Part shown: positions 1-64,000 of the stretch, piece after piece
Numbering within the stretch: the first letter of the stretch is position 1
Layout of the letters: every line of letters begins with the position of its first letter
NCBI GenBank assembly: GCA_017934045.1
Contig: JAGBKK010000024.1
Location: forward strand, 124,001 to 188,000
Direction: 5' to 3'
Origin: Neisseriaceae bacterium
GTDB lineage: Bacteria; Pseudomonadota; Gammaproteobacteria; Burkholderiales; Neisseriaceae
Length of the DNA stretch: 64,000 nt
Notes under the pieces: generated by a model
Seen by the model: only the letters and a program-made list of their open reading frames with translations
Databases searched by the model: none
Told to the model about the DNA's origin: nothing
Program-made: the position numbers and the translations under genes

Positions 1-1
1 T

Positions 2-1231
2 GCTTCGCATTTGGGCTGTGAAATAGAAATACCCAATCTTTCAGGCAGCCTTACTCGTCATTCTGAACGCAGTGAAGAATCTCATCAAAAAGATTCTTCG
101 CTTAACGCTCAAAATGACGGTATCGTTTCAGGCAGCCTGAACTTCTTATTCAACGAAGAAATCGGCGTGGTTCTGCAAATTCATGCCAGCGATTTGACTG
201 AATTTAAACAACAATTTGCCGATTGTTGTGTGCAAGAATTAGGCACAATCAACCGTTCAGGCAGCCTGAAAATTGTGTGCAACAACAAAGTGCTGTTAGA
301 AGAAAATCGTGTTGATTTACAAAAGGCTTGGTCGGACACTTCTTACCAAATCCAAAAATTACGCGACAATCCCGCCTGTGCCGATAGCGAATTTGCCCTA
401 ATCGAAAGCGAAGAATGTTTGGTCGAAAAACCCACATTCACACCCACCGAAATACCTTATCTTTCAGGGAACACCAAACCCAAAGCCGCCATTTTGCGAG
501 AACAAGGGGTGAATGGACACTTGGAAATGGCGGTAGCGTTTGCTATGGCAGGTTTTGAGACTTACGACATACACATGGACGACTTAATTTCAGGCAGACA
601 AAATTTACAAGATTTTCAAATGCTTGCCGCTTGTGGCGGATTTAGTTACGGCGATGTTTTGGGTGCAGGAGCAGGCTGGGCAAAAACCATATTATTTAAC
701 AACAAGTTACGAGAACAATTTGCCCAATTTTTCCAACGCCAAAACACCTTATCATTAGGCGTGTGCAACGGCTGTCAAATGATGAGCCTGCTTGCCGACA
801 TTATTCCAGGTACAGACAACTGGGCAAACTTCCGCCGCAACCTGTCCGAACAATTTGAAGCACGACTGGTGAATGTGAAAGTGGCAAACAGTTCGTCCTT
901 ACTGTTGCAAGGTATGGCAGGCAGTATCTTGCCCGTCGTGGTGAGCCACGGCGAAGGCAGAGCCGATTTTGGCGGCAAAGCATTTGACAGCACCGCATTG
1001 CAATATGTTGATAAACAAGGAAATCCCACCAATATTTACCCACTCAACCCCAACGGAGCCGACAATGCCGCCGCAGGCTTAACCACAAAAGACGGCAGAG
1101 CCACCATTATGATGCCCCACCCCGAACGCACCATTCGCCAAGTGTCTATGGGCTGGCAAAAACACACCCATGAACGACAATCATCAGTATGGTTTGAATT
1201 GTTCGTCAATGCACGGCGAGCGTTTGGGTGA
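2..1231 (+). CDS. purL: Phosphoribosylformylglycinamidine synthase, C-terminal part (5' cut by window edge)
   Basis: PurL makes FGAM from FGAR, ATP and glutamine in purine synthesis. About 409 residues of a protein usually near 1300 residues are visible: the end of the synthetase part and the complete glutaminase domain. The amidotransferase signature GVCNGCQ holds the nucleophilic Cys (codon 764-766), and the PHPERTIRQ motif near the C-terminus supplies the partner His and Glu. The open frame runs through the left window edge, so no start is given. Unusual for the family, the visible N-terminal part holds several DUS-encoded SGSL segments and a palindromic repeat inserted in frame (residues RHSERSEES onward). 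The reading frame stays open, so the enzyme is probably still functional. Confidence 0.95.
   Translation, partial: ASHLGCEIEIPNLSGSLTRHSERSEESHQKDSSLNAQNDGIVSGSLNFLFNEEIGVVLQIHASDLTEFKQQFADCCVQELGTINRSGSLKIVCNNKVLLEENRVDLQKAWSDTSYQIQKLRDNPACADSEFALIESEECLVEKPTFTPTEIPYLSGNTKPKAAILREQGVNGHLEMAVAFAMAGFETYDIHMDDLISGRQNLQDFQMLAACGGFSYGDVLGAGAGWAKTILFNNKLREQFAQFFQRQNTLSLGVCNGCQMMSLLADIIPGTDNWANFRRNLSEQFEARLVNVKVANSSSLLLQGMAGSILPVVVSHGEGRADFGGKAFDSTALQYVDKQGNPTNIYPLNPNGADNAAAGLTTKDGRATIMMPHPERTIRQVSMGWQKHTHERQSSVWFELFVNARRAFG
56..119. repeat. Palindromic repeat inserted in frame in purL
   Basis: The left arm (56-82) and right arm (91-119) are imperfect inverted complements around a CATCAAAA loop. 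This matches the widespread bacterial palindrome of the GTCATTCTGAACGCAGTGAA type, which translates as HSERSEES. A DUS flanks it on each side (near 40-52 and 127-140). It adds about 30 residues to PurL without a stop. Confidence 0.75.
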
Positions 1232-1236
1232 TGGTA

Positions 1237-1272
1237 GGGCTGCCTAAAAAAACTTTCAGGCAGCCTGAAATA
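1237..1272 (+). terminator. DUS-based hairpin after purL
   Basis: AGGCTGCCT (about 1237-1245) and AGGCAGCCT (1258-1266) form a stem around an A-rich loop right behind the purL stop. The second arm belongs to a full DUS (1254-1270). Only a weak T tract follows, so termination is plausible but not certain. Confidence 0.4.
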
Positions 1273-1298
1273 ATTTAGGATTTTAAAAAATTGTTAAT

Positions 1299-1982
1299 AT
1301 GAAAAAAGGCACAAAATATAAGATATATTTTTCGATATGGTTATTGATTATATCCATTGCTTTGATATTTAGTCCTGCTCTTCGATGGAATAAAAATAAT
1401 GAACGGGAAATAACTATATTAAACCCAAAGGTAGAAAGACATTTTCCATTTAAAAGAAATTCAAAAGACAAATTTGTTTTTATCAATAAAGTAGATGGTG
1501 CAAGATACCCTATACTCTGTTCTTCATTAAAAATTGATGAAAAAGAAACTTTTTGTGATTGGTATGACGGTAAAAATCCAGAGCATAAAGTATCTTCAAT
1601 TCAAAAGGTTTCTATTATTCATTTGTACAGTAATTGGTATAAAAATAGAAAAATTAAAAAACTTTCTTTTATGAATGAAATTGAATTTCTTGATAAAGAA
1701 AAAAATATACACCACTTTGTAGTTGGTAGAGAGAAGATGAATGAACAAATTAAAGCATATATCTCGGGAGAGTGGGGTATTATTTTGGCTACATTTATTC
1801 TCTTTTTTCCAAAAATATTTGAATGGATTTTTTCTGGTGGCAATAAAGAAAGAATGAAACATGATAGAAATTATGAACAACTCATAGCATTGAAACAAGC
1901 ATTAGTTTTTATAATTGTACTCATCATTGTCTTTATTATCTCAATGTCATTAACAAGCAAGATTGTTAATTTTATTTTTTAA
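1299..1982 (+). CDS. Hypothetical membrane protein, AT-rich
   Basis: A 227-residue protein that I do not recognise. Three hydrophobic segments are visible: residues about 10-28 (IWLLIISIALIFSPAL), about 150-172 (GIILATFILFFPKIFEWIF) and the C-terminus (ALVFIIVLIIVFIISMSL). A hydrophilic, lysine-rich domain of about 110 residues lies between the first two. The ATG at 1299 is the first in frame and has no clear Shine-Dalgarno sequence. The gene is clearly more AT-rich than purL and the ATPase around it and sits alone between DUS copies, which suggests an accessory or acquired gene. No function can be assigned. Confidence 0.7.
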   Translation: MKKGTKYKIYFSIWLLIISIALIFSPALRWNKNNEREITILNPKVERHFPFKRNSKDKFVFINKVDGARYPILCSSLKIDEKETFCDWYDGKNPEHKVSSIQKVSIIHLYSNWYKNRKIKKLSFMNEIEFLDKEKNIHHFVVGREKMNEQIKAYISGEWGIILATFILFFPKIFEWIFSGGNKERMKHDRNYEQLIALKQALVFIIVLIIVFIISMSLTSKIVNFIF

Positions 1983-2067
1983 TCTTTTGAACATAAAAAA
2001 AATAAATCATAACAACAAAAACAAGCACAAGCGTACGCAATCTCATAACTACGGAAAACGAATGATT

Positions 2068-2084
2068 TTTCAGGCTGCCTGAAA
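2068..2084. repeat. DNA uptake sequence (representative copy)
   Basis: TTTCAGGCTGCCTGAAA, a 17-bp palindrome broken only at the central base. One strand reads AGGCTGCCTGAA (simDUS) and the other AGGCAGCCTGAA (kingDUS). Further full copies include 1254-1270 and 4545-4561, the latter directly behind a stop codon. Dozens more are spread over the window, many inside genes, where they translate as SGSL, SGCL, FRLPE, FRQPE or QAA. DUS are recognised by the competence pilin ComP in Neisseriaceae. Confidence 0.9.
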
Positions 2085-2114
2085 ACGCTTTTTTCTATTA
2101 CAATACGCCCCATT

Positions 2115-4544
2115 ATGGAAAAACACTGCTTTCACTGCGGTTTGCCTGTGCCGCAGGATTTAAATCTCACCATTCACATTGACGACCGTGATGAGCCTGT
2201 TTGTTGTGCGGGTTGTCAGGCGGTGGCACAGGGGATTATTGACGCGGGGCTGGCTCGTTATTACACGCAACGCACGGCAGACGCACCCAAGTCCGAACTG
2301 CCGCCGCAGGAAATTTTAGACCAGTTGAAATTGTATGACCTGCCTGATATGCAGGCGGATTTTGTGCATTCACAAGGCAACCTGAAAGAAGCGGTGTTGT
2401 TGTTATCTGGCATTACCTGTGCGGCGTGTGTGTGGTTGATTGAGCAACGCTTGTTGCGGCAAAAAGGCGTTGCCAAAGTGGAACTGAATTACAGCAATCA
2501 TCGAGCCAGAATTGCTTGGGACGACGACCAAGTGCAACTGTCTGATATTCTTCTGATTATTCGTCAAACAGGCTATGAAGCTTATCCTTACAATGCCGAT
2601 AATGCCAAGCAACACGCCGATTTAGAACGCAAACGCTCGCTTACTCGCTTGTGGGTGGCAGGTTTGTCGATGATGCAGGTAATGATGTACGCCGTGCCAA
2701 CTTATATTTTTGGCGACATTGAACCGCAGTTTTTGTGGCTGTTGCATTGGGCTTCAATGGTTTTAACGCTGCCTGTGGTGTTGTATTCTGCCCTACCCTT
2801 TTATCGTGGAGCGTTGCGTGATTTGAAAAATCGCCGTGTTGGTATGGATACGCCGATTGCCTTGGCGGTGTTGCTGTCATTTATTGCCAGTGCTATTGCC
2901 CTATTGCGGCGTGAAATGGACGGCGTGTTTTTCGATTCGATTTCCATGTTCGTCTTTTTATTGTTGTTCGGACGATATTTAGAACAATCCGCTCGCCGCA
3001 AAGCAAATGATGCGGCTGAACGCTTGCTGAAATTAGTGCCGTCTTTTTGTCATTTATTGCCCAATTATCCTACCAATCAAAACATTCAGGAAGCCGCGGT
3101 GGTGCAGATTAAGGCGGACGATACGCTGTTGGTGAAAGCAGGCGAAGTGATTCCTGTTGATGGCGTGGTGCTGTCAGGGATAAGTGGCGTTGATGAATCC
3201 ATGCTCACAGGCGAAAGTCTGCCCATATCGAAAAATCAAGGCGATAAAGTTACCGCTGGCACGCTTAATATGGACAGTCCGCTGATTATTCAAACGCATG
3301 CCGTGGGTGATACCACACGATTAGGCTCGATTGTGCGAATGTTGGATACGGCAATGGCGAATAAGCCAAAACTTGCCCAACTTGCCGACCGTTATGCGTC
3401 TTGGTTTGTGGCGGCTTTGTTGATTGTTGCCGTCTTGGTGTTTGCCTTTTGGAGTTTGTACGATAGCCCCAATCGTGCCTTGTGGGTTACCGTCTCGCTG
3501 TTGGTGATTACCTGTCCGTGTGCTTTGTCCTTGGCGACTCCTGCGGCTTTGACGGCGGCGGCTGGTAATTTAGCGTCATCAGGCGTGTTGGTTCGCAACG
3601 GGCAAGCGATTGAAACGCTGGGACAAATCAGCGATATTATTTTCGACAAAACAGGCACGCTGACAATCGGCACGCCACAAGTTACGCAAACCATTCTTTC
3701 AGGCAGCCTGAATGAAACAGAAATTGCCAATATTATCAACGCATTAGAACAAAAATCTGAACACCCCGTAGCCCTTGCATTATTAAAAAAATACCAACCC
3801 ATTGTTTCTCAAAATCTGATTGCCGATAATCTCATCAACACGGTTGGACACGGCATTTCTGCCAATATCAACGGCACAATTTGGCGAGTGGGTAATGTGG
3901 ATTTTGTCAGTCAAATCGCAGGGCAAGTGCCTGATAACATTAAACAATTAAACAACGGCACGATTATTGCGTTAGGCAATCAAACAGGTTTTCAGGCAGC
4001 CTTTGTGTTAAACGACAGCATTAAAGACACCGCTTTTGACACAATTTCTCAATTAAAAACAATGGGTTACAATATTCACCTATTAAGTGGCGACAATCTT
4101 TCTGCGGTTACACAAACCGCCAACACATTAGGCATAGACCACTTCATCGCCCAAGCCAGTCCAGAAGAAAAACTTGCCTTTGTTGAATCCTTACAAAGAA
4201 ACGGCAAAAAAACGCTGATGATAGGCGATGGCGTGAATGACGCACCTGTTTTAGCAAGAGCCGATGTATCGATTGCTATGTCCGCAGGGGCAGATGTTTC
4301 ACGCGAGGGCAGTGATATTGTGGTTACCAATCAAAACCTGAATGCCATACACAACGCCGTACGGTTGTCGGCAAAAACCAAACAGATTATTCAGCAAAAC
4401 ATTATTTGGGCATTGTCCTACAACGCCATCGCCATTCCCATCGCCGCAACAGGACACGCCAAACCCGCCATTGCCGCCTTGGGCATGGCGTTAAGTTCGC
4501 TACTCGTGGTGAGTAATGCGTTAAGGTTGTTGAAGAAGAAATAG
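2115..4544 (+). CDS. ccoI: Copper-type P1B ATPase of the CcoI/FixI kind
   Basis: An 809-residue heavy-metal P-type ATPase. The N-terminus has the CFHCGLP and CCAGC cysteine clusters typical of the CcoI/FixI/CtpA branch. A heavy-metal-associated domain with GITCAAC follows at about residue 100. Then come membrane helices, the ion-site CPC motif ([13 protein letters not shown]), the phosphorylation motif DKTGTLT and the hinge [11 protein letters not shown]. This subfamily exports Cu(I) for assembly of cbb3 oxidase and periplasmic cuproproteins, rather than mainly for detoxification. No cco structural genes lie in the window. Two DUS fall inside the gene (near 3700 and 3990), in the nucleotide-binding domain. 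The ATG at 2115 directly precedes the Cys-rich domain. The family assignment is firm and the CcoI role is inferred from the N-terminus. Confidence 0.88.
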
Positions 4545-4627
4545 TTTCAGGCAGCCTGAAAATGATGCATTTCAAATAATACGGCAAGACACGCCATAAG
4601 CATTTCAATTTTGAAGTTGTTTGATGA

Positions 4628-4734
4628 TATAGTCGTTAAACTTCAAAACACTAATGCGTTGGTTCGCCTTGCCGTATTATTTATACTGTCGTAGGCAAAA
4701 ACGCCTTTTATTGTTTTGAAGTTTAACGACTATA
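4628..4734. mobile_element. Correia-like miniature element, TIR type 1 (copy A)
   Basis: A 107-bp non-coding element with near-perfect terminal inverted repeats starting TATAGTCGTTAAACTTCA. The core CGCCTTGCCGTATTAT plus TATACTGTC strongly resembles the core of the Neisseria Correia repeat. It starts and ends with TA, as expected for TA-duplicating MITEs. The 4545-4877 stretch holds no gene: only a DUS, this element and its neighbour. Confidence 0.75.
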
Positions 4735-4802
4735 TAGTCAATTCAAAGCAAAAGTAGGCAAGGCAAACCAACGCTACATAATTTTGGTATCAATTGACGA
4801 TA
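4733..4802. mobile_element. Short Correia-like element, TIR type 2 (internally deleted)
   Basis: About 70 bp, starting TATAGTCAATTCAAAG and ending with an imperfect complement (TCAATTGACGATA). It shares its first TA with the end of the preceding element. The inner AAGTAGGCAAGGC resembles the right half of the full-length type 2 copy at 29109-29214, so it is probably a deletion derivative. Confidence 0.55.
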
Positions 4803-4877
4803 AAAAGCAAACAACAAAAACCTTGCTTTATTGCAAAGCAAAGGTTTTTGTCGCTGATGATTTATGAAATATATAAA

Positions 4878-5240
4878 TTATAAAATTTCAACAATATTGC
4901 GAGCGGCGCGTTTGGCGTCCAAGAAAATTAAGCCTAATTTCGCACCTTCACGAGCAATTACGGTTAGCACGGCATCTGAACCTGCGTGGGTCATCAAAAT
5001 ATAGCCGTTAGAACCTTTTACCATCACTTGCTCTAAATCGCCACGATTTAATTCGCGTGCTGTGCGTTCGCCCAAAGCCAACATTGCAGCAGCCATCGCA
5101 CCTACGCGGTCTTCATCAACATCTTGTGGCAACAAAGCAGCCATTGTTAAACCGTCAGCAGAAATAATGGCTGATGCCTCAATGTCTGCCGATGAACCAT
5201 TCAAATCACTCAAAATGGATTTCAACATTTGCTCACGCAT
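4878..5240 (-). CDS. Roadblock/LC7 domain protein (MglB-like)
   Basis: A 120-residue single-domain Roadblock/LC7 protein and the last gene of the six-gene operon. The typical alternation is visible: an N-terminal helix (MLKSILSDLNGSSADIEAS), the strand pair AIISADGLTMAALL, the central helix (DRVGAMAAAMLALGERTARE), then the strands QVMVKGSNGYILMTHAG and AVLTVIA and the closing helix. Such proteins act as regulators of small Ras-like GTPases, for example MglB acting on MglA, and as conservon components in Streptomyces. The start has a good GGAG ribosome site. A canonical GTPase gene lies two genes upstream, so a GAP or scaffold role is the simplest inference. The family is near certain and the partner is inferred. 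Confidence 0.88.
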   Translation of the reverse strand: MREQMLKSILSDLNGSSADIEASAIISADGLTMAALLPQDVDEDRVGAMAAAMLALGERTARELNRGDLEQVMVKGSNGYILMTHAGSDAVLTVIAREGAKLGLIFLDAKRAARNIVEIL

Positions 5241-5283
5241 AATTCAATCTCCAAAAAAATCAAAGTCCTTAAATTAAAAATCA

Positions 5284-5919
5284 TTAACCATAACGGCGAT
5301 ACAGCACTTGCACCAATTCGACAAAATTGTCGTTTTGTAACTGCGGTGTGCCGCCAATCACCAAAATCAGTTTGTTTTCACCTAAATACATAGGGAAAAA
5401 TGCCAACTCACTGCGTCCAGCGGGATCGCACACTGCCCACGAGTTTTGGTTGATATTCAAGTTGTTTTTAATCAACAGGGCGTGTTGTTCCGATAGACGC
5501 GCCACTTCACCTGCCAAAGCAGCAATTTCTTCGGCTGATTCGTGATGAAAACCTGCACAGGCATAATACAAACCGTTGTCGTCAGCAATCAGAGCTTTGT
5601 TGGTGTCTGACAGTTGTGCCAACAATTCAGGCAGCCTGTTTTCCAAGTTATCCTGTGCAATCACGGTGGGTTTATCTTCACCGTACAAAAATTCCAAGCG
5701 TTGTAAGCGATACAATAAATTGATGGCAGATTCTAAATTATCTGAACCTGACCATTGCAATAAGGATTCTTCGCTTACAGGTTGTGGATCAACGGTTTTT
5801 AAAATACCGTGTAGCAGTGTCCGAGAAGGGTTTTGTTGTGTCCCAGAAATCGCATAATAGGCACCCGCCGCCGTAACTTTGGGATACAACTGTGTTTGTA
5901 ATGAAAGATTAGTTTCCAT
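5284..5919 (-). CDS. Divergent Roadblock-like protein with N-terminal extension
   Basis: A 211-residue protein between the GTPase and the MglB-like gene. Its C-terminal half (from about residue 108: KALIADDNGLYYACAGF, then EEIAALAGEVARLSEQ, then ELAFFPMYLGENKLILVIGG) has the strand-helix-strand pattern of a Roadblock domain, but diverged. The N-terminal 100 residues (SRTLLHGILKTVDPQPVSEESLLQW...AINLLYRLQRLEFLYGE) look like a small helical or winged-helix module. It starts 4 bp after the GTPase stop with an AGAGG ribosome site, so translation is probably coupled. One DUS lies inside (near 5626). The Roadblock call is by pattern only; a structure prediction would decide it. Confidence 0.6.
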   Translation of the reverse strand: METNLSLQTQLYPKVTAAGAYYAISGTQQNPSRTLLHGILKTVDPQPVSEESLLQWSGSDNLESAINLLYRLQRLEFLYGEDKPTVIAQDNLENRLPELLAQLSDTNKALIADDNGLYYACAGFHHESAEEIAALAGEVARLSEQHALLIKNNLNINQNSWAVCDPAGRSELAFFPMYLGENKLILVIGGTPQLQNDNFVELVQVLYRRYG

Positions 5920-5923
5920 ATTT

Positions 5924-6460
5924 TTATACCTCTAATCCTGGGTCAATGGAAAATAATAATGCCACCACTAAATGTTTCACATCATTCGGTTCACGACCAT
6001 CAACCTCAAATACAGGAATGTTGAGTTTTTTATCGGCTAAATAGTGTTGATATACCGCAATCGTGGGCGATGCTTGTATATCCATTTTGGTTACACCGAT
6101 AACGACTGGTGCGTAAGCCAACAAATCTTTAAATGCGTCCAAGAAAAATTCCAAGTCTTTCAAAGGCGTAGGACGGGTGTTGTCCAACATTAACACCAAG
6201 CCCAATGCCCCTGTACTTAAAATTTCCCACATAAAATCAAAGCGTTCTTGACCTGGTGTACCATACAAATGCACTTTGGTTTCTTCGTCCAAGTGAATCA
6301 CGCCATAGTCCATCGCCACGGTGGTGTGGTCTTTGCGTGCTAATGTCATATCGGACGCATGGGCATCGGTTTTAATCGGCGGCTCATCACTAATCGCAGA
6401 AATCGCCGTGGTTTTGCCAACACCAACTGGACCTGTGAAAATAATCTTACTTTCTACCAT
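5924..6460 (-). CDS. Small Ras-like GTPase (COG2229/MglA-like)
   Basis: A 178-residue single-domain GTPase. G1 is GPVGVGKTT (residues 10-18). A Thr pair (46-47) is a candidate switch I. G3 reads YGTPGQERF (66-74), where the usual Asp of DxxGQ is Gly67 but the catalytic Gln71 is kept. G4 is TKMD (124-127). This combination is typical of the COG2229 branch found beside Roadblock proteins, as in Streptomyces conservons, and is related to MglA. No lipid-attachment Cys is seen, so it is a cytosolic switch. The start has an AAGGGA ribosome site. It lies between the receiver protein (25 bp upstream) and the divergent Roadblock gene (4 bp downstream). Confidence 0.87.
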   Translation of the reverse strand: MVESKIIFTGPVGVGKTTAISAISDEPPIKTDAHASDMTLARKDHTTVAMDYGVIHLDEETKVHLYGTPGQERFDFMWEILSTGALGLVLMLDNTRPTPLKDLEFFLDAFKDLLAYAPVVIGVTKMDIQASPTIAVYQHYLADKKLNIPVFEVDGREPNDVKHLVVALLFSIDPGLEV

Positions 6461-6485
6461 AATCAGTTAATCCCTTAATAAACCA

Positions 6486-7658
6486 TTATTCTTTCACTGC
6501 CAAACGGCTCATCAAGCGTTGCAACATACCTGTGTTTTGTGCACGGTATTTTTGTCGCACCACAATGCCGTCTTCTTGCAAACCATTGCCTTGCACTTTT
6601 TCAGCCAACGGCGATGTGGATTTGCCATCAAATTTTTGTGTCATTGCTTGAATCGTCTCTGGATCAGCCGCTAACAAGCCTACCATATAGGTGGCAGCAA
6701 TAAAATCTAATAAATCTTTTAATTCCACACGCAAAATTTTATATAAAATATGCAAATTTGCGGTGGTTTGTGTCATAAAGGCAGACAAGCGCATAGCGTC
6801 TGAAATGTGTGCTAAACGCGTTAAGTTTGGCCAGCCTTTCAAACGCACCAATGTATCAGGTAAAATTTCCGACACCAAACGACCACGGCAAGTCCAAACC
6901 GAAAATTGCCACAGACAAGACTCGAAACTCACTTTGGCATTTTTACGCCAAGTTGGATTATCGGCAATGTATTTAATGCTGATTTGGGCGTTGTCGTTCT
7001 CGCACAGTTTTTTCAAGTCATCGGGCGATACTGCCAATAAGATTTTTTGAATCACGGGGAAAACAATCAGCAATGGTTTGTTTTCATACACCAAAGCAGC
7101 GTCTTTGTTTTGGCTACACACCACACGCAACGCCCCTAATAAACCGTGTTGGGCATTGAATTTGCGAATATTAGCAGTGGGCAGTTGTTCTTTGCGTTGA
7201 AATTTACGCACCACAAACTGATCTTGGTGTTCTACACCTTGTTCTTTTTCTTTGAGTTTGCGTTCCAAGTTCAAACGGTGGCGTTCGGCTTCCGCTTTTT
7301 CGCGTTCAATGCGTTTTTGATCTGGGTTATACAAACCTTCACCACGCAAAGTGGCTTTAATCAAAGGAAACAAAGCTTCGATTTTGACGGGTTTGGGCAG
7401 GTAATGCACGGGGAATTCGGGTTCATTCACCGAAGTATAAATCGCTGGCATTTCAGGATACTGTGCTTTAAAGTCATGCCACGCTTGCACGCCCTCTGCA
7501 CCATCAACATCGACAATCGCCAAAGTGGCTTGATCGCCCTGTTCAATAATGTTGTATTTAACTGCGGCATGCATTTTGAATGCCATGCGAAATACAGCCA
7601 TTTTTTTGTCGTCCATACCGACCAACAAAACATTTTTTGCGACTTGTTGGGATTGCAT
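6486..7658 (-). CDS. Receiver-domain protein with coiled coil and unknown C-terminal domain
   Basis: A 390-residue protein. Residues about 8-105 look like a CheY-type receiver: NVLLVGMDD gives the acidic pair (D16/D17), LAIVDVDG the possible phospho-acceptor (D50), IYTS the Thr/Ser position, and YLPKPV the conserved Lys-Pro. A charged helix (about 112-145, RIEREKAEAERHRLNLERKLKEKEQ) probably forms a coiled coil. The remaining 240 residues are a mixed domain ending in a helical part (LTRLAHISDAMRLSAFMTQTTANLHILYKIL) that I do not recognise. The ATG overlaps the stop of the upstream FimV-like gene (TAATG), so the two are translationally coupled. It may link phosphorelay input to the GTPase, which is inference. 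Confidence 0.65.
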   Translation of the reverse strand: MQSQQVAKNVLLVGMDDKKMAVFRMAFKMHAAVKYNIIEQGDQATLAIVDVDGAEGVQAWHDFKAQYPEMPAIYTSVNEPEFPVHYLPKPVKIEALFPLIKATLRGEGLYNPDQKRIEREKAEAERHRLNLERKLKEKEQGVEHQDQFVVRKFQRKEQLPTANIRKFNAQHGLLGALRVVCSQNKDAALVYENKPLLIVFPVIQKILLAVSPDDLKKLCENDNAQISIKYIADNPTWRKNAKVSFESCLWQFSVWTCRGRLVSEILPDTLVRLKGWPNLTRLAHISDAMRLSAFMTQTTANLHILYKILRVELKDLLDFIAATYMVGLLAADPETIQAMTQKFDGKSTSPLAEKVQGNGLQEDGIVVRQKYRAQNTGMLQRLMSRLAVKE

Positions 7659-9196
7659 TATTTCACCCGCCCTTCATTCATTCGTTGCGTTAAGTTACTC
7701 AAAGCCACGACCACATCTTCTGGTAAATCCACATTGTCGGAACGCACTTTAATGGAAAAGTCTTCAAAGCGTTTCCAGTTTTCGGAGCGTTCGTATAAGT
7801 CTAACAACAATGTATAAAGTTGTGCTTCTTGACGGTGTGCAAACACGCCGTCTTCCAAAATTTTGATAGCACCATCAATTTCACCATATTCTAATAAAGA
7901 ATCGGCTTCCTGAATAATAGCTTCAATTTCGTTGGTGGCTTGACGCATTTCTTGTTTGCGATCTTCTACCACCAAAGCTTGCATACGCGATTTCACCGCA
8001 CTGGCACTTTCGCCCACATAGCCATATTTAACGCCTAATTCTTTAATGGCTACTTCATTTTGTGCGTCTTCTAACTCATCAAACAGTGGGTGTTGTCCCA
8101 AAGATGAACCCCAACCCAACATTTTTTCTTTCACCAAACGACCGTAACGACCCAATACGGAATACAGATTCCATAAATGTTCGGCATAGTTGTTGATATT
8201 TTGATTGTTGTAATCAGAATTGAGTGCGTCAATCGCAATCGATGCAGGGCGTTTGGCATCAGAAATGGCTTTGTTATACAGATTAACTGATGAAACATAG
8301 TCAATTTCTTTACCCAAAAGCCGTGCCGCTTTTTCGCGTGATGAGAATGCGATAACAGTTTCGCGTTCATCAGGGGTAATATTGGATACGCCACTGAAAC
8401 CTTTGACCAACTGTTTGCCTGCTTCCAATTTGGCAAAGTAAGACTCGCGTCCTGCACTTTGACGGGTTTTTTGGGTTTGGGCAAATTCTTCTAAATCGTC
8501 TGTTTTAGCGACCTTGTCGGCGACTTGTTGTGCAGGTTCAACAATACGATCTTCTTTAACAATGGTGCGTGCAATTAAATCAGGATCCCAGCCCAAGCGT
8601 TCTTCGGCAAAGACACGCAAGTCCAAGTTATTGGGTTCTAATTCAAACGCCATTTTGGTTACTTCTTCTAATTCAGGGCGTTCAAATGTGTCTTCGTAAT
8701 CACGCAGGGCTTGTACAAATGTATCAACATCGCCGATTTCCAAGTACATACCACACAGTTCAAACACCAATTCTTTGGGTTTTTCTTCCAAAAGAGAAAG
8801 GTAACCATTCAGGGATTTAGCGGCTTTGTCATAATAGCCGAATTGTTTATACACTTTGTATTCGGTTAAGTCATCAACTTCGGCTTCGGACACGGTAGAG
8901 ACTTCCGCACCGCCGAATGCGTCATCGCCCAATTCAAAGGTTTTGGCAATTTGTACATCATCAAAACCGTCATCAAGCGTCGGCGAAGCAGGTGCAACCG
9001 CATCAGCAGCTGTGGGTGGTGGTGGCATATCCAAGCCGTCTGCCACTTTATCACGCAATGCTGATGCTGGTGCTGACTCATAGTCGGTTGAACTTCTGCG
9101 TTCAGGTTGTTCAGGTTGGTGGGTCATTTTCTTAAATGCAAAGAAAACACCAACCAAAACAACCAGTAACGCAACAAGAGCAATTACAAATATCAT
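7658..9196 (-). CDS. FimV-like TPR membrane protein
   Basis: A 512-residue protein with one N-terminal membrane helix (residues 2-22), an acidic and proline-rich linker (about 30-80), and then TPR-like helical repeats. A first repeat block, EYKVYKQFGYYDKAAKSLNGYL, resembles the cytoplasmic repeats of FimV/TspA proteins. More helical pairs follow, including a C-terminal TPR (about 440-490). No LysM domain or large periplasmic part is seen, so this is a shortened FimV-like protein facing the cytoplasm. FimV/HubP proteins are polar hubs for type IV pilus and chemosensory proteins. It follows the di-iron protein gene by 70 bp with a strong AAGGGG site. The FimV relation rests on architecture and should be checked by HMM search. 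Confidence 0.6.
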   Translation of the reverse strand: MIFVIALVALLVVLVGVFFAFKKMTHQPEQPERRSSTDYESAPASALRDKVADGLDMPPPPTAADAVAPASPTLDDGFDDVQIAKTFELGDDAFGGAEVSTVSEAEVDDLTEYKVYKQFGYYDKAAKSLNGYLSLLEEKPKELVFELCGMYLEIGDVDTFVQALRDYEDTFERPELEEVTKMAFELEPNNLDLRVFAEERLGWDPDLIARTIVKEDRIVEPAQQVADKVAKTDDLEEFAQTQKTRQSAGRESYFAKLEAGKQLVKGFSGVSNITPDERETVIAFSSREKAARLLGKEIDYVSSVNLYNKAISDAKRPASIAIDALNSDYNNQNINNYAEHLWNLYSVLGRYGRLVKEKMLGWGSSLGQHPLFDELEDAQNEVAIKELGVKYGYVGESASAVKSRMQALVVEDRKQEMRQATNEIEAIIQEADSLLEYGEIDGAIKILEDGVFAHRQEAQLYTLLLDLYERSENWKRFEDFSIKVRSDNVDLPEDVVVALSNLTQRMNEGRVK

Positions 9197-9266
9197 CTAA
9201 AATCCCCTTCAAAATGGGTTTAACCCATTTGAACTATTCAATGTATTCGCTGGAAAGTCGTCTATT

Positions 9267-10010
9267 TTACAGAATATCCAAGCCACATTGTAAATTTTCA
9301 AACCAATTTAAGAATTTTTCTACCATTGGTTTGCCTTTGAAAGACGCACCGTGTTGCGGCACAATCCATTCAATATCCAACTGTCGCACGGCATTCACCC
9401 AAATACGGCAGGCTTTGTTGCCTGACATATAGTGTTGATGAAAGCCTTGCCCACTGCCTCGCGTGAGAAATTCATCAAAGTCTTCCCACACGCCCCCTGC
9501 TTCTTCACCTGACACCAAAGACGCACCAATATCGCCCGAAAATAAAATTTTACTAATCGGATCATATACTTGGAAATTGCCTATGGTGTGTAAATAATGG
9601 GCTGGCACGATTTTGAGTGTCATGCCGCCCAAGTCAATATCCATACCCTCAAACGGAATGGGGGTCATTCTACCCACAGTTGCTCCTTTTAGGCAAAAGT
9701 GGGGAATAAAGCGTTCCCATTCAGAGGCGACCAAAATTTTTGCGTCTGTAATCAGCAACCAACCATTCACAGACGCCACAATGTCTGGGTCTTGGTGTGA
9801 GGCGAAAACATATTTTAAATGTGATGGCAGAAAAAAGTCTGCCATTTCTGCCAAAAGGTGTTTGTAAGTTAAATTGCCACCTGGGTCTAATAACATACCC
9901 TCGCCCGCATGTGAAATAGCGAACTGGTTGGCTTGCACGCCCTCGCCCTGCACTAACTCCGTGAAAGCAATACATTTGTGATTGCCGTCATCATACAGTA
10001 CTGTTGCCAT
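9267..10010 (-). CDS. ODP-like di-iron metallo-beta-lactamase-fold protein
   Basis: A 247-residue metallo-beta-lactamase-fold protein and the first gene of the operon. The metal ligands follow the flavodiiron/ODP pattern and not the hydrolase HxHxDH: SHQDPD gives H-x-D-x-D, followed by AHYLHT, the bridging Asp in LFSGDIGAS and the last His in VPQHGASF. Oxygen-binding di-iron proteins (ODP) of this form bind O2 reversibly and occur beside chemotaxis genes, for example in Treponema. There is no flavodoxin domain, so no stand-alone NO or O2 reductase is expected. Its place ahead of the FimV-like, receiver and GTPase genes suggests an oxygen or redox input. The family is well supported and the sensing role is inferred. 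Confidence 0.75.
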   Translation of the reverse strand: MATVLYDDGNHKCIAFTELVQGEGVQANQFAISHAGEGMLLDPGGNLTYKHLLAEMADFFLPSHLKYVFASHQDPDIVASVNGWLLITDAKILVASEWERFIPHFCLKGATVGRMTPIPFEGMDIDLGGMTLKIVPAHYLHTIGNFQVYDPISKILFSGDIGASLVSGEEAGGVWEDFDEFLTRGSGQGFHQHYMSGNKACRIWVNAVRQLDIEWIVPQHGASFKGKPMVEKFLNWFENLQCGLDIL

Positions 10011-10062
10011 TTTTGATTTCTTCCCTGTGTTTCATTTATTTCGCGAAATTGGTATCTGCGAG

Positions 10063-10071
10063 AATATACCA
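10063..10071 (-). promoter_or_regulatory. Putative extended -10 promoter of the ODP/FimV/GTPase operon
   Basis: On the minus strand this reads TGGTATATT, an extended -10 element, in the short gap after rlmD. It would give a leader of about 45 nt with an AGGGAAG ribosome site before the ATG at 10010. No good -35 hexamer is seen at the right distance. Confidence 0.4.
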
Positions 10072-10084
10072 CAAAATAGGCAAT

Positions 10085-11410
10085 TTACTCGACATTTTTT
10101 TCAAATAATGCGATTGATTCAACATGAGAGGTATGGGCAAACATATTCAAAACCCCTGCGGCTTTAAGCGTGTAGCCCTTTGCCTGCAATACTTCTGCGT
10201 CTCGTGCGAGTGTGGCTGGTTTGCACGATACATACACAATGCGTTGTGGGCTTTTCAGGCTGCCTGAAAGGGCGTTGAGCAGTTCAAATGCCCCATCGCG
10301 TGGTGGATCAATCAGCCATTTGTTGTATTTTTGCCAACTTTGTATATCCAATTCGCTTTCTTTGAATAAATTGGCTGCCTGAAACGAACATAAATGCGAC
10401 AGTCCATTCAATTCAGCATTTTGTTTGGCTCGATTAACCAAGGCTTCTGATCCTTCCACGCCCAACACTTCTGCACCGTGTCGTGCAATCGGAAGCGAAA
10501 AATTGCCTAATCCGCAAAACATATCAGCCACTTTATCGCCTGCTGTGGGTTGTAGTAATGCCATGGCACGGCTCATCATCACTTCATTCACACGGTGATT
10601 CACTTGGGTAAATTCTGTGGGTTGATAGGGCATTTCTAAATCAAATTCAGGCAGCCTATAAGACAACACGGGCATATTTTCTGGATAAAACGGAGCAAGT
10701 GTATCAGGTTTGCCGCGTTGTAACCACAGTTGTAATGGCTGCGTATCTGATTGATATTGATTGATAAATTGTCGCAATATGGTTTTATCGTTTGCCGTTA
10801 AATCTGCCATAATGCGAAACGCCATAATGGTAACCCTTGCCCCCACTGCCCATTCGATTTGTGGCAATTTGTCGCGAATGGACAAGCGGTTAATCATTTC
10901 ACGCAAAGGCAGAATTAAATCGGAAATATGGCGTGGTAAATTCGGACATTCACGCATATCTGCCACAAATGGAGATGCTTTTTCGTGAAAACCCACCAAC
11001 ACGCCCCCTTTTTTTTCGACATATTTCACCGACATTCTCGCTCGAAAACGGTAGCCTGTCTTTAAGCCATACACCGCAGGCAAGATTTTTTGCGGTTTGA
11101 CTTTGCCAATATGTAAAAATGCGTCTTCCAAAACGCGTTGTTTCATTGCCACTTGTGCCGATAATTCAATGTGTTGCAAAGAACAACCGCCACACACGCC
11201 AAAATGCGGACAATGCGGACGAACACGAATGGACGCAGTTTTTTTAATCGCAAGTGCGTCCATTTCAATAAAATTTTTTTTATTGCGAGTGATTTTCCAC
11301 TCAATCACTTCTTCGCGTGGCAGGGCATTACTAACAAAGCAAACTTTACCGTCCAACCGCCCTACCCCACGCCCTTCGGCATCTAAACTATCAATTTGGA
11401 TTGTGTTCAT
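10085..11410 (-). CDS. rlmD: 23S rRNA (uracil-1939-C5)-methyltransferase RlmD
   Basis: A 441-residue RNA m5U methyltransferase. It has an N-terminal TRAM domain (residues 1-55). The iron-sulfur motif HCPHFGVCGGCSLQH supplies the cysteines of the RumA [4Fe-4S] cluster. The SAM site is DMFCGLGNFSLPIAR and the catalytic motif is YVSCKPATLARD. It methylates U1939 of 23S rRNA with SAM. Two DUS in the gene encode local SGSL-like residues (around 10255 and 10650). It precedes the ODP/GTPase operon on the same strand, but a 74-bp gap with a possible promoter separates them. The start has only a weak ribosome site. Confidence 0.93.
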   Translation of the reverse strand: MNTIQIDSLDAEGRGVGRLDGKVCFVSNALPREEVIEWKITRNKKNFIEMDALAIKKTASIRVRPHCPHFGVCGGCSLQHIELSAQVAMKQRVLEDAFLHIGKVKPQKILPAVYGLKTGYRFRARMSVKYVEKKGGVLVGFHEKASPFVADMRECPNLPRHISDLILPLREMINRLSIRDKLPQIEWAVGARVTIMAFRIMADLTANDKTILRQFINQYQSDTQPLQLWLQRGKPDTLAPFYPENMPVLSYRLPEFDLEMPYQPTEFTQVNHRVNEVMMSRAMALLQPTAGDKVADMFCGLGNFSLPIARHGAEVLGVEGSEALVNRAKQNAELNGLSHLCSFQAANLFKESELDIQSWQKYNKWLIDPPRDGAFELLNALSGSLKSPQRIVYVSCKPATLARDAEVLQAKGYTLKAAGVLNMFAHTSHVESIALFEKNVE

Positions 11411-11462
11411 ATAAATAATATCTTTCTAATATGTTTCAGGCTGCCTGAAAATTGATTGAAAT

Positions 11463-11486
11463 GCGTGGGTAACAAGTTGCCCACGC
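11463..11486 (-). terminator. GTGGG-type hairpin after cdsA
   Basis: GCGTGGG and CCCACGC form a stem around a 10-nt loop just past the cdsA stop (minus-strand direction). No long T run follows. It belongs to a family of similar hairpins in the window, at 17871, 48817 and 61880. Confidence 0.4.
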
Positions 11487-11494
11487 TACGCTTG

Positions 11495-12376
11495 CTAAAC
11501 CGACGGAAATCCAAAAATCATAAAGAAAGTAAGAAGACCTGCCAACAACAACGCAGGAGCAATGCTACCCACAGCCAACCAACTATCAATGCGGTCAAAC
11601 ACGCCGCCGTGTCCTGGCATAATATTGCCGCTGTCTTTCACACCCGCCATGCGTTTGAGCATACTTTGAAATAAATCGCCGATTGTGGCAAAAATCGCAA
11701 TAAAAGGAGCAATACAAAGAGCGACAATGGGATAATGAAAATACATAATAACCATTGCAATCGTAGCAATCACAATGCCGCCAAAAAAGCCTTCCCAAGT
11801 TTTATTTGGGCTAATAATCGGAGAAAATTTGTGCTTACCGATTGCTTTTCCCACAAAATACGCTCCTGCGTCATTTGCCCAAATGGTAATCAAAACAGAT
11901 AAAAGCAATAATCTTGGATTAGCATTTATATTTCTACCTAACATATAATTTTCTTCGTCAGAGAAAGAGGAGGTAAATAAATAAAAATAACTGATAATAA
12001 ATAACCATATAATAAATATATAAACATTGTTGCTTTTGAATTGTTGATTTTTGGCATATTTTCTAAATAAAATCGGCACAGCAATTAACCATATATAAAG
12101 CACAAAATAAGCCATTACTGCACAAAATAAAAGTAAATATGTTTCATTAAAAAATCCATTGAGATATAAATAAAACATTACAGGAGCAATACTGCCCACA
12201 ACTGCTGCCGTAATTAAAGAATTGATTTTCGACAAGCCCCGAATTTTAAAAAATTCATACGAGCAGGCAATAATGCACAAATGCCAAAAAGCCAAATAAA
12301 TCGGTTGCGGTGCAAATAAAATAATTGCCAAAAATAATGGAATGGCAATCAGGGCGGAAATAATGCGTTGTTTCAA
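11495..12376 (-). CDS. cdsA: Phosphatidate cytidylyltransferase (CDP-diglyceride synthase)
   Basis: CdsA makes CDP-diacylglycerol from phosphatidate and CTP, feeding phospholipid synthesis in the inner membrane. The protein has about 293 residues and multiple membrane helices. The family signature is near the C-terminus: KRMAGVKDSGNIMPGHGGVFDRIDS. The TTG at 12376 (KQRIISALIAIP follows) is chosen because an AAAGGAT ribosome site stands just upstream. The longer frame back to an ATG at 12451 would translate a DUS (FRQPE) and run into the aroE promoter region. The middle of the gene is AT-rich and less conserved in look. It is divergent from aroE. Confidence 0.9.
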   Translation of the reverse strand: MKQRIISALIAIPLFLAIILFAPQPIYLAFWHLCIIACSYEFFKIRGLSKINSLITAAVVGSIAPVMFYLYLNGFFNETYLLLFCAVMAYFVLYIWLIAVPILFRKYAKNQQFKSNNVYIFIIWLFIISYFYLFTSSFSDEENYMLGRNINANPRLLLLSVLITIWANDAGAYFVGKAIGKHKFSPIISPNKTWEGFFGGIVIATIAMVIMYFHYPIVALCIAPFIAIFATIGDLFQSMLKRMAGVKDSGNIMPGHGGVFDRIDSWLAVGSIAPALLLAGLLTFFMIFGFPSV

Positions 12377-12463
12377 TTTAATATCCTTTATCCAAGTTTC
12401 AGGCTGCCTGAAAAAACGCTTATTATAGTTTATAATGCCCACTTTTATCACACTTTATACAAA

Positions 12464-13267
12464 ATGACTGCCCCCCTATTCGCCGTTTTTGGCAATCCCA
12501 TTGCCCACAGCCGTTCGCCTGAAATTCATCAACTGTTCGCCAAACAGCAAGGCATTGATTTAATTTATGAAAAACGCTTGGTTTCAGGCAGCCTGAAAGA
12601 CGCTGTGCAACAATTTGCCAAAGACGGTGGCGTGGGGGCGAATGTTACTGTGCCGTGTAAAGAAGAAGCGTTTGCCTTGTGTTCGCAACTGTCTAACCGT
12701 GCAAAAGCCGCAGGGGCGGTGAATACGCTGATTAGGCTGCCTGAAAACACTTGGGGCGGTGATAACACAGACGGCGCAGGCTTGGTAATGGATTTACAAC
12801 GCTTAAACGCACTTTTTAGTGGCGTTAAAGTGTTGCTAATCGGTGCAGGCGGAGCGGCTCGTGGCGTGATTTTGCCACTGCAACAGGCAGGGGCAGAAGT
12901 GTTTATCCACAACCGCACTCATAACAAAGCCCAAAACTTGGCAAATCAATTTCACGCCACAGCACAAACTTTTGACGAATTAAACACGCAAACCTTTGAT
13001 ATAATTATCAATGCCACTTCCGCATCGCTTTCAGGCAGCCTGCCTGAATTGCCGTCTGCTATTTTCAAAAATGCACAATTAGCTTACGATATGGTGTATG
13101 CCAAAAACGCTACGCCATTTATGCAGTTTGCAAAACATTCAGGCTGCCTGAACACCGCAGACGGTTTGGGTATGTTGGTCGGACAAGCAGCGGTGTCGTA
13201 TCATTTATGGCACGGCTTTATGCCTGATATACAACAAGTTTTACAACAAATGCGAGAAAATTTTTAA
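12464..13267 (+). CDS. aroE: Shikimate dehydrogenase
   Basis: AroE reduces 3-dehydroshikimate with NADPH in the chorismate pathway. The 267-residue form starts at the ATG giving MTAPLFAVFGNPIAHSRSP. It shows the shikimate-binding HSRSP motif, the catalytic Lys in VTVPCKEEA, NTDGAG, and the dinucleotide loop GAGGAARG. The upstream in-frame extension would translate a DUS and is rejected. Four DUS-like segments lie in the coding region (near 12583, 12734, 13029 and 13139), a heavy load for a short gene. There is no strong ribosome site. It is divergent from cdsA, with the two starts 87 bp apart. Confidence 0.94.
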   Translation: MTAPLFAVFGNPIAHSRSPEIHQLFAKQQGIDLIYEKRLVSGSLKDAVQQFAKDGGVGANVTVPCKEEAFALCSQLSNRAKAAGAVNTLIRLPENTWGGDNTDGAGLVMDLQRLNALFSGVKVLLIGAGGAARGVILPLQQAGAEVFIHNRTHNKAQNLANQFHATAQTFDELNTQTFDIIINATSASLSGSLPELPSAIFKNAQLAYDMVYAKNATPFMQFAKHSGCLNTADGLGMLVGQAAVSYHLWHGFMPDIQQVLQQMRENF

Positions 13268-13271
13268 TTGG

Positions 13272-13317
13272 AAACCTATGCAAAATTCGTTATTCCGTGT
13301 TTTGCAAGGGTTTTATA
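13272..13317 (+). terminator. Hairpin terminator of aroE
   Basis: AAACCTATGCAAAA (13272-13285) pairs with TTTTGCAAGGGTTT (13300-13313) with two mismatches, followed by T residues. The ends resemble the CCTTTGCAAAAC ends of the element at 61360-61494, so it may derive from an IS end. Confidence 0.45.
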
Positions 13318-13420
13318 GTTGTTAAACTTCAAAACAATAACAGGCGGCTTTGCCTACGACAGTATAAATAATACGGCAAGGTGTGCCAACGCATTAGTGT
13401 TTTGAAGTTTAACGACGATA
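13314..13420. mobile_element. Correia-like miniature element, TIR type 1 (copy B)
   Basis: A 107-bp element with inverted ends TATAGTTGTTAAACTTCA / TATCGTCGTTAAACTTCA. It is oriented opposite to copy A, with core GACAGTATAAATAATACGGC. It sits between aroE and lgt. A TATAAT (13446-13451) lies just downstream and may serve lgt. Confidence 0.72.
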
Positions 13421-13481
13421 ACTATCTGAAACAGCAATCATCGGTTATAATAGTCAGTTTTCTAAACACACTCATAACACA

Positions 13482-14333
13482 ATGATTATTCACCCTAATT
13501 TTAACCCTGTTGCCATCAGCATTGGTCCATTTTCTATTCACTGGTATGCGTTAAGTTATGTCTTGGCGTTTATTTTATTTATGTGGTTAGGCAGAATACG
13601 CATTAAACACAACAACAGCCCGTTTTCCAAAGAACAGTTGGACGATTTACTCACCTACTGCATTTTAGGCGTGATTTTGGGCGGACGCTTGGGCTATTGC
13701 TTGTTTTATCAACCTGCTTATTTTATGGCACACCCTGTGGATATTTTCAAAGTTTGGCAAGGCGGAATGTCCTTTCACGGCGGCTTTTTGGGTGTGGCTT
13801 TGGCTTCTGTTTTGTTTGCCAAAAAGCACAAAATATCGTGGTTAAAATGTGCAGACGGCATTGCACCATTGGTGCCATTGGGTTTGGCAAGCGGACGAAT
13901 GGGCAATTTTATCAATGGTGAATTATGGGGACGCATAACCGACCCTAATGCCTTTTGGGCTATGGGTTTTCCCACCGCACAGAATGCCGACATTGCACTA
14001 CTGCCTACGCTGCCTGAAAACTTACAAAACGCCTTTTTACAATACGGCGTTTTGCCACGCCACCCTTCCCCCTTATACGAATTTGCTTTGGAAGGCGTTG
14101 TTTTATTTATTATTTTATGGTTATTTTCCAAAAAACCACGCCCCGCAGGACAAGTTGCCGCCTTATTTTTAATCGGTTACGGTTTATTCCGCTTTATCGT
14201 AGAATGGACACGCCAACCTGATGAACATTTAGGCTTACTCTCACTCGGCTTATCGATGGGACAATGGTTAAGTTTGCCGATGTTGTTGTTAGGCTTGATT
14301 TGGTTTATCACCGTTCGTAAGAAAAGCGTATAA
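13482..14333 (+). CDS. lgt: Prolipoprotein diacylglyceryl transferase
   Basis: Lgt moves diacylglyceryl from phosphatidylglycerol to the lipobox Cys of prolipoproteins, in the inner membrane. It has 283 residues and about seven membrane helices. Family signatures are the N-terminal HWYALSY, HGGFLG and [14 protein letters not shown]. The C-terminal helix pair ends in a basic tail. Length matches the family. A possible -10 (TATAAT, 13446) sits between the upstream Correia-like element and the start. Substrates in this window would include the lipoproteins at 34161 and 50668. Confidence 0.95.
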
Positions 14334-14380
14334 TCACTTTCAGGCAGCCTGAAAATAAAATACACAAAGAAATCAATATT

Positions 14381-14986
14381 ATGCGAAGAACCAAATCCGA
14401 CAGTTTGCAAACCCGTGCTGATTTAATTGTGGCAGCATTGGACTTATTTGACGAACAAGGGGTTTCCAAAACCACGCTTGCCCAAGTTGCTGCCAAAGCA
14501 GGCGTAACCAGAGGTGCGGTGTATTGGCATTTTAAAAACAAAGAAGATTTGTTTGATGCCATGTGCGAAAGTGTCTTGTCTGATTTTGAACAATCTATGG
14601 GCAATCGCATGCACACCCATAATTGGGATTGTTTTTTGGATAATATCTTATTCTCTCTTAATATTGTTAATGAAAACAAACAATTACAAAAATTTTTGCG
14701 TATTATTTCTCGCAAATGGGAAAGTACACCTGACAACGCTGGCATTTATAAAATTTGGGAAAAACACGCTACATTGGGCGAAGAACGCTTAACCTGCGTA
14801 TTAAAAAACGCTCAACAAAATGGCAAACTTGTCGAGCATATTTCTGTTAGTGAAGCTCTCCACACCATTCGTGCCGTGCATTGGTGTTTGATTGTCTCGT
14901 GGATTACGCAACAAGATTTTGACTTAATCAAAGTCAGCAAAATTGCCTTTTCAGGCTGCCTGAATGTATTGTCAAAAGCACAATAA
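14381..14986 (+). CDS. TetR-family repressor, MtrR/AcrR-like
   Basis: 201 residues. The N-terminal helix-turn-helix (TTLAQVAAKAGVTRGAVYWHFKNKEDLFDAM) is very close to that of MtrR and AcrR, repressors of RND efflux pumps. The C-terminal ligand-binding domain is helical and less conserved. The usual partner, an mtrCDE pump operon upstream, is absent: lgt precedes it and ileS follows. A DUS encodes SGCL near its C-terminus and another follows the stop. The target is unknown, and it may act in trans on an efflux pump. Confidence 0.85.
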   Translation: MRRTKSDSLQTRADLIVAALDLFDEQGVSKTTLAQVAAKAGVTRGAVYWHFKNKEDLFDAMCESVLSDFEQSMGNRMHTHNWDCFLDNILFSLNIVNENKQLQKFLRIISRKWESTPDNAGIYKIWEKHATLGEERLTCVLKNAQQNGKLVEHISVSEALHTIRAVHWCLIVSWITQQDFDLIKVSKIAFSGCLNVLSKAQ

Positions 14987-15076
14987 ATTTTTCAGGCTGC
15001 CTGAAAATAATTTCTTCTTTATGCTAATAAACAGTTAAAATAGCAAGTTTCATTTCTATTGGTAAGGCATCTTCAA

Positions 15077-17857
15077 ATGACCGATTACAGCAAATCGTTA
15101 AATCTTCCTGATACTGAATTTCCCATGCGTGGCAATCTTTCCAAGCGTGAGCCGCAATGGGTGGAACTTTGGCACAAGCAAAAACGCTATCAAAAATTGC
15201 GTCAATTAGCCAAAGAAGAAAAGCGTCCGCAGTTTATTCTGCACGATGGCCCACCTTATGCGAATGGTGATATTCACGCAGGGCATGCGGTGAATAAGGT
15301 GTTGAAAGATATTATTATCCGCAGTAAATCGTGGGCAGGTTTTGACGCACCTTATGTGCCAGGCTGGGATTGCCACGGCTTGCCGATTGAGTTAATGGTG
15401 GAAAAACTGTATGGCAAAAATATTGAGTCGGCAAAATTCCGTCAGTTGTGTCGTGAGTATGCGGCGGAACAAGTCGCTCGCCAAAAGAAAGATTTTATGC
15501 GCTTGGGTGTCATCGGCGATTGGGATAATCCGTATTTGACGATGAATTTTAAAACCGAAGCGAATATTGTGCGTAATTTGGGCAAAATTTATGAAGCAGG
15601 CTTTTTGCAAAGGGGCGAAAAACCTGTGCATTTTTGTATTGAATGCGGTTCGGCTTTGGCAGAAGCGGAAGTGGAATATAAAGACAAACAATCGCCTGCA
15701 ATTGATGTAGCGTTCAAATGTGTGGATAACGCCCAAGTGGCAAACGCTTTCAGGGTGCCTAAAATCAATGACGATGTGTTTGCGGTGATTTGGACAACCA
15801 CGCCTTGGACGCTGCCTGCCAACCGTGCAGTGTGCGTGAATCCTGATTTGGATTATGTGTTGGTTTCCACGCTTGACGGCAGTTTTATTCTTGCCAAAGA
15901 TTTGTATGAAGACGCTTTGAAACGCTTTAATTTAATTGAAGAAACCGTTTTGGGCGAAGTTAAAGGCAAAGCGTTGGAACATATCGCCCTGCAACACCCA
16001 TTTTTAGACAGACAAGTGCCGATGATTTTGGGGCAACATGTTGCCGCAGACGCTGGCACTGGCTTGGTGCATACCGCACCTGCACACGGTATGGACGACT
16101 ATTTTGTCGGTCAAAAATATGGTTTGGAAATTGATAATCCTGTTTTATCAGACGGCACATTCCGTAAAGATGAACCGTTGGTGGCAGGTTTGTCCGTGTG
16201 GGACGCAAACAAAACGATTGTTGAACACTTAAAAAATTCAGGCAGCCTGAAAGCCTTTGCCAAATTAGACCACAGTTATCCTTGCTGTTGGCGACACAAA
16301 ACACCGATTATTTTCCGTGCCACTGCACAATGGTTTATCGCAATGGATAAAGTGGGCAAAAACGGCAAAACCTTGCGTGATATTGCGATGAGCGAAGTGG
16401 ATAAAACCGAATTTTTCCCTGCGTGGGGGCGTGCAAGGTTGGAAGCGATGATTTCTGGCAGACCTGACTGGTGCGTTTCTCGCCAAAGACAATGGGGCGT
16501 GCCGATGACGATGTTCGTTCATCGTGAAACAGGCGAATTGCACCCTGAAACTGCACAAATTTTTGAAAAAGTCGCCCAAAAAATCGAACAATCAGGCATT
16601 GAAGCGTGGTTTTCAATGGACAAAAAAGAAATTTTGGGCGATGAAGCGGATTTATATGACAAACTGCCCGACACGCTTGATGTGTGGTTCGATTCAGGCA
16701 GCACGCATTACGCCGTTTTGCGTCAGCGAGAAGAACTGTCCGCCCCTGCCGACTTATATTTAGAAGGCAGCGACCAACACCGTGGCTGGTTTCAATCGTC
16801 TCTGCTCACTTCCTGTGCCGTATCCGAAAAAGCACCGTATAAACAGTTGCTCACACACGGTTTTACGGTTGATGAACACGGTCGCAAAATGTCCAAATCC
16901 TTGGGTAATGTGATTTCGCCACAAAAAATCAACGATTCTTTGGGGGCAGATATTTTGCGTCTGTGGGTGGCTTCCACCGACTATTCAGGCGAATTAGCCT
17001 TATCGGACGAAATCTTAAAACGCGTTACCGAAAGTTACCGCCGCATTCGCAATACGCTGAAATTTTTGCTGGCAAATATTTCCGATTTCAGCCTGATAGA
17101 TAATGCTGTGCCACTCGCGGAAATGGTGGAAATCGACCGCTATGCCCTTGTTTTAGCGAAAAAATTGCAAGATAAATTAGCGAATGAATATTACCCCAAA
17201 TACGCATTTCACTTGGCAGCACAAGAGATTGTGCAGTTCTGTTCCGAAGAGTTGGGAGCGTTTTATTTGGATATTCTCAAAGACCGCCTTTACACGCTGC
17301 CTGAAAACAGCCACGCTCGCCGCAGTGCGCAAACTGCCTTGTATCACATTACGCGTGCATTGGTGTTGATGATGTCGCCGATTTTATGCTTCACGGCAGA
17401 TGAAGCGTGGGCGATTTTAACAGGCAACGAAGAAGACAGCGTTTTGTATCACACCGCTTACGACTTCCCTGAAATCACAGACGCAGAGCAACTTACGCAA
17501 CGCTGGCAAACCTTGCGAGAAGTCAGAAGTGCGGTCAATAAAGAAATCGAAACATTGCGTTCCCACAACGCCGTAGGTTCGTCCTTGCAAGCGGAAGTCG
17601 AAATCATCGCTCCCCAAGAAATTTTTGAATTATTACAAAAATTTGGCGAAGAATTGCGTTTTGCGATGATTGTCTCCAAAGTTTCCGTGAGTGTGGGCAA
17701 AGAGTTACAAATCGCCGTGCAACCGTCCCCCAACAAAAAATGCGTCCGCTGTTGGCACTACACAGACAATGTCGGCGTAGATCATAACCACAGCGAATTA
17801 TGCCTGCGTTGTGCGAATAATTTGAGTGGGAAAGATGAAAAACGGCAGTGGGTGTGA
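15077..17857 (+). CDS. ileS: Isoleucyl-tRNA synthetase
   Basis: A class I aminoacyl-tRNA synthetase, 926 residues. The HIGH-type motif is HAGH in [16 protein letters not shown]. The editing (CP1) domain lies in the middle ([26 protein letters not shown]). The KMSKS loop is in [10 protein letters not shown]. The C-terminal zinc finger is CVRCWHY...CLRCANNL. This is the bacterial short-type IleS. The ATG at 15077 is chosen over a TTG six codons earlier because it gives [19 protein letters not shown], the usual N-terminus, with an AAGG upstream. One complete DUS lies in the editing-domain region (near 16240). Confidence 0.97.
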
Positions 17858-17870
17858 TTGATCAAAATAA

Positions 17871-17896
17871 GGTGGGTCGCAAGACCCACCATTTTT
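17871..17896 (+). terminator. Terminator of ileS
   Basis: GGTGGGTC-GCAA-GACCCACC hairpin followed by ATTTTTAT, 13 bp behind the stop. Confidence 0.75.
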
Positions 17897-17933
17897 ATCG
17901 TTGTTAAACGGTGCGTTTCAGGCTGCCTGAAAC

Positions 17934-18695
17934 TTATTCTTCGCGTGGCACATCTGCATGGCTGTTGCTGCCTGCAATCAATTTATTTAATTCCAAAGGA
18001 TTGGTTAAGCGAACATGTTTGTGATTGACATCAATCCAGCCTGATTGTTGAAATTTAGAGAATGTGCGGCTGACAGTTTCTAATTTTAAGCCCAAATAAC
18101 TGCCAATTTCTTCACGCGACATTCTTAAAATAAATTCATTAGACGCAAAACCCCTTGCTCGTAAGCGTTGCGATAAGTTCATTAAAAAAGCAGCTAATCG
18201 TTCTTCGGATTTCATATTGCCTAACAGCAACATTACATTTTGGTCTCTCACGATTTCGCTACTCATCAAGCGGATAAAATGGCGTTGGAGTGATGGAATT
18301 TCGCCATACAATTCTTCCAAACGGTCAAAAGGCAGTTCGCATACTTCGCTGTCTTCCAAAGCGACTGCGTTGCACGAATGCACATTGCTACACAAGCCGT
18401 CCATACCGATGAGTTCGCCTGACATAAAAAAGCCAGTAACCTGGTCTCGACCGTCAAAACTGGCAATATTGGTTTTGAAAAAACCTGTGCGTACGGCAAA
18501 CAAAGAAGTAAATTCTTCGCCCACACGGAACAAATATTCGCCCTTTTTAATGTGGCGACTTTGACGAATCACCGTGTTCAGTTGGTCAAACTCGTCTGGG
18601 TTTAAGCCCACAGGCAAACACAGTTCTCGCAAAGAACAGTTGGAACACAGGATTTTTAATACTTGTGGTTTATCGCAATGATGACAATCTAACAT
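17934..18695 (-). CDS. fnr: FNR-type oxygen-responsive transcription regulator
   Basis: A 253-residue CRP/FNR-family regulator. The four cluster cysteines are present: three in ILCSNCSLRELC near the N-terminus and one in SCNAVAL. A cyclic-nucleotide-binding-like beta roll, a long dimer helix and a C-terminal helix-turn-helix follow (SREEIGSYLGLKLETVSRTFSKFQ). The E..S R pattern (LETVSR) is that of FNR, which reads TTGAT/ATCAA-like half sites. In its apo form the [4Fe-4S] cluster is lost and the protein is inactive in oxygen. It is divergent from hemN, whose promoter carries a matching palindrome. Confidence 0.93.
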   Translation of the reverse strand: MLDCHHCDKPQVLKILCSNCSLRELCLPVGLNPDEFDQLNTVIRQSRHIKKGEYLFRVGEEFTSLFAVRTGFFKTNIASFDGRDQVTGFFMSGELIGMDGLCSNVHSCNAVALEDSEVCELPFDRLEELYGEIPSLQRHFIRLMSSEIVRDQNVMLLLGNMKSEERLAAFLMNLSQRLRARGFASNEFILRMSREEIGSYLGLKLETVSRTFSKFQQSGWIDVNHKHVRLTNPLELNKLIAGSNSHADVPREE

Positions 18696-18852
18696 TTCTA
18701 TAACTTCTGTAAAATAAGTGTTTTTTGTGCGTTCAGGCAGCCTGAAAATGCCAAAAAAATTGTGTTAAGCAAACAAATGAAAATCGGATATTGAAAACTT
18801 GTTTGGCTATCATCAAATTTGTTGTAACAAAGCGTGCATTTTCGTATATTAT

Positions 18853-18866
18853 TTGACAACTGTCAA
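18853..18866 (+). promoter_or_regulatory. FNR box upstream of hemN
   Basis: TTGACAACTGTCAA is a perfect palindrome fitting the FNR/ANR pattern TTGAY-N4-RTCAA. It is centred about 61 bp before the hemN ATG, which fits class II activation (centre near -41.5) with a leader of about 20 nt. HemN is a known FNR-regulated gene in other bacteria. Confidence 0.7.
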
Positions 18867-18920
18867 AACACTTTTTGCCAAACAGTGCGATTTTACCAAA
18901 CTTAAACACCAAACCACAAA

Positions 18921-20321
18921 ATGAATATGCAGAATTTTCAAACCATTGACTTCGACCGTGCGTTAATAGAACGACTACCGTCCAACGGTCCGCGATACAC
19001 TTCGTATCCGACCGCCGACCGCTTCACCACTGATTTTGGCGAGCAGAATTACACACACGCCTTGCAACAACGCGTGTCAGGGGCGTTGAATCGTCCGCTG
19101 TCCTTGTATGTGCATATTCCCTTTTGCAATGTGATTTGCTTTTACTGCGGTTGCAATAAAATTGCCACCAAAGACAAATCGCAAGCCGATATTTATATCA
19201 ATTACCTTGATAAAGAAACGCAATTACTCAAACCGCATTTACAAGGCATTCATCGTTTGGAACAACTGCATTTTGGCGGTGGCACGCCCACTTTTTTGTC
19301 GGACGAACAATTAGCACGCGTGTTTGACATTATCGGCAACACTTTTGAATTGGTGGATAACGGCGAATATTCGATTGAAATCGACCCACGCAAAGTGTCC
19401 GCTGACAATGTGCGTCATTTGGCGAAATTAGGTTTTAACCGTATGAGCGTGGGCGTGCAAGACTTTGACCACAAAGTTCAGGTTGCCGTTAATCGTGTGC
19501 AGAGCGAAGAAGAAACCGCATTAGTCGTCAATACCGCACGCGAAGCAGGGTTTAAATCGATTAGCATTGATTTAATCTACGGTTTGCCACACCAAAGTGT
19601 TGAAACAATGAAAACCACCATCGACAAAGTTTTAACACAATTAGACCCTGATCGCATATCGCTGTATCACTATGCCCACTTGCCGCATTTATTCAAACCG
19701 CAACGCCGCATTGACACCAACGCCGTGCCCAGTTCGCAAGAAAAATTAGACATACTGCAATACGCCGTGCAACGCCTAACGGACGCAGGTTATATCTTTA
19801 TTGGTATGGATCACTTTGCCAAACCGCAGGACGAACTCTCCATTGCCCTGCGACAAGGGCGTTTGCAACGCAATTTTCAAGGCTATTCCACGCATGCCGA
19901 TTGCGACTTAATCGGCTTGGGCATTTCCAGCATAGGCAAAGTCGGCAATATTTACAGCCAAAACGCCAAAACCACCGAAGAATATTACGCCGCTTTGGAC
20001 AACGGACATTTGCCCGTTATTCGTGGTTATACACTCAATAAAGACGACCTACTTCGCCGCAATATTATTCAAGATTTAATGTGCCGCTTTGCCCTATCGT
20101 TCTTGCCCTACGAGCAACAATATGGCTTAAAATTTGAACAATACTTCGCCACTGAATTAGCCGAAATGCAACAACTGCAACAAGACGGCTTGGTCGAAAT
20201 CGAACCCAAATTCATCTGGGTAACCGACAAAGGGCGTTTTTTAATCCGCAACATTGCGATGGTGTTCGATTACCATTTACGCCACAAAAAAACCACCGCG
20301 GTTTATTCAAAAACGGTGTAA
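18921..20321 (+). CDS. hemN: Oxygen-independent coproporphyrinogen III oxidase
   Basis: A radical-SAM enzyme that decarboxylates coproporphyrinogen III to protoporphyrinogen IX without oxygen. It has 466 residues, as usual for true HemN. The [4Fe-4S] motif is CNVICFYCGC (CxxxCxxCxC), with the HemN N-terminus GPRYTSYPTADRF, the SAM-region HFGGGTPTFL and the later IGLGISSIG. MNMQ offers two starts two codons apart; the first ATG is used and neither has a clear ribosome site. The FNR box upstream, with the fnr gene divergent, indicates anaerobic induction. A DUS pair follows the stop. Confidence 0.95.
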   Translation: MNMQNFQTIDFDRALIERLPSNGPRYTSYPTADRFTTDFGEQNYTHALQQRVSGALNRPLSLYVHIPFCNVICFYCGCNKIATKDKSQADIYINYLDKETQLLKPHLQGIHRLEQLHFGGGTPTFLSDEQLARVFDIIGNTFELVDNGEYSIEIDPRKVSADNVRHLAKLGFNRMSVGVQDFDHKVQVAVNRVQSEEETALVVNTAREAGFKSISIDLIYGLPHQSVETMKTTIDKVLTQLDPDRISLYHYAHLPHLFKPQRRIDTNAVPSSQEKLDILQYAVQRLTDAGYIFIGMDHFAKPQDELSIALRQGRLQRNFQGYSTHADCDLIGLGISSIGKVGNIYSQNAKTTEEYYAALDNGHLPVIRGYTLNKDDLLRRNIIQDLMCRFALSFLPYEQQYGLKFEQYFATELAEMQQLQQDGLVEIEPKFIWVTDKGRFLIRNIAMVFDYHLRHKKTTAVYSKTV

Positions 20322-20327
20322 TAGATA

Positions 20328-20369
20328 TTTTCAGGCAGCCTGAAAAATCAATTTTAGGCTGCCTGAAAC
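20328..20369 (+). terminator. Inverted DUS pair after hemN
   Basis: A DUS in one orientation (about 20329-20345) and AGGCTGCCTGAAA (about 20357-20369) can form a 13-14 bp stem. Paired DUS behind genes often act as terminators in Neisseriaceae. Confidence 0.5.
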
Positions 20370-20386
20370 TTGAAAAAATAATGACG

Positions 20387-20405
20387 AAACGCAAATTTTG
20401 CGTTT
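20387..20405. promoter_or_regulatory. Palindrome upstream of DUF937 gene
   Basis: AAACGCAAA-T-TTTGCGTTT, nine base pairs on each side of one base, 52 bp before the next start. It is a possible operator. No regulator is assigned. Confidence 0.3.
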
Positions 20406-20457
20406 GCAAAATAGTGTATTATCGCCACTTTTAACAAGCAATGATAAGGATTAAACA

Positions 20458-20886
20458 ATGGGTATGTTAGACAGTGTCTTGGGACAAGTTGCAGGGCAAA
20501 TTTTAGGCGGCGGTAAAGACAACGCCTTGACGATGAAATTATTGCAAGGTTTGATGGCTCAATCAGGTGGTATGTCGGGCTTATTCAAACAACTGCAAGC
20601 AGGCGGATTAGCTCCTGCATTAGCGTCTTGGGTGGGCAATGGCGATAATCAACCCGTTACCGCAGACGCTATGGCAAACGCTTTGGGTGCGGATTTGTTA
20701 GGCAGTGCTGCACACCACGCAGGCGTGAATAATACCGAAGCATCAAGCTTGTTGGCACAATATTTACCCAATATTATCAATGGCTTAACGCCAAGTGGTA
20801 ATGCTGATGAAGCCGCAGGTTTCGATTTATCGGACGGTTTGGATATGAAAGATTTAGCCGCTTTGGCAGGTAAATTTTTGAAATAA
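20458..20886 (+). CDS. YidB-like DUF937 protein
   Basis: 142 residues, cytoplasmic and Ala/Gly/Leu-rich. The pattern LLQGLMAQSGGMSGLFKQLQAGGLAPALASWVGNG...ANALG matches the YidB/DUF937 family, including the VGNGDNQPVT motif. Function is unknown in the family. A good AAGGATT ribosome site precedes the ATG. The C-terminal part (DLSDGLDMKDLAALAGKFLK) is amphipathic. It stands alone between hemN and the 6S RNA gene. Confidence 0.8.
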   Translation: MGMLDSVLGQVAGQILGGGKDNALTMKLLQGLMAQSGGMSGLFKQLQAGGLAPALASWVGNGDNQPVTADAMANALGADLLGSAAHHAGVNNTEASSLLAQYLPNIINGLTPSGNADEAAGFDLSDGLDMKDLAALAGKFLK

Positions 20887-20912
20887 ATTTGTGCTTTGCA
20901 TAACGGCAATAT

Positions 20913-20940
20913 TTGACTTTATCGTCAAAAAGCGTACAAT
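20913..20940 (+). promoter_or_regulatory. Sigma-70 promoter of 6S RNA
   Basis: TTGACT (20913-20918), 16-bp spacer, TACAAT (20935-20940). Transcription would begin near 20947, right at the base of the 6S closing stem. Confidence 0.7.
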
Positions 20941-20946
20941 AAAGTC

Positions 20947-21122
20947 ATTCCCTGCGGTGTTCGATTTCAGCATACATTCCTTTGAACCAATACATTCGCT
21001 TTTGGGGGTGAAAGTTTGATGGGCGTGCGCGTTCTTTACGAATGTACCCAAAATCAAGCGGCACTTACCAACCTTACCACAAGGTTCAAGCGATTCTCGC
21101 TGTAACGGCACTCGCGGGGGGT
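20947..21122 (+). ncRNA. ssrS: 6S RNA
   Basis: About 175 nt. Ends TTCCCTGCGG (20948-20957) and TCGCGGGGGG (21112-21121) form a 10-bp closing stem with G-U pairs. CCTTTGAACC (from about 20979) and CCACAAGGTTCAAGCGATT...CTGTAACGGCACTCGCGG follow the conserved 6S pattern, with the GGTTCAAG and TGTAACGGCA blocks like those of other proteobacterial 6S RNAs. A strong promoter and a terminator frame it exactly. 6S RNA mimics an open promoter and sequesters sigma-70 RNA polymerase in stationary phase. The gene downstream is a small membrane protein and not the 5-formyl-THF cyclo-ligase found next to ssrS in E. coli. Confidence 0.85.
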
Positions 21123-21129
21123 TTCAAAA

Positions 21130-21152
21130 CAAAACGGCATTGCCGTTTTTTC
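21130..21152 (+). terminator. Terminator of 6S RNA
   Basis: AAAACGG-CATTG-CCGTTTT stem followed by a T run ending in TCT. It is only 17 bp before the next ATG, so the downstream gene probably depends on read-through or on an own promoter I could not see. Confidence 0.7.
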
Positions 21153-21168
21153 TATTTTAAGGGTTTCT

Positions 21169-21540
21169 ATGAAAAATATATTCACTGCATTGTTACTGTG
21201 TTTCGCCCTTTTATTTTTGGCAGAGAACACGCCAGCCCAACCTTTATCTTGGCGATTGGATAATACCGTTTTGAATGACGCTTTTTCCGTTCGCCGTGGC
21301 GGTTTCCGTATGCCCAAAACGCCTGCACGCAAAGCAATACCTGCCCAACAAAGCCAAAAACAAAACGCACAAAAATCACAAGCAACCAACAAGCGTGGTG
21401 GCTTTTTAAGCGGTTTGGTCATTGGTTCCTTGTTAGCTTCGTTTTTTGGTTTTGGTGGCGGTTTTGGCTGGATTTTTGTATTATTAGCACTTGTTGGTGT
21501 CTGGTTGTTTTTCAAAAATAAAGCCAATACGCAAAAATAA
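21169..21540 (+). CDS. Small glycine-rich membrane protein (Tim44-like N-terminal part)
   Basis: 123 residues: a signal peptide (MKNIFTALLLCFALLFLAENTPAQ), a basic linker, then two membrane segments, GGFLSGLVIGSLLASFFGFGGGFGW and IFVLLALVGVWLFF. The RGGFLSGLVIGSLLASFFGFGGG block resembles the membrane part of bacterial Tim44-domain proteins, but the Tim44 domain that should follow is missing and the protein ends soon after the last helix. It could be a truncated relative or a distinct short protein. It starts just behind the 6S terminator with AAGGGTTTCT as ribosome site. A DUS follows the stop. Confidence 0.65.
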   Translation: MKNIFTALLLCFALLFLAENTPAQPLSWRLDNTVLNDAFSVRRGGFRMPKTPARKAIPAQQSQKQNAQKSQATNKRGGFLSGLVIGSLLASFFGFGGGFGWIFVLLALVGVWLFFKNKANTQK

Positions 21541-21576
21541 CTTTTCAGGCAGCCTGAAACTTTTGGAGAATAAAAA

Positions 21577-22329
21577 ATGACCATTTTAATTACAGGAGCG
21601 TCCGCAGGTTTTGGTAAAGCGGCGTGCAAATTATTTGTTGAAAACGGTTATAAAGTCATCGGTTCAGCAAGACGCATTGAAAAACTTAACGCCTTAAAAA
21701 ATGAATTAGGCGAAAATTTTTTGCCATTGCCAATGGATATGACTGATAAAAACAGCATAAACAATGCCTTATCACAAATACCACCAGAATGGCAAGACAT
21801 TGAATTATTGGTGAATAATGCAGGTTTGGCATTAGGGTTAGAACCTGCTTACAAGTGCGATTTTGCTGACTGGGAGCAAATGATTGCTACTAATGTTTTG
21901 GGTTTAACCTATTTAACACGGCAAATACTGCCGAAAATGGTTGCCAACAAACGGGGGCATATTATCAATATCGGCTCGGTGGCTGGTACTTATCCCTATC
22001 CTGGCGGCAATGTGTATGGGGCAACCAAAGCGTTTGTTAAACAATTCAGCCGCAATTTGCGTGCGGATTTGGCAGGCACAAAAGTGCGTGTTTCCAACAT
22101 TGAACCTGGTTTGTGTGGCGATACCGAATTTTCCAATGTACGATTCAAATGGGATAACGACAAAGCCGCCCAAGTATATGAAAATGTTGAATTTGTTAAA
22201 CCAGAAGATATTGCCGAAATAATCTTGTGGATTTTCAGGCAGCCTGAATATGTGAATATCAATTCTATTGAAGTAATGCCTGTGGCACAAAGTTATTCGG
22301 CTTTATCGGTTTATCGAGAACAGGATTAA
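21577..22329 (+). CDS. YdfG-type short-chain dehydrogenase
   Basis: A 250-residue classical SDR. The NADP site is TGASAGFG, then NNAGLALG, the catalytic Ser in NIGSVAG, and YGATK with Tyr and Lys. Alignment from memory with E. coli YdfG is close over the whole length ([16 protein letters not shown], MPVxQSY). YdfG oxidises 3-hydroxy acids such as L-allo-threonine and reduces malonic semialdehyde. It lies 2 bp before queF, so the two are probably co-transcribed, although no functional link is known. A DUS near the 3' end encodes FRQPEY. Confidence 0.88.
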
Positions 22330-22331
22330 CA

Positions 22332-22802
22332 ATGGCTCGCAATAAAGATGAATTAAAAGGCGTTAATTTATTAGGAAAAAACAAAACGGATTATGTTTAT
22401 GATTATAATCCGTCTATTTTGGAAAAATTTGCCAATAAGCACATAGACAATGATTATATGGTAACGCTTAATTGCCCTGAATTTACTTCACTCTGCCCCA
22501 AAACAGGACAGCCTGATTTTGCTACCATTTCAATTCGTTATATTCCTGATGAATATTTGGTGGAATCCAAATCGTTAAAATTATATTTATTCAGTTTCAG
22601 AAATCACGGCGATTTTCACGAAGACTGTATCAATATTATTATGAAAGATTTGGTGCAATTATTAAACCCCAAATATTTAGAAGTGGAAGGCATTTTTACA
22701 CCGCGTGGCGGTATTGCGATTTATCCGTTTGCCAATTATGCCAAACCTAATTCAGATTATAAAAAAATGGCACAAAAAAGATTATTTAAAACAATAAAAT
22801 AA
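22332..22802 (+). CDS. queF: NADPH-dependent preQ0 reductase QueF
   Basis: The 156-residue short (unimodular) QueF reduces 7-cyano-7-deazaguanine to preQ1 for queuosine in tRNA. It shows the catalytic Cys in [11 protein letters not shown], the substrate-binding [22 protein letters not shown] with the QueF motif E(S/L)KS, and the GIFTPRGGI block near the C-terminus. It lies immediately behind the SDR gene. No other queuosine genes are in the window. Confidence 0.94.
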
Positions 22803-22846
22803 TATTCAGGCAGCCTGAAAATCGTTGAATCATCTAAAAAGACAAA

Positions 22847-23797
22847 ATGAAATCAAACACCAAAACCATAACCCTTGCCAACCCACGCGGATTTTGTGCA
22901 GGCGTGGATCGTGCGATTAACATTGTGGAAAAAGCATTAGCCAAACACGGTGCGCCCATTTTTGTGCGGCATGAAGTGGTGCATAATCGCTTTGTGGTGG
23001 ATAATCTAAAAGCAAAAGGTGTTGTTTTTATTGAAGATTTAGATGAAGTGCCACAGGGGGCGGTGTTGATTTATTCTGCTCATGGTGTGTCGTTAAAGGT
23101 ACAAAAAGAAGCCGAACAACGCGGATTTCAAATTTATGATGCCACTTGCCCTTTGGTAACCAAAGTGCATAAAGAAGTGCAACGCTTATCGCAAGACGGC
23201 GTGCAAATTGTGATGATTGGACACAAAGGACACCCAGAAGTGGAAGGCACCATGGGACAAGTGGCAAATAATATGTTGTTGGTGGAAACGGTGGCTGATG
23301 TGGCATTATTGCAGGTGAAAAATCCTGAAAAATTGGCATTTGTCAGCCAAACCACGCTGTCGGTTGATGAAACGGCAGATATTGTCGCCGCCTTGCGAGA
23401 CAAATTTCCACACATTATTAGCCCTAAAAAAAATGATATTTGTTATGCTACGCAAAATCGGCAGGACGCAGTGAAACACTTGGCTGATGATTGTGATTTG
23501 CTGATTGTGGTGGGTTCGCCGAATAGTTCCAACAGCAATCGCTTGCGAGAAACCGCTGCCAAACGCGGCGTGTGTGCGGTGATGATTGACCATATTGGCG
23601 AATTAGATACTGCGTTATTATCCGATAAACATCATATCGGCATTACCGCAGGTGCTTCTGCACCTGAAATATTGGTGCAAGAATTGGTGAAACTGCTCAT
23701 CTCTTTGGGCTATGTTTTGAACAATCAGAACGAACAACCGCAAGAAACCATTTCTTTTGTTTTACCCAAAGCATTAAGAGACAGCGGAAAGGAATAA
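22847..23797 (+). CDS. ispH: 4-hydroxy-3-methylbut-2-enyl diphosphate reductase
   Basis: The last enzyme of the MEP isoprenoid pathway, giving IPP and DMAPP. 316 residues. Cluster cysteines occur in [20 protein letters not shown] and DICYATQ. Other conserved parts are [23 protein letters not shown] and [12 protein letters not shown]. An iron-sulfur enzyme, it accepts electrons from ferredoxin or flavodoxin. It is 2 bp from nnrD and probably in one transcript with it. A DUS precedes it. Confidence 0.96.
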
Positions 23798-23799
23798 TA

Positions 23800-24657
23800 A
23801 TGAAAATAAACAATATTTTTCAACAATTTCCCACATTATGCCAACCGCGTCCGAGCAACACGCATAAAGGCACATTAGGTACGGTTGCCATTATTGGCGG
23901 TTGCCAAGGTATGACAGGTGCCGTGGTTTTGGCAAGTATTGCCGCATTGAAAACAGGCTGTGGTAAAGTGTTTGCAGGTTTTTTACAAAACACCCTGCCC
24001 TTACCCTACTTTCCTGAACAGCCTGAAATTATGTTACAAACCGCTCATCATTTAATCGAACGAAAAGATATTTCCGCTTGGATAGTCGGTTGCGGTTTAG
24101 GACAAAATATTGAAGCACACAAAATATTAGATAACTTATTGTTATCCAAGAAATTTTCCCCCATATTATTAGATGCAGATGCTTTGAATGTATTGGCAAC
24201 ATGGCATGATGAAGATCTTTTCAGGCTGCCTGAAAATACCATTCGCGTACTCACGCCACACCCATTGGAAGCCGCACGCTTATTACATACTACGGTGGCA
24301 GAAATACAAGCCAATCGCACACAAGCGGCGTTATTGATTGCTCAACGCTATCGTTCGTGGGTGGTTTTAAAGGGAGAAAACAGTGTGATTGCCAACCAAG
24401 ATGGCACGGTGATTATCAATGATACAGGCTCACCCACGCTTTCAACCGCAGGCAGTGGCGATGTTTTATCGGGCATCATCGGCAGTTTATTGGCTCAAAA
24501 AGTACCTGTGCAAGAAGCAGTTCATAGTGGCGTTTGGTTACACGGCAAAGCAGGTGAAATGTTGTCTGAACAGGGGATAAGCATTGGGGCTACGGCAAGC
24601 GAAATCATCAATCAGGTGCGTATGTTGCGTCATCATTTAAGTACTTATTTGAAATAA
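23800..24657 (+). CDS. nnrD: ADP/ATP-dependent NAD(P)H-hydrate dehydratase
   Basis: A 285-residue ribokinase-like enzyme that repairs damaged NAD(P)H hydrates. Motifs: HKGTLGTVAIIGG at the N-terminus, GCGLGQN, DADALN, LTPHPLEAARL, VVLKGENS, and the phosphate loop TAGSGDVLSGIIG. Only the dehydratase (CARKD) half is present; the epimerase NnrE is not fused, unlike E. coli YjeF. A DUS in the middle encodes FRLPEN. It lies directly downstream of ispH and ends at a strong terminator. Confidence 0.92.
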   Translation: MKINNIFQQFPTLCQPRPSNTHKGTLGTVAIIGGCQGMTGAVVLASIAALKTGCGKVFAGFLQNTLPLPYFPEQPEIMLQTAHHLIERKDISAWIVGCGLGQNIEAHKILDNLLLSKKFSPILLDADALNVLATWHDEDLFRLPENTIRVLTPHPLEAARLLHTTVAEIQANRTQAALLIAQRYRSWVVLKGENSVIANQDGTVIINDTGSPTLSTAGSGDVLSGIIGSLLAQKVPVQEAVHSGVWLHGKAGEMLSEQGISIGATASEIINQVRMLRHHLSTYLK

Positions 24658-24690
24658 AAACAGCGTCATATTCAATATGACGCTGTTTTT
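24656..24690. terminator. Bidirectional terminator between nnrD and tRNA-Met
   Basis: AACAGCGTCATA-TTCAA-TATGACGCTGTT stem, with A residues on the left and T residues on the right, serving nnrD and probably also the tRNA on the opposite strand. Confidence 0.85.
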
Positions 24691-24695
24691 GAAAC

Positions 24696-24772
24696 TGGTG
24701 GCGAATCAGGGACTCGAACCCCGGACACAAGGATTATGATTCCTCTGCTCTAACCGACTGAGCTAATTCGCC
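24696..24772 (-). tRNA. tRNA-Met (CAU)
   Basis: The cloverleaf is complete on the minus strand: acceptor GGCGAAT pairs with ATTCGCC, then discriminator A and an encoded CCA (24696-24698). The anticodon loop ATCATAA gives CAU. The T arm is GGGGTTCGAGTCCC. It has no initiator features, so it is an elongator Met. A lysidine-modified tRNA-Ile(CAU) cannot be fully excluded by eye. Confidence 0.88.
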
Positions 24773-24787
24773 GTAAAAGAGATAGCG

Positions 24788-24815
24788 ATTATAAAGCGTT
24801 TTTAGTTTTTGTCAA
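24788..24815 (-). promoter_or_regulatory. Consensus sigma-70 promoter of tRNA-Met
   Basis: On the minus strand: TTGACA (24815-24810), 16-bp spacer, TATAAT (24793-24788). Both hexamers match the consensus perfectly. Confidence 0.85.
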
Positions 24816-24840
24816 GCGTTTTCAGGCTGCCTGAACAATA

Positions 24841-24876
24841 AAAAACAGACTTGATTTTAAAACCAAGTCTGTTTTG
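24841..24876 (-). terminator. Terminator of aqpZ
   Basis: AACAGACTTG and CAAGTCTGTT form a stem around an AT-rich loop. The T run lies on the minus-strand side, 14 bp behind the aqpZ stop. Confidence 0.8.
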
Positions 24877-24889
24877 TTAAGTTCAACAA

Positions 24890-25564
24890 TCAATCTTCGC
24901 TATCGATGATTTTCCAAGCAAGTGCCGCTAATGCACCGCCTACAAATGGACCAACAATGAAAATCCACACATTTGCCAGAGCCGTTCCGCCTTGAAATAC
25001 CGCAGGCGCAATGGAGCGAGCAGGATTAACCGAAGTACCTGTGTAACGAATGCACACCAAATGCACCAAAATCAATGCCAAGCCAATCGCCAAACCTGCC
25101 AAGTTGTTGGTTGCTCCGTTGGCTTTGGCAGTTGCACCCAACACCACCAAAACAAACACAAAAGTGAAAACCACTTCTGCCAATAAGCCGCCAATCACCG
25201 ACACGCCTTGTTGCAAGTCATTCGCCCCAGTGCCTGTTAAACCATCAACATTGGCGGTTAGGGCAAACAATAAAGCAGAACCAATAAACGCACCAATCAC
25301 TTGGAAAACCATATACATTACTGCGTCTTTGGCATCCATTCTGCCGCTTAACAGCACGCCCAAAGTAATGGCAGGGTTAATATGGCAACCTGAAATACCG
25401 CCAATGGTGTAAGCCATTGCCACCACCGACAAACCAAACGCCATCGAAGTTGCCACCACCGAGGCAATGTTATTGACAGGGTCGCAACCCACACTCACCG
25501 CAACCCCACAACCCATCAGCACCAAAACCATTGTGCCGAACATTTCGGCTAAATATTTCTTCAT
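24890..25564 (-). CDS. aqpZ: Aquaporin Z-like water channel
   Basis: A 224-residue MIP-family channel with six membrane helices. The two NPA loops are GCHINPAITLG and SVNPARSIAP, the latter with the Arg of the selectivity filter. The small His-containing second-loop region and the absence of the long glycerol-channel loops favour AqpZ over GlpF. The ATG at 25564 (MKKYLAEMFGT) is chosen because AAGGAAA precedes it; the longer frame adds 18 atypical residues. It stands alone with its own terminator. Confidence 0.92.
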   Translation of the reverse strand: MKKYLAEMFGTMVLVLMGCGVAVSVGCDPVNNIASVVATSMAFGLSVVAMAYTIGGISGCHINPAITLGVLLSGRMDAKDAVMYMVFQVIGAFIGSALLFALTANVDGLTGTGANDLQQGVSVIGGLLAEVVFTFVFVLVVLGATAKANGATNNLAGLAIGLALILVHLVCIRYTGTSVNPARSIAPAVFQGGTALANVWIFIVGPFVGGALAALAWKIIDSED

Positions 25565-25693
25565 CAGAGTTTCCTTAATTAAGTTAAAAAGCGTGCTAAT
25601 GATAATCTTTTTTTTCAATAAAATAAAATAAAAATTAACACTTTTTTAGGTTGTATCAATATTTATTGATAAGTTAATGTTTTGATTCACGGT

Positions 25694-27469
25694 TTATTCC
25701 ACCCACCAATATTGAATTGCCCATTGTATGCCGCTAAATTGTTGTGGCAAAATTTCAGGCTGCCTGAAATTTTGTTTATAAATCATTAGATTATTTTTAC
25801 TATACCAATTAGGAACAACGATATATTTTCTGCGTAACACACGGTCTAATGCACGGCTTGCTGCGACTAATTCCGCACGATTTTGGGCAGATAAAAAATG
25901 CGGTAAGATTTTTTCCACCGCAGGGTCGCACACCCCTGCATAATTGCGTGTACCTTTGGTCTTGGCGGCAACACAACTGTGGTATTCTATTTGCTCGTTG
26001 CCAGGGCTTAATGAGTTGGCATAATTGGCAATGATAATATCATAATCAAAATCGTTGCTTCGCCTTTGAAACAAGGCAGTGTCGGTTACACGGATATTGA
26101 GTGTAATGCTGATTTTTTGCAAATCTCGCCGCCATTTAGCGGTGGTGCGTTCAAAAGCTTTGGTATAAGTTAAAAATTCTAATTCAATTTTTTTGCCGTT
26201 TTTGTCTAACAACACACCGTCTTGATATTGATAGCCAGCATTAAGCAATAAATTGCGTGCCGCAATTAAATTAGGACGAATACCTTTTTCAGGGTGCGTC
26301 GTGGGCGGTGAAATGGGCGGTGTGGTGAAAATATCCGCGGGCAAATGTTCTTTAACCGATTGTAATATTTGCAATTCTTGTTTTTCAGGCAGCCTTTTTG
26401 CCGCTAATTCGGTGTTGGTAAAAAAACTGTCATCGCGTGTGTATAAACCGTAAAACGACATACGATTGACCGTTTCAAAATCAAAAGCCAACACCAAAGC
26501 ACGCCGTAGCGTTTCGTCCTGCAAAATGGGACGGCGTAAATTCATCACAAAACCTTGCATACCAGCATTATTGTGGTGGGGAAAACTTTTGCGGATAAAC
26601 TTTTGTTTTTTCAAAATTTTATCCGAATATGCTCTTGCCCACAGGCGTGCCACATTTTCCTGCAAAATATCGTATTCACCTGCTTTCAAAGCTTCTACGC
26701 GTGCGGTTTCGTCCAAGTAATATTTAAAACGAATAATGTCAAAATTAAACGCCCCTTTGCGAGACGGCAAATCTTTTGCCCAATAATTTTTATCGCGTTC
26801 AAACTCACTCAAACGCCCATTTACCGTGCGTTTTAAGCGATACGCCCCAGAGCCAATCGGCACGGCATTGCCGTCTTTTAAGCCATTGGGAAAACTTTTG
26901 TGCGAAAACACAGGCAACTGCCCTAAAATCAAATGCAATTCCGCATTTTTTTCTTTGAAATCAAAACGAACGGTGTGATTATCAACCGCCGTAATCTTTT
27001 TCACACCGCCCCAATACAGGCGGTAAAACGGCGTTGCCAAAGAATCTTCGGTGAGTGTTTTGAATGAAAAAACAACATCTTCGGCAAGCACAGGGTCGCC
27101 ATTGTGAAAGCGTGCTTTTTCGTTAATGTGAAACAAAACCGACAAACCGTCATCAGATAAGTGAATATCATCAGCAATCAAGCCATACAGCGAAAACGCC
27201 TCATCATCGCTTTGTGTCATCAGTGTATCCAAGGTTAGCATAGAAATGCCCACTTCATGCTCGCCTTTTAAGGTAAAGGGATTTAAAGAATCAAAGCCCC
27301 CTGTCATAGGAAAAGTTGCCGTGCCACCTTTGGGGGCGTTGGGGTTGGCGTATTCAAAATGCGTAAAATTGGGCGGATATTTCGGCGTATCACCTAATGC
27401 CACCGCATAATCGGCTTGGGCATAAGTTGCATAAGCCATTAACAAGAAAAGAAGAATATTTTTCATCAT
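25694..27469 (-). CDS. Peptide ABC transporter substrate-binding protein (YejA-like), orphan
   Basis: A 591-residue periplasmic SBP_bac_5 protein. It has a signal peptide ending at TYAQA, then ALGDTPKYPPNFTHFEYANPNAPKGGTATF, the typical YejA-like opening. Conserved parts include FHINEKARFHNGDPVLAEDVVFSF and GSGAYRLK. YejA-type proteins bind peptides (microcin C or murein-derived peptides in other species). No permease or ATPase gene is adjacent, so it must work with a transporter encoded elsewhere. DUS occur in the gene (near 25757 and 26386), and a DUS pair with a small palindrome lies upstream of its start. Confidence 0.88.
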   Translation of the reverse strand: MMKNILLFLLMAYATYAQADYAVALGDTPKYPPNFTHFEYANPNAPKGGTATFPMTGGFDSLNPFTLKGEHEVGISMLTLDTLMTQSDDEAFSLYGLIADDIHLSDDGLSVLFHINEKARFHNGDPVLAEDVVFSFKTLTEDSLATPFYRLYWGGVKKITAVDNHTVRFDFKEKNAELHLILGQLPVFSHKSFPNGLKDGNAVPIGSGAYRLKRTVNGRLSEFERDKNYWAKDLPSRKGAFNFDIIRFKYYLDETARVEALKAGEYDILQENVARLWARAYSDKILKKQKFIRKSFPHHNNAGMQGFVMNLRRPILQDETLRRALVLAFDFETVNRMSFYGLYTRDDSFFTNTELAAKRLPEKQELQILQSVKEHLPADIFTTPPISPPTTHPEKGIRPNLIAARNLLLNAGYQYQDGVLLDKNGKKIELEFLTYTKAFERTTAKWRRDLQKISITLNIRVTDTALFQRRSNDFDYDIIIANYANSLSPGNEQIEYHSCVAAKTKGTRNYAGVCDPAVEKILPHFLSAQNRAELVAASRALDRVLRRKYIVVPNWYSKNNLMIYKQNFRQPEILPQQFSGIQWAIQYWWVE

Positions 27470-27634
27470 CGTGATTGATTTCAGGCTGCCTGAAAGAGAA
27501 TAGTATTGTACTATTACGGCTTAATCAACCCACAATTTCAGGCAGCCTGAAACATACACGCTTGTTTGAAAATATGCGATAATACGCAGATTTTTTAAGA
27601 ACACTGCCACTTACGGCACGCAACGGAGCAGAAA

Positions 27635-28300
27635 ATGGATTTTGAACGCGCTCGCTATAATATGGTTGAACAACAAATTCGTCCTTGGGATGTGTTGGAT
27701 TTTAAATTATTAGATGTCTTGCAAGAATTGCCACGCGAAGAATTTGTTACCGAAGAACAAAAACCTTACGCATACGCCGATATGCACTTGGCGTTACCCA
27801 ATCACTCGTTAATGTTAGAACCCAAATTGGTGGCACGACTGGTGCAGGCTTTGGATTTGCAAGAAACCGACAGCGTTTTGGAAATCGGCACAGGTGGCGG
27901 TTATGCCACGGCGGTGATGGCAAAAATGGCAGGCAAAGTTACTTCAATCGACATTGACGGCGAACAGTCCAATCGTGCCGCTGCCGTTTTACAAAAATTA
28001 GGCATTAACAATGTGTCGTTTGAAGTGCGAGACGGCTTTGACGAAATGGCATACGGCAACGAAACTTACAACGCCATTTATATTGGTGCGTCCGTCAGCC
28101 AAATTCCCGATGTTTTGCGTTTGCGTTTAGCCACAGGCGGACGATTGGTAACCGTTTTAGGTTCATCGCCTGTTAAACGCGCCGTTTTACTCACGCTGGA
28201 AAAAGACGGCAGTTTCTCGCGTAAAGTGTTGTTTGATACCGATATTCCAGGTTTGATTGAAGGCAAACAATCCTTGGCAAATCAAACATTTGTATTCTAA
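27635..28300 (+). CDS. pcm: Protein-L-isoaspartate O-methyltransferase family protein
   Basis: A 221-residue SAM methyltransferase. Motif I is VLEIGTGGGYATAVMA, followed by DIDGEQS. The N-terminal RYNMVEQQIRPWDVLD and PREEFV are typical of the PCMT family in beta-proteobacteria. PCMT repairs isoaspartyl residues in aged proteins. This short branch lacks some residues of the E. coli enzyme (such as the full THxxS loop), so the exact activity is uncertain. GGAG precedes the ATG at 27635. It is followed by an inverted DUS terminator. Confidence 0.8.
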   Translation: MDFERARYNMVEQQIRPWDVLDFKLLDVLQELPREEFVTEEQKPYAYADMHLALPNHSLMLEPKLVARLVQALDLQETDSVLEIGTGGGYATAVMAKMAGKVTSIDIDGEQSNRAAAVLQKLGINNVSFEVRDGFDEMAYGNETYNAIYIGASVSQIPDVLRLRLATGGRLVTVLGSSPVKRAVLLTLEKDGSFSRKVLFDTDIPGLIEGKQSLANQTFVF

Positions 28301-28308
28301 ATTTATCG

Positions 28309-28342
28309 TTCAGGCTGCCTTTTTTCAGGCAGCCTGAATTTT
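28309..28342 (+). terminator. Inverted DUS terminator after pcm
   Basis: TTCAGGCTGCCT (28309-28320) and AGGCAGCCTGAA (28327-28338) form a perfect 12-bp stem around a TTTTTC loop, followed by TTTT. It is a clean example of a DUS pair as a terminator. Confidence 0.75.
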
Positions 28343-28353
28343 AAAATCACACC

Positions 28354-29094
28354 ATGCCGCGTTTTTACATTCCCAACTTATCCGAACAAAATATTTTGCC
28401 TGACACCGAACTGTGTTTCAGGCTGCCTGAAAATACCGTTCGTCATATCAATTCATTACGCTTGAAAAATGGCGAATGCATTACGCTGTTTGACGGCAAA
28501 GGCTATGAATATTCTGCCCGATTAAACATTCAAGGCAAAAACGCTTATTGTGCCGAAATATGGGAAAAAAACGCCGTTAGCCGCGAAAGCCCTTTGCATA
28601 TTGCGTTAATCCAAGCGGTTTCCACAGGTGAAAAAATGGATTTTACCGTGCAGAAAGCGGTTGAATTGGGCGTGAATGAAATTTATCCCGTTGTGTCTGC
28701 CCATTCATCAGTGCGTTTGAACAATGAACGGGCAGAAAAACGCCACCGCCGCTGGCAAGAAATTGCCATTTCCGCTTGCGAGCAATGCGGACGCAATCTT
28801 CTGCCCACCATTCACCCCATACAACCCTTATCCACACTATTGACCGCCCTACCCCAAGCCGACTTGCGTTTATTATTAGCCCCACAAGGCAGCCTGAAAC
28901 TACACGACATTCACAACGCTCCGCAACGCTTAACCATACTCATCGGTGCCGAAGGTGGATTTTCATCTGCCGAAATTGAATTAGCACAACAATCGAACTT
29001 TCAAGCCATTGTATTGGGCAAACGCATTTTACGCACCGAAACCGCAGGACTATCCACCATTGCCGCACTGCAAACATTGTGGGGCGATTTTTAA
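28354..29094 (+). CDS. rsmE: 16S rRNA (uracil-1498-N3)-methyltransferase RsmE
   Basis: A 246-residue SPOUT methyltransferase. It has an N-terminal PUA-like domain (PRFYIPNL...HINSLRLKNGECITLFDGKG), then the knotted catalytic domain with QAVSTGEKMDFTVQKAVELGV, CEQCGRN, IGAEGGFS and LGKRILRTETA. It methylates U1498 of 16S rRNA. Two DUS are translated inside (FRLPEN near residue 23; QGSLK near residue 178). The ATG at 28354 lies close behind the DUS hairpin. Confidence 0.94.
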   Translation: MPRFYIPNLSEQNILPDTELCFRLPENTVRHINSLRLKNGECITLFDGKGYEYSARLNIQGKNAYCAEIWEKNAVSRESPLHIALIQAVSTGEKMDFTVQKAVELGVNEIYPVVSAHSSVRLNNERAEKRHRRWQEIAISACEQCGRNLLPTIHPIQPLSTLLTALPQADLRLLLAPQGSLKLHDIHNAPQRLTILIGAEGGFSSAEIELAQQSNFQAIVLGKRILRTETAGLSTIAALQTLWGDF

Positions 29095-29108
29095 TCTATG
29101 CTGATTGA

Positions 29109-29214
29109 TATAGTCAATTCATACCAAAATTATGCAGCGTTGGTTCGCCTTGCCGTATTATTTATACTGTCTGCGACTCACCGCCTTACCTACTTTTGGT
29201 CTGAATTGACTATA
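29109..29214. mobile_element. Correia-like miniature element, TIR type 2 (copy C)
   Basis: 106 bp with inverted ends TATAGTCAATTCATACCA / TATAGTCAATTCAGACCA. The core TTCGCCTTGCCGTATTAT plus TATACTGTCTGCGACT is shared with type 1 copies and with the Neisseria Correia core. The rest of the 29095-29383 gap is AT-rich and holds the arsR promoter. Confidence 0.75.
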
Positions 29215-29341
29215 AAAAATTTCTAATAATTTCAATCTTCATTAAAATTTTTCATCATCAAATAAATGTCATTCATTGTGCAGTACAAAATAATGATAAA
29301 ATAGCAAACTACACCCAAGTCATAGTTAATGATAAAAATAC

Positions 29342-29370
29342 TTGACATTGTTTTAGAAATTGTTTATATT
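29342..29370 (+). promoter_or_regulatory. Promoter of the arsR-rhodanese operon
   Basis: TTGACA (29342-29347), 17-bp spacer, TATATT (29365-29370). The AGGA ribosome site touches the -10 box, so the transcript would start only about 7 nt before the ATG, giving a nearly leaderless message unless another promoter exists upstream. Confidence 0.65.
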
Positions 29371-29383
29371 AGGAAAAAACAAA

Positions 29384-29767
29384 ATGACAACACAGGAACA
29401 ACAAAAATTTTCTTTGGAAGAAAAATCGCAGACAGTAGCGGAATTTCTCAAAACATTAGGCAACACCAATCGGTTGCAAATTTTATGTTTATTACTGTCT
29501 AACGGCGAAATGTGTGTTACACACCTGCACGAAAATTTAGAAAATTTAAGCCAATCAGCGTTATCACAACACTTGGCAAAAATGCGGGAAGAAGGTATTT
29601 TATCATTTAGACGCGACGCACAAACACTGTACTACAAAATCAGCGATGAACGCGTTACTCAAGTGATGCAAACACTCAGAGAAATTTTTTGTCCTGTCAA
29701 ATTAGAGACATTAAACAATGACAGTACAAACCATCAATCCACAACAAGCCGCACAGTTAGTCAATAA
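29384..29767 (+). CDS. ArsR-family transcription regulator
   Basis: A 127-residue winged-helix repressor. The core is AEFLKTLGNTNRLQILCLLLSNGEMCVTHLHENLENLSQSALSQHLAKMREEGILSFRRDAQTLYYKIS. Cys in the recognition region (LCLL, MCVTHL) and Cys in FCPVK could sense sulfide, polysulfide or oxidants, as in BigR/SqrR regulators, but the position is not diagnostic. The ATG at 29384 has AGGA upstream. The last 50 bp overlap the start of the rhodanese gene in another frame, so the two are coupled. It probably represses its own operon. Confidence 0.85.
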   Translation: MTTQEQQKFSLEEKSQTVAEFLKTLGNTNRLQILCLLLSNGEMCVTHLHENLENLSQSALSQHLAKMREEGILSFRRDAQTLYYKISDERVTQVMQTLREIFCPVKLETLNNDSTNHQSTTSRTVSQ

Positions 29768-30233
29768 CGGTGCCATCATCATTGACATTCGCTCCAATGA
29801 TGAGTATGGACGCAAACACATCAGCGGAGCAAAATGTATTCCAGTCAGCGAACTTGCTGCGGACAAACTGCCTAATCACGCAGCCGTTATTTTTACCTGC
29901 TTATCAGGCTTACGAACACAAACCAATGCTCAAAATTTAGCCCAATGTGCTTGTAACTGTAACGAAGTTTATTTATTAGACGGCGGATTAAAAGCATGGG
30001 AAAACCATGGCTTACCCGTTGAAGGTAACGGCAAAGCCACGCTCGATATTATGCGACAAGTGCAAATCGGTGCAGGCAGCCTGATTTTAATCGGCGTGTT
30101 GTTGGGCTTTTTTGTTCATCAAGGTTTCTTTTTATTAAGCGGTTTTGTCGGTGCAGGCTTGTTGTTTGCAGGTCTCACAGGCTTTTGCGGCTTGGCAGTG
30201 TTGCTTGCCAAAATGCCGTGGAATAAAGCATAG
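29718..30233 (+). CDS. Rhodanese with C-terminal membrane domain (YgaP-like)
   Basis: 171 residues. The N-terminal rhodanese domain (residues 1-105) shows IIDIRSNDEYGRKHISGAKCIP and the active Cys in FTCLSGLRTQ, followed by LDGGLKAWENHGLPVE. The C-terminal part (115-170) holds two membrane helices, as in the E. coli inner-membrane rhodanese YgaP with its DUF2892 tail. It moves sulfane sulfur at the membrane. It overlaps the arsR gene by 50 bp and is followed by a separate DUF2892 gene. Confidence 0.88.
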   Translation: MTVQTINPQQAAQLVNNGAIIIDIRSNDEYGRKHISGAKCIPVSELAADKLPNHAAVIFTCLSGLRTQTNAQNLAQCACNCNEVYLLDGGLKAWENHGLPVEGNGKATLDIMRQVQIGAGSLILIGVLLGFFVHQGFFLLSGFVGAGLLFAGLTGFCGLAVLLAKMPWNKA

Positions 30234-30296
30234 TTTTTTTAACACAGGTTGTTTTTTACTTTCAGGCAGCCTGAAATGAGTAGTAAAGGAAAAATC

Positions 30297-30482
30297 ATGA
30301 AAGCAAATGTTGGCGGTATTGACCGCATTTTAAGAATCGTTGTAGGCATTGCCTTAATCGCCTTGGCATTAACAGGCGTGATTGGTGTTTGGGGCTGGAT
30401 TGGCGTAGTGCCATTGGCAACAGGTGCGGTTGGCTTCTGCCCATTGTATCCGTTGTTGAAAATCAACACCTGCAAAAAATAA
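30297..30482 (+). CDS. DUF2892 small membrane protein
   Basis: 61 residues: MKANVGGIDRILRIVVGIALIALALTG... and the typical end GFCPLYPLLKINTCKK. Two membrane helices with the conserved NVGxxDRxxR start and the GFCPLY motif. The ATG at 30297 follows AAAGGA; an earlier in-frame start would translate the DUS at 30260-30276. It is part of the sulfur/redox operon. The role of the family is unknown, but it is often next to rhodaneses. Confidence 0.85.
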   Translation: MKANVGGIDRILRIVVGIALIALALTGVIGVWGWIGVVPLATGAVGFCPLYPLLKINTCKK

Positions 30483-30494
30483 GGAGTGGGCAAT

Positions 30495-30851
30495 ATGCAA
30501 CACGATTATGTGGGTTTAACAGGCGAATTAAGCGGCAAATTAGCAGAAATTCGCAAAGAAATCCCTGACACCATGAAAGGTTTTGGGCAAATGGCACAAG
30601 CCGCTGCCACAGACGCAGCTTTAAGCCCCAAACAAAAAGAACTGATTGCCATTGGCATTGGCATTGCCGCTCGCTGTCAAGGCTGTTTGGCATTTCACGC
30701 CAAAGCGTTAGCCAAAATGGGTTGCACGCGTGCTGAATTTATGGAAATGCTGCAAGTATCCATTTATATGGGTGGTGGCCCATCTTTAATGACCGCCGCC
30801 GAAGCCCTAATGGCATACGAAGCCTTTGGTGGCGAAAAAGCCGCAGAATAA
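30495..30851 (+). CDS. Carboxymuconolactone decarboxylase / AhpD-like protein
   Basis: 118 residues of the CMD/AhpD superfamily with the redox motif CQGCLAFH (CxxC...H), as in AhpD-type disulfide reductases. It is helical throughout (SPKQKELIAIGIGIAARC; EFMEMLQVSIYMGGGPSLMTAAEAL). The start at 30495 is placed after AAGGAG (30480-30485). It is the last gene of the arsR-rhodanese-DUF2892 operon and ends at a strong terminator. A peroxide or sulfur-stress role is inferred. Confidence 0.85.
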   Translation: MQHDYVGLTGELSGKLAEIRKEIPDTMKGFGQMAQAAATDAALSPKQKELIAIGIGIAARCQGCLAFHAKALAKMGCTRAEFMEMLQVSIYMGGGPSLMTAAEALMAYEAFGGEKAAE

Positions 30852-30880
30852 ATAACAATCCCTATCTTTCTTCCCTTTTG

Positions 30881-30913
30881 CCCTTTCAGCCTGCCATGAA
30901 AGGGTTTTTTTTA
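30881..30913 (+). terminator. Terminator of the arsR-rhodanese operon
   Basis: CCCTTTCA and TGAAAGGG stem with eight T residues behind it. The loop (GCCTGCCA) resembles a damaged DUS. Confidence 0.85.
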
Positions 30914-30925
30914 ATCTCTCAATAT

Positions 30926-32146
30926 TTATTTAATCCCCATTGCTTTTTTAGCTTTTCTAAATAAATGGCGGTGTAATAATAAATACGCTAACCAGCCCAA
31001 TAAAATGCAAAAACTCATCATTGCCGATAGCGTTTCTGGGGTGTTGGCGTTTAATGCTCCTGCCAAAAATGACACAATGCCTGCAATGGCAAATTGTGTT
31101 GTGCCTAATACGGCAGAAGCAGCTCCTGATTTTTGACGAAATCGATCCATTGCCAATATGGTGGCGTTCGGTGCAATAAAGCCAATCATACCCATGGTCA
31201 TAAATAAACAGGCTTCAAATAATAAAAAGCCTAATTGTAAAAAACTCACAATAATCATTAAGATAACAAAAAATATCATTGCCAAAAAGGCGTATTGCAA
31301 TACCGTATAAGGTGATATTTTTTTCACAATTTTGGCGTTAATAATGGAAAATGTGGTTGAACCCAAGACATTGATTCCAAAAACCACACCAAATTGTTGT
31401 TGGCTTAAATGAAAATAATCCTGAAAAACAAATGACGCAGTGGTGATATAGGCAAATAATGAACTTAACGGCAAGGCAAAAGTTAAAACCAATATCATAA
31501 AACGGCTGTCTTTGATAATAGACGCGTAGTTTTTTAATACCGAAAGCAAATTAAATTGGCTATTGTTTTCAATTTTTGCGGTTTCAGGCAGCCCCCAAAT
31601 CATCATTGCCAATAACATTAAACCAAAAATGCCTAATAAGGCAAAAACCGCTTGCCACGGTGCATACTGCACAATGAGACTACCCACAGACGGTGCCAAC
31701 ATAGGGGCAAGCGAGCCAATCATCATCATAATCGCCATAACCGAAGCACCTTGTTTTATATCGAATTTGTCGTTGATAATCGCCCGAGCAATCACCACGC
31801 CTGCACAACCGCCCAAGGCTTGTAAAAAGCGAAATAAAACAAACAGATGAATGGAATTGACTGCTGCACAAGCAAAACTGGCAACAGTGTAAATAATAAT
31901 GCCAAAAATCAAAGGTTTACGCCGCCCTAACGCATCGCTAATCGGACCATACAGCAACTGTCCAAAGGCAAAAGCGACAAAAAACACGGTAATCGATAAT
32001 TGCACGGTAGATTGCGTGGTGGCAAAGGATTTTTGCACTGCCCCCATAGACGGCAAATACATATCGGTCGCCAATGGGGCTAACGCCGACATAAACGCCA
32101 AAATCCAAATCAAAATAAAATTGGACGATTTATTTATTTTCATCAT
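30926..32146 (-). CDS. Bcr/CflA family multidrug exporter
   Basis: A 406-residue major facilitator with 12 membrane helices. The opening ILAFMSALAPLATDMYLPSM and the loop GPISDALGRRKPLIFG (MFS motif A), followed by RFLQALGGCAGVVIARAI, are typical of Bcr/CflA proteins. These export drugs such as bicyclomycin or sulfonamides, or amino acid derivatives such as cysteine. ATGATG offers two starts. One partial DUS is translated (LPETAK region). An AGGTAGCCTGAAA variant DUS lies just upstream. Confidence 0.9.
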   Translation of the reverse strand: MMKINKSSNFILIWILAFMSALAPLATDMYLPSMGAVQKSFATTQSTVQLSITVFFVAFAFGQLLYGPISDALGRRKPLIFGIIIYTVASFACAAVNSIHLFVLFRFLQALGGCAGVVIARAIINDKFDIKQGASVMAIMMMIGSLAPMLAPSVGSLIVQYAPWQAVFALLGIFGLMLLAMMIWGLPETAKIENNSQFNLLSVLKNYASIIKDSRFMILVLTFALPLSSLFAYITTASFVFQDYFHLSQQQFGVVFGINVLGSTTFSIINAKIVKKISPYTVLQYAFLAMIFFVILMIIVSFLQLGFLLFEACLFMTMGMIGFIAPNATILAMDRFRQKSGAASAVLGTTQFAIAGIVSFLAGALNANTPETLSAMMSFCILLGWLAYLLLHRHLFRKAKKAMGIK

Positions 32147-32275
32147 ATTGTAACCTATTGTTTTAATTGTTTTTCAGGTAGCCTGAAATATGTATTTTAA
32201 GATTGTGTGCCAAACACAAAATGATGAAATCTTTTGAGCCAAAGTTTCAACCTGAAAGCGTGATGTTATTATAAA

Positions 32276-32310
32276 TAAAAAACACGGCGAAATGTAAGTG
32301 CCGCCGTGCT
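32276..32310 (-). terminator. Terminator of rpmE
   Basis: In the minus direction: CACGGCG / CGCCGTG stem followed by a T run (plus-strand A residues 32276-32282). Confidence 0.8.
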
Positions 32311-32330
32311 TTTGTAATATACAAAAAATT

Positions 32331-32546
32331 TTAGCGTTTGAACATATTGCCAAATTTTTGGTTAAATTTATCAACGCGACCTGTGCTATCGACAATTTTT
32401 TGTTTGCCTGTGTAGAATGGGTGGCATTCGGAACACACTTCCACATGGAATGTGTCTTTTTCCATTGCTGAACGCGTGGTAAATTGGTTGCCGCAAGAAC
32501 AAGTAACGGCAACATCGTGGTAATCTGGGTGAATATCTGTTTTCAT
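32331..32546 (-). CDS. rpmE: 50S ribosomal protein L31 (zinc-binding type)
   Basis: 71 residues: [22 protein letters not shown], later [15 protein letters not shown]. The four cysteines (CSC...CSEC) make it the zinc-containing C+ form, so no zinc-free paralogue feature is present here. The AAAGGA ribosome site is strong. It is a single gene with its own terminator. Confidence 0.97.
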
Positions 32547-32735
32547 CGTAAAATCCTTTAATAAAACGGGTGCAGGGATTGTGCCTACACTTCAATTCAA
32601 AAAATAAGCGAAAGATTATAATGCAAAATCATTAAACATTTCAAGCAATTTTTTCAGGCTGCCTGAATTATTCACACACGCCCCACAAAACCGCTATAAT
32701 ATTGCGTTTATGACTAATGAAATAAGGAGCAACCA

Positions 32736-32960
32736 ATGTTTCCCGAATACCGCGATTTAATCAGCCGTCTGAAAAACGAAGACGCTCATTTTGCTCGCCT
32801 TTTTGAAGAACACAACGATTTGGATCACGAAATTATCCGTTTAGAAAACGACCCAGTAACCAGCGGTTTAGATAAAATCGATGCACTCAAACGACAAAAA
32901 CTGCAATTAAAAGACCAAATGTACGAAATCTTGAAAAAAGCAGAGAGCGAGAGCAAATAA
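32736..32960 (+). CDS. YdcH-family (DUF465) small protein
   Basis: 74 residues, highly charged and helical: MFPEYRDLISRLKNEDAHFARLFEEHNDLDHEI and DALKRQKLQLKDQMYEILKKA, matching the YdcH/DUF465 pattern of a helical hairpin. Function unknown. AAGGAG precedes the ATG and a TATAAT lies at 32695-32700. A strong terminator follows. Confidence 0.88.
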   Translation: MFPEYRDLISRLKNEDAHFARLFEEHNDLDHEIIRLENDPVTSGLDKIDALKRQKLQLKDQMYEILKKAESESK

Positions 32961-32969
32961 CTTAAATCT

Positions 32970-32999
32970 CCGCCGTGTTTGATACGGCGGTTTCTTTAT
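32970..32999 (+). terminator. Terminator of the ydcH-like gene
   Basis: CCGCCGT-GTTTGAT-ACGGCGG stem followed by TTTCTTTATT. Confidence 0.85.
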
Positions 33000-33029
33000 T
33001 GATTGTCGTATTTTTCAGGCAGCCTGAAT

Positions 33030-33896
33030 ATGAATAACGCACACAAAAACACCGCCACTTTATTGATTTCTGCACCTGATCGCAAAGGTTTGGTAGCAGT
33101 CATTGCCAATTTTCTTTTACAACACAACGCCAACATTCTGCACGCCGACCAACACCAAGACGGACAAGCAGGTTTATTTTTAATGCGTGTCGAATGGGAC
33201 TTGAACGACTTTGCCACCACTGAAAACGACTTTCAGGCAGCCTTTTCGCCGATTGCCAAACAATATCATATGGCTTGGAAACTGTCGTTTTCACAACAAA
33301 AACCACAAATGGCAATTATGGTGTCGCAATACGAACACTGTTTGGCTGATTTGTTGCACCGCTATCGCATTGGCGAATTGGCGTGCGATATTCCGCTGAT
33401 TGTGGGCAATCACGAAAACTGCCGAGCATTGGCTGAATTTAACGGCATACCGTTTTATCATATCCCGATGATTAAAGAGAAAAAAGCCGAAATTGAAGCC
33501 AAACAACTTGCCTTATTTGAGCAGCACAAAATCGATTTAATTGTCATGGCTCGTTATATGCAGATTTTATCCAGCGATTTTATTAACAAATATCCGAATA
33601 AAATTATTAACATACATCACAGTTTCCTGCCTGCGTTTGACGGTGCCAAACCTTATCACCGAGCCCATGCACGCGGCGTAAAATTGATTGGGGCAACCGC
33701 CCACTACGCCACTTCGGATTTAGACGAAGGTCCAATTATTGAACAAGAAGTGGCTCGCATTTCGCACCGTGATAGTGTCGAAGATTTAATCAAAAAAGGA
33801 CGCGATTTAGAAAAAATCGTGTTAAGCCGTGCCGTGCGTTGGCATTTGGATAGCCGCGTTTTGTCGTATCACAATCGTACGGTGGTGTTTGATTAA
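33030..33896 (+). CDS. purU: Formyltetrahydrofolate deformylase
   Basis: 288 residues. An N-terminal ACT domain (TLLISAPDRKGLVAVIANFLLQHNANIL) is followed by a formyltransferase-like domain with the catalytic Asn, His and Asp in NIHHSFLPAF...GATAHYATSDLDEGPII. PurU releases formate from 10-formyl-THF, supplying formate for PurT and balancing the folate pools. The ATG at 33030 stands directly behind a DUS; the upstream TTG would translate the DUS. There is no clear ribosome site. A second DUS fragment inside gives FQAAF. Confidence 0.93.
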   Translation: MNNAHKNTATLLISAPDRKGLVAVIANFLLQHNANILHADQHQDGQAGLFLMRVEWDLNDFATTENDFQAAFSPIAKQYHMAWKLSFSQQKPQMAIMVSQYEHCLADLLHRYRIGELACDIPLIVGNHENCRALAEFNGIPFYHIPMIKEKKAEIEAKQLALFEQHKIDLIVMARYMQILSSDFINKYPNKIINIHHSFLPAFDGAKPYHRAHARGVKLIGATAHYATSDLDEGPIIEQEVARISHRDSVEDLIKKGRDLEKIVLSRAVRWHLDSRVLSYHNRTVVFD

Positions 33897-34160
33897 ATCA
33901 ATCAAGGCGTTTTAGGCTGCCTGAAATGGCGTTAATTTATATTAAGATGATTTATATCAAAAATTATATAAAATTTATATTTTTCAATGAGTTATATATA
34001 AATTTAACATAAAAACAGACAACATTAAATAAACATTTTGATGAAAAACTTTGATTTTCCTATGCAATAAGCACAAAAATGTGGTAAAAATCCAGTTACA
34101 TTGATTCCAACCATCAAATTTTAAACCCAAAATGACCGTTAAATAAGAAAGGACAATCTT

Positions 34161-35192
34161 ATGAAAATGCGGAAACTCTGCATATCGCTCTGCGTGGCGT
34201 TGGGGTTAGTTGCGTGTAGCAGCGATTTGGAACAAGATGTCTCCAAAATCCCTGCTGCACAATTAGGTGCCGTTGTAAGTAGCATCGACACTAACCCATA
34301 CTTTCAAAGTATGTACAAATCATTTCAAGACACTGCCGCCGAAAATTCACAGTTGAATTTGCAATTAGAAGCGTCCAAGGACGACCAAGAATTGCAAAAC
34401 AACCAAATCGAAGCCATGATCAACAGCGGTGCCAAAGCCTTGGTGATTAACTTGGCAGACACCAAAGTCGGACCAGAATTAGCAATGAAAATGTGCGACC
34501 GCCGTATTCCTGTGGTTTATATCAACCGCACACCAGGCAATAAAACATTACAAGAATGTGATATTGCCTATTTTGTTGGTTCAGACGACTATCAAGCAGG
34601 CATTTTACAAGCCCAATTAGCCTTGGAAAACTGGACAGAACACCCCGAATGGGACAAAAACGGTGATGGTAAAATGCAACTTGCTATTTTGGAAGGCAAT
34701 CCTGCCATTCATTCCGCAAGAATTCGTGCCAATTGGGCAATTTCTTCGTTGAAATTCAATCCTGAAAACGGATTAGGTTCAGAAGGCATTGACATTGTTC
34801 TCCAAGAAACAGGTCGATACAGTTTGGATGTTGCCAAAGAAGTCGTGGGCAAATGGATCAATTCGCCTGATTTCAACAAAGTGGAAGTCATTTTAGCAGG
34901 CAACGACAACATGGCTTTGGGTGCGGCTGAAATATTAGAAGCTAACAACAAAAAAGTACCCATTTTTGGTATTGACGGCTTACCCAAAACCCAAGATGCC
35001 ATCAAGCACGGTCGTGTTTTTGCCACCATTTTGAATGACGCAGATACACAAGCACGCGTAGCATTGCGTATGGCTGCCAATTTGGCAAATGAACGCCCTG
35101 TTACAGAAGGCGTATTCTTGGATATGGACGAAAGTGGTACAGTTTCTGTGCCATTACGCCGTTTAGACGATCAACCTGCTCAATCAAATTAA
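34161..35192 (+). CDS. Galactose-binding-protein-like lipoprotein
   Basis: A 343-residue periplasmic-binding-protein I fold lipoprotein; the lipobox LGLVACSS puts the Cys near residue 20. It resembles E. coli galactose/glucose-binding protein throughout: the calcium loop DKNGDGKMQ, YFVGSDDYQAGI, AGNDNMALGA, FGIDGLPK and TILNDADTQA. Several sugar ligands are kept (N and D in GNDN, D in GIDG, N in LND). Others differ: the aromatic at the TAMWD position is Arg-Tyr here, and the HPDAEAR block reads IHSARIR, so the ligand may not be galactose. No ABC permease is adjacent. The next gene, 14 bp away, is a membrane kinase, so it is probably a sensor subunit. The 264-bp gap before it is very AT-rich, with no recognised site. 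Confidence 0.82.
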   Translation: MKMRKLCISLCVALGLVACSSDLEQDVSKIPAAQLGAVVSSIDTNPYFQSMYKSFQDTAAENSQLNLQLEASKDDQELQNNQIEAMINSGAKALVINLADTKVGPELAMKMCDRRIPVVYINRTPGNKTLQECDIAYFVGSDDYQAGILQAQLALENWTEHPEWDKNGDGKMQLAILEGNPAIHSARIRANWAISSLKFNPENGLGSEGIDIVLQETGRYSLDVAKEVVGKWINSPDFNKVEVILAGNDNMALGAAEILEANNKKVPIFGIDGLPKTQDAIKHGRVFATILNDADTQARVALRMAANLANERPVTEGVFLDMDESGTVSVPLRRLDDQPAQSN

Positions 35193-35206
35193 AGAAAGGA
35201 TCAATC

Positions 35207-37369
35207 ATGGCTGACAAAAATAAATATACCAGCGAAGAGAGCCTATTTTCCAAATATGGCATGTTGATTCTCTCCATCGCAGGTTTCTTATTGCTGATTG
35301 TGATTTTGTCCTTGGCAACCTATTACTACACCAACAAAATTACCCAAGAAACACAAAAAGTGGCGTTGGTGGGTGAGCAAGGTGAGATTACACAGGAAAT
35401 TGCACGGATTGCGTTCTCGCAAGAATCTTACTTAACCAACGAAGTGTTCCGCCGTTATCAAAAAGACGGTAAATTGGTCAATCGTATTCCTTTGGAAGAG
35501 TTTCCACAAAATACACTCTTCCGCCGTACAGAAATGAAACGCTTGGCAGACCGTTATAACGAAATTCTGTTGCGTTTGGAACACGGTGGTGAAATTGCCG
35601 ACCGCCATGGCAATATTATTACCATTAGCCCTGTACAATTAGCAACAACGCGTGCTAACTTGGAAGCAACCAAACAAATGTGGGATTACTACTATCCACT
35701 GATGACAGAATTCGAGTTGGAAGCCGAAACGGGTTACTTAACTCGCGACTATGCCACTTATGTGATGGAATATACGCGTCAATACAACCGCACACTGCAA
35801 CGCGATACTTCTCGGGTATCATCACTCATTCAAGCGTATGTTGATCGCTTGCAAAAAGAACTCTTTTGGATTCAAACGGCTGGTGTGGTTTTGGCATTAG
35901 CATTGTTCTTCTTGATGATTTTCGGTACTATTCGCCGCTTGATTGAAGGCGACCGCAGATTGGGTATTGCACGCCGCGAAACCGAAGAAATCTTGGAAAC
36001 CATTAACGAAGGTTTGTTCTTGGTGGATAGAGACTTGAACATCGGTCATCAATATTCTGCCCACTTGGAGAACATTATTGGTCAAAAAGAAATCGGTGGT
36101 AAAAAACTCAACGAAGTCTTGTCCAAATTGGTGGATAAAGAAACCATGGAAGTTACCGAAACCTTTATCGAACAGTTGTATTCCGACTGGGTGGTAGAAG
36201 ACCTGATTGACGACTTAAACCCACTGCATCGCATTCGTGTGGAAGTTGATGACTTTTCAGGTTACTACGAAACGCGTTATTTAGACTTTAACTTCTCACG
36301 CGTGTATGAAGGTGAAGCGATTGATAAAGTGTTGTGTTCCGTGTCCGATATTACCAATGCGGTGGTCTTGGAAGAAAAATTGGCAGCCGAACGCGAACAA
36401 AACGACCGCCAAATCGAAATGTTGGGTACCATTTTGGCTGCCGAACCTACGATGTTGGATAACTTTATCAAAACCACTAAACGCCGCATTAACGATATTA
36501 ACTCGGCATTGCGTCGTCCAGAGCGTGGTCAAGCGGCTTTGCAAGAAAAAGCTAAACTCATTTTCCGCGAAGCCCACAGTATGAAAGGTGAAGCATCTGC
36601 CTTGAAATTGGCATCATTTGTTTCTCAATGCGAAAGCTTTGAAAACAAAATTAAAGAGTTGCAATCCAATCCACGCTTGACAGGTAACGACTTCTTGGGC
36701 TTAACCGTGATGTTGGACGAAATTATGTCGTTAAGTGATGTGGTGGCGAATTTGAACGATCGCATTACTGGTGGTCGCACAAGTTCAGGTGGCACCGTTG
36801 CAGCACCGTCTAATGTGATGAAAAAATACTTTAACTCCTTTGCCGCAGACATTGCCGAACGCAATGGCAAAAAAGTGGCTTTGGATTGTCAAGGTATGGA
36901 CGATGGTATGCTTTCAGGCAGCCTACAAGACACCATCAAAGACATTGCCGTACAAATGTTGCGTAATGCCATTGTTCATGGTATTGAAGATCCACTCGAT
37001 CGCAAACGCGATGGCAAACCAGAAGCAGGCAATGTACAACTATTGCTGACTCGCCGTCCAGGTAATATGGCAGAGTTATTGGTGGAAGATGACGGTTCAG
37101 GCATTCACTTTGATAAAATTCGTCAAAGATTGGTAGAAAAAGGCACTTGCACCGAAGATGAAGCTCGTGAAATGCAAAAACGCGAACTCATTATGCACCT
37201 GTTTGATTCAGGTTTATCCACAGCCGAAGAAGGCAACCAAGACGCAGGTCGTGGTGTGGGTATGGATATTGTTCGCGAACGCATTGCCGAAATCAAAGGC
37301 AAACTGAAAATTGCTTCTGAAGAAGGTCAATACACTCGTTTCACCGTAACTTTCCCTTTGGGCGTATAA
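35207..37369 (+). CDS. Membrane-bound CheA-like histidine kinase (HPt + HATPase, no CheW domain recognised)
   Basis: 720 residues. A membrane helix (about 17-39), a periplasmic helical domain of about 180 residues, a second helix (about 219-241), a PAS-like domain (about 250-390), a coiled coil, then an HPt domain with the phospho-acceptor His457 in FREAHSMKGEASALKL. The CheA-type ATPase follows: LRNAIVHGIEDPLDR (N box, near 585), DDGSGI (near 627) and GRGVGMDIVRERI (near 680). The protein ends right there: the P5/CheW-like regulatory domain of CheA is missing, and so are receptors and CheW. It thus looks like a self-contained receptor-kinase working with the binding lipoprotein upstream and the CheY-like regulator downstream. 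One DUS lies in the gene (near 36913). Confidence 0.82.
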   Translation: MADKNKYTSEESLFSKYGMLILSIAGFLLLIVILSLATYYYTNKITQETQKVALVGEQGEITQEIARIAFSQESYLTNEVFRRYQKDGKLVNRIPLEEFPQNTLFRRTEMKRLADRYNEILLRLEHGGEIADRHGNIITISPVQLATTRANLEATKQMWDYYYPLMTEFELEAETGYLTRDYATYVMEYTRQYNRTLQRDTSRVSSLIQAYVDRLQKELFWIQTAGVVLALALFFLMIFGTIRRLIEGDRRLGIARRETEEILETINEGLFLVDRDLNIGHQYSAHLENIIGQKEIGGKKLNEVLSKLVDKETMEVTETFIEQLYSDWVVEDLIDDLNPLHRIRVEVDDFSGYYETRYLDFNFSRVYEGEAIDKVLCSVSDITNAVVLEEKLAAEREQNDRQIEMLGTILAAEPTMLDNFIKTTKRRINDINSALRRPERGQAALQEKAKLIFREAHSMKGEASALKLASFVSQCESFENKIKELQSNPRLTGNDFLGLTVMLDEIMSLSDVVANLNDRITGGRTSSGGTVAAPSNVMKKYFNSFAADIAERNGKKVALDCQGMDDGMLSGSLQDTIKDIAVQMLRNAIVHGIEDPLDRKRDGKPEAGNVQLLLTRRPGNMAELLVEDDGSGIHFDKIRQRLVEKGTCTEDEAREMQKRELIMHLFDSGLSTAEEGNQDAGRGVGMDIVRERIAEIKGKLKIASEEGQYTRFTVTFPLGV

Positions 37370-37386
37370 AATAGGAGAACGCATAA

Positions 37387-37776
37387 ATGCATAAGTTAAT
37401 GATTGTCGATGACTCGAACATCATTCGCAAACGAATCGAACGCAGTTTTGACAGCAATCAATTTGAATTGGTCGCCGTTGCCTGCGATGGTGCAGAAGCT
37501 ATTGCTAAATGCAAAGAGTTCAGTCCCGATGTCGTTACAATGGATTTGACCATGCCCAATATTGACGGCTTGGAATGTATCCGCAATTTGGTAGGCATTA
37601 AACCAACCATCAATATTTTGGTGGTGTCTGCTTTGTCCGACAAAGCCACAGGTTTATTGGCAATTAAATACGGTGCAAGGGGTTTTATCTGCAAACCCTT
37701 TACCGATGAGCAGTTAATCGAAGGCTTAAACAAAATGATTCGTTTTGATTTAGCCAAACGAAATGGTAAAAAATAA
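37387..37776 (+). CDS. CheY-like response regulator
   Basis: A 129-residue single receiver domain with no output domain. Acidic pair D8/D9 (IVDDSN), phospho-acceptor D53 (VTMDLTMPNIDG), S81 (VVSALSD) and K103 (FICKPF). It starts 17 bp after the kinase stop with AGGAG. It is probably phosphorylated from His457 of the kinase and acts by protein contact, possibly on motility, pili or the polarity operon at 4.9-10 kb. The target is inferred. Confidence 0.92.
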   Translation: MHKLMIVDDSNIIRKRIERSFDSNQFELVAVACDGAEAIAKCKEFSPDVVTMDLTMPNIDGLECIRNLVGIKPTINILVVSALSDKATGLLAIKYGARGFICKPFTDEQLIEGLNKMIRFDLAKRNGKK

Positions 37777-37793
37777 CCGCTCCTGTAACAACA

Positions 37794-37822
37794 AACGCCC
37801 ACTTCAAGTGGGCGTTTTTTTT
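37794..37822 (+). terminator. Terminator of the kinase operon
   Basis: ACGCCCACTT-C-AAGTGGGCGT stem with eight T residues; a DUS follows. Confidence 0.9.
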
Positions 37823-37844
37823 GAGTTTCAGGCAGCCTGAAAAC

Positions 37845-38411
37845 TTATGACGACAATTTTTTCAACGCCATTCGCACCCCTTCTGCTGTATCGCCGTTTT
37901 CAGGCAGCCCTTTAACCGCATTGCGGGCTTCTTTTTCGCTGTATCCTAATGCAATTAAAGTTTCGATAACTTCGTCTTGCGTATTAGAAACGGCAGAAAC
38001 AACGCCTGTGTGCGTTAATTTGCCACGCAATTCCAAAATCAGCCGTTCGGCGGTTTTTTTGCCAATGCCTGGCACCGATGAAATTTTGCGAACATCATCG
38101 TTGGCAATGGCGTTTGCCAAACTGTCGCTGTCGAATACCGACAACACTGCCAAAGCGGTTTTTGCACCTACGCCACTGACTTTTAATAATTCTAAAAACG
38201 CTGTTTTTTCGCTTTTGTCGGCAAAACCAAACAGCAAATGAGCGTCTTCGCGAATGATTTGTTGCGTCAAAAGACGGACACTTTGTCCAATTTCAGGCAA
38301 AGCGGCGTAAGTTTGCATAGAAATATGCACTTCGTAGCCCACACCTTGCACTTCCAAAATAATGTGGGCAGGTTGTTTTTCAATTAAAATACCCGTTAGA
38401 TAAGCAATCAT
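37845..38411 (-). CDS. ruvA: Holliday junction DNA helicase subunit RuvA
   Basis: 188 residues, slightly short for the family. It has an N-terminal OB fold (MIAYLTGILIEKQPAHIILEVQGVGYEVHIS), two helix-hairpin-helix motifs (LLKVSGVGAKTALAVLS; ISSVPGIGKKTAERLILEL) and a C-terminal RuvB-binding domain (DEVIETLIALGYSEKEARNAV). It tetramerises on Holliday junctions. ruvB is not in the window. A partial DUS encodes GLPENG near the end. Confidence 0.96.
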   Translation of the reverse strand: MIAYLTGILIEKQPAHIILEVQGVGYEVHISMQTYAALPEIGQSVRLLTQQIIREDAHLLFGFADKSEKTAFLELLKVSGVGAKTALAVLSVFDSDSLANAIANDDVRKISSVPGIGKKTAERLILELRGKLTHTGVVSAVSNTQDEVIETLIALGYSEKEARNAVKGLPENGDTAEGVRMALKKLSS

Positions 38412-38423
38412 TATTTAATCCTT

Positions 38424-39029
38424 TCAGGCTGCCTGAAAAAACGATTTATAAATTAAAGAAACCGCAAAAAATACCAAAATTAACGATGAAATATAAGATA
38501 AAGCAATGGTGGTGCTTTTTTTCAATAGTGTTCGACTTTTATAAATAAATAATGGAAACAAAGAGATCCACGAAATAATGCCTAAAAACAATCCGATTAA
38601 CGACAATATTAAATGATTACCCATTTTGGCAGTGGTGGCAGAAACGCTAATCCAAAAAATAATTACAAAAGGATTCATTAAATTAAGTAACAATCCTTTA
38701 ATAAATAAGCGTATTTTATTTTCATTATTTTCGGTATTTTGGACATAAATATCACGGCGAGCATTTTTGAAAATGGTGTATGCCATATACAATAAAAACA
38801 GGCTGCCTGAAACGGCTAATGTATTGAAAATAATTGGTTTATGCACCATTTGCGATACGCCCAAAATGGATAAAACCAAAAAACCCAAATCGGCAAACAT
38901 TGCCCCCACGCCCAAAGACAAAGCTTTGCCGTAGTTTTTTAGGGCATACGACATAATCAACACATTGATAGGCCCCACAGGCACAGCCACGCCCCAACCT
39001 AAAATAATACCTTGTAAAAATTCGTTCAT
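38424..39029 (-). CDS. LysE/RhtB-family amino-acid exporter
   Basis: A 201-residue membrane protein with about six helices. The opening FLQGIILGWGVAVPVGPINVLIM matches the LysE family signature (GxxxGPxNxL). Later LLNLMNPFVIIFWISV is also typical. Substrate unknown. The ATG at 39029 is used because the longer frame translates part of a DUS (FQAAF). It is AT-rich in its 3' half. It lies between ruvA and the CNP1-like gene on the same strand. Confidence 0.85.
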   Translation of the reverse strand: MNEFLQGIILGWGVAVPVGPINVLIMSYALKNYGKALSLGVGAMFADLGFLVLSILGVSQMVHKPIIFNTLAVSGSLFLLYMAYTIFKNARRDIYVQNTENNENKIRLFIKGLLLNLMNPFVIIFWISVSATTAKMGNHLILSLIGLFLGIISWISLFPLFIYKSRTLLKKSTTIALSYISSLILVFFAVSLIYKSFFQAA

Positions 39030-39051
39030 TGAAAAGGCTGCCTGAAAACAT

Positions 39052-39585
39052 TTATTCAAATGGGTGTAAATGCCACGAATTTTTTAAGCGTTTGGCGAGT
39101 TCTTGCGGGTCTTTGGGCGGTTCAGCGGTGGAACAAAACACCGTTCGCAAAGTGTAGGTGATTTCATTTTGTCGCCGTGATGAACTGCCAATCGCTTGCC
39201 ATTTGCTATTTTTTGTTTCAATCCAGCGTTTGCCTTTGGTGTCGCCAAACGCATAAATACGGTGCGTTTTTTCTTTACATAGCAAACCTTCGGCACTGAT
39301 ATTATCGATACCATTTTTGCTTTGAATATTAAGAATATAGCGAATAGAACCGTCATCAATATAACGAATGCTGTCGGTCAATAAAAATGCTTTGCCGTCA
39401 TCGTTTTTTTCGGTAACAATTTCTTGCCAAGACGGATTATCCATTGCAGGAAAAGGCGGCAAAGCCTGTTGATTTTCCACCCATTCTTTGTCTTCATCGT
39501 CTTTGGGTTGATATTTTTGAATATTCAGTGCATATAGGCTGCCTGAAAAAGTCAGTAATATCATTATGGGAAACCATTTTTTCAT
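39052..39585 (-). CDS. CNP1-like secreted protein
   Basis: About 177 residues with a signal peptide (MKKWFPIMILLTFSGSLYAL, part of which is DUS-encoded). The body (PPFPAMDNPSWQEI...GSIRYILNIQSKNGIDNISAEGLLCKE...YAFGDTKGKRW) matches the CNP1-like family of Neisseria and other beta-proteobacteria, whose function is unknown. The start at 39585 is preferred because AAAGAAAG stands at good spacing; an ATG two codons upstream (39591) is the alternative. Confidence 0.72.
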   Translation of the reverse strand: MKKWFPIMILLTFSGSLYALNIQKYQPKDDEDKEWVENQQALPPFPAMDNPSWQEIVTEKNDDGKAFLLTDSIRYIDDGSIRYILNIQSKNGIDNISAEGLLCKEKTHRIYAFGDTKGKRWIETKNSKWQAIGSSSRRQNEITYTLRTVFCSTAEPPKDPQELAKRLKNSWHLHPFE

Positions 39586-39656
39586 CGTCATACTTTCTTT
39601 TGGATTGAAACGGCTATTGTATGCGAGCGTATTCAAATTGTCATTGTTTTTTAAAC

Positions 39657-39685
39657 TTGTCAAAATGATATTTTGTGATTATACT
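39657..39685 (+). promoter_or_regulatory. Promoter of tmRNA
   Basis: TTGTCA (39657-39662), 17-bp spacer, TATACT (39680-39685), 19 bp before the mature tmRNA 5' end. Confidence 0.75.
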
Positions 39686-39703
39686 GCAATGTTCTACACA
39701 TTC

Positions 39704-40070
39704 GGGGGCGACCTTGGTTTCGACGGGGGTTGCAAAGCGAATGCGGGCATGTCGGGATTTCAGTAACCCCGTAAAACACTGAAACTTAAATAGTCGCAAA
39801 CGACGAAACTTTCGCTATCGCTGCTTAAAGCGGGCCGCTGCAACGATTTGTTAATGGGTCGTGTGGGGCAACCCACAGCAGTGTCATTTGACATTAAATA
39901 GTTGGCTGTCGGACTACTTGGCAGTTGATGAGATTTAAGGTAGTTGGTTTTGTTTGTAGCCTGTCTTTCGGCGATAAATAAAACGAGATTTTTAAATAGA
40001 ACAGACTAAACATGTAGAACGCTTCGTAGAGGGCTTTCGGACGCGGGTTCGATTCCCGCCGCCTCCACCA
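39704..40070 (+). ncRNA. ssrA: tmRNA
   Basis: 367 nt, starting GGGGGCGACCTTGGTTTCGA and ending in a T arm GGGTTCGATTCCC and CGCCTCCACCA. The tag frame runs from GCA at 39796 to TAA at 39826-39828 and reads ANDETFAIAA, close to the Neisseria tag ANDETYALAA. It is a one-piece tmRNA. Together with SmpB it rescues stalled ribosomes. A promoter is visible upstream. Confidence 0.97.
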
Positions 40071-40126
40071 ACTCAATTTCAATATTTTCAGGCAGCCTGA
40101 ACAATCAATTTTATAAAGGATAAACA

Positions 40127-41476
40127 GTGTCTTCTTTTTTTTCATTAACTGAATGGAGCAATTTTTTACAATCCTTGTTTATGCGACAAGAATTTTTATC
40201 ATCTGCCATTAAACATAACTTATTCAAAACAAATAGTATTATTGAACTCGTCATTGCCATTTCCTTATGGTTGATTTTGGCGTGGATTGTCAATCGTCCC
40301 ATTAAAAACATTACGCCTGAAAACAGTGGCTTTTTGAAATATTGGTTATCTCGTTTAATTTTGCCGATTGTGTTAATGGTGATTGGCACAATCGCCGCTT
40401 TTTCTTGGACACAATTTTCAGGCAGCTCTTCATTGTGGTTGCGATTAGTCGTCATCACCGCACCGTGGTTAATGATTATTCGCACGGCAATGGTATTTTT
40501 GCACTATATTTTTCCAGGCGATAAATTTTCCATTCACACCGCACGCAATTTATCAGGCTTAATTTGGTTTGGCTATGTGCTGTGGTTAAGCGGTTTAGGC
40601 ACGATTATTGTTAATTTTGCCAATAAATTAGCATTTCCCATTGGCGGTAAAAATATCAGCCTGTATATGGTGGTTACAGGGGCTTTTTGGGTGATTATTG
40701 CCCTGATTATTGCGATGTCGATTGCTCGATTTTTGGAAATTCGCTTATCGCACGCACAAAGAATGGACAATAATTTACGCATTGTTTTAAATAAAATCAT
40801 TAAATCTGCTTTGGCAGTATTAGCCGTGATTATTACCCTGCCGATGATTGGCATTGATTTAACCATTCTTTCCGTATTTGGCGGTGCGTTGGGTATTGGC
40901 TTGGGCTTTGGCTTGCAGAAAATCGCCAGCAATTATGTATCAGGATTTATCATTTTATTAGACCGCTCCATTCGTATGGGCGATAAATTAACGCTCAACG
41001 GTGTTAGCGGTGTGGTTACCAAAATCACTTCTCGTTTTGTGGTGTTACAAAGTGTAGCAGGCACAGAAGCGTTAATTCCTAACGAGAGTTTTATCGGCAA
41101 TACCGTTCTGAACGACACCTATTCCGACCGTAAGGTGTGGAAAAGCCTACCCATTCAGGTTGCCTATGGTTCGGATTTGCGTTTGGTGATGAACATTTTA
41201 AAAACCGCCGCCGAACGGCATGACCGTGTCGAAAGTGCCGCGGCATTTGTGAGCGAATTTGCCGCAGACGGTATTAACTTGCAGTTGGGTTATTGGATTA
41301 TCGACCCCGAAAACAGCACCCTGCAATTAAATTCCGATATTCTGTTTGAAATTTGGGACGAATTTCAAAAAAATGGCATTGAAATTCCTTTCCCACAAAG
41401 AGAAGTGCGTATTTTGAATGATTTTTCACAACTTGCCACCACACCAACTGACGAGATAAAAAACAACGAAGAGTGA
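40127..41476 (+). CDS. MscS-family mechanosensitive channel
   Basis: A 449-residue membrane protein. About five to six helices precede the MscS core: the pore helix GGALGIGLGFGLQKIASNYVSGFIILLDRSI, then the beta domain (GDKLTLNGVSGVVTKITSRFVVLQSVAGTEALIPNESFIGNTVLNDT) and the C-terminal domain ending IPFPQREVRI. It resembles the MscK/YbdG-like mid-size members. It releases osmolytes during hypo-osmotic shock. The start is GTG at 40127, with AAGGA seven bases upstream. A cytoplasmic acidic tail follows the core. Confidence 0.9.
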   Translation: MSSFFSLTEWSNFLQSLFMRQEFLSSAIKHNLFKTNSIIELVIAISLWLILAWIVNRPIKNITPENSGFLKYWLSRLILPIVLMVIGTIAAFSWTQFSGSSSLWLRLVVITAPWLMIIRTAMVFLHYIFPGDKFSIHTARNLSGLIWFGYVLWLSGLGTIIVNFANKLAFPIGGKNISLYMVVTGAFWVIIALIIAMSIARFLEIRLSHAQRMDNNLRIVLNKIIKSALAVLAVIITLPMIGIDLTILSVFGGALGIGLGFGLQKIASNYVSGFIILLDRSIRMGDKLTLNGVSGVVTKITSRFVVLQSVAGTEALIPNESFIGNTVLNDTYSDRKVWKSLPIQVAYGSDLRLVMNILKTAAERHDRVESAAAFVSEFAADGINLQLGYWIIDPENSTLQLNSDILFEIWDEFQKNGIEIPFPQREVRILNDFSQLATTPTDEIKNNEE

Positions 41477-41518
41477 TAAAATAACAACTAAAAATTACTG
41501 TCAGAAAGCGTTTTATTT

Positions 41519-42472
41519 ATGTCTGATTTTTTATTTTTGGGTATGTCCAAAATTGCCTTTTTTGGGGCGTTGGAAACAGGGTTGATTTATGCCTTGGTGG
41601 CTTTGGGCGTGTTGATTTCGTTTCGTGTGTTGGATTTTCCTGATTTAACGGCGGACGGCAGTTTTCCTTTGGGTGGTGCGGTGTGTGCGGTGTGTATTGT
41701 GCAACCACCCACTTCACCCTTATCTTTTTTATCCAATCCTTGGCTTGCCACTTTTTTGGGTATGGCAGCAGGTGCGGCGGCTGGTTTGGTTACCGCGTGG
41801 CTAAATGTTTCCTTAAAAATCTTACACTTACTCGCCAGTATTTTGGTGATGGTGGCACTGTATTCCGTCAATTTACGCATTATGGGTGCGCCGAATGTGC
41901 CGCTGTTGGGCGAAGCAACCGTTTTCACGCCGTTTTTAACGCCTGAAAATTCCTTTTATATGAAAGCATTAGTGATTTTTGCTTTTGTGGTTGTGTTTAA
42001 ACTATTATTAGACTGGTTTTTTTCTACCGAAATCGGCTTATCGGTGCGTGCCACAGGGGCAAATCAACGCATGGCACAAGCACAGGGCATTGCCACACGC
42101 AAAATGGTTGTGTTTGGTATGGCGTTATCCAACGCTCTCATTGCATTAGGCGGTGCATTATTTGTGCAAATTTACGGCAGTGCGGATATTTCAATCGGTG
42201 TCGGCACAATTGTCATCGGCTTGGCGGCGGTGATTATCGGCGAAACCTTAATGCCCACCAAACGCATTATTTTGATTACCGTGTCGGTGATTGTCGGCTC
42301 TATTTTATATCGCCTGTTTATTCAGTTAGCCTTGGGCAACGAAACTTTAAGCGATTTAGGCTTAAAATCACAAGATGTGAATTTGGTTACGGCTGTTTTG
42401 GTGGTGATTGCTTTGGTGTTGCCTAAATTGAAGTCGCAAATGTTAAAGCGAAAAATGAAACACGGTGCATAA
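41519..42472 (+). CDS. ABC transporter permease (TrpXYZ/BMP-like)
   Basis: A 317-residue inner-membrane permease with about eight to nine helices. The opening GALETGLIYALVALGVLISFRVLDFPDLTADGSFPLGGA and the block VRATGANQRMAQAQGIATRKMVVFGMALSNALIALGGAL match the putative tryptophan/tyrosine-type permeases (YtrC-like, TrpY). The ATP-binding gene follows after 25 bp. The family is normally encoded with a substrate-binding protein, which is missing here, so it may be elsewhere or lost. Substrate unknown. Confidence 0.85.
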   Translation: MSDFLFLGMSKIAFFGALETGLIYALVALGVLISFRVLDFPDLTADGSFPLGGAVCAVCIVQPPTSPLSFLSNPWLATFLGMAAGAAAGLVTAWLNVSLKILHLLASILVMVALYSVNLRIMGAPNVPLLGEATVFTPFLTPENSFYMKALVIFAFVVVFKLLLDWFFSTEIGLSVRATGANQRMAQAQGIATRKMVVFGMALSNALIALGGALFVQIYGSADISIGVGTIVIGLAAVIIGETLMPTKRIILITVSVIVGSILYRLFIQLALGNETLSDLGLKSQDVNLVTAVLVVIALVLPKLKSQMLKRKMKHGA

Positions 42473-42497
42473 ATGATAAAGTAAAGAGACCATTATT

Positions 42498-43292
42498 ATG
42501 ATGCAGGCAGAGAACCTATTTTTAACCTTTAACAAAGGCACACCGATTGAAAACCCTGTTTTGCGGGGTATGTCGTTGAGTATCAAAGACGGCGAATTTG
42601 TAACCGTCATCGGCAGTAATGGAGCAGGCAAATCCACATTCTTAAACGCCATTAGCGGTATTCAATTTGTGGATTCAGGCAAAATTTTTCTGAATGGTAA
42701 AGATGTAACGCGAATCGGCGCTCACAAACGCGCTCACTGGGTGGCACGCGTTTTTCAAGACCCAATGGCAGGCACTTGCGAAGCGTTAAGCATTGAAGAA
42801 AATCTCGCATTAGCCGACAAACGCGGACACAAAAGGGGTTTCAAATTAGCCATTGATAAAGCAAAACGCGAACGATTCCGCGAAAAATTGTCGATTTTAA
42901 AATTAGGCTTGGAAAACCGCCTGTCCGACCGTATGGGCTTATTATCAGGCGGACAACGCCAAGCGGTGAGCCTGCTTATGGCGTCCTTACAACCGTCCAA
43001 AATTTTGTTATTAGACGAACACACCGCCGCACTCGACCCCAAAACCGCCGCCTTTGTGATGGAACTCACCGACCAAATTGTCGCTGAAAATAAACTCACC
43101 GTAATGATGGTAACGCACTCCATGCGACAAGCATTAGACCACGGCACACGCACGGTTATGCTTCATCAAGGACGCGTGGTATTAGATGTCGCAGGCGAAA
43201 AACGACAAGGCTTGGAAGTTACCGATTTACTCAAAATGTTTGAAAAAACACGCGGCGAAGAAATTGATGACGATTCACTGCTTTTGGGGTAA
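42498..43292 (+). CDS. ABC transporter ATP-binding protein
   Basis: 264 residues. Walker A GSNGAGKST, Q loop ARVFQDPMAGT, signature LSGGQRQAVSL, Walker B ILLLDEHTAALD and switch His in VTHSMRQAL. The Q-loop context (FQDPMAGTC) matches the partners of the TrpXYZ-type permease upstream. It carries a short acidic C-terminal extension (RGEEIDDDSLLLG). ATGATG offers two starts. It is the last gene of the pair and is followed by a hairpin. Confidence 0.92.
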   Translation: MMQAENLFLTFNKGTPIENPVLRGMSLSIKDGEFVTVIGSNGAGKSTFLNAISGIQFVDSGKIFLNGKDVTRIGAHKRAHWVARVFQDPMAGTCEALSIEENLALADKRGHKRGFKLAIDKAKRERFREKLSILKLGLENRLSDRMGLLSGGQRQAVSLLMASLQPSKILLLDEHTAALDPKTAAFVMELTDQIVAENKLTVMMVTHSMRQALDHGTRTVMLHQGRVVLDVAGEKRQGLEVTDLLKMFEKTRGEEIDDDSLLLG

Positions 43293-43310
43293 GGTTGATA
43301 TATAAAACAA

Positions 43311-43340
43311 AAACGCTTGCTTTGGGCAGGTGTTTTTTTG
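43311..43340 (+). terminator. Terminator after the ABC transporter genes
   Basis: ACGCTTGC / GCAGGTGT stem with G-U pairs around TTTGG, then seven T residues; a DUS follows. Confidence 0.6.
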
Positions 43341-43367
43341 TTTTCAGGCTGCCTGAAACTTTTCATT

Positions 43368-44252
43368 TCAATATTTTTGTTCTCGTGGTTTTAAAACGCT
43401 GTTGATAAATTGAAGTACATCGTTTTTTAATTCTTCTTCATAATGACCATAAATACCACAATGATGAACCCTATCATTTCGCCAATAATCGGCACTACTT
43501 TTATCTACTGTTGTAAAGATTATTTTTTCCGCCAATAATTCATTTGTTTGCAAATCCATAATTTTAAAAGTTGTGCCTGCAATCCAATGTTTTCGCAATG
43601 CGGGGTCAGTGTTGTTTTCAAAAGTAATGGCGTATTGAGCAGGTTCTATCGGATTTAATTCAGTATCAACCATATCGGGCAAATTGCCGTCTAATGAGCC
43701 GTGATATTCGCCTAAATAGCGTTCAATTTGATTATCATCTAATCGCACATCAACAAATGAATAGCCCATACTGTTTTTAGGGTTGTTCAAAAAATAACCA
43801 ATATACGATTTACCGCCAGCCACATCCCAAGCGGCGTATTCCCATTGTGGGTCGTTATACAAAGGCTTATCGTTATCGGCATTTGCCCCACGCCAAATTT
43901 TGAGCAATAACACGCCATCAACATTTTCTACGGTACGATAAATTTGCTCACCCGATTTTTTACATTGTTCTTTAAATATCGGTTCTGCGGCAGTGCGAGC
44001 GGCTTCGCGTTCTGCATATCTTTTTTCCTGTATTTTTTTGTCTTTCATATTCGATAGTTGTGCAGGAACAATTAAAATAAATGCCCAAAAAAATACAATT
44101 AAAATAGGCATAATAATATTTAATTTTTTTCTGATGCTCTTATCTATATCTAATAAAGCAAAAAAGATATTTTGCACTATTAAAATAACAATGATTGAAC
44201 CGACAACTAATACAGTTACAATCATAAGAATAATTTCACCAATCGGACCCAT
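43368..44252 (-). CDS. Hypothetical membrane-anchored protein, AT-rich
   Basis: A 294-residue protein that I do not recognise. Two membrane helices lie at the N-terminus (about 7-33 and 44-66), then a charged coiled-coil-like stretch (KDKKIQEKRYAEREAARTAAEPIFKEQCK) and a soluble domain of about 200 residues with two Cys. The soluble part includes YRTVENVDGVLLLKIWRG and YSFVDVRLDD. An AAGGAG ribosome site precedes the ATG. AT-rich composition and the neighbouring WG-repeat gene point to an accessory patch. The two genes are 44 bp apart on the same strand and separated by a broken DUS. Confidence 0.65.
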   Translation of the reverse strand: MGPIGEIILMIVTVLVVGSIIVILIVQNIFFALLDIDKSIRKKLNIIMPILIVFFWAFILIVPAQLSNMKDKKIQEKRYAEREAARTAAEPIFKEQCKKSGEQIYRTVENVDGVLLLKIWRGANADNDKPLYNDPQWEYAAWDVAGGKSYIGYFLNNPKNSMGYSFVDVRLDDNQIERYLGEYHGSLDGNLPDMVDTELNPIEPAQYAITFENNTDPALRKHWIAGTTFKIMDLQTNELLAEKIIFTTVDKSSADYWRNDRVHHCGIYGHYEEELKNDVLQFINSVLKPREQKY

Positions 44253-44296
44253 ATTGATAAACTCCTTAATATATTTTCATGCAGCCTGAAATATTA

Positions 44297-46066
44297 CTAT
44301 TGATTACTTTTTCTAAATCGTTCAATTTCTTTTAAATGATTTAAATATTCTTTATCTTTGGTTTGATTATTTTCTTTTTGTTGTTTATTTTCTTCTGGAA
44401 TACCAAAAACCTGTCCTGAATAATCCACTCGCCACGCTTTATTGCCTTTATAAATTTTAGCAACGCCATTATTAAAAGGTTCAACTCGGTCATATTCAAC
44501 ACCTTGAACAACTACTTGACCATGCTGATTCAAATACCCCCAATCATTGCCTTTTATGCTAATTTTAGCAAAACCTTTTTCAAAAAAACCAATATGATAA
44601 TATTCAGGCGGTAAAATAAAATTTAATTTTTGGTCAATTACGCCAGAACCTGATTGCGTACCTGATTTATGAATAATTGCAAAACCATTGCGAAAATCTT
44701 CCAGTCTGGAATATTCAATCGGTAAAACAAGTTTGCCTTGCAAATTAACTAATCCTTTGTCTCCGTCTTTTTCAACTTTTGCTAAACCGTTTTTAAATTC
44801 AGAAACATTACTATACATAGGAGCAAGAATATTACCGTCTAAATCAACAACACCATATTCTCCATTAGTTTTCCTGAAATAAGCCAAACCGTCTTTAAAT
44901 TCAGCAATATATTCATATTCCACAGGAAAAATAATATTTCCCTGACTATCTGCAATGCCATATTGTTTATTTTTTTGAATTTTAAATCTATCTTCACTAA
45001 TCACAGAAATATAATTATATTCCACAGGAAGAATTATTTTTCCTGTTGCGTCTGCTAAACCGTACTGATTATTTTCTGTAATTATGACTGTTTTGTTTGC
45101 CAATATGTTTTCTGATATAACATATTTACCGTCTATTTTTTCAAAATCATATTCCGTATTATCCGCTTGTTTTTCTTGTGGTAAATTTTCTTCGGCTGTT
45201 TTATTGATAGAAACGGTCTCTTTTTTAATAAGAATATGATTAAAATCTGCTATTTTTTCAGATTTGGCTTCTATAAAAATTTGATTATCTTTATTGATTA
45301 AACCAAAGAGATTATCTTGCTTAAAAACCATAACGCCTTGTTCATTTGCATCGCTTAACCATTGATATTGTGTGGGAATAATTATTTTACCCGTTAAATC
45401 AATCATACCGTATTGTTGATTATTTCTAATTTTGGCTAATCCATTATGAAAATGCCACACTTGTTCATAAACAAAAGGAATCACTGTATGATTATTTTTA
45501 TCAATAAATCCCCAAGCATTGTTCTTTTTGACTGCAATTAAATCAGGTTCTTTGGTTAAGGTTAAAATATCATTATATTCACAAGGAATAATTATTTTGC
45601 CATTTTTATCCATTAAACCATATTTATCTTTTTGTTTTATTTTAGCAAAACCATAGTCTATATTACCAATAAAATCATATTTATCACTAATAATATTGCC
45701 TTGTGTATCAAATAATTCATATTGATTATTGTGCCGTGTTCGCAATAATTTATCAGTGAAATAATTTAACTCATTGTATTGTGGTGGAATAATAATTTTG
45801 CCTGATTTATCAATTAAACCATAACGCTTATTTCGCTCAACTTTGGCTAAACCATTTTTAAAATGCCACACCTTATCATATTGCATAGGAATAACAATTT
45901 TGCCTGTTTCATCAGCAAAACCATAGCCTTGATAAGTGTGAATAACTGCACGATTTTCAAACAAACATTCCACACTATGCCCATAAATTTTGGGCTTAAC
46001 ACAATCTTGTGCATACAAAATTGTGGAACTGAATAAGAAAAAAATCGCACTGAACAATAAACGCAT
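44297..46066 (-). CDS. Secreted WG-repeat protein
   Basis: 589 residues: a signal peptide (MRLLFSAIFFLFSSTILYAQ) and about thirteen WG repeats of roughly 33-36 residues, each like YGLIDKSGKIIIPPQYN followed by a hydrophobic-FxNGLAKV segment. A low-complexity stretch (about 265-300) divides the repeats into two blocks. The C-terminus is charged (QQKENNQTKDKEYLNHLKE). WG repeats are thought to form beta-propeller-like surfaces for protein contacts; no enzyme function is known. It is strongly AT-rich compared with greB next to it. Confidence 0.85.
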   Translation of the reverse strand: MRLLFSAIFFLFSSTILYAQDCVKPKIYGHSVECLFENRAVIHTYQGYGFADETGKIVIPMQYDKVWHFKNGLAKVERNKRYGLIDKSGKIIIPPQYNELNYFTDKLLRTRHNNQYELFDTQGNIISDKYDFIGNIDYGFAKIKQKDKYGLMDKNGKIIIPCEYNDILTLTKEPDLIAVKKNNAWGFIDKNNHTVIPFVYEQVWHFHNGLAKIRNNQQYGMIDLTGKIIIPTQYQWLSDANEQGVMVFKQDNLFGLINKDNQIFIEAKSEKIADFNHILIKKETVSINKTAEENLPQEKQADNTEYDFEKIDGKYVISENILANKTVIITENNQYGLADATGKIILPVEYNYISVISEDRFKIQKNKQYGIADSQGNIIFPVEYEYIAEFKDGLAYFRKTNGEYGVVDLDGNILAPMYSNVSEFKNGLAKVEKDGDKGLVNLQGKLVLPIEYSRLEDFRNGFAIIHKSGTQSGSGVIDQKLNFILPPEYYHIGFFEKGFAKISIKGNDWGYLNQHGQVVVQGVEYDRVEPFNNGVAKIYKGNKAWRVDYSGQVFGIPEENKQQKENNQTKDKEYLNHLKEIERFRKSNQ

Positions 46067-46115
46067 TTTTGTTTTTCCATACTTTTCAGGCAGCCTGAAA
46101 AGGCTTTCAGGTTGC

Positions 46116-46604
46116 CTATTCTATTGCCACATAACGCACATCATCAACTTCAATATACTCATCACCATCAGGGGTATGCAGCACCACTTCATCACCTGCA
46201 TGGGCTTTCATCAATGCTTTGGCTAATGGCGAAATCCACGAAATTTTACCGCTTGCAGCGTCTGTTTCATCAATGCCAACAATGCTCACCGTCTGTTCTG
46301 TGCCGTTTTCACGCACAATATCCACCGTTGCACCAAAAAACACCTGATCGCAAGCGTCTCGTTGTTCAGGATCGACCACTTCGGCAATTTCCAAGCGTTT
46401 GGTGAGAAAGCGAATGCGGCGGTCAATTTCACGCAAACGGCGTTTGCCATAAATATAATCACCGTTTTCACTGCGATCGCCATTACTCGCCGCCCAATTC
46501 ACCACTTCCACCATTTTAGGGCGTTCGCGATTGACTAAATCGTATAATTCATCTTTTAAGCGTTGCCAACCTTGTGGCGTAATGTAATTTTTAATTTCTG
46601 ACAT
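46116..46604 (-). CDS. greB: Transcription elongation factor GreB
   Basis: 162 residues. The N-terminal coiled coil (ITPQGWQRLKDELYDLVNRERPKMVEVVNWAASNGDRSENGDYIYGKRRLREIDRRIRFL) carries the acidic tip. The C-terminal FKBP-like domain follows (ISWISPLAKALMKAHAGDEV). The NGDRSENGDYIYGK block is diagnostic for GreB over GreA. It rescues backtracked RNA polymerase. The ATG at 46604 overlaps the last bases of a DUS (CCTGAAATG), which occupies the ribosome-site position, so no Shine-Dalgarno sequence is present. Confidence 0.95.
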   Translation of the reverse strand: MSEIKNYITPQGWQRLKDELYDLVNRERPKMVEVVNWAASNGDRSENGDYIYGKRRLREIDRRIRFLTKRLEIAEVVDPEQRDACDQVFFGATVDIVRENGTEQTVSIVGIDETDAASGKISWISPLAKALMKAHAGDEVVLHTPDGDEYIEVDDVRYVAIE

Positions 46605-46781
46605 TTCAGGCTGCCTGAAAATAAATAAAAGCATTATTCTATAAGATATTTTAAATGGGTATGGGTAAAAAAACACGCTACACCGTTTCAGGCTGCCTGA
46701 AAACACCATTAACAAAATCTTTATCTTTATTTGTTTTCATTTATTTTTATTATGTATCAAGTATTCGCACCATTATTTTTG

Positions 46782-46836
46782 TATAATTAGGTGCAATGCA
46801 CAATAATTTTGTGCATGGTATTCATTCTAATAGAAT
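46782..46836 (+). promoter_or_regulatory. Promoter region and TGCA dyads before phaC
   Basis: TATAAT at 46782-46787 without a good -35. It is followed by TGCACAATAATTTTGTGCA (inverted repeat, about 46797-46815) and ATTCTAATAGAAT (about 46824-46836). The TGCA-rich dyad recalls PhaR operators of other beta-proteobacteria, by inference only. Confidence 0.35.
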
Positions 46837-46876
46837 GTTGATATTTCAATTTTCTTTGGTTAATCAAGGAGTTATA

Positions 46877-48592
46877 ATGAATAGCAGTTCTATTTTCGAT
46901 CCCACATTAGCGGTTTCCGCAATGGAAGAGTGGCAAAGATTTTGGTTTAAGCCTACGGAAAAAGCACCGTCATCAACCACAACCCATACAAGTGCTTCTC
47001 AATTATTCGACAACTGGCAACAGCAAATGCACGATGCGACTGCGTTTTGGCAAAATGCTTGGGCAGAGGTTATGCCTAAACAAACAACAGAAAATGGCGA
47101 AGAACAAGCCCAAAGTTGGAGCAATTTGCCGTGGTTTGCCAATATTAAAAATGCTTACGACAGTTCGTGCGAGTTTATTCGCAAGCAGTTGGAAGCGAAT
47201 GCCGTTGGTTTGTCGGACGACCGAAAAGAATCGTTGCGTTTTATGACCGAACAGTATTTGGCGGCGATGAATCCTGATAACTTCTTGGCAACCAACCCCG
47301 AAGCCTTGCAGGAAGCCTTTGAAACACAAGGACAAAGTTTAGTCAAAGGCGTGCAAAATTATCTGCACGACTTCGAGCAAGGCAAAATCACGATGTCAGA
47401 TGGCACGCCGTTTATTTTGGGTGAAAACACGGCGGCAACCCCTGGTAAAGTGGTGCTGCGTACGGAATTGTTTGAGTTAATTCAATACGCTCCTGCCACC
47501 GAAAAAGTGTTTGAAAAACCGTTGTTAATTATTCCGCCGTGCGTGAATAAATATTATTTAATGGACTTGGCACCGCAAAAATCGTTGGTGGAATATTTGG
47601 TATCGCAAGGTTTGCGTGTGTTCTTGGTGTCGTGGAAGTCGGCAACGCCTGAAATGAAACACTTCACTTGGGATACCTATGTCGAACGCGGTGTGCTGCA
47701 TGCGATTGATGTGGTGCGGTCAATCACCAAAAAAGACAGCATTAACGCTTTGGGCTTTTGTATCGGCGGCGTGCTTTTGACTACGGCTTTGGCAGTGTTA
47801 AAGGCTCGTGGCAATAATTATGTGGATAATGTGCTGTTTATGACTTCAATGGTTGATCACAGCGACCCTGGTGATATTAAACACTTTATCACCGAAGAGT
47901 TTATGCGTAACCGTTTGGCACAAATGGAAAAAGGCGGCATTGTCAGCGGTTTGGAATTGCAAGCGACTTTCTCGTTCTTGCGTCCGCAAGATTTGGTGTG
48001 GAATTATGTGCGGGATAATTATCTCAAAGGCAAAACGCCACGCCCATTTGATATGCTTTCTTGGAACAGCGATTCAGTGGATTTACCGATGCCCATGCAC
48101 ACTTATTTCTTGCAAAAATGCTATGTCGAAAACGCCCTGATTAAAAAAGGCGGAATGACGGTGTGCGGCGTGCCTGTGGATATTGCCACCATTGATATTC
48201 CGATGTATTTTTATGCGTCCGAAACCGACCATATTGTGTTGGCACATTCGGTGTATGACGGCATTAAATATTTTTCAGGCTGCCCTGAAAAACGCTTTGT
48301 ATTGGGCGAATCGGGGCATATCGCAGGAGCAATTAACCCTGTATCAAAAAACCGCCGCAGTTACTGGACAGGCGAGAACTTACCTGAAACTTTTGATGAA
48401 TGGCGACAAGGCAGTGAAAACCACAAAGGCAGTTGGTGGGTAGATGCCGTCAAATGGTTTGGCGAACGATCAGGCAAAGAAATCAAAGCCAGCCAAACCT
48501 TTGGCAACAGCACCTACGCCCCAGTGTGCGATGCACCAGGCGAATTTGTCCGTGCCAAAGCCTTACCTGCTTTGAAAACGCATTTTGTTTGA
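46877..48592 (+). CDS. phaC: Class I poly(3-hydroxyalkanoate) synthase
   Basis: 571 residues. The lipase-like box GFCIGGV holds the catalytic Cys295; later come VDHSDPGDI and ESGHIAGAINP (catalytic His). The N-terminal domain (residues 1-190) is as in class I enzymes. PhaC polymerises 3-hydroxyacyl-CoA into storage granules. The ATG at 46877 with AAGGAG is chosen; the open frame extends 27 codons upstream through the promoter. The last codons (LKTHFV) belong to a tandem repeat that continues downstream. phaA lies 800 bp further on; phaB is not in the window. Confidence 0.94.
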   Translation: MNSSSIFDPTLAVSAMEEWQRFWFKPTEKAPSSTTTHTSASQLFDNWQQQMHDATAFWQNAWAEVMPKQTTENGEEQAQSWSNLPWFANIKNAYDSSCEFIRKQLEANAVGLSDDRKESLRFMTEQYLAAMNPDNFLATNPEALQEAFETQGQSLVKGVQNYLHDFEQGKITMSDGTPFILGENTAATPGKVVLRTELFELIQYAPATEKVFEKPLLIIPPCVNKYYLMDLAPQKSLVEYLVSQGLRVFLVSWKSATPEMKHFTWDTYVERGVLHAIDVVRSITKKDSINALGFCIGGVLLTTALAVLKARGNNYVDNVLFMTSMVDHSDPGDIKHFITEEFMRNRLAQMEKGGIVSGLELQATFSFLRPQDLVWNYVRDNYLKGKTPRPFDMLSWNSDSVDLPMPMHTYFLQKCYVENALIKKGGMTVCGVPVDIATIDIPMYFYASETDHIVLAHSVYDGIKYFSGCPEKRFVLGESGHIAGAINPVSKNRRSYWTGENLPETFDEWRQGSENHKGSWWVDAVKWFGERSGKEIKASQTFGNSTYAPVCDAPGEFVRAKALPALKTHFV

Positions 48593-48807
48593 TACGAAGT
48601 ATCAAACCTTTTATGAACGAAGTTCATAAAAGAAGATTGCGAAGTAATCTTACTTGCGTTTCTGCGAGCAGAAGCGAAGCTAAAACGCATTTTGTTTGAT
48701 ACGAAGTATCAAACTTTGATGAACTTTCGTTCATCAAAAGAGATTGCGAAGCAATCTTGACAAGCGTTTAAACAAGCAAAAGCGAAGTTAAAACGCATTT
48801 TGTTTGA
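48575..48807. repeat. About 107-bp tandem repeat covering the 3' end of phaC
   Basis: The unit beginning AAAACGCATTTTGTTTGA occurs at 48575 (inside phaC), 48682 and 48790 (partial). Each full unit contains small hairpins centred on CGAAG: TTTGATACGAAGTATCAAA, a TATGAAC/GTTCATA hairpin and AGATTGCGAAGTAATCT or similar. The first copy includes the phaC stop. The hairpins may terminate or stabilise the phaC message. Confidence 0.75.
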
Positions 48808-48816
48808 TGATTGTCA

Positions 48817-48835
48817 GGTGGGTCTTTGACCCACC
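48817..48835. repeat. GTGGG-type hairpin
   Basis: GGTGGGTC-TTT-GACCCACC, the same design as the ileS terminator at 17871, here without a T run. Confidence 0.5.
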
Positions 48836-48881
48836 GCAATTAAAAACTTTCAGGCAGCCTGAAAATAAAAAAGAGCATAAT

Positions 48882-49331
48882 ATGACAAAAAATATTTTTA
48901 CAATTTTAATGATTTTATTATGTTTATTATTGACACCTAATTTATACAGTAAAGACAATATCAACAATGAATTAGATTTTAAAAAAACAACCAAACAAAT
49001 TATTAAAAAAGAAAAACAACCCAATATTAACAAACCTGTTAATATATCACACCACTTTCAAGAATTAAATGGCAAAAATATTCATCAAATAAAAGATCAA
49101 TTTGCTAATGCAAATTACTCTATCTTTTGGAAAAATACAAACAATAATAAAAGAGTAAAATCTTTTGATGAAGCCAATAAAATGACTGCTGTTTTTTATA
49201 TTAAAAGACGAGGCTTTCATTTTTGTATGGGAGAAAATAAAGCATATATTTTTGTCGATTTATTATTTGACAAAAACGATATTATCAATAATGTTACAGC
49301 AAGCTATGAAGCCAATAACCATTATTGCTAA
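48882..49331 (+). CDS. Small secreted hypothetical protein, AT-rich
   Basis: A 149-residue protein that I do not recognise. Signal peptide MTKNIFTILMILLCLLLTPNLYS, then a lysine- and asparagine-rich mature part with two Cys (FCMGE and the C-terminal YC). The ATG at 48882 follows GAG at about the right distance; an upstream frame through the DUS is rejected. Strong AT bias compared with phaC and phaA on each side suggests insertion between the two polyhydroxyalkanoate genes. Function unknown. Confidence 0.6.
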   Translation: MTKNIFTILMILLCLLLTPNLYSKDNINNELDFKKTTKQIIKKEKQPNINKPVNISHHFQELNGKNIHQIKDQFANANYSIFWKNTNNNKRVKSFDEANKMTAVFYIKRRGFHFCMGENKAYIFVDLLFDKNDIINNVTASYEANNHYC

Positions 49332-49395
49332 TTTAAAATTTCAGGCTGCCTGAAAGATAAAATATTTTTTCAACCCCACTAAAAAGGATAGCATT

Positions 49396-50574
49396 ATGAC
49401 AGAAGTAGTCATCGTAGCGGCTCGCCGCACAGCCATTGGTAACTTTGGCGGTTCTTTATCAAGCATTCCTGCACCTGAATTGGGTGCAACCGTGATTAAA
49501 GCCTTGCTTGAACAAACAGGCGTAAAACCCGAGCAAGTCAGTGAAGTGATTATGGGGCAAATTCTCACCGCAGGCGTAGGGCAAAACCCAGCACGCCAAG
49601 CCTTGATTAAAGCGGGTATCCCTGTGGAAGTGCCTGCCATGACCATTAACCAAGTGTGCGGCTCGGGCTTAAAAGCCGTGGAACTGGCAGCCCAAGCGAT
49701 TAAATGCGGCGATGCCGAAATCGTGATTGCTGGCGGTCAAGAGTCTATGTCCTTGTCGCCCTACATTCTGCCTGCGATGCGTAGCGGTGCAAGAATGGGA
49801 CACACCAAATCATTGGACACAATGATTTGCGATGGCTTGACCGATGTGTATAGCCAAGAACATATGGGCATTACCGCCGAAAATGTGGCTGAACGCTTTG
49901 GTATTACGCGTGATATGCAAGACGAATTTGCCTTGCAATCGCAAAACAAAGCCGAAGCCGCCCAAGCCGCTGGCAAATTTAACGATGAAATCGTGCCTGT
50001 GTCTATTCCGCAACGCAAGGGTGATCCGATTGTGTTCGATAAAGACGAATTTATCCGCAAAGGGGCAACAATGGAGGGCATTAAAAAACCGCGTCCTGCG
50101 TTCAAAAAAGACGGCACGGTTACCGCCGCAAATGCCTCTGGTATCAATGACGGTGCGGCTGCGGTGATGTTAATGTCTGCCGACAAAGCAAAAGAATTAG
50201 GCTTAACACCGTTAGCCACCATTAAATCCTACGCTTCCACAGGTTGCGAGCCTGATATTATGGGTATGGGACCAGTGGAAGCCACGCGTGCGGCTTTGAA
50301 AAAAGCAGGCTGGACAGTTGATGACTTGGACTTAATCGAAGCCAACGAAGCCTTTGCCGCACAATCTGTGGCAGTGGCAAACGAATTGAAATTCAATAAA
50401 AGCAAAGTCAATGTCAATGGCGGTGCGATTGCTTTGGGACACCCCATCGGTGCGTCAGGCTGTCGCATTTTGGTAACCCTGTTACACGAAATGCAACGCC
50501 AAAACGCCAAAAAAGGCTTGGCAACCTTGTGTATCGGCGGCGGTATGGGTACAGCCGTTACTGTTGAAAGATAA
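49396..50574 (+). CDS. phaA: Acetyl-CoA C-acetyltransferase (beta-ketothiolase)
   Basis: A 392-residue thiolase. Catalytic Cys88 in [12 protein letters not shown], the His in [13 protein letters not shown] and the second Cys in CIGGGMG are all present. Condenses two acetyl-CoA to acetoacetyl-CoA, the first step of poly-3-hydroxybutyrate synthesis, or works in reverse in degradation. Its place near phaC supports PhaA, although AtoB-like roles are equally possible. The ATG has AAGGA upstream. An inverted DUS pair follows. Confidence 0.92.
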
Positions 50575-50593
50575 TTTGTTGATTATCTAATGT

Positions 50594-50636
50594 TTTTCAG
50601 GCTGCCTGAAAGAAAGCATTTCAGGCAGCCTGAACA
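50594..50636 (+). terminator. Inverted DUS pair after phaA
   Basis: Two complete DUS in opposite orientation (about 50595-50611 and 50619-50634) separated by 7 bases can form a stem of about 16 bp. Confidence 0.6.
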
Positions 50637-50667
50637 TCAATAAACTCATTTTAACCAATTGATAAAA

Positions 50668-52674
50668 ATGAAATTATTTCATTTACTCTCTATTTTTAGT
50701 ATCTCTCTACTTGGACTTTCTGCCTGTTCCGAACCTGTAACGCAAGTGGTGAAATGTGAAATGGGCAAGGCAGAACATTGTTACGATTTGGGTGTATCGT
50801 ATAAAGAACAACAAAATTATGGTAAAGCCAAAATCTATTTAGAAAAGGCGGCACAAGCGGACTTTGCTCCTGCACAAAATGATTTGGGATTATTTTATGT
50901 ATTGGGATTGGGAACGGAAAAAAACATAGAACAAGCACAATACTGGTTAGAAAAAGCCGCAAATCAAGATAATGAAACTGCACAATACTTTTTGGGTGCC
51001 ATATATGAAGAACAACAAGATTATGAAACAGCCATTGCTTGGTATCAAAAATCTGCACAACAAGATGATGAACGAGCACAATTTAGATTAGGCTTAATGT
51101 ACTGGCACGGTATTGGTGTTAATGTGGATTACGAACAATCTCGTGCTTGGCTTGAAAAAGCCGCAGAACAAGGATACGCAACAGCACAAAATCAATTAGG
51201 TGTTATGTATGCCAAAGGTGTAGGCGTTCAACAAAATTACACAAAGGCGTTTGAATGGTATAAGAAATCTGCCGAACAAGATTTTCTTCTTGCTCAAAAA
51301 AATGTAGGTTATGCGTACGAAATGGGGCGCGGTATAGAAAAAGACTTAACTCAAGCTTTTGAATGGTATAAAAAAGCGGCAGAACAAGGCGACACCCAAT
51401 CGCAAAACAATTTAGGCAATATGTATTGTTATGCTCGTGGCGTAGAAAAAGACTATGCACAAGCTTTTTACTGGTATCAAAAAGCCGCTATTAAAGGTTT
51501 TCCGCCTGCACAATCGGCACTTGGGTTTATGTACCATAATGGATATGGTGTCGATAAAAATTACAAACAAGCCTTTGAATGGTATCAAAAAGCTGCTCAA
51601 CAAGGAGATTCTCGTGGAGAAACTGGTTTGGGTTCGTTGTATGAAAAAGGATATGGTGTCGAACGCAATTATCAAAAAGCTCGTGAATGGTACGAAAAAG
51701 CCGCAGCAAAGGAAAATCCAAACGCACAAGTTAATTTGGCAGTATTGTATGCCAACGGAGATGGCGTAAAACAAGATTACAATCAAGCCAAAATATTATT
51801 GGAAAAAGCAGTCGGAAAAAACGATGCTCGTGCAAAATCTTATTTAGGGCATTTGTACTTTTTTGGTCAGGGTGTTGCCAAAAATTGTAAAAAAGCCCAA
51901 ACGCTGTGGGAAGAATCAGCTAAACAAGGAAATTCATCAGGACAATTTAATTTGGCTATTATGTACCGTGATAACGAATGTGGCGTTACACAAGATTACA
52001 GCCAAGCCAAAATATGGTTTGAAAAAGCCGCAGAACAAGGACATGCCAAATCACAATATCATTTATGTCTGTTATATAAAAATGGTCAAGGTGTTAAACA
52101 AGATTACAGCAAAGCCTTTGAATGGTGCGAAAAATCAGCCGAACAGGGAATTGTTTCTGCACAAAAAGAATTAGATTTTTTAACCAAAGAAAAAAATAGA
52201 ATTATTCCCCAAAGCGAACAGGCAAAACGCTGGTATGACCAAGCCATAAAAGAAAATAATGCAACCGCACAATATCATTTAGGACAAGCCTTCTATCATG
52301 GACAAGGTGAAACGGCAGATTATTATCAAGCGTTCTATTGGTTTGAAAAAGCCGCAAAACAAGGACATGCACAAGCCCAATATTATTTAGCAGAAATGTA
52401 CAATGTAGGGGACGGTGTAGAACAAAGTTATGAAAATGCAATAGAATGGTACGAAAAATCCGCAAAACAAGGTGTACCACAAGCAAATACGGCGTTGGGT
52501 TTTAAATATTTGTTTGGCACAAGCGGAAAAATAGATGTTCCCAAAGCCAGACATTATTTTCAATTAGCCTGTAACGCTGGCGAGCAAGTATCCTGCGAAA
52601 ATTTAACCGCCAAACCACCAGAAATTATCGTACAAGAAAATTGCCCTTTTCAATCATCTTGTATATTGGAATAA
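50668..52674 (+). CDS. Sel1-repeat lipoprotein
   Basis: 668 residues: lipoprotein signal (lipobox LLGLSACSEP), then 17 Sel1-like repeats of about 36 residues (pattern AQxxLGxMYxxGxGVxxDYxQAxxWxxKAAEQG) and a short Cys-containing end. Such solenoids scaffold protein complexes in the envelope; some act in host contact or stress signalling. The first ATG giving a normal signal peptide is at 50668. Repeats 5-9 are very alike at the DNA level, suggesting recent internal duplication, so copy number may vary between strains. Confidence 0.9.
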   Translation: MKLFHLLSIFSISLLGLSACSEPVTQVVKCEMGKAEHCYDLGVSYKEQQNYGKAKIYLEKAAQADFAPAQNDLGLFYVLGLGTEKNIEQAQYWLEKAANQDNETAQYFLGAIYEEQQDYETAIAWYQKSAQQDDERAQFRLGLMYWHGIGVNVDYEQSRAWLEKAAEQGYATAQNQLGVMYAKGVGVQQNYTKAFEWYKKSAEQDFLLAQKNVGYAYEMGRGIEKDLTQAFEWYKKAAEQGDTQSQNNLGNMYCYARGVEKDYAQAFYWYQKAAIKGFPPAQSALGFMYHNGYGVDKNYKQAFEWYQKAAQQGDSRGETGLGSLYEKGYGVERNYQKAREWYEKAAAKENPNAQVNLAVLYANGDGVKQDYNQAKILLEKAVGKNDARAKSYLGHLYFFGQGVAKNCKKAQTLWEESAKQGNSSGQFNLAIMYRDNECGVTQDYSQAKIWFEKAAEQGHAKSQYHLCLLYKNGQGVKQDYSKAFEWCEKSAEQGIVSAQKELDFLTKEKNRIIPQSEQAKRWYDQAIKENNATAQYHLGQAFYHGQGETADYYQAFYWFEKAAKQGHAQAQYYLAEMYNVGDGVEQSYENAIEWYEKSAKQGVPQANTALGFKYLFGTSGKIDVPKARHYFQLACNAGEQVSCENLTAKPPEIIVQENCPFQSSCILE

Positions 52675-52981
52675 TTTGAATTTGGCAAATGGTCAGTCAG
52701 CAACTTATTCAGGCAGCCTGAAACGCCTTATACAGCGTATAAAGACACAAAATTGCTTGAATTTTGCTATAATCGCCCATTCAGTCAGGCAAACGCCACA
52801 AGCACACACACGAAACACAGTCGCCACAACGAACAAGTTTCTATCGCCTTGATAATGCACACAAATATCCTTTGAACGCATTTTCAGGCTGCCTGAAAAT
52901 AACTTATCTTATGCCTTTTTATTCTAAAACACATTGCCCATAACGATTATAATCTGCCCTATTCTCAAAAAGGAGCAGACA
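52675..52981 (+). other. Gene-free leader region with promoter-like boxes
   Basis: 307 bp without an open frame. It holds two DUS (near 52708-52724 and 52881-52898), a TATAAT at 52768-52773 in GCTATAATCGCCC, and a second TATAAT near 52947. A transcript from the first box would have a leader of about 200 nt. No known riboswitch motif was recognised. Confidence 0.4.
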
Positions 52982-54136
52982 ATGAATTTTGAAACGCAAG
53001 CCATTCACGCCGCTTACAATCCTGACGAACACAACCGTGCAATTATGCCGCCGATTTATCAAAACAGTATGTTTGCGATGAAAGAAATCGGCGAGCAAAT
53101 TCCGTTTCGTTATTCTCGATTATCCAATCCCACACGGCAGGTTTTGGAGCAAACGCTGGCTGATTTAGAACACGGACATGCAGGTTTTGCCTTTGCCAGC
53201 GGAATGGCGGCGATTGACGCGGTGTGGCGTTCGCTGTTGCAACCTAACGACACTATTGTGGCGGTTGCCGATATTTACGGTGGTTCGTATGATTTACTCA
53301 CCGAAGTGTATGCGAGATGGGGTATCAATGTGATTTTTGCCGATTTAAGGCAGCCTGAAAACTTACAAAATATATTGAATAATCAAAAAGTTAAAATGCT
53401 GTGGTTAGAAACGCCGTCCAATCCCTTATTGCATTTGGTGGATATTCGGGCGTTATCCGATATGGCTCATCAGTCAGGGGCGGTGGTCGGCATAGACAAC
53501 ACTTTTGCCACGCCCTATTTACAAAATCCGCTTGATTTGGGCTGTGATATTGTGGTGCATTCGGCTACCAAGTATTTATGCGGTCATTCTGATGTGTTAA
53601 TGGGCATTGCGGTGGCAAAATCGCCTGAACACGCTAAACTTATTCGCAGTATGCAGGTCAATAGCGGTGCGGTGGCAGCACCCTTTGATTGTGCGTTGGT
53701 GTTGCGTGGCATTAAAACCCTTGCCGTGCGTATGGATAGACACAGCGACAATGCGTTAGAAATTGCTCGCCGTTTGCAAAATCACCCTGCTGTGGAACAA
53801 GTGTTTTATCCAGGGCTGCCTGAAAACCCCTTTCACGCTTTGGCAAAACAACAAATGCGAAACTTTGGCGGCGTGGTGTCGATTTATTTGAAAAACGATA
53901 CGCAACAAGCCGCCAATCAGGTAATTAAGTCATTGAATTTAATCCAAATGTCGTCCAGTCTTGGCGGTGTGGAAAGTTTGGTAAATCATTCCTACACCCA
54001 GTCGCACAGCGGTATGTCGCCTGATGTCAAACAAAAATTAGGCATTAAACAAGGCTTGTTGCGGTTTTCCATCGGCATTGAATATGTGGAAGATATTTGG
54101 CAAGATTTGAACAATGCGTTAAATAGCGTAAAATAA
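52982..54136 (+). CDS. Cystathionine beta-lyase / gamma-synthase family PLP enzyme
   Basis: 384 residues of the Cys/Met-metabolism PLP family. The PLP Lys is in VVHSATKYLCGHSDVLMG; other motifs are YSRLSNPT, ASGMAAI, ETPSNP and SLGGVESLVNHSY. It breaks or makes cystathionine in methionine synthesis, and family members are hard to separate by eye. AGGAG precedes the ATG at 52982. Methionine control is plausible, with MetR encoded further downstream, but no MetR box was seen here. Two DUS fragments are translated (LRQPEN, GLPENP). Confidence 0.85.
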   Translation: MNFETQAIHAAYNPDEHNRAIMPPIYQNSMFAMKEIGEQIPFRYSRLSNPTRQVLEQTLADLEHGHAGFAFASGMAAIDAVWRSLLQPNDTIVAVADIYGGSYDLLTEVYARWGINVIFADLRQPENLQNILNNQKVKMLWLETPSNPLLHLVDIRALSDMAHQSGAVVGIDNTFATPYLQNPLDLGCDIVVHSATKYLCGHSDVLMGIAVAKSPEHAKLIRSMQVNSGAVAAPFDCALVLRGIKTLAVRMDRHSDNALEIARRLQNHPAVEQVFYPGLPENPFHALAKQQMRNFGGVVSIYLKNDTQQAANQVIKSLNLIQMSSSLGGVESLVNHSYTQSHSGMSPDVKQKLGIKQGLLRFSIGIEYVEDIWQDLNNALNSVK

Positions 54137-54202
54137 AGATTTTTTGGCTTACGCCGAACTTCGTTTCAGGCTGCCTGAAACCACTTAATAAGGAAGAATT
54201 CA

Positions 54203-54847
54203 ATGTCTGATTTTCGCCGTGATTTTTTGCGTTTTGCTTTGCAAGAAAAAGTGTTGTCGTTTGGAGAATTTCAAACCAAAGCAGGTCGTTTATCGCCCTA
54301 TTTTTTCAACGCAGGATTATTCAATCACGGAGCGGCATTATGGCAATTAGCCCAATTTTATGCGCGTTCCATTATCGACAGCAAAATCGAATTTGATATG
54401 CTGTTTGGTCCTGCTTATAAAGGCATTGTTTTAGCCGCCACCACGGCAACAGCATTATCACAATGGGGTAAAGATGTCCCCTTTGCTTACAATCGCAAAG
54501 AAGCCAAAGATCACGGCGAAGGCGGCGTAATTGTTGGTGCCAAACTCGCAGGACGCGTGTTGATTATTGACGATGTGATTTCCGCAGGCACTTCGGTGCG
54601 AGAATCCGTAGAATTGATTAAAAATGCCAACGCACAGGTCGCAGGGGTTGCCATTGCTTTGGACAGAATGGAAAAAGGTATCGGCGAATTATCCGCCGTG
54701 GAAGAAGTCAAACAACAATTTAATATTCCTGTGGCAGCGATTGCATCTTTAAACGATTTACTGGCAATGCTTGCCCACGACAAAAACCCTGAATTAACCG
54801 CATTTTTACCCAAAGTAGAAGCCTATCGACAAGCGTATGGCGTATAA
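54203..54847 (+). CDS. pyrE: Orotate phosphoribosyltransferase
   Basis: A 214-residue type I PRTase. The PRPP loop [17 protein letters not shown], the flexible loop region [14 protein letters not shown] and the N-terminal [22 protein letters not shown] are conserved. Forms OMP from orotate and PRPP. Good AAGGAAG site. It lies just behind a DUS and is followed by a variant DUS (TTTCAGGCAACCTGAAA). Confidence 0.96.
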
Positions 54848-54883
54848 AAAATTTCAGGCAACCTGAAAACCGAATGAAATAAG

Positions 54884-55381
54884 ATGAATTACACCCCAGC
54901 CCCCATTAAAAACATAATCTTCGCCCTGTGTTACGAAATATTGTTGCTGACTGCCGTTTCATTTGTCGGCTTGTTGGTGGCAACACCGTTGGTTTTTTTA
55001 TTCAAAAACACCCCTACGCTTGCATCTTGTGCGGTGGGACTAATAACCCTGATGAGTTGGTATTTATATTTAGTAGGCACTTGGAAAAAAGGACAAACCC
55101 TACCGATGAAAACTTGGCGTTTGGTGATCAAAACCCACACAGGCGACCGCCCTACCCTAAAACACCTACAATTTCGTTTTCTATGGGCAGTATTTTTTGT
55201 GATACTCATTCCCGCAATCGCATATCTTTCATTAAGACACATCGGCTACGCCCCAAAATTGTCGGCACAATTAGCACTCATCTGGCTAATTCTACCCTAC
55301 GGCTGGCTATTGATTGGCGAAAAAAAACAAACACTGTACGATTTTTTATCAGGCACAAGATTGATGAAAAAAGAAGATTAA
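54884..55381 (+). CDS. RDD-family membrane protein
   Basis: 165 residues with about four membrane helices. The RDD pattern is visible as PIKNIIFALCYEILLLTAVSF at the start and the conserved W-x-x-G-x-T motif in WKKGQTLPMKTWRLVIK (helix 2 loop), then YDFLSGTRL near the end. Function is unclear; some members are sodium/proton antiporters. It has a weak ribosome site, and a terminator behind it separates it from gltX. Confidence 0.85.
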   Translation: MNYTPAPIKNIIFALCYEILLLTAVSFVGLLVATPLVFLFKNTPTLASCAVGLITLMSWYLYLVGTWKKGQTLPMKTWRLVIKTHTGDRPTLKHLQFRFLWAVFFVILIPAIAYLSLRHIGYAPKLSAQLALIWLILPYGWLLIGEKKQTLYDFLSGTRLMKKED

Positions 55382-55427
55382 AATCTTTCAGGCAACCTGA
55401 AAAGTGTTTCAACGAACCAAATAAAGT

Positions 55428-55454
55428 GAAAAGTGCTAACATTAGCACTTTTTC
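55428..55454 (+). terminator. Terminator after the RDD gene
   Basis: AAAAGTGCTAA-CA-TTAGCACTTTTT, a perfect stem with a T run that merges into a DUS. Confidence 0.8.
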
Positions 55455-55493
55455 AGGCAGCCTGAAAAATACTTTTAATTATAGGAATACACA

Positions 55494-56894
55494 ATGAACA
55501 GCACAGTTCGCACGCGTTTTGCACCCAGTCCGACTGGTTTTTTACACATTGGCGGTGTTCGCACGGCTTTATATTCTTGGGCTTATGCTCGCAAAATGGG
55601 CGGCAAATTTATTTTGCGTATTGAAGATACCGACTTGGAACGCTCCACGCCTGAATCGGTGAAAGCCATTTTGGACGGTATGGCGTGGGTCGGCTTGGAT
55701 TATGACGAAGGGCCGTTTTATCAAACGCAACGCTTTGATAGATATAAAGAAATTATCCAAAAATTATTAGACGCAGGGCAAGCTTATTATTGCTACTGCT
55801 CCAAAGAAGAGTTGGAAAGAATGCGTCAAAAAGCCGAAGCACAAGGCGGCGGCTTTACCTACGACCGCCGCTGGCGACCCGAAATCGGCAAAAAATTGCC
55901 TGAAAAGCCAGCCGATGTTCAGCCTGTGGTGCGATTTAAAATGCCACTTGATGGCACAACTTCGTGGCACGATTTGGTTAAAGGCGAAATTTCGATTAAC
56001 AACAGTGAGTTAGATGATTTAATCATCGCTCGTGCAGACGGCTCGCCCACTTATAACTTCTGCGTGGTGGTTGATGACTGGGATATGGGCATTACGCAAG
56101 TCATTCGTGGCGACGACCATGTGAATAATACCCCCAAACAAATCAATATATTACAAGCATTAGGGGCAGAAATTCCGCAATACGCACATTTACCGATGAT
56201 TTTGAACGAAAGCGGTGCAAAAATGTCCAAACGCCGCGATGCGGTGAGCGTAGTGGATTACGACAAACAAGGCATTCTGCCAGCGGCAATGTTGAACTAT
56301 TTGGCACGCTTGGGCTGGGGACACGGCGATGACGAATATTTCACCATGCAGCAATTTGTAAAATGGTTTGACTTAAAAGCCGTTAGCCCTGCTTCTGGCA
56401 GGTTCAATCGCGAAAAATTGTTGTGGCTCAATGCACAACACATTAAAGATACCGACAACGGCGAATTGGCAAAACGCATTTCAGGCAGGCTGAAAGAAAA
56501 AGGCATTGACAACCCTGAACAAATTGATTTAGTGCCGATTATTCAACTCGTTAAAGAACGCGTACAAGACTTAAACGCTTTGGCTGATGAATGCTTATAT
56601 TTCTACCGCAAAAGCACGCCCACGGAACAAGAAATCGCCAAACACTGGGACGCAGACGCTGCCGATCGAATGCAACGCTTTGCTTCTCTTTTGCAAGGCA
56701 TATCTCACAACGACTGGACGGCAGAAAATATCCACGCCCTATTCCCCACATTCTGCGAAACAGAAGGCATTAAAATGGGTAAATTGGGTATGCCGTTACG
56801 AATTTTGGTGTGCGGCACTGCCAAAACCCCGTCTATTGACACAGTCTTGGCACTATTAGGCAAAGATGAAGTGTTAAAACGCATGGGGGCGTAG
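55494..56894 (+). CDS. gltX: Glutamyl-tRNA synthetase
   Basis: A 466-residue class I synthetase. HIGH-type motif HIGG in FAPSPTGFLHIGGVRTAL, KMSKS-type loop in GAKMSKRRDAVSV, and RGDDHVNNTPKQINI, the signature of bacterial GluRS. It has no zinc-binding SWIM cysteines beyond YCYCSKEELE. AGGA site upstream. A strong terminator follows before tRNA-Ser. Confidence 0.96.
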   Translation: MNSTVRTRFAPSPTGFLHIGGVRTALYSWAYARKMGGKFILRIEDTDLERSTPESVKAILDGMAWVGLDYDEGPFYQTQRFDRYKEIIQKLLDAGQAYYCYCSKEELERMRQKAEAQGGGFTYDRRWRPEIGKKLPEKPADVQPVVRFKMPLDGTTSWHDLVKGEISINNSELDDLIIARADGSPTYNFCVVVDDWDMGITQVIRGDDHVNNTPKQINILQALGAEIPQYAHLPMILNESGAKMSKRRDAVSVVDYDKQGILPAAMLNYLARLGWGHGDDEYFTMQQFVKWFDLKAVSPASGRFNREKLLWLNAQHIKDTDNGELAKRISGRLKEKGIDNPEQIDLVPIIQLVKERVQDLNALADECLYFYRKSTPTEQEIAKHWDADAADRMQRFASLLQGISHNDWTAENIHALFPTFCETEGIKMGKLGMPLRILVCGTAKTPSIDTVLALLGKDEVLKRMGA

Positions 56895-56917
56895 TTTCAG
56901 GCTGCCTGAAAACCAAA

Positions 56918-56946
56918 AAAACCGTCTAAAATAAGACGGTTTTTTT
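56918..56946 (+). terminator. Terminator of gltX
   Basis: AAACCGTCT-AAAATA-AGACGGTTT stem and a T run leading into a variant DUS. Confidence 0.9.
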
Positions 56947-56980
56947 CAGGCAACCTGAATACATTATGCAACAGCAAAGA

Positions 56981-57009
56981 TTGCGACCACACAAAAGGAC
57001 TGATATAAT
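56981..57009 (+). promoter_or_regulatory. Promoter of tRNA-Ser
   Basis: TTGCGA (56981-56986), 17-bp spacer, TATAAT (57004-57009), 33 bp before the tRNA 5' end. Confidence 0.75.
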
Positions 57010-57041
57010 CTCAAATTCTCTCAAACGACCAACCAAACAGC

Positions 57042-57133
57042 GGAAAAGTGGCAGAGTGGTCGAATGCGACGGACTCGAAATCCGTTATACGGTAGCAACC
57101 GTATCGAGGGTTCGAATCCCTCCTTTTCCGCCA
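57042..57133 (+). tRNA. tRNA-Ser (CGA)
   Basis: A class II tRNA with a long variable arm (TACGGTAGCAACCGTA). Acceptor GGAAAAG pairs with CTTTTCC, discriminator G and encoded CCA. Anticodon loop CTCGAAA gives CGA. The T arm is AGGGTTCGAATCCCT. Confidence 0.95.
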
Positions 57134-57178
57134 GTTGTTTTGATTATCAAATATAGAAAACCAAAAACTGTATATAAA

Positions 57179-57286
57179 TATAGTCGTTAAACTTCAAAAC
57201 ACTAATGCGTATGCCGAGCCTTGTTGTATTATTTATACTGTCGTAGGCAAAGCCGCTTGTTGTTATTTTAAAGTTTAACGACTATA
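57179..57286. mobile_element. Correia-like miniature element, TIR type 1 (copy D)
   Basis: 108 bp with ends TATAGTCGTTAAACTTCA / TATAGTCGTTAAACTTTA and the core TTGTATTATTTATACTGTCG. It lies between tRNA-Ser and tldD. The rest of the 56895-57357 stretch holds the gltX terminator, the tRNA and variant DUS. Confidence 0.75.
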
Positions 57287-57357
57287 CAATAAAATAATGT
57301 GATGAATTAGGCATAGGCACACGATAAAAAGAGTGCTTTCAGGCAACCTGAATTTTG

Positions 57358-58797
57358 CTACAACACACCGCCCACCGTTAAGCCGCCGTCTATTCTAACG
57401 GTTGGCATACCCACGCTCACTGGGACGCTTTGTCCATCTTTGCCGCATACGCCGATACCTGTGTCTAATTCGCTGTTGTTGCCAATCATCGCAATGTGTT
57501 TCAAGGTTTCCGCACCGTTGCCTGTAAGCATTGCACCTTTGACGGGATATTGCAACTTGCCGTTTTCAATTAAATAGGCGGTGGAAGTGCCGAAGACAAA
57601 TTGTCCGTTGGTAATATCCACTTGTCCGCCGCCAAAGTTTTCGGCGTAAATGCCGTATTTGACGGACGCAATAATTTCATCAGGCGAATATTCGCCGTTT
57701 GCCATAAAAGTGTTGGTCATTCTGGGTATAGGGCATGCGGCATAACTTTCTCGCCGTCCGTTGCCTGTAATGGGCATATTCATCAAGCGTGCGTTGGTTT
57801 CGTCTTGCAAATAAGTTCTTAAAATGCCGTCTTCAATCAACACGGTTTTTTGTGTGGCATTGCCCTCGTCATCAATATTCAGGCTGCCACGCCGCATAGG
57901 AATATTGCCTTGATCAATCACCGTAACGCCTTTCGCTGCCACTTGTTGTCCGATTTTGCCTGTGAAAACGCTGGTGCCTTTGCGGTTAAAATCGCCCTCT
58001 AAACCGTGTCCGACTGCTTCATGCAGTAATACGCCCGGCCAGCCTGAACCCAACACCACCGTCATATCGCCCGCAGGGGCTGGGCGTGCGGATAAGTTGA
58101 TAATCGCTTGATTAACCGCCGTTTTTATGTATTGATTGATTAAGTCGCTTGAAAAATAATCCACACCCACGCGACCGCCACCGCCTGCTGAACCGTGTTC
58201 GCGTCTGCCGTTTTCTTCGACAATCACGCTTAACGACAACCGCATCATCGGACGAATATCGCCGTGCGTTCTGCCGTCCAAGCGTTTTAGCCACACAAAC
58301 TCCATGGCCGACACAATAGACGCATTCACTTCAATCACACGATTGTCAAGATTGCGTGTTAAATGGTCGATTTTTTGCAATAAAGCCACTTTATCCGCCG
58401 CATTCATAGCAGTTACAGGATTATCCGCCGTATAAATAGAACTGTTCAGGCTGCCTGAAACTTTGCCCTGCGTTCGCGATGATTGCCCATTGGACACCGA
58501 CACCACTGCCGCTGTGGCGTTTTCCAAGGCTTTATCATCAGGATTATCGGCGTATGCAAAAGCGGTTTTTGCCCCACTCACCGCACGCACGCCAAACCCA
58601 CGCCGAGCCGAAAAACTGCCCGACTTGACAATGCTTTCTTCCAAATGCCAACTTTCATAAAAACCGCTCTGCACATAAATATCGGCAAAATCGGCGTGTG
58701 TTGCGGCAATTTTGTCCAACGCCTTATTCACCGCCGTTTGGCTAAATTGAGGCGTGTCAAAAATAATATTTTCAGCGTTTTGAGTTAAGTTATTCAT
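57358..58797 (-). CDS. tldD: Metalloprotease TldD
   Basis: A 479-residue TldD of the TldD/TldE pair. The zinc motif HEAVGHGLEGD (HExxxH) lies in the middle and the downstream Cys is in VGVCGKDGQSVPV-like context near the end. TldD-TldE degrade unfolded or modified peptides and process microcin B17 and CcdA in E. coli. TldE (PmbA) is not in the window. AGGATT precedes the ATG at 58797. DUS occur in the gene (near 58446). Confidence 0.94.
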   Translation of the reverse strand: MNNLTQNAENIIFDTPQFSQTAVNKALDKIAATHADFADIYVQSGFYESWHLEESIVKSGSFSARRGFGVRAVSGAKTAFAYADNPDDKALENATAAVVSVSNGQSSRTQGKVSGSLNSSIYTADNPVTAMNAADKVALLQKIDHLTRNLDNRVIEVNASIVSAMEFVWLKRLDGRTHGDIRPMMRLSLSVIVEENGRREHGSAGGGGRVGVDYFSSDLINQYIKTAVNQAIINLSARPAPAGDMTVVLGSGWPGVLLHEAVGHGLEGDFNRKGTSVFTGKIGQQVAAKGVTVIDQGNIPMRRGSLNIDDEGNATQKTVLIEDGILRTYLQDETNARLMNMPITGNGRRESYAACPIPRMTNTFMANGEYSPDEIIASVKYGIYAENFGGGQVDITNGQFVFGTSTAYLIENGKLQYPVKGAMLTGNGAETLKHIAMIGNNSELDTGIGVCGKDGQSVPVSVGMPTVRIDGGLTVGGVL

Positions 58798-58861
58798 TTT
58801 TAATCCTATTTTCTATTTTCAGGCTGCCTGAAACAATGAGTAATGGGTTTTATGTTTCAGA

Positions 58862-58967
58862 TATAGTCGATAAACTTCAAAAGTAGAAAAGGCGTTTCGC
58901 CTGCAACAGTATAAATAATACGGCAAGGCGAAAGAACGCATTATAATTTTGAAGTTTATCGACTATA
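58862..58967. mobile_element. Correia-like miniature element, TIR type 1 (copy E)
   Basis: 106 bp with ends TATAGTCGATAAACTTCA on both sides (both carry the same CGATAA change, so the arms still pair). The core ACAGTATAAATAATACGGC is oriented as in copy B. A DUS lies on each side. The rest of the 58798-59112 gap is AT-rich with nothing recognised. Confidence 0.75.
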
Positions 58968-59112
58968 ACACTGCGATTACTTTTCAGGCTGCCTGAAATC
59001 AGTTGATTCAAAAAACATCATCAAGTTAATAAAAATTTTTATCTAAAAAAATGCAATTAAAAATAGAATAATAATCCATTAAAATTATATCTTTTTCATT
59101 CTACACAAAAAA

Positions 59113-60225
59113 ATGTTTCACTATCGCATACTGATTGCCGCAGGCGTTTTGCAGATTGTTCTATTGCTGATTTTACCTGCACTTCATTTTCTTATCAAAC
59201 CACTATTGACGCAAAAAAAATGGCGTTTCATTATTTTGGCAGTATTTTGGGCAAGTTGCACCGCCGTTTGGCTGGCAAGTATGTGGCGAATTTACCCATT
59301 TTCCTTTCGCACAGGAAGTGCTTTATTATTAACATTGATTTACGCTATTTGCACTATCCCATTGATATATATATTAAATATTATCTGCCGTTTTATTTTC
59401 AGGCTGCCTGAAAGAACACGCCACGCAATAATGCGTATCACCGCCCTACCCTTATTCTCGCTGTGGTTTGTGTGGGGAATATGGGCGGCTTATACGCCAA
59501 GAACGGTTTATTATGCCGCAACAACGCACAAAACATTAACAAAACCCATAAAAATCGCTTTAATTGCCGATTTACATTTAGGCGATTTAGTGGGCAATCG
59601 CTCCTTAAAACGCTTAAATCAAATATTACAAACCGAAAACCCTGATCTTATCTTGCTTGCAGGCGATATTATTGACGACACACCTGATGAATATCGCCGT
59701 CAAAATATGGGGGCAGAACTTGCCAAAATAGCGGCAAAATACCCTGTGTATGCGGTATTGGGCAATCACGACAATTATCGTGGCGTGCAGGCAGAAATTG
59801 AACACGATATGCAACAAGCAGGCGTGATTTTATTGCGTGATGAAAGCGTTTTGTTTGCAGATAAAATTTGGCTCACAGGCAGACGCGATAAACAAGAAAA
59901 AAAGCGACTTACACCGCAAAAATTGATTAGTGAAACCATGCGACAGTCGAACAAACCATTGATTGTGATTGATCATCAACCCGATAAAGCACAAGACAAC
60001 GCCGCTGCTGGCTTTGATATTCAAGTCAGCGGACACACGCACGCAGGGCAAACTTTTCCTGCCAATTATTTAATTCATCTGTTTCAACCGTTTGTGTATG
60101 GCAAGTATGAGATTGATAATATGCAACTTTTTATAACCAGCGGTTACGGCTTATGGGGCATTCCCCTGCGTATCGGCACGCGTGCGGAAGTGATGATGAT
60201 TGATTTTAGTTCGCCTGAAAGATGA
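59113..60225 (+). CDS. Membrane metallophosphoesterase (YaeI-like)
   Basis: 370 residues: four N-terminal membrane helices (to about residue 140), then a calcineurin-like phosphoesterase domain with IADLHLGD, LAGDIIDD, LGNHDNY, VIDHQPD and VSGHTHAGQ supplying the two-metal site. Homologues include YaeI and phosphodiesterases acting on lipid headgroups or nucleotides; the substrate is unknown. A translated DUS (FRLPER) lies between helices. The ATG at 59113 follows an AT-rich region. It precedes metR on the same strand, with the MetR operator between. Confidence 0.88.
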   Translation: MFHYRILIAAGVLQIVLLLILPALHFLIKPLLTQKKWRFIILAVFWASCTAVWLASMWRIYPFSFRTGSALLLTLIYAICTIPLIYILNIICRFIFRLPERTRHAIMRITALPLFSLWFVWGIWAAYTPRTVYYAATTHKTLTKPIKIALIADLHLGDLVGNRSLKRLNQILQTENPDLILLAGDIIDDTPDEYRRQNMGAELAKIAAKYPVYAVLGNHDNYRGVQAEIEHDMQQAGVILLRDESVLFADKIWLTGRRDKQEKKRLTPQKLISETMRQSNKPLIVIDHQPDKAQDNAAAGFDIQVSGHTHAGQTFPANYLIHLFQPFVYGKYEIDNMQLFITSGYGLWGIPLRIGTRAEVMMIDFSSPER

Positions 60226-60272
60226 TTTTTTTTCATACAAAATACATAAAAAGATGAATTTTTATATAAAAA

Positions 60273-60285
60273 TGAATTGTTTTCA
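60273..60285 (+). promoter_or_regulatory. MetR binding site
   Basis: TGAATTGTTTTCA matches the MetR consensus TGAA-N5-TTCA exactly, 94 bp before the metR ATG. Autoregulation by MetR is known in enterobacteria. Confidence 0.6.
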
Positions 60286-60378
60286 TACTTAAAGTATTAT
60301 AAAATGAATTTTTTTTATACGATTGCTTGAACGCCATTCAATCAAGCATCAATAAACACAAAACAGGGAAGAAACAGT

Positions 60379-61299
60379 ATGAACAGTCCATTAGAACTTC
60401 GTCATTTACGCACACTGTTGGCATTACGCGAATGTGGTGGCGTATCGGCGGCAGCAAAGCGATTGTTTTTAACGCAATCGGCTTTGTCTCATCAAATCAA
60501 ATTATTAGAAGATTTTTACAACGCACCTTTGTTTGAACGCAAAACGCAACCTGTGCAATTTACCGCAGTGGGGGAGCGGCTGTTGCGTTTGGCAGAAGAA
60601 ATTTTGCCTGCGGTCATCACTTGCGGACGCGATATTGTGCAGTTGCTTGAAGGGGCAGCAGGTGAATTACGCATTGCGGTGGAATGCCACACTTGCTTTG
60701 ACTGGTTAATGCCTGCAATGGATGATTTTCGTGCCGCTTGGCCTGCGATTGAATTGGATATTGTGTCAGGTTTTCAGGCAGACCCTGTATCGCTTTTGCT
60801 TACTCGCCGTGCTGATTTGGCGATTGTTTCCAAAGCCGAAGAAACAAATAATATTGTGTTTGATCCCCTATTTTCGTATGAAATGGTGGGCATTGCGGCG
60901 AAAAATCACCCACTGGCAAGCAAAAATGTATGGCAAGCCGAAGATTTTATTGAAGAAACGTTGATTACTTATCCTGTGCCTGACGATATGTTGGATTTGT
61001 TGCGATTGGTACTCACCCCTGCTGGCATTTCGCCCAAACGCCGCACTTCTGAATTGACCATTGCGATTGTGCAGTTGGTTGCCAGTCGCCGTGGCATTGC
61101 CGCCCTGCCTTACTGGGCAGTTTTGCCATATTTACAAAAAGGTTATGTCTCGGCACACCGCATTGGTAAAGGTTTGCGTAGTAATTTATACGCTGCCAAA
61201 CGCACCGATGACAGTGCAACCAGTTATATCTCGCAATTTTGCCACATTGTCCGCAACCGCAGTTTTGCTGAATTGCCTGGTTTGAGTTTGATTGAATAA
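60379..61299 (+). CDS. metR: LysR-type regulator MetR
   Basis: 306 residues. N-terminal helix-turn-helix (LELRHLRTLLALRECGGVSAAAKRLFLTQSALSHQIKLLEDFYNAPLFERKTQPVQFT) with the MetR-typical SAAAKRLFLTQSALSHQIK. The effector domain responds to homocysteine in E. coli. MetR activates metE, metF and related genes; none of those lies here. AGGGAAG precedes the ATG. A fitting operator stands upstream. It supports methionine regulation in trans, perhaps also of the PLP enzyme at 52982 (inference). Confidence 0.9.
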   Translation: MNSPLELRHLRTLLALRECGGVSAAAKRLFLTQSALSHQIKLLEDFYNAPLFERKTQPVQFTAVGERLLRLAEEILPAVITCGRDIVQLLEGAAGELRIAVECHTCFDWLMPAMDDFRAAWPAIELDIVSGFQADPVSLLLTRRADLAIVSKAEETNNIVFDPLFSYEMVGIAAKNHPLASKNVWQAEDFIEETLITYPVPDDMLDLLRLVLTPAGISPKRRTSELTIAIVQLVASRRGIAALPYWAVLPYLQKGYVSAHRIGKGLRSNLYAAKRTDDSATSYISQFCHIVRNRSFAELPGLSLIE

Positions 61300-61359
61300 G
61301 GTGAAATCAAATATAATAGTGCAATTTTAAATAGATAATTTGTTTCAGGCAGCCTGAAA

Positions 61360-61494
61360 CCTTTGCAAAACTGGTAGATGTGGTAGATTTCAAAGTTGTA
61401 GTAGCACAGAAATCGAAGACATAACAATAGAAAGGCTACGATTTCAAGCAACGCACAACGAAGAAATGTGCCACAGATGCCTGTTTTGCAAAGG
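61360..61494. mobile_element. 135-bp non-coding element with IS5-like ends
   Basis: Perfect 12-bp terminal inverted repeats CCTTTGCAAAAC / GTTTTGCAAAGG. The ends look like those of Neisserial IS5-family elements (IS1106 type). There is no open frame, so it is a miniature or relic. It sits against a complete DUS on the left and a partial DUS (TTTCAGCCTGAAAA) on the right. Confidence 0.6.
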
Positions 61495-61518
61495 TTTCAG
61501 CCTGAAAAATATATATAG

Positions 61519-61869
<351 letters not shown>

Positions 61870-61879
61870 TATTTCGTAG

Positions 61880-61901
61880 GGTGGGCAACTTGTTGCCCAC
61901 C
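61880..61901 (+). terminator. GTGGG-type hairpin after glnB
   Basis: GGTGGGCAAC-TT-GTTGCCCACC, a perfect 10-bp stem 11 bp behind the stop, without a strong T run. Confidence 0.5.
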
Positions 61902-61993
61902 GTAACTCGAACAACGCAAGCAAAATCAAATACAACATTTCAATAACGGCATTTGTTACAATGCACCATTCTCATCTTTCAAAAAACACAACA

Positions 61994-63352
61994 ATGAAAC
62001 ACATTCACATTATTGGCATTGGTGGCACTTTTATGGGGTCTTTGGCGGCTTTGGCGGTGGAGGCTGGCTTTACCGTTACAGGTTGCGACCATAAAATGTA
62101 TCCGCCAATGAGTACGCAGTTGGAAAAATTGGGCATTCACGCGTATGAAGGCTTTGACGCTGAACAGTTAAACGAATATCAAGCGGATATATATGTCATC
62201 GGCAATGTTGCCAAACGCACGATGCCTGTGGTTGAAGAAATTTTAAATCGCAAATTGCCCTATACTTCGGGCCCACAGTGGTTGGCGGAAAATATTTTGC
62301 AACAATGCACGGTATTGGCGGTGGCTGGCACGCACGGTAAAACCACAACCGCGTCTATGTTGGCGTGGATTTTGGAATATGCTGGACTCAAACCTGGTTT
62401 TCTCATCGGCGGTGTGCCGCAAAATTTTACGCTTTCGGCAAGGCTACCCAAAGGCGATAAAAAATTGTTTGTCATCGAAGCAGACGAATACGACACCGCC
62501 TTTTTCGATAAACGCTCCAAGTTTGTGCATTATCACCCCACGGTGGCAGTGTTGAATAATTTAGAATTTGACCACGCCGATATTTTTCCTGATTTAGCGG
62601 CGATTGAAACGCAGTTTCATCATCTCATTCGCACCGTGCCAAGTAACGGTTTGGTGGTGGTAAATGCACTTTCAGGCAGCCTGAAAAGTGTTTTGGATAA
62701 AGGTTGTTGGACGGAAACGCAATTTTTTAATAATCAAAACGCTTTGCATTGTCAAGACAACGCAGACGGTGGTTTTGATATTGTTTCAGGCAGCCTAAAA
62801 GTGGGCGAAATTAGGTGGGAACTCACTGGAAAACACAATCAGAGCAACGCTTTGGCGGCATTAACTGCGGCACAATTTGTTGGCGTGTCATTTAAACAAT
62901 CGTGCGAAGCCTTGTCGCAATTCAAAAGTGTCAAACGCAGAATGGAACTCAAAGGCACGGTAAATGGTGTCGCCGTGTATGACGACTTTGCTCATCACCC
63001 CACGGCGATTGCCACGGTGTTGGACGGCGTGAAACGCACGAAAAAATCAGGTCGCATTATCGCCGTGTTAGAGCCGCGTTCTAATACGATGAAAATCGGC
63101 ACCCTGAAAGATCAACTCGCACCGTCTTTGGCGTTGGCAGACAAAGTCTTTTGTTACGCAGGTGGCATAGACTGGAATGTGAAGAACGCCTTACAACCCT
63201 TGGGCGACAAAGCAGGCGTGTTTGATGATTTCAATCAAATGTTAAACAACATTGTCGCCACCGCACAATCGGGCGATGATATTGTGGTGATGAGTAACGG
63301 CGGCTTTCAAGGCATTCACGGTAAGTTGCTGGATTTATTAAAGAAAAAATAA
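61994..63352 (+). CDS. mpl: UDP-N-acetylmuramate:L-alanyl-gamma-D-glutamyl-meso-diaminopimelate ligase
   Basis: A 452-residue Mur ligase of the Mpl type, recycling murein tripeptide. Motifs: HIIGIGGTFMGSLA (nucleotide-like N-terminal fold), ATP loop AVAGTHGKTTTASML, VIEADEYDTAFFDKRSKFVHY, NLEFDHADIF and YDDFAHHPTA. The ATG at 61994 (MKHIHIIGIGG) is the usual Mpl start; an ATG 33 bp upstream is less likely. Two DUS are translated as SGSL inside the gene (near 62668 and 62786). Confidence 0.95.
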   Translation: MKHIHIIGIGGTFMGSLAALAVEAGFTVTGCDHKMYPPMSTQLEKLGIHAYEGFDAEQLNEYQADIYVIGNVAKRTMPVVEEILNRKLPYTSGPQWLAENILQQCTVLAVAGTHGKTTTASMLAWILEYAGLKPGFLIGGVPQNFTLSARLPKGDKKLFVIEADEYDTAFFDKRSKFVHYHPTVAVLNNLEFDHADIFPDLAAIETQFHHLIRTVPSNGLVVVNALSGSLKSVLDKGCWTETQFFNNQNALHCQDNADGGFDIVSGSLKVGEIRWELTGKHNQSNALAALTAAQFVGVSFKQSCEALSQFKSVKRRMELKGTVNGVAVYDDFAHHPTAIATVLDGVKRTKKSGRIIAVLEPRSNTMKIGTLKDQLAPSLALADKVFCYAGGIDWNVKNALQPLGDKAGVFDDFNQMLNNIVATAQSGDDIVVMSNGGFQGIHGKLLDLLKKK

Positions 63353-63389
63353 TCTTTCAGGCTGCCTGAACGATTTTTGGAATAAACAA

Positions 63390-64000
63390 ATGTACCGCTT
63401 ATTGCCTGTTTTACATACATTATTCAAATTAAGTTGTCTATTTTCACCGATACTGCTGTTGCCTGCCATTGTGTCGTGGTTGTATATGGACGGCTTAATG
63501 TGGGTGCATTTAGGCTCGGCGGCGTTTGCGTTTATCTCATCATCAATTTGCTGGCTTGCCACCAAACCGTTCAAAAAAGAACTACGCACACGAGACGGCT
63601 TTTTATTAGCCACAGGCTTGTGGGTAGGCTTTGCCGCGGTTGCCGCCGTGCCGTTTTACTTTGGCGTACCACAAATGTCGCCGATTGAAGCCTATTTTGA
63701 AGCGGTTTCAGGCTTGACCACCACAGGGGCAACGATGATTGCCAGTTTGGATACACTCGCACCGTCTCTCAACTTTTGGCGACATCTGCTCAACTGGATT
63801 GGCGGTTTGGGTATTATTATTTTGGCTGTTGCCATTTTGCCCATGTTGGGCGTGGGCGGTATGCAGTTATTTCGTTCCGAAGTATCAGGTTTGAACAAAG
63901 GCAGTCGCTTTATGCCCCGCATTCGCCAAATGGCAAAGAGTATGTGGTTGATTTATATCATCTTTACACTCATCACCCTATTTGCCTTACGCTTTGCAGG
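63390..64000 (+). CDS. trkH: Potassium uptake protein TrkH, N-terminal part (3' cut by window edge)
   Basis: 203 residues visible. Membrane helices from the start (LLPVLHTLFKLSCLFSPILLLPAIVSWLY), then the first pore loop EAVSGLTTTGATMI, which supplies the selectivity filter, and WRHLLNWIGGLGIIILAVAILPMLGVGGMQLFRSE, diagnostic for TrkH. It pairs with TrkA for K+ uptake. A DUS and mpl lie directly upstream. Confidence 0.93.
   Translation, partial: MYRLLPVLHTLFKLSCLFSPILLLPAIVSWLYMDGLMWVHLGSAAFAFISSSICWLATKPFKKELRTRDGFLLATGLWVGFAAVAAVPFYFGVPQMSPIEAYFEAVSGLTTTGATMIASLDTLAPSLNFWRHLLNWIGGLGIIILAVAILPMLGVGGMQLFRSEVSGLNKGSRFMPRIRQMAKSMWLIYIIFTLITLFALRFA

Follow-up and report, generated by a model that had tools for sequence, protein, structure and literature searches.

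Organisation of the locus

In the window, that is, the whole stretch of 64,000 nucleotides that was analysed, we identified six open reading frames between positions 4,878 and 10,010, all located on the minus strand and transcribed in the order ODP, HUB, REC, GTPase, RobB and RobA (Table 1). The span, the single orientation and the tight packing that the first-pass annotation had described were reproduced exactly: in transcription order, the genes are separated by 70 bp, a 1-bp overlap, 25 bp, 4 bp and 43 bp. rlmD, which has the same orientation, precedes ODP by 74 bp, and at the opposite end a terminator-like hairpin identified by a consensus scan only would end the transcript after RobA. The order HUB-REC-GTPase-RobB-RobA recurs in most of approximately 126 loci from beta- and gamma-proteobacteria and Acidithiobacillus; the arrangement is far beyond chance.

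Table 1. Positions of the six genes and the adjoining hairpin in the window.
Feature	Position	Strand	Length	Description
ODP	9267..10010	-	247 aa	oxygen-binding di-iron protein family
HUB	7658..9196	-	512 aa	TM helix 2-25, disordered linker, cytoplasmic TPR solenoid (model)
REC	6486..7658	-	390 aa	receiver 5-107, variable linker, conserved C-terminal domain ~165-345
GTPase	5924..6460	-	178 aa	MglA family, Group 3 type
RobB	5284..5919	-	211 aa	N-terminal domain and C-terminal Roadblock domain; MglB-like partner
RobA	4878..5240	-	120 aa	single Roadblock domain, MglB homologue
Terminator-like hairpin and T run	4821..4843	-		just 3' of RobA

The GTPase and Roadblock proteins

The GTPase matched the Ras, Roc and ATP_bind_1 families of Pfam, and solved MglA and Rab structures matched its profile, in agreement with the Ras-like GTPase proposed initially. 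It is a single-domain MglA-family protein that retains the G1 motif GPxGxGKT, shows a G3 motif (GTPGQ) without the canonical aspartate and carries D-x-R at G5. Across 24 sequences, residues G67, P69, G70 and Q71 of the LYGTPGQ segment were invariant and T68 nearly so; D154 and R156 of the G5 motif were also invariant.

RobA was readily recognised as a Roadblock protein (Robl_LC7, E 3.8e-19; conservon protein CvnB5, PDB 3leq, at 3e-16). It is the most conserved protein of the six: beta-proteobacterial copies are 85-92% identical once the Neisseria/Snodgrassella clade is set aside. The match of RobB to Robl_LC7 was weak and below cut-off in the window copy (7e-4), but the same domain was matched in 26 of 30 orthologues (best 1.5e-5), and the RobB profile matched CvnB5 at 0.0017. 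The first-pass assignment of two Roadblock proteins therefore stands, though a direct comparison of the RobB and RobA profiles gave a probability of only 9%. The possibility that the N-terminal domain of RobB is a copy of the REC C-terminus was rejected as the two profiles did not match.

Group 3 MglA proteins were defined computationally and noted in Neisseria by Wuichet & Sogaard-Andersen (2014; PMC4316618), whose available text describes a unit composed of a protein of unknown function (REC-like), MglA and one or two MglB. The locus presents the same composition: a GTPase with the DxR motif and no canonical G3 aspartate, two MglB-type genes (RobB and RobA) directly downstream of it, and an adjoining REC protein with a receiver-like N-terminus, a variable linker and a conserved C-terminus. 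On these sequence features, the REC-GTPase-RobB-RobA core is a Group 3 MglA system, and thus belongs to a known but uncharacterised bacterial family. According to the available text of Meng et al. 2024 (PMC11112851), a Group 3 system is also found in Snodgrassella, of the same family Neisseriaceae, where one mglA is accompanied by two coupled mglB genes and an orphan mglB-3 about 1 Mb away. The idea put forward in the first-pass annotation was thus partly right, but its statement that no system with this set had been described in Neisseriaceae is wrong for the core. Group 3 MglA systems occur in many beta- and gamma-proteobacteria, Neisseria and Xanthomonas among them.

The REC protein

REC had no Pfam match. 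Its AlphaFold2 model (pLDDT 86) aligned with PmrA at a VIA-align Z of 12.3 over 98 residues, which confirmed, at the level of the model, the predicted receiver fold at the N-terminus; the structure matches listed correspond to the receiver (residues 5–107) only. Among 30 orthologues, D16, D50, D52, K89 and P90 were at least 90% conserved. The linker that follows is variable in the alignment, and W250, G259-R260 and W276-P-N-x-T-R281 in the C-terminal domain were invariant. PATAN and other named Pfam domains were rejected as identities for REC, with none, including DNA-binding domains, matched in any of the 30 orthologues.

The C-terminal domain bears on whether the output of the system could be transcription. 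By this account, REC would carry a winged-helix DNA-binding domain tuned by the GTPase and Roadblock proteins, and the sensors described below would confer O2- or redox-dependent expression. A winged helix in the C-terminal region of REC-type proteins was predicted with Phyre2, and a role in transcription proposed, in the available text of Wuichet & Sogaard-Andersen (2014; PMC4316618); the strong conservation of this domain, with its WPN-TR signature, and the helical segment 288–344 of our model are in accordance with it. We consider this account unlikely, as the Pfam searches matched no DNA-binding domain and the structure match is confined to the receiver, and it leaves the TPR protein, the fusion of this protein to RobB and the co-loss with PilT-grade genes unexplained.

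The HUB protein

The window copy of HUB gave a weak TPR match in Pfam, and within the family TPR_14 and TPR_19 were matched in 24 and 23 of 26 members, respectively. The AlphaFold2 model predicts an N-terminal transmembrane helix (residues 2–25), a disordered linker and a TPR solenoid; short soluble orthologues from gamma-proteobacteria match only profile positions ~250–465. A membrane anchor followed by cytoplasmic TPR-type repeats is shared with FimV/HubP. The initial designation of HUB as a FimV-like hub was not upheld: HUB features neither FimV_core (TIGR03505) nor the FimV C-terminal signature, a separate FimV is encoded elsewhere in the same genome, and the two proteins gave no alignment and showed no similarity. 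We therefore ruled out HUB as FimV. Our literature searches also returned nothing linking Roadblock proteins with FimV or with Acinetobacter.

The HUB gene nearly always precedes the REC gene in the approximately 126 loci, and in one family HUB is fused to RobB as one open reading frame; neither arrangement is reported in the available text of the literature searched. We propose that HUB is a membrane-tethered effector or scaffold. A precedent is provided by SgmX, a TPR protein of Myxococcus that acts on type IV pili (PMC7519303); SgmX is cytoplasmic, whereas HUB would be membrane-anchored in beta-proteobacteria.

Sensor genes at the locus

ODP matched PF19583 (E 8.5e-68) with 228.5 bits, above the curated cut-off of 27.2, and its profile was matched by solved oxygen-binding di-iron proteins (PDB 6qrq/6qwo at 6e-73 and 6qnm/6r9n at 7e-67). 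The motifs HQDPD, HxxH, GD and QHG are shared with 6qrq and 6qnm, so that the ODP-type di-iron protein recognised at first pass was corroborated by both the family match and the ligand motifs of solved members. We propose that ODP may act as an O2/Fe sensor. CheO of Campylobacter was rejected as a relative, as it is described as being without a known sensory domain.

ODP adjoins HUB in 27 of approximately 126 loci, lying upstream of it in the genus of the window, Chromobacteriaceae, Gallionellaceae, Hydrogenophilus and one gamma-proteobacterial family. In other lineages, a protoglobin (PF11563, E 1e-20 to 1e-24) is located between or beside RobB and RobA, or a stand-alone PAS protein, whose best PDB match is the PAS domain of Aer (E 3e-47), follows RobA and is accompanied by a PhnD-like protein. 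CZB and FIST proteins occupy the same slot in further loci. Of these, the PhnD-like and FIST proteins do not sense oxygen. ODP and the PAS-PhnD pair both surround one core in a gamma-proteobacterial locus, and an orphan RobA/mglB gene adjoins PAS-PhnD genes in Neisseria and Snodgrassella. Many clusters, including those of Acidithiobacillus, the Neisseria cores and several gamma-proteobacterial families, contain no recognised sensor. Cytosolic sensors of oxygen or redox state, drawn from unrelated families, have their places in the Group 3 cluster, and genes of this kind are not reported at Group 3 loci in the available text of the literature searched. Because ODP, protoglobin, Aer-type PAS and CZB recur at the locus in different lineages, the "oxygen- or redox-tuned" part of the original proposal is strengthened, and an oxygen or redox input to the switch appears well supported by gene context.

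We also compared 25 RobB-positive with 207 RobB-negative genomes of the class (232 in total) with statistics that ignore phylogeny. Locus-type PAS proteins were found in 11 of the 25 and in none of the 207 (p 2e-12), ten of the eleven beside RobB, and locus-type protoglobins in 9 and 0 (p 4e-10), eight of the nine beside RobB; because both profiles were built from locus members, these base-rate tests favour locus-like copies. ODP was present in 15/25 versus 30/207 genomes (p 2e-6) and is four times commoner with the system.

The core could nevertheless be a pilus or polarity switch in which ODP has no sensory part: it would be an enzyme handling O2 or NO that happens to be co-transcribed. This reading would accommodate the 30 genomes with ODP and no system, as well as Neisseria, Snodgrassella and Acidithiobacillus, in which the core is kept but its locus has no ODP. 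We regard it as less probable still than a transcriptional output: unrelated O2/redox sensor families occupy the same cluster elsewhere, ODP is enriched with the system, and an ODP protein of Treponema reportedly serves as an O2 sensor in chemotaxis (Muok et al. 2019, cited in PMC9665402).

RobA diverges in the Neisseria/Snodgrassella clade. This divergence was dropped as a sign of contact between ODP and RobA because it concerns one clade only and Acidithiobacillus, also without ODP at the locus, shows no such shift.

Link to type IV pili

In Neisseriaceae, PilT-grade pilus motor genes (the only pilus genes counted) were present in all 69 genomes with intact RobA and in 1 of 13 without RobA, a co-loss that represents few independent losses. 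In the class sample, the PilT family was present in all 25 RobB-positive genomes, and its enrichment across the 232 genomes was not significant (p 0.06) because PilT is near universal. At one locus, pilB lies 240 bp downstream of the cluster. In Snodgrassella, according to the available text of PMC11112851, motile flares on soft agar are changed by an allele of the orphan mglB-3. Together, the co-loss, the mglB-3 allele and the pilB neighbour lend support to pili or surface motility among the outputs initially suggested, and the gene context supports a pilus output moderately. It is improbable that the switch instead governs a non-pilus process such as cell-envelope growth or division-site placement, with PilT co-loss reflecting general host-adaptation gene loss: the co-loss spans few clades and one RobA-less genome keeps PilT, but in three genera or more the link has hardly any exception, and the published mglB-3 phenotype is pilus-type motility.

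Proposed mechanism

The best explanation, and one that we hold to be probable on balance, is that a GTPase switch acts on type IV pili and takes its tuning from oxygen or redox sensors. For its biochemical steps, direction of control and localisation we infer the following. The GTPase would cycle between GDP and GTP, with the RobA/RobB pair acting as its GAP or co-regulator by analogy with MglB/MglC, and REC may tie the switch to a phosphorelay as RomR does. Membrane-tethered HUB, contacting RobB, would pass the GTP state to the type IV pilus machinery in the manner of SgmX. Cytosolic sensors of the same transcript would set the switch via the Roadblock/HUB/REC complex: here probably ODP (O2/Fe), and in other lineages an Aer-type PAS (FAD/redox), a protoglobin (haem/O2) or CZB. 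The expected outcome is that oxygen or energy status controls both the activity of pili and movement over surfaces, with no chemoreceptor array involved. As the Group 3 family is repeatedly packaged with unrelated oxygen/redox sensors, it may tune gripping or crawling pili to oxygen. More tentatively, we can envisage Group 3 MglA systems in general as modular pathways for aerotaxis or energy taxis by pilus-driven movement. The Roadblock GAP complex of the Ras-like GTPase would then be under the direct control of interchangeable cytosolic O2/redox sensors (ODP, protoglobin, Aer-type PAS, CZB), and chemoreceptor arrays would be bypassed; this is conceivable, yet we would not presume it.

Comparison with known systems

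As presented in the available text of the Group 3 paper (PMC4316618), the system comprises only MglA, MglB and a protein of unknown function, with no mention of HUB or of sensor genes (ODP, PAS, protoglobin, CZB, FIST or PhnD-like); the available text of the Snodgrassella study (PMC11112851) likewise mentions no link to HUB or to sensors, whereas we identified PAS and PhnD neighbours of the orphan RobA in a Snodgrassella-like genome. With oxygen/redox sensor genes recurring at these loci and HUB fused to RobB in one family, the input and output of Group 3 become directly testable; if the proposed mechanism is true, oxygen would guide surface motility through a Ras-like switch.

A functional parallel is the Group 1 system of Myxococcus xanthus (MglA/MglB/MglC, RomR and SgmX), which also combines a GTPase, two Roadblock proteins, a receiver and a TPR effector on type IV pili. 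It differs in its MglA group, in that its genes are scattered rather than clustered and in that no O2 sensors are reported there. Streptomyces conservons (Group 2) share the GTPase-Roadblock operon with sensor input, and both RobA and RobB match CvnB5; however, receiver and TPR proteins stand here in place of CvnA and CvnC, and neither the CvnA histidine kinase nor the CvnC domain (DUF742) was among the matches of the six proteins. An independent precedent for the sensor link is HGbRL of Methylacidiphilum, a natural fusion in which a haem O2 binder is physically joined to a Roadblock domain (PMC4476040), although it involves another globin class, another phylum and a fusion rather than an operon. 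In Snodgrassella-like genomes, the position of the orphan mglB beside an Aer-type redox sensor gene offers a possible reason why this gene matters for bee gut colonisation.

Operon architecture and the Group 3 MglA core

The six ORFs and their intergenic gaps were checked on the sequence and match the first-pass annotation exactly. The operon is transcribed in the order ODP (oxygen-binding di-iron family), HUB (TPR protein), REC (receiver protein), GTPase, RobB and RobA (both Roadblock proteins); rlmD lies 74 bp upstream of ODP, and a terminator-like hairpin is found 3′ of RobA. Pfam named ODP (E 8.5e-68), the GTPase as Ras-type and RobA as a strong Roadblock protein (E 3.8e-19). The window copy of RobB gave a weak Roadblock match (7e-4), and 26 of 30 orthologues were matched. 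TPR matches to HUB were weak, with TPR_14 in 24 of 26 members; in its predicted structure a disordered linker joins a TM helix to helical repeats, and TPR proteins were the best folds in a fold search. REC had no Pfam match. AlphaFold2 on 30 orthologues predicted a receiver fold for REC 5–107 (pLDDT 86), and the model aligned with PmrA (VIA-align Z 12.3, 98 residues, 1.9 Å); D16, D50, D52, K89 and P90 are at least 90% conserved. Among genomes, the closest are ruminant-stomach MAGs of Neisseriaceae.

Coordinates of the operon and other features
Feature	Sequence	Position	Strand
Six-gene operon, ODP to RobA	window	10010 to 4878	-
CRP/FNR-type regulator	window	17937–18695	-
HemN-like gene	window	18921–20321	
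Peripla_BP_4 periplasmic binding protein, membrane kinase and stand-alone CheY-like receiver	window	34161–37776	+
Aer-type PAS and PhnD-like pair	L190 (window's genome, contig C19)	8469–9778	
Second GTPase set	L159 (window's genome, contig C36)	5732–7854	
Conserved gene of ~143 aa	L042	5765–6193	

Wuichet and Sogaard-Andersen (PMC4316618) describe Group 3 MglA systems in beta- and gamma-proteobacteria including Neisseria; the GTPase carries a G5 D-x-R motif, MglB is coupled to it in one or two copies, and a neighbouring protein combines a receiver-like N-terminus with a conserved C-terminus. We tested the motif, the coupled MglB and the receiver-like neighbour individually, and the window operon has each of them. 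It is nearly certain that its REC, GTPase and Roadblock unit fits Group 3 MglA. The earlier claim that no such system was described in Neisseriaceae is thus wrong for the core, because both the Group 3 MglA of Neisseria (PMC4316618) and the Snodgrassella mgl operon (PMC11112851) are already published. The Snodgrassella operon has two coupled mglB, with one further orphan mglB. An allele of the orphan altered both colonisation and the motile flares formed on soft agar, and all three mglB are, as the authors remark from Tn-seq data, beneficial in the gut.

A second GTPase (46% identical) is also encoded in the window's genome, together with a dedicated Roadblock gene and a receiver-less 377-aa protein similar to the C-terminal domain of REC. 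In a sister genome this set adjoins the main operon.

Conservation across loci

The genome scan gave 509 GTPase relatives, and 80 loci were kept; loci with RobB read numbered 126, including those from two class-wide samples. Most of the 126 retain the order HUB-REC-GTPase-RobB-RobA: 53 have no other recognised gene, 22 carry ODP ahead of the core and 18 have PAS-PhnD after it, with further combinations elsewhere. Gamma-proteobacterial HUB is short and soluble, matching profile positions ~250–465 only, and HUB of beta-proteobacteria and Acidithiobacillus has an additional TM anchor and second repeat block. Because HUB (48–233) and RobB (266–471) form a single ORF in one family (L134), the gene structure argues that the two proteins would touch each other.

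The ~143-aa gene occupies the place of ODP ahead of HUB at L042, with equivalents in Acidithiobacillus and at loci L135 and L147, and had no Pfam match. RobA is 85–92% identical among beta-proteobacteria, and the Neisseria/Snodgrassella clade is only ~62% identical to them; the GTPase, unlike RobA, shows no divergence shift in this clade.

Sensor genes at the locus

All neighbouring ORFs were clustered without prior expectation. This identified a stand-alone PAS protein after RobA, followed by a cytosolic PhnD-type binding protein, as well as protoglobins adjoining RobA/RobB; Pfam confirmed PAS, Phosphonate-bd and Protoglobin domains, and showed that CZB and FIST each take this position at single loci. 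The locus PAS profile best matched the PAS domain of the Aer aerotaxis receptor (8dik, 3e-47).

With PAS and protoglobin profiles made from locus members, we analysed a class sample of 232 genomes (RobB in 25, none in 207). The eleven best PAS matches (E ≤1e-73) were all stand-alone and in RobB-positive genomes, ten lying within 2 kb of RobB. The remaining one comes from the window's own genome, in which the PAS and PhnD-like pair sits away from the operon beside obg-like and other unrelated genes. The nine best protoglobin matches were likewise all in RobB-positive genomes, and eight adjoin RobB. ODP was present in 15 of 25 RobB-positive versus 30 of 207 RobB-negative genomes. Fisher tests against RobB, not corrected for phylogeny, gave 2e-12 for PAS, 4e-10 for protoglobin and 2e-6 for ODP. 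Twenty further loci, mostly from genomes outside profile building, contained PAS in five, protoglobin in two, both ODP and PAS in one, CZB in one and FIST in one; one of the twenty (L180) reads ODP-HUB-REC-GTPase-RobB-RobA-PAS-PhnD. Methylacidiphilum has a natural fusion of a globin to a Roadblock domain (PMC4476040). Gene context supports well an oxygen or redox input to the switch, which we consider likely. Which protein each sensor contacts, whether control is positive or negative and whether polarity is involved are all matters of inference.

Elsewhere in the window, a CRP/FNR-type regulator adjoins a HemN-like gene; the pair suggests an organism with oxygen-responsive regulation.

ODP was absent from Neisseriaceae outside the window's genus. 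At five loci from Neisseria, Snodgrassella and relatives (L160, L161, L162, L163 and L193), an orphan RobA adjoins PAS and PhnD-like genes. In one complete genome this orphan lies ~1 Mb away from the core, and by that position it should be mglB-3 of the Snodgrassella paper (PMC11112851). Most Neisseria genomes without orphan RobA lack the PAS gene too.

Candidate outputs

RobA is missing in 13 of 83 Neisseriaceae genomes. A PilT-grade match (E ≤1e-146) was present in 69/69 genomes with intact RobA and absent from 12 of the 13 lacking it (exception G009) and from the one with split RobA (Fisher 1.6e-13, phylogeny not corrected for). Across the class sample, 25/25 RobB-positive genomes had a PilT-family gene versus 184/207 others (p 0.06), and at one locus (L148) pilB (T2SSE and MshEN) follows on the same strand. 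In Myxococcus, MglA-GTP acts on pili via the TPR protein SgmX (PMC7519303), to which HUB may be a works-like parallel. Type IV pili are a moderately supported, fairly probable output.

The main rival is transcription as the output, which Wuichet and Sogaard-Andersen proposed in 2014 (PMC4316618): REC would be a response regulator with a winged-helix DNA-binding C-terminus, tuned by the GTPase/Roadblock module. It retains this standing because the fold match obtained here covers the receiver part of REC.

The membrane kinase of the three-gene cassette in the window is CheA-like, with Hpt and HATPase_c domains. The cassette resembles a compact chemosensory relay, and we speculate that it might phosphorylate REC.

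In the 12-mer count of the whole window, ATGCCGTCTGAA was absent, and AGGCAGCCTGAA and AGGCTGCCTGAA occurred in 57 and 69 copies, respectively (both strands counted, partial mutual overlap); we take these two to resemble Neisseriaceae DNA-uptake sequences.

Follow-up and report, generated by a model that had tools for sequence, protein, structure and literature searches.

How is a CheA-type kinase controlled in a cell in which neither CheW nor chemoreceptors are found? By the usual description, CheA acts through CheW and receptor arrays. A survey (PMC10542144) reports CheW as present in all of 13,673 CheA sequences surveyed. The window, the whole stretch of 64,000 nucleotides from Neisseriaceae bacterium that was analysed, contains an operon in which a CheA-type catalytic core is joined straight to its own sensor, and CheY and CheX are retained in the genome. 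A modified sugar-binding lipoprotein encoded at the head of the operon probably switches this membrane kinase, which would then phosphorylate a CheY-like protein. All three open reading frames were recovered where the initial annotation had placed them, with 14 bp between the lipoprotein and kinase genes, as it had claimed, and 17 bp between the kinase and receiver genes. The three genes are one operon, with the following features:

34161..35192, + strand: gene of an MglB-like solute-binding lipoprotein, 343 aa (open reading frame, profile matches)
35207..37369, + strand: gene of a transmembrane sensor kinase with HPt and CheA-type P4, without CheW/P5, 720 aa
35243..35332, + strand: TM1 and extension, kinase residues 13-42 (hydropathy; helix in the structure model)
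35333..35860, + strand: predicted periplasmic four-helix bundle, residues 43-218, PilJ/NarQ/LytS-N-like fold (structure model)
35861..35947, + strand: TM2, residues 219-247 (hydropathy and structure model)
36011..36349, + strand: predicted PAS-like alpha/beta domain, residues 269-381 (structure model)
36446..36781, + strand: HPt helices, residues 414-525 (Pfam and structure model)
36575..36577, + strand: codon of the phosphoacceptor His457, conserved in 46/46 family kinases
36815..37366, + strand: CheA P4-type ATPase, residues 537-720, N and G boxes retained
37387..37776, + strand: gene of a CheY-like single-domain receiver, 129 aa (Asp53, Ser81 and Lys103 from the translation)
37793..37817, + strand: terminator-like hairpin, end of the operon

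Is the kinase a genuine relative of CheA? Pfam matches identify an Hpt domain (residues 416-492, 2.8e-8) and HATPase_c (residues 581-718, 2.5e-14), and the P4 domain aligns with CheA P4 over 171 residues (Z 22.9, rmsd 2.2), the best non-CheA structure reaching Z 15.8. The initial annotation's assignment of an HPt and a CheA-type ATPase is thereby borne out, as is its choice of His457 as the HPt histidine. For comparison, 83 genomes of the family were scanned, giving 49 kinase matches, of which 46 were taken as family kinases. The three left out are G064:C55 (P4 only, a different kinase for which no receiver was found), G065:C9 (a short N-terminal fragment repeating a listed gene), and G012:C1:1613222 (E 5e-4). 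Because the 46 aligned kinases conserve the phospho-histidine, N box, and G boxes, a degenerate, dead CheA is rejected.

The lack of a CheW-like P5 domain had been noted before, and the search of the C-terminus agrees: Pfam gave no CheW match in the kinase, the protein stops after P4, and none of the relatives examined extends more than 29 aa past the match. A hidden CheW domain is rejected. The model contains no P3 dimerisation hairpin between HPt and P4, P3 being poorly conserved and the linker being modelled with low confidence. The kinase therefore resembles the CheA of arrays (P1-P5) in its HPt, its CheA-type P4, and its separate CheY, but differs in having no CheW/P5, no P3 hairpin that could be seen, and transmembrane sensor and PAS-like domains of its own.

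Do CheW or receptors act from elsewhere in the genome? The earlier observation that no receptor or CheW gene lies nearby holds genome-wide, and across the family for matches over the cut-off. Profile searches with positive controls found no CheW in the window's genome or in any of the 83 family genomes; the MCP signalling domain was found over the cut-off in 0/83, with one sub-cut-off match in a genome of another genus, and FliM likewise in 0/83. Conserved MCP or CheW partners, a finding that the initial annotation had said would overturn its proposal, are accordingly absent at these cut-offs, and the pathway here can only work without them. The kinase, CheY, and CheX are the only chemosensory-type equipment found in the family, the MCP absence again applying over the cut-off.

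The three genes do not form a closed system. The CheY-like protein is a receiver domain alone, with the acidic pair, Asp, Ser/Thr, and Lys in place (Pfam, translation), and a CheY-like receiver gene lies within 500 bp of 46/46 family kinases, which are distributed over 29/83 genomes. CheX occurs in 28/83 genomes, all of them bearing the kinase and none lacking it; the sole kinase-bearing genome with no CheX match is 58% complete. The CheX phosphatase gene thus belongs to the system as well. In the window's genome, this gene (L165) lies away from the operon; its product scores 71 bits against PF13690 (cut-off 27) and its translation retains the E-x-x-N motif. It resembles the CheX/CheC/FliY CheY-P phosphatases in both respects, but the CheX of this module accompanies a CheW-free kinase, and the NCBIfam Thermotogales CheX model scores 33 against a cut-off of 280. 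The same genome holds a second kinase-CheY pair, associated with a different type of binding protein. Of the compact chemosensory chain envisaged initially, therefore, operation without CheW and MCP and the conserved pairing of binding protein and kinase stand, whereas the three genes are not the whole system.

What does the lipoprotein contribute? Its lipobox, LVAC, ends at Cys19. It matches PF13407 (2e-43, Pfam profile search), the best NCBIfam model is MglB, whose equivalog cut-off of 420 bits it misses with 223, and the nearest solved structure by sequence is the galactose-binding protein 5kws. Asp14, His152, Asp154, and Trp183, sugar ligands of the MglB galactose/glucose-binding protein, are all changed relative to E. 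coli GBP (to Thr, Ile, Ser, and Tyr, respectively), in agreement with the altered sugar ligands reported at first; the calcium site of GBP is retained. Among 13 distinct MglB-like proteins encoded next to a kinase on the same strand, Asp14 and Asp154 are absent in 13/13, and Arg158 and the aromatics at 16 and 183 are retained in 13/13.

The lipoprotein could instead be an ordinary transport component that lies upstream of the kinase by chance, serving for example the ABC permease and ATPase at 41519-43292. The permease at 41519, 6.3 kb 3' of the lipoprotein gene, is indeed the only PF02653 member of the genome. However, it lies outside the operon, beyond the terminator-like hairpin, and is not MglC-like (31.6 bits with the MglC model, cut-off 386); the best model, UrtB, gives 36.3 bits against a cut-off of 250. 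Moreover, the sugar ligand residues are lost, yet the linkage of MglB-like gene and kinase is kept across genera. A transport role is very unlikely on these grounds, and the original remark that the lipoprotein has no transporter agrees with the absence of an adjoining one.

The pairing can be followed on a kinase tree of 100 rows, comprising the 46 family kinases and 54 of 80 loci from outside the family (at least 450 bits, non-duplicates); the tree was built quickly and has several long branches. For A1, A2, and A3, the rows given are 37/46, 37/55, and 46/59 of those available. Throughout one kinase clade, an MglB-like gene lies on the same strand 10-75 bp upstream of the kinase. On two other branches, separated by starred forks, the kinase gene is preceded at 2-114 bp by an SBP_bac_3 gene of the same strand, so the two unrelated binding-protein families cluster on the tree. 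The initial annotation had suggested examining co-occurrence in related genomes, and by this measure the receiver adjoins every family kinase and binding-protein pairing is conserved by clade. PMC11113362 reports that 10/11 characterised binding-protein/kinase couples are encoded close together. Neighbours of this kind are not always functionally linked, since in the same paper (PMC11113362) the Pseudomonas aeruginosa proteins PA0602, AgtB, and PA4985 did not bind to their neighbour kinases.

Does the kinase need the lipoprotein in order to sense? As had been claimed, it carries a periplasmic domain of its own, a helical bundle between two transmembrane helices according to hydropathy and the model. 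Structural alignment of the bundle gives Z 14.9 with PilJ (132 residues, rmsd 2.4), Z 12.7 with NarQ (196 residues, rmsd 3.5), and Z 12.4 with LytS-N from the XylFII-LytSN complex (121 residues, rmsd 2.9), but these matches are not specific, because the designed helical bundle 6egc scores Z 14.3. It is thus possible to envisage a kinase that senses alone via a PilJ-type bundle, with the lipoprotein modulating it or concentrating a ligand that the bundle binds. Neither an MglB- nor an SBP_bac_3-type gene lies upstream of 28/46 family kinases, and therefore the kinase can sense without such a protein and the lipoprotein is an add-on rather than part of the core. PilJ Pfam matches occur in 17/37 relatives, and PMC6381276 describes direct ligand binding by a PilJ-type domain, that of nitrate to McpN. 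The window kinase's bundle, however, falls below the PilJ profile, and both the retention of closely spaced binding-protein genes across a whole kinase clade and the presence of a different family on other branches speak against this reading, which is unlikely here. The PAS-like domain proposed earlier stands as a predicted fold, which suggests its presence at residues 269-381; there is no Pfam match for it in the window kinase, and weak PAS matches occur in at most 5/46 relatives (PAS_4 in 4, PAS_9 in 1).

Binding-protein genes beside transmembrane kinases with helical periplasmic sensors are also found in LuxP-LuxQ, TorT-TorS, and XylFII-LytS. The kinases of these systems differ in their phosphoacceptor cores, and their outputs are transcriptional or run through LuxU. 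LytS-N, whose structure was solved in complex with a sugar-binding-protein homologue, aligns with the window's bundle; by contrast, the CheA-like HPt/P4 core, CheY, and CheX set the window's system apart from all three.

We infer, with a probability of about 0.72, that the operon encodes a CheW- and MCP-free pathway running from the lipoprotein to the kinase to CheY and reset by CheX. In the periplasm, the GBP-derived lipoprotein, with its changed pocket, would bind a small molecule, and one of its conformations would dock on the kinase dimer at the helical-bundle sensor domain. Docking would alter the bundle, the PAS-like domain, and the position of HPt relative to P4, and might thereby change how fast the kinase autophosphorylates on His457. 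From there, the phosphoryl group would pass to Asp53 of the adjoining CheY-like protein, and the CheX encoded elsewhere in the genome would dephosphorylate CheY~P.

On which machine does CheY~P act? A flagellar output is rejected for this family by the lack of FliM, and an output through c-di-GMP is unlikely in the window's genome, which has no GGDEF protein. In the proposed pathway, free CheY~P would act on a non-flagellar machine, the likeliest candidates being the type IV pilus or the GTPases of its polarity. In the window's lineage, a paralogous MglA-like GTPase adjoins CheX, or forms a single gene row with kinase, CheY, and CheX, which hints at type IV pilus polarity as the output. As a strict family-wide partner the GTPase is rejected: its family occurs in 70/83 genomes, 41 of these without the kinase, and only the one lineage-specific paralogue is CheX-linked. 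T2SSE-family ATPases do not discriminate either, being present in 83/83 genomes with or without the kinase. No physical or genetic link to pilus genes was found, and the receiver has no output domain. Together with these distributions, this would also fit a CheY-like protein that feeds some other target, for example a transcription factor, a kinase, or a protease adaptor. Such an output is quite possible, at somewhat less than even odds; the CheX-linked paralogue, and the absence of a flagellar switch from the family and of GGDEF proteins from this genome, weigh on the other side.

The type IV pilus has a chemosensory system of its own, Pil-Chp, with the components PilJ, PilI, ChpA, and PilG. 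The module is similar to it in its PilJ-like bundle, its HPt/P4/CheY chemistry, and its occurrence in bacteria that have T2SSE-type ATPases but not FliM, but it lacks an MCP signalling domain and CheW, and its sensor and kinase are one protein. No description of a CheW-free kinase-CheY-CheX module was recognised in open-access PMC text. Tentatively, and with the chances rather against it, the module may represent a widespread receptor- and adaptor-free chemosensory class with exchangeable binding-lipoprotein heads, which in the window's genus has recruited an MglA-like GTPase. Sugar-like and amino-acid-like signals would then control the polarity of type IV pili, or motility, in bacteria that have none of the classical chemotaxis components. 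The module is a small system in which to ask what gates a P1/P4 kinase that has neither P5 nor arrays, and which role CheY plays in a cell lacking a flagellar switch. Two unrelated binding-protein families upstream of homologous kinases are a natural experiment in plugging into one sensor bundle.

Is the module confined to this family? The outside loci are the best 80 of 273 scan matches, so their counts apply to close relatives rather than to the kinase family at large; L007/L085, L010/L087, and L037/L086 are the same records twice. Among these best 80 of 273, a receiver gene lies within 1.5 kb of the kinase in 74/80 and CheX within 2 kb in 73/80. Many bacteria thus share the kinase-CheY core, mostly together with a CheX gene, and it seems to be a self-contained alternative to chemoreceptor arrays. 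CheW was also sought in 35 outside genomes, reached from 36 of these 80 loci, and was present in 33/35, so that only the CheW-free genomes show the module to be independent of CheW. Each of the eight genomes tested from Moraxella and Psychrobacter contains exactly two CheW domains, one of them in a ChpA-like open reading frame of about 2,000-2,700 aa; a Pil-Chp-type system and the module therefore coexist there.

The three-gene locus of the initial annotation was borne out by open reading frames on one strand, with gaps of 14 bp between lipoprotein and kinase and 17 bp between kinase and receiver; the genes form a single operon:

34161-35192, same strand as the other two: MglB-like lipoprotein gene
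35207-37369, same strand: kinase gene, 720 residues
37387-37776, same strand: CheY-like receiver gene, 129 residues

A terminator-like hairpin lies at the operon end, 16 bp past the receiver gene; its 11 pairs are the most among five hairpins found, hairpins being about as frequent as in shuffles (5 against 4.6 expected). The host genome is 1.9 Mb and 99% complete, and the nearest named relatives among the best 80 of 273 outside loci are Neisseriaceae MAGs from ruminant stomachs (L085, L086).

Is the kinase a CheA? Pfam and structure prediction divide it as follows:

residues 1-268: long helical bundle flanked by two transmembrane stretches (hydropathy), as modelled with pLDDT 90
residues 269-381: predicted PAS-like alpha/beta domain (PAS_4 weakly matched in 4/46 family relatives)
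residues 416-492: Hpt
residues 581-718: HATPase_c

The ATPase groups with CheA P4 in NCBIfam and among solved structures, and its predicted fold gives Z 22.9 to CheA P4 versus 15.8 to the best non-CheA protein. In contrast to the CheA proteins of a published survey, which reports a CheW domain in all 13,673 sequences (PMC10542144), the protein ends with the P4 ATPase; the CheW domain is likewise missing from its relatives, judged by tail length (≤29 aa) over 152 locus entries, some of them duplicates. The kinase is CheA-like in predicted chemistry, yet no CheA by membership. Searches that matched in control genomes found CheW, MCPsignal (over cut-off) and FliM in none of the 83 family genomes.

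The top VIA-align match of the sensor bundle is PilJ (Z 14.9, 132 residues), followed by NarQ (Z 12.7 over 196 residues, both membrane helices included) and LytS-N of the XylFII-LytSN complex (Z 12.4); these matches are weak taken alone, because a designed bundle also reaches Z 14.3. The PilJ profile is matched by 17 of 37 kinase relatives at E ≤0.1 (best 1e-14), the window's own kinase not being among them.

The kinase is present in 29 of the 83 family genomes. Each of the 46 family kinases has a receiver gene no more than 500 bp away, and 24 also have a same-strand CheX gene at a distance of up to 2 kb. CheX occurs in 28/83 genomes, all kinase-bearing; the sole kinase-bearing genome lacking it, G061, is 58% complete. 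Much of this co-occurrence reflects linkage, seen from coordinates in 25 of the 28; the unlinked genomes (G058, G063 and the window's own, G000) nonetheless retain both. G000 also holds a second kinase-CheY pair (L031 5349-8822, G000:C34), with an SBP_bac_3 lipoprotein gene 15 bp upstream (PF00497, 2.1e-29). A different kinase at L048 4021-5583 (G064:C55) shares only the CheA-like P4 part (77 bits), and no adjoining receiver gene was found there.

Beyond the family set, the best 80 of 273 relatives are in part Neisseriaceae again; they include Moraxella, Psychrobacter, Cardiobacteriaceae, Lysobacteraceae, Burkholderiales and others, together with Treponema, Turneriella, a Cyclobacteriaceae member and an Acidobacteria MAG. 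Among these 80 loci, 74 have a receiver no further than 1.5 kb from the kinase, and 73 have CheX no further than 2 kb away; the spirochaete order is mostly CheY-CheX-kinase. CheW was found in 33 of 35 outside module-bearing genomes tested, Neisseria wadsworthii and one Cardiobacteriaceae MAG being the exceptions. Thus, the module is often found together with classical systems; in Neisseriaceae, and in that Cardiobacteriaceae MAG at least, it occurs by itself. Most Moraxella and Psychrobacter loci (L091-L107, L150, L160) carry a tandem CheX pair 3' of the receiver.

What might the output be? Six receivers and type IV pilus-type ATPases of the T2SSE family are encoded in the window's genome, which has no GGDEF; T2SSE occurs in 83/83 family genomes. 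Across the window's genus and the genus sister to it, six genomes have a GTPase gene adjoining CheX, and in 7 of 8 the gene neighbours either CheX or the kinase operon. By sequence, the closest solved relatives of this CheX-linked GTPase are MglA proteins. In Myxococcus, MglA and a roadblock partner set pilus polarity downstream of a chemosensory system. The relevant loci are:

L165 4436-5655 (G000:C3): CheX and an adjacent MglA-like GTPase paralogue, unlinked to either G000 kinase
L032 4361-7891 (G064): GTPase, kinase, receiver and CheX in one row; GTPase and kinase ORFs overlap as called
window 4878-5240, minus: roadblock/LC7 protein (PF03259, 3.7e-19) beside a GTPase copy
window 5284-5919, minus: second, weak roadblock-like protein
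window 5924-6460, minus: second MglA-like GTPase copy
window, within 4878-9196, minus: 390-aa protein, no Pfam match
window 7658-9196, minus: TPR protein, FimV-like by eye

Window 4878-9196 is a possible polarity module. A tie between module output and the MglA-like GTPase or pilus polarity is suggestive only, because the GTPase family occurs in 70/83 family genomes, kinase present or not.

The binding proteins vary. Directly upstream, an MglB-like gene accompanies 12 of the 46 family kinases on the same strand and two divergently, and an SBP_bac_3 gene four, including L031; among the best 80 of 273 outside loci the numbers are three and 16, three of these 19 being records already in the family counts. 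Neither type stands there in 28/46 family and 61/80 outside cases. In a kinase tree made by a quick method, with long branches, the MglB-linked kinases fall inside one 17-row group (support 93), and SBP_bac_3-linked kinases lie on two branches with starred forks between. Binding-protein type changes at least 8 times, versus 31.8 in shuffles, a clustering inflated by near-copies. That binding proteins of two unrelated families neighbour a single kinase family is best accounted for by a common role in signalling. The proposed pathway, in which the binding protein would signal directly to the kinase, finds partial support as a chain without CheW or MCP and widens into a CheW-free kinase-CheY-CheX module, to which the binding proteins are exchangeable add-ons.

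Pockets were compared across 13 distinct same-strand kinase-adjacent MglB-like proteins. All 13 have lost Asp14 and Asp154, to Thr/Ser and Ser/Gly respectively or, in one, to His and His; Tyr or Phe stands in place of Trp183, Arg158 is retained and position 16 is aromatic throughout. The calcium loop is almost whole and the MglB-type fold is kept despite these changes. Since the ligand residues are replaced, the lipoprotein's ligand is probably not glucose or galactose. No transporter gene adjoins it. The genome's only PF02653 permease, which is not MglC-like and scores below MglC level, lies with an ABC ATPase at window 41519-43292 (plus strand). Near CheX or kinase loci, at L170 5410-6510 and L037 736-1842, there are other MglB-like lipoproteins whose ligand residues have decayed further.
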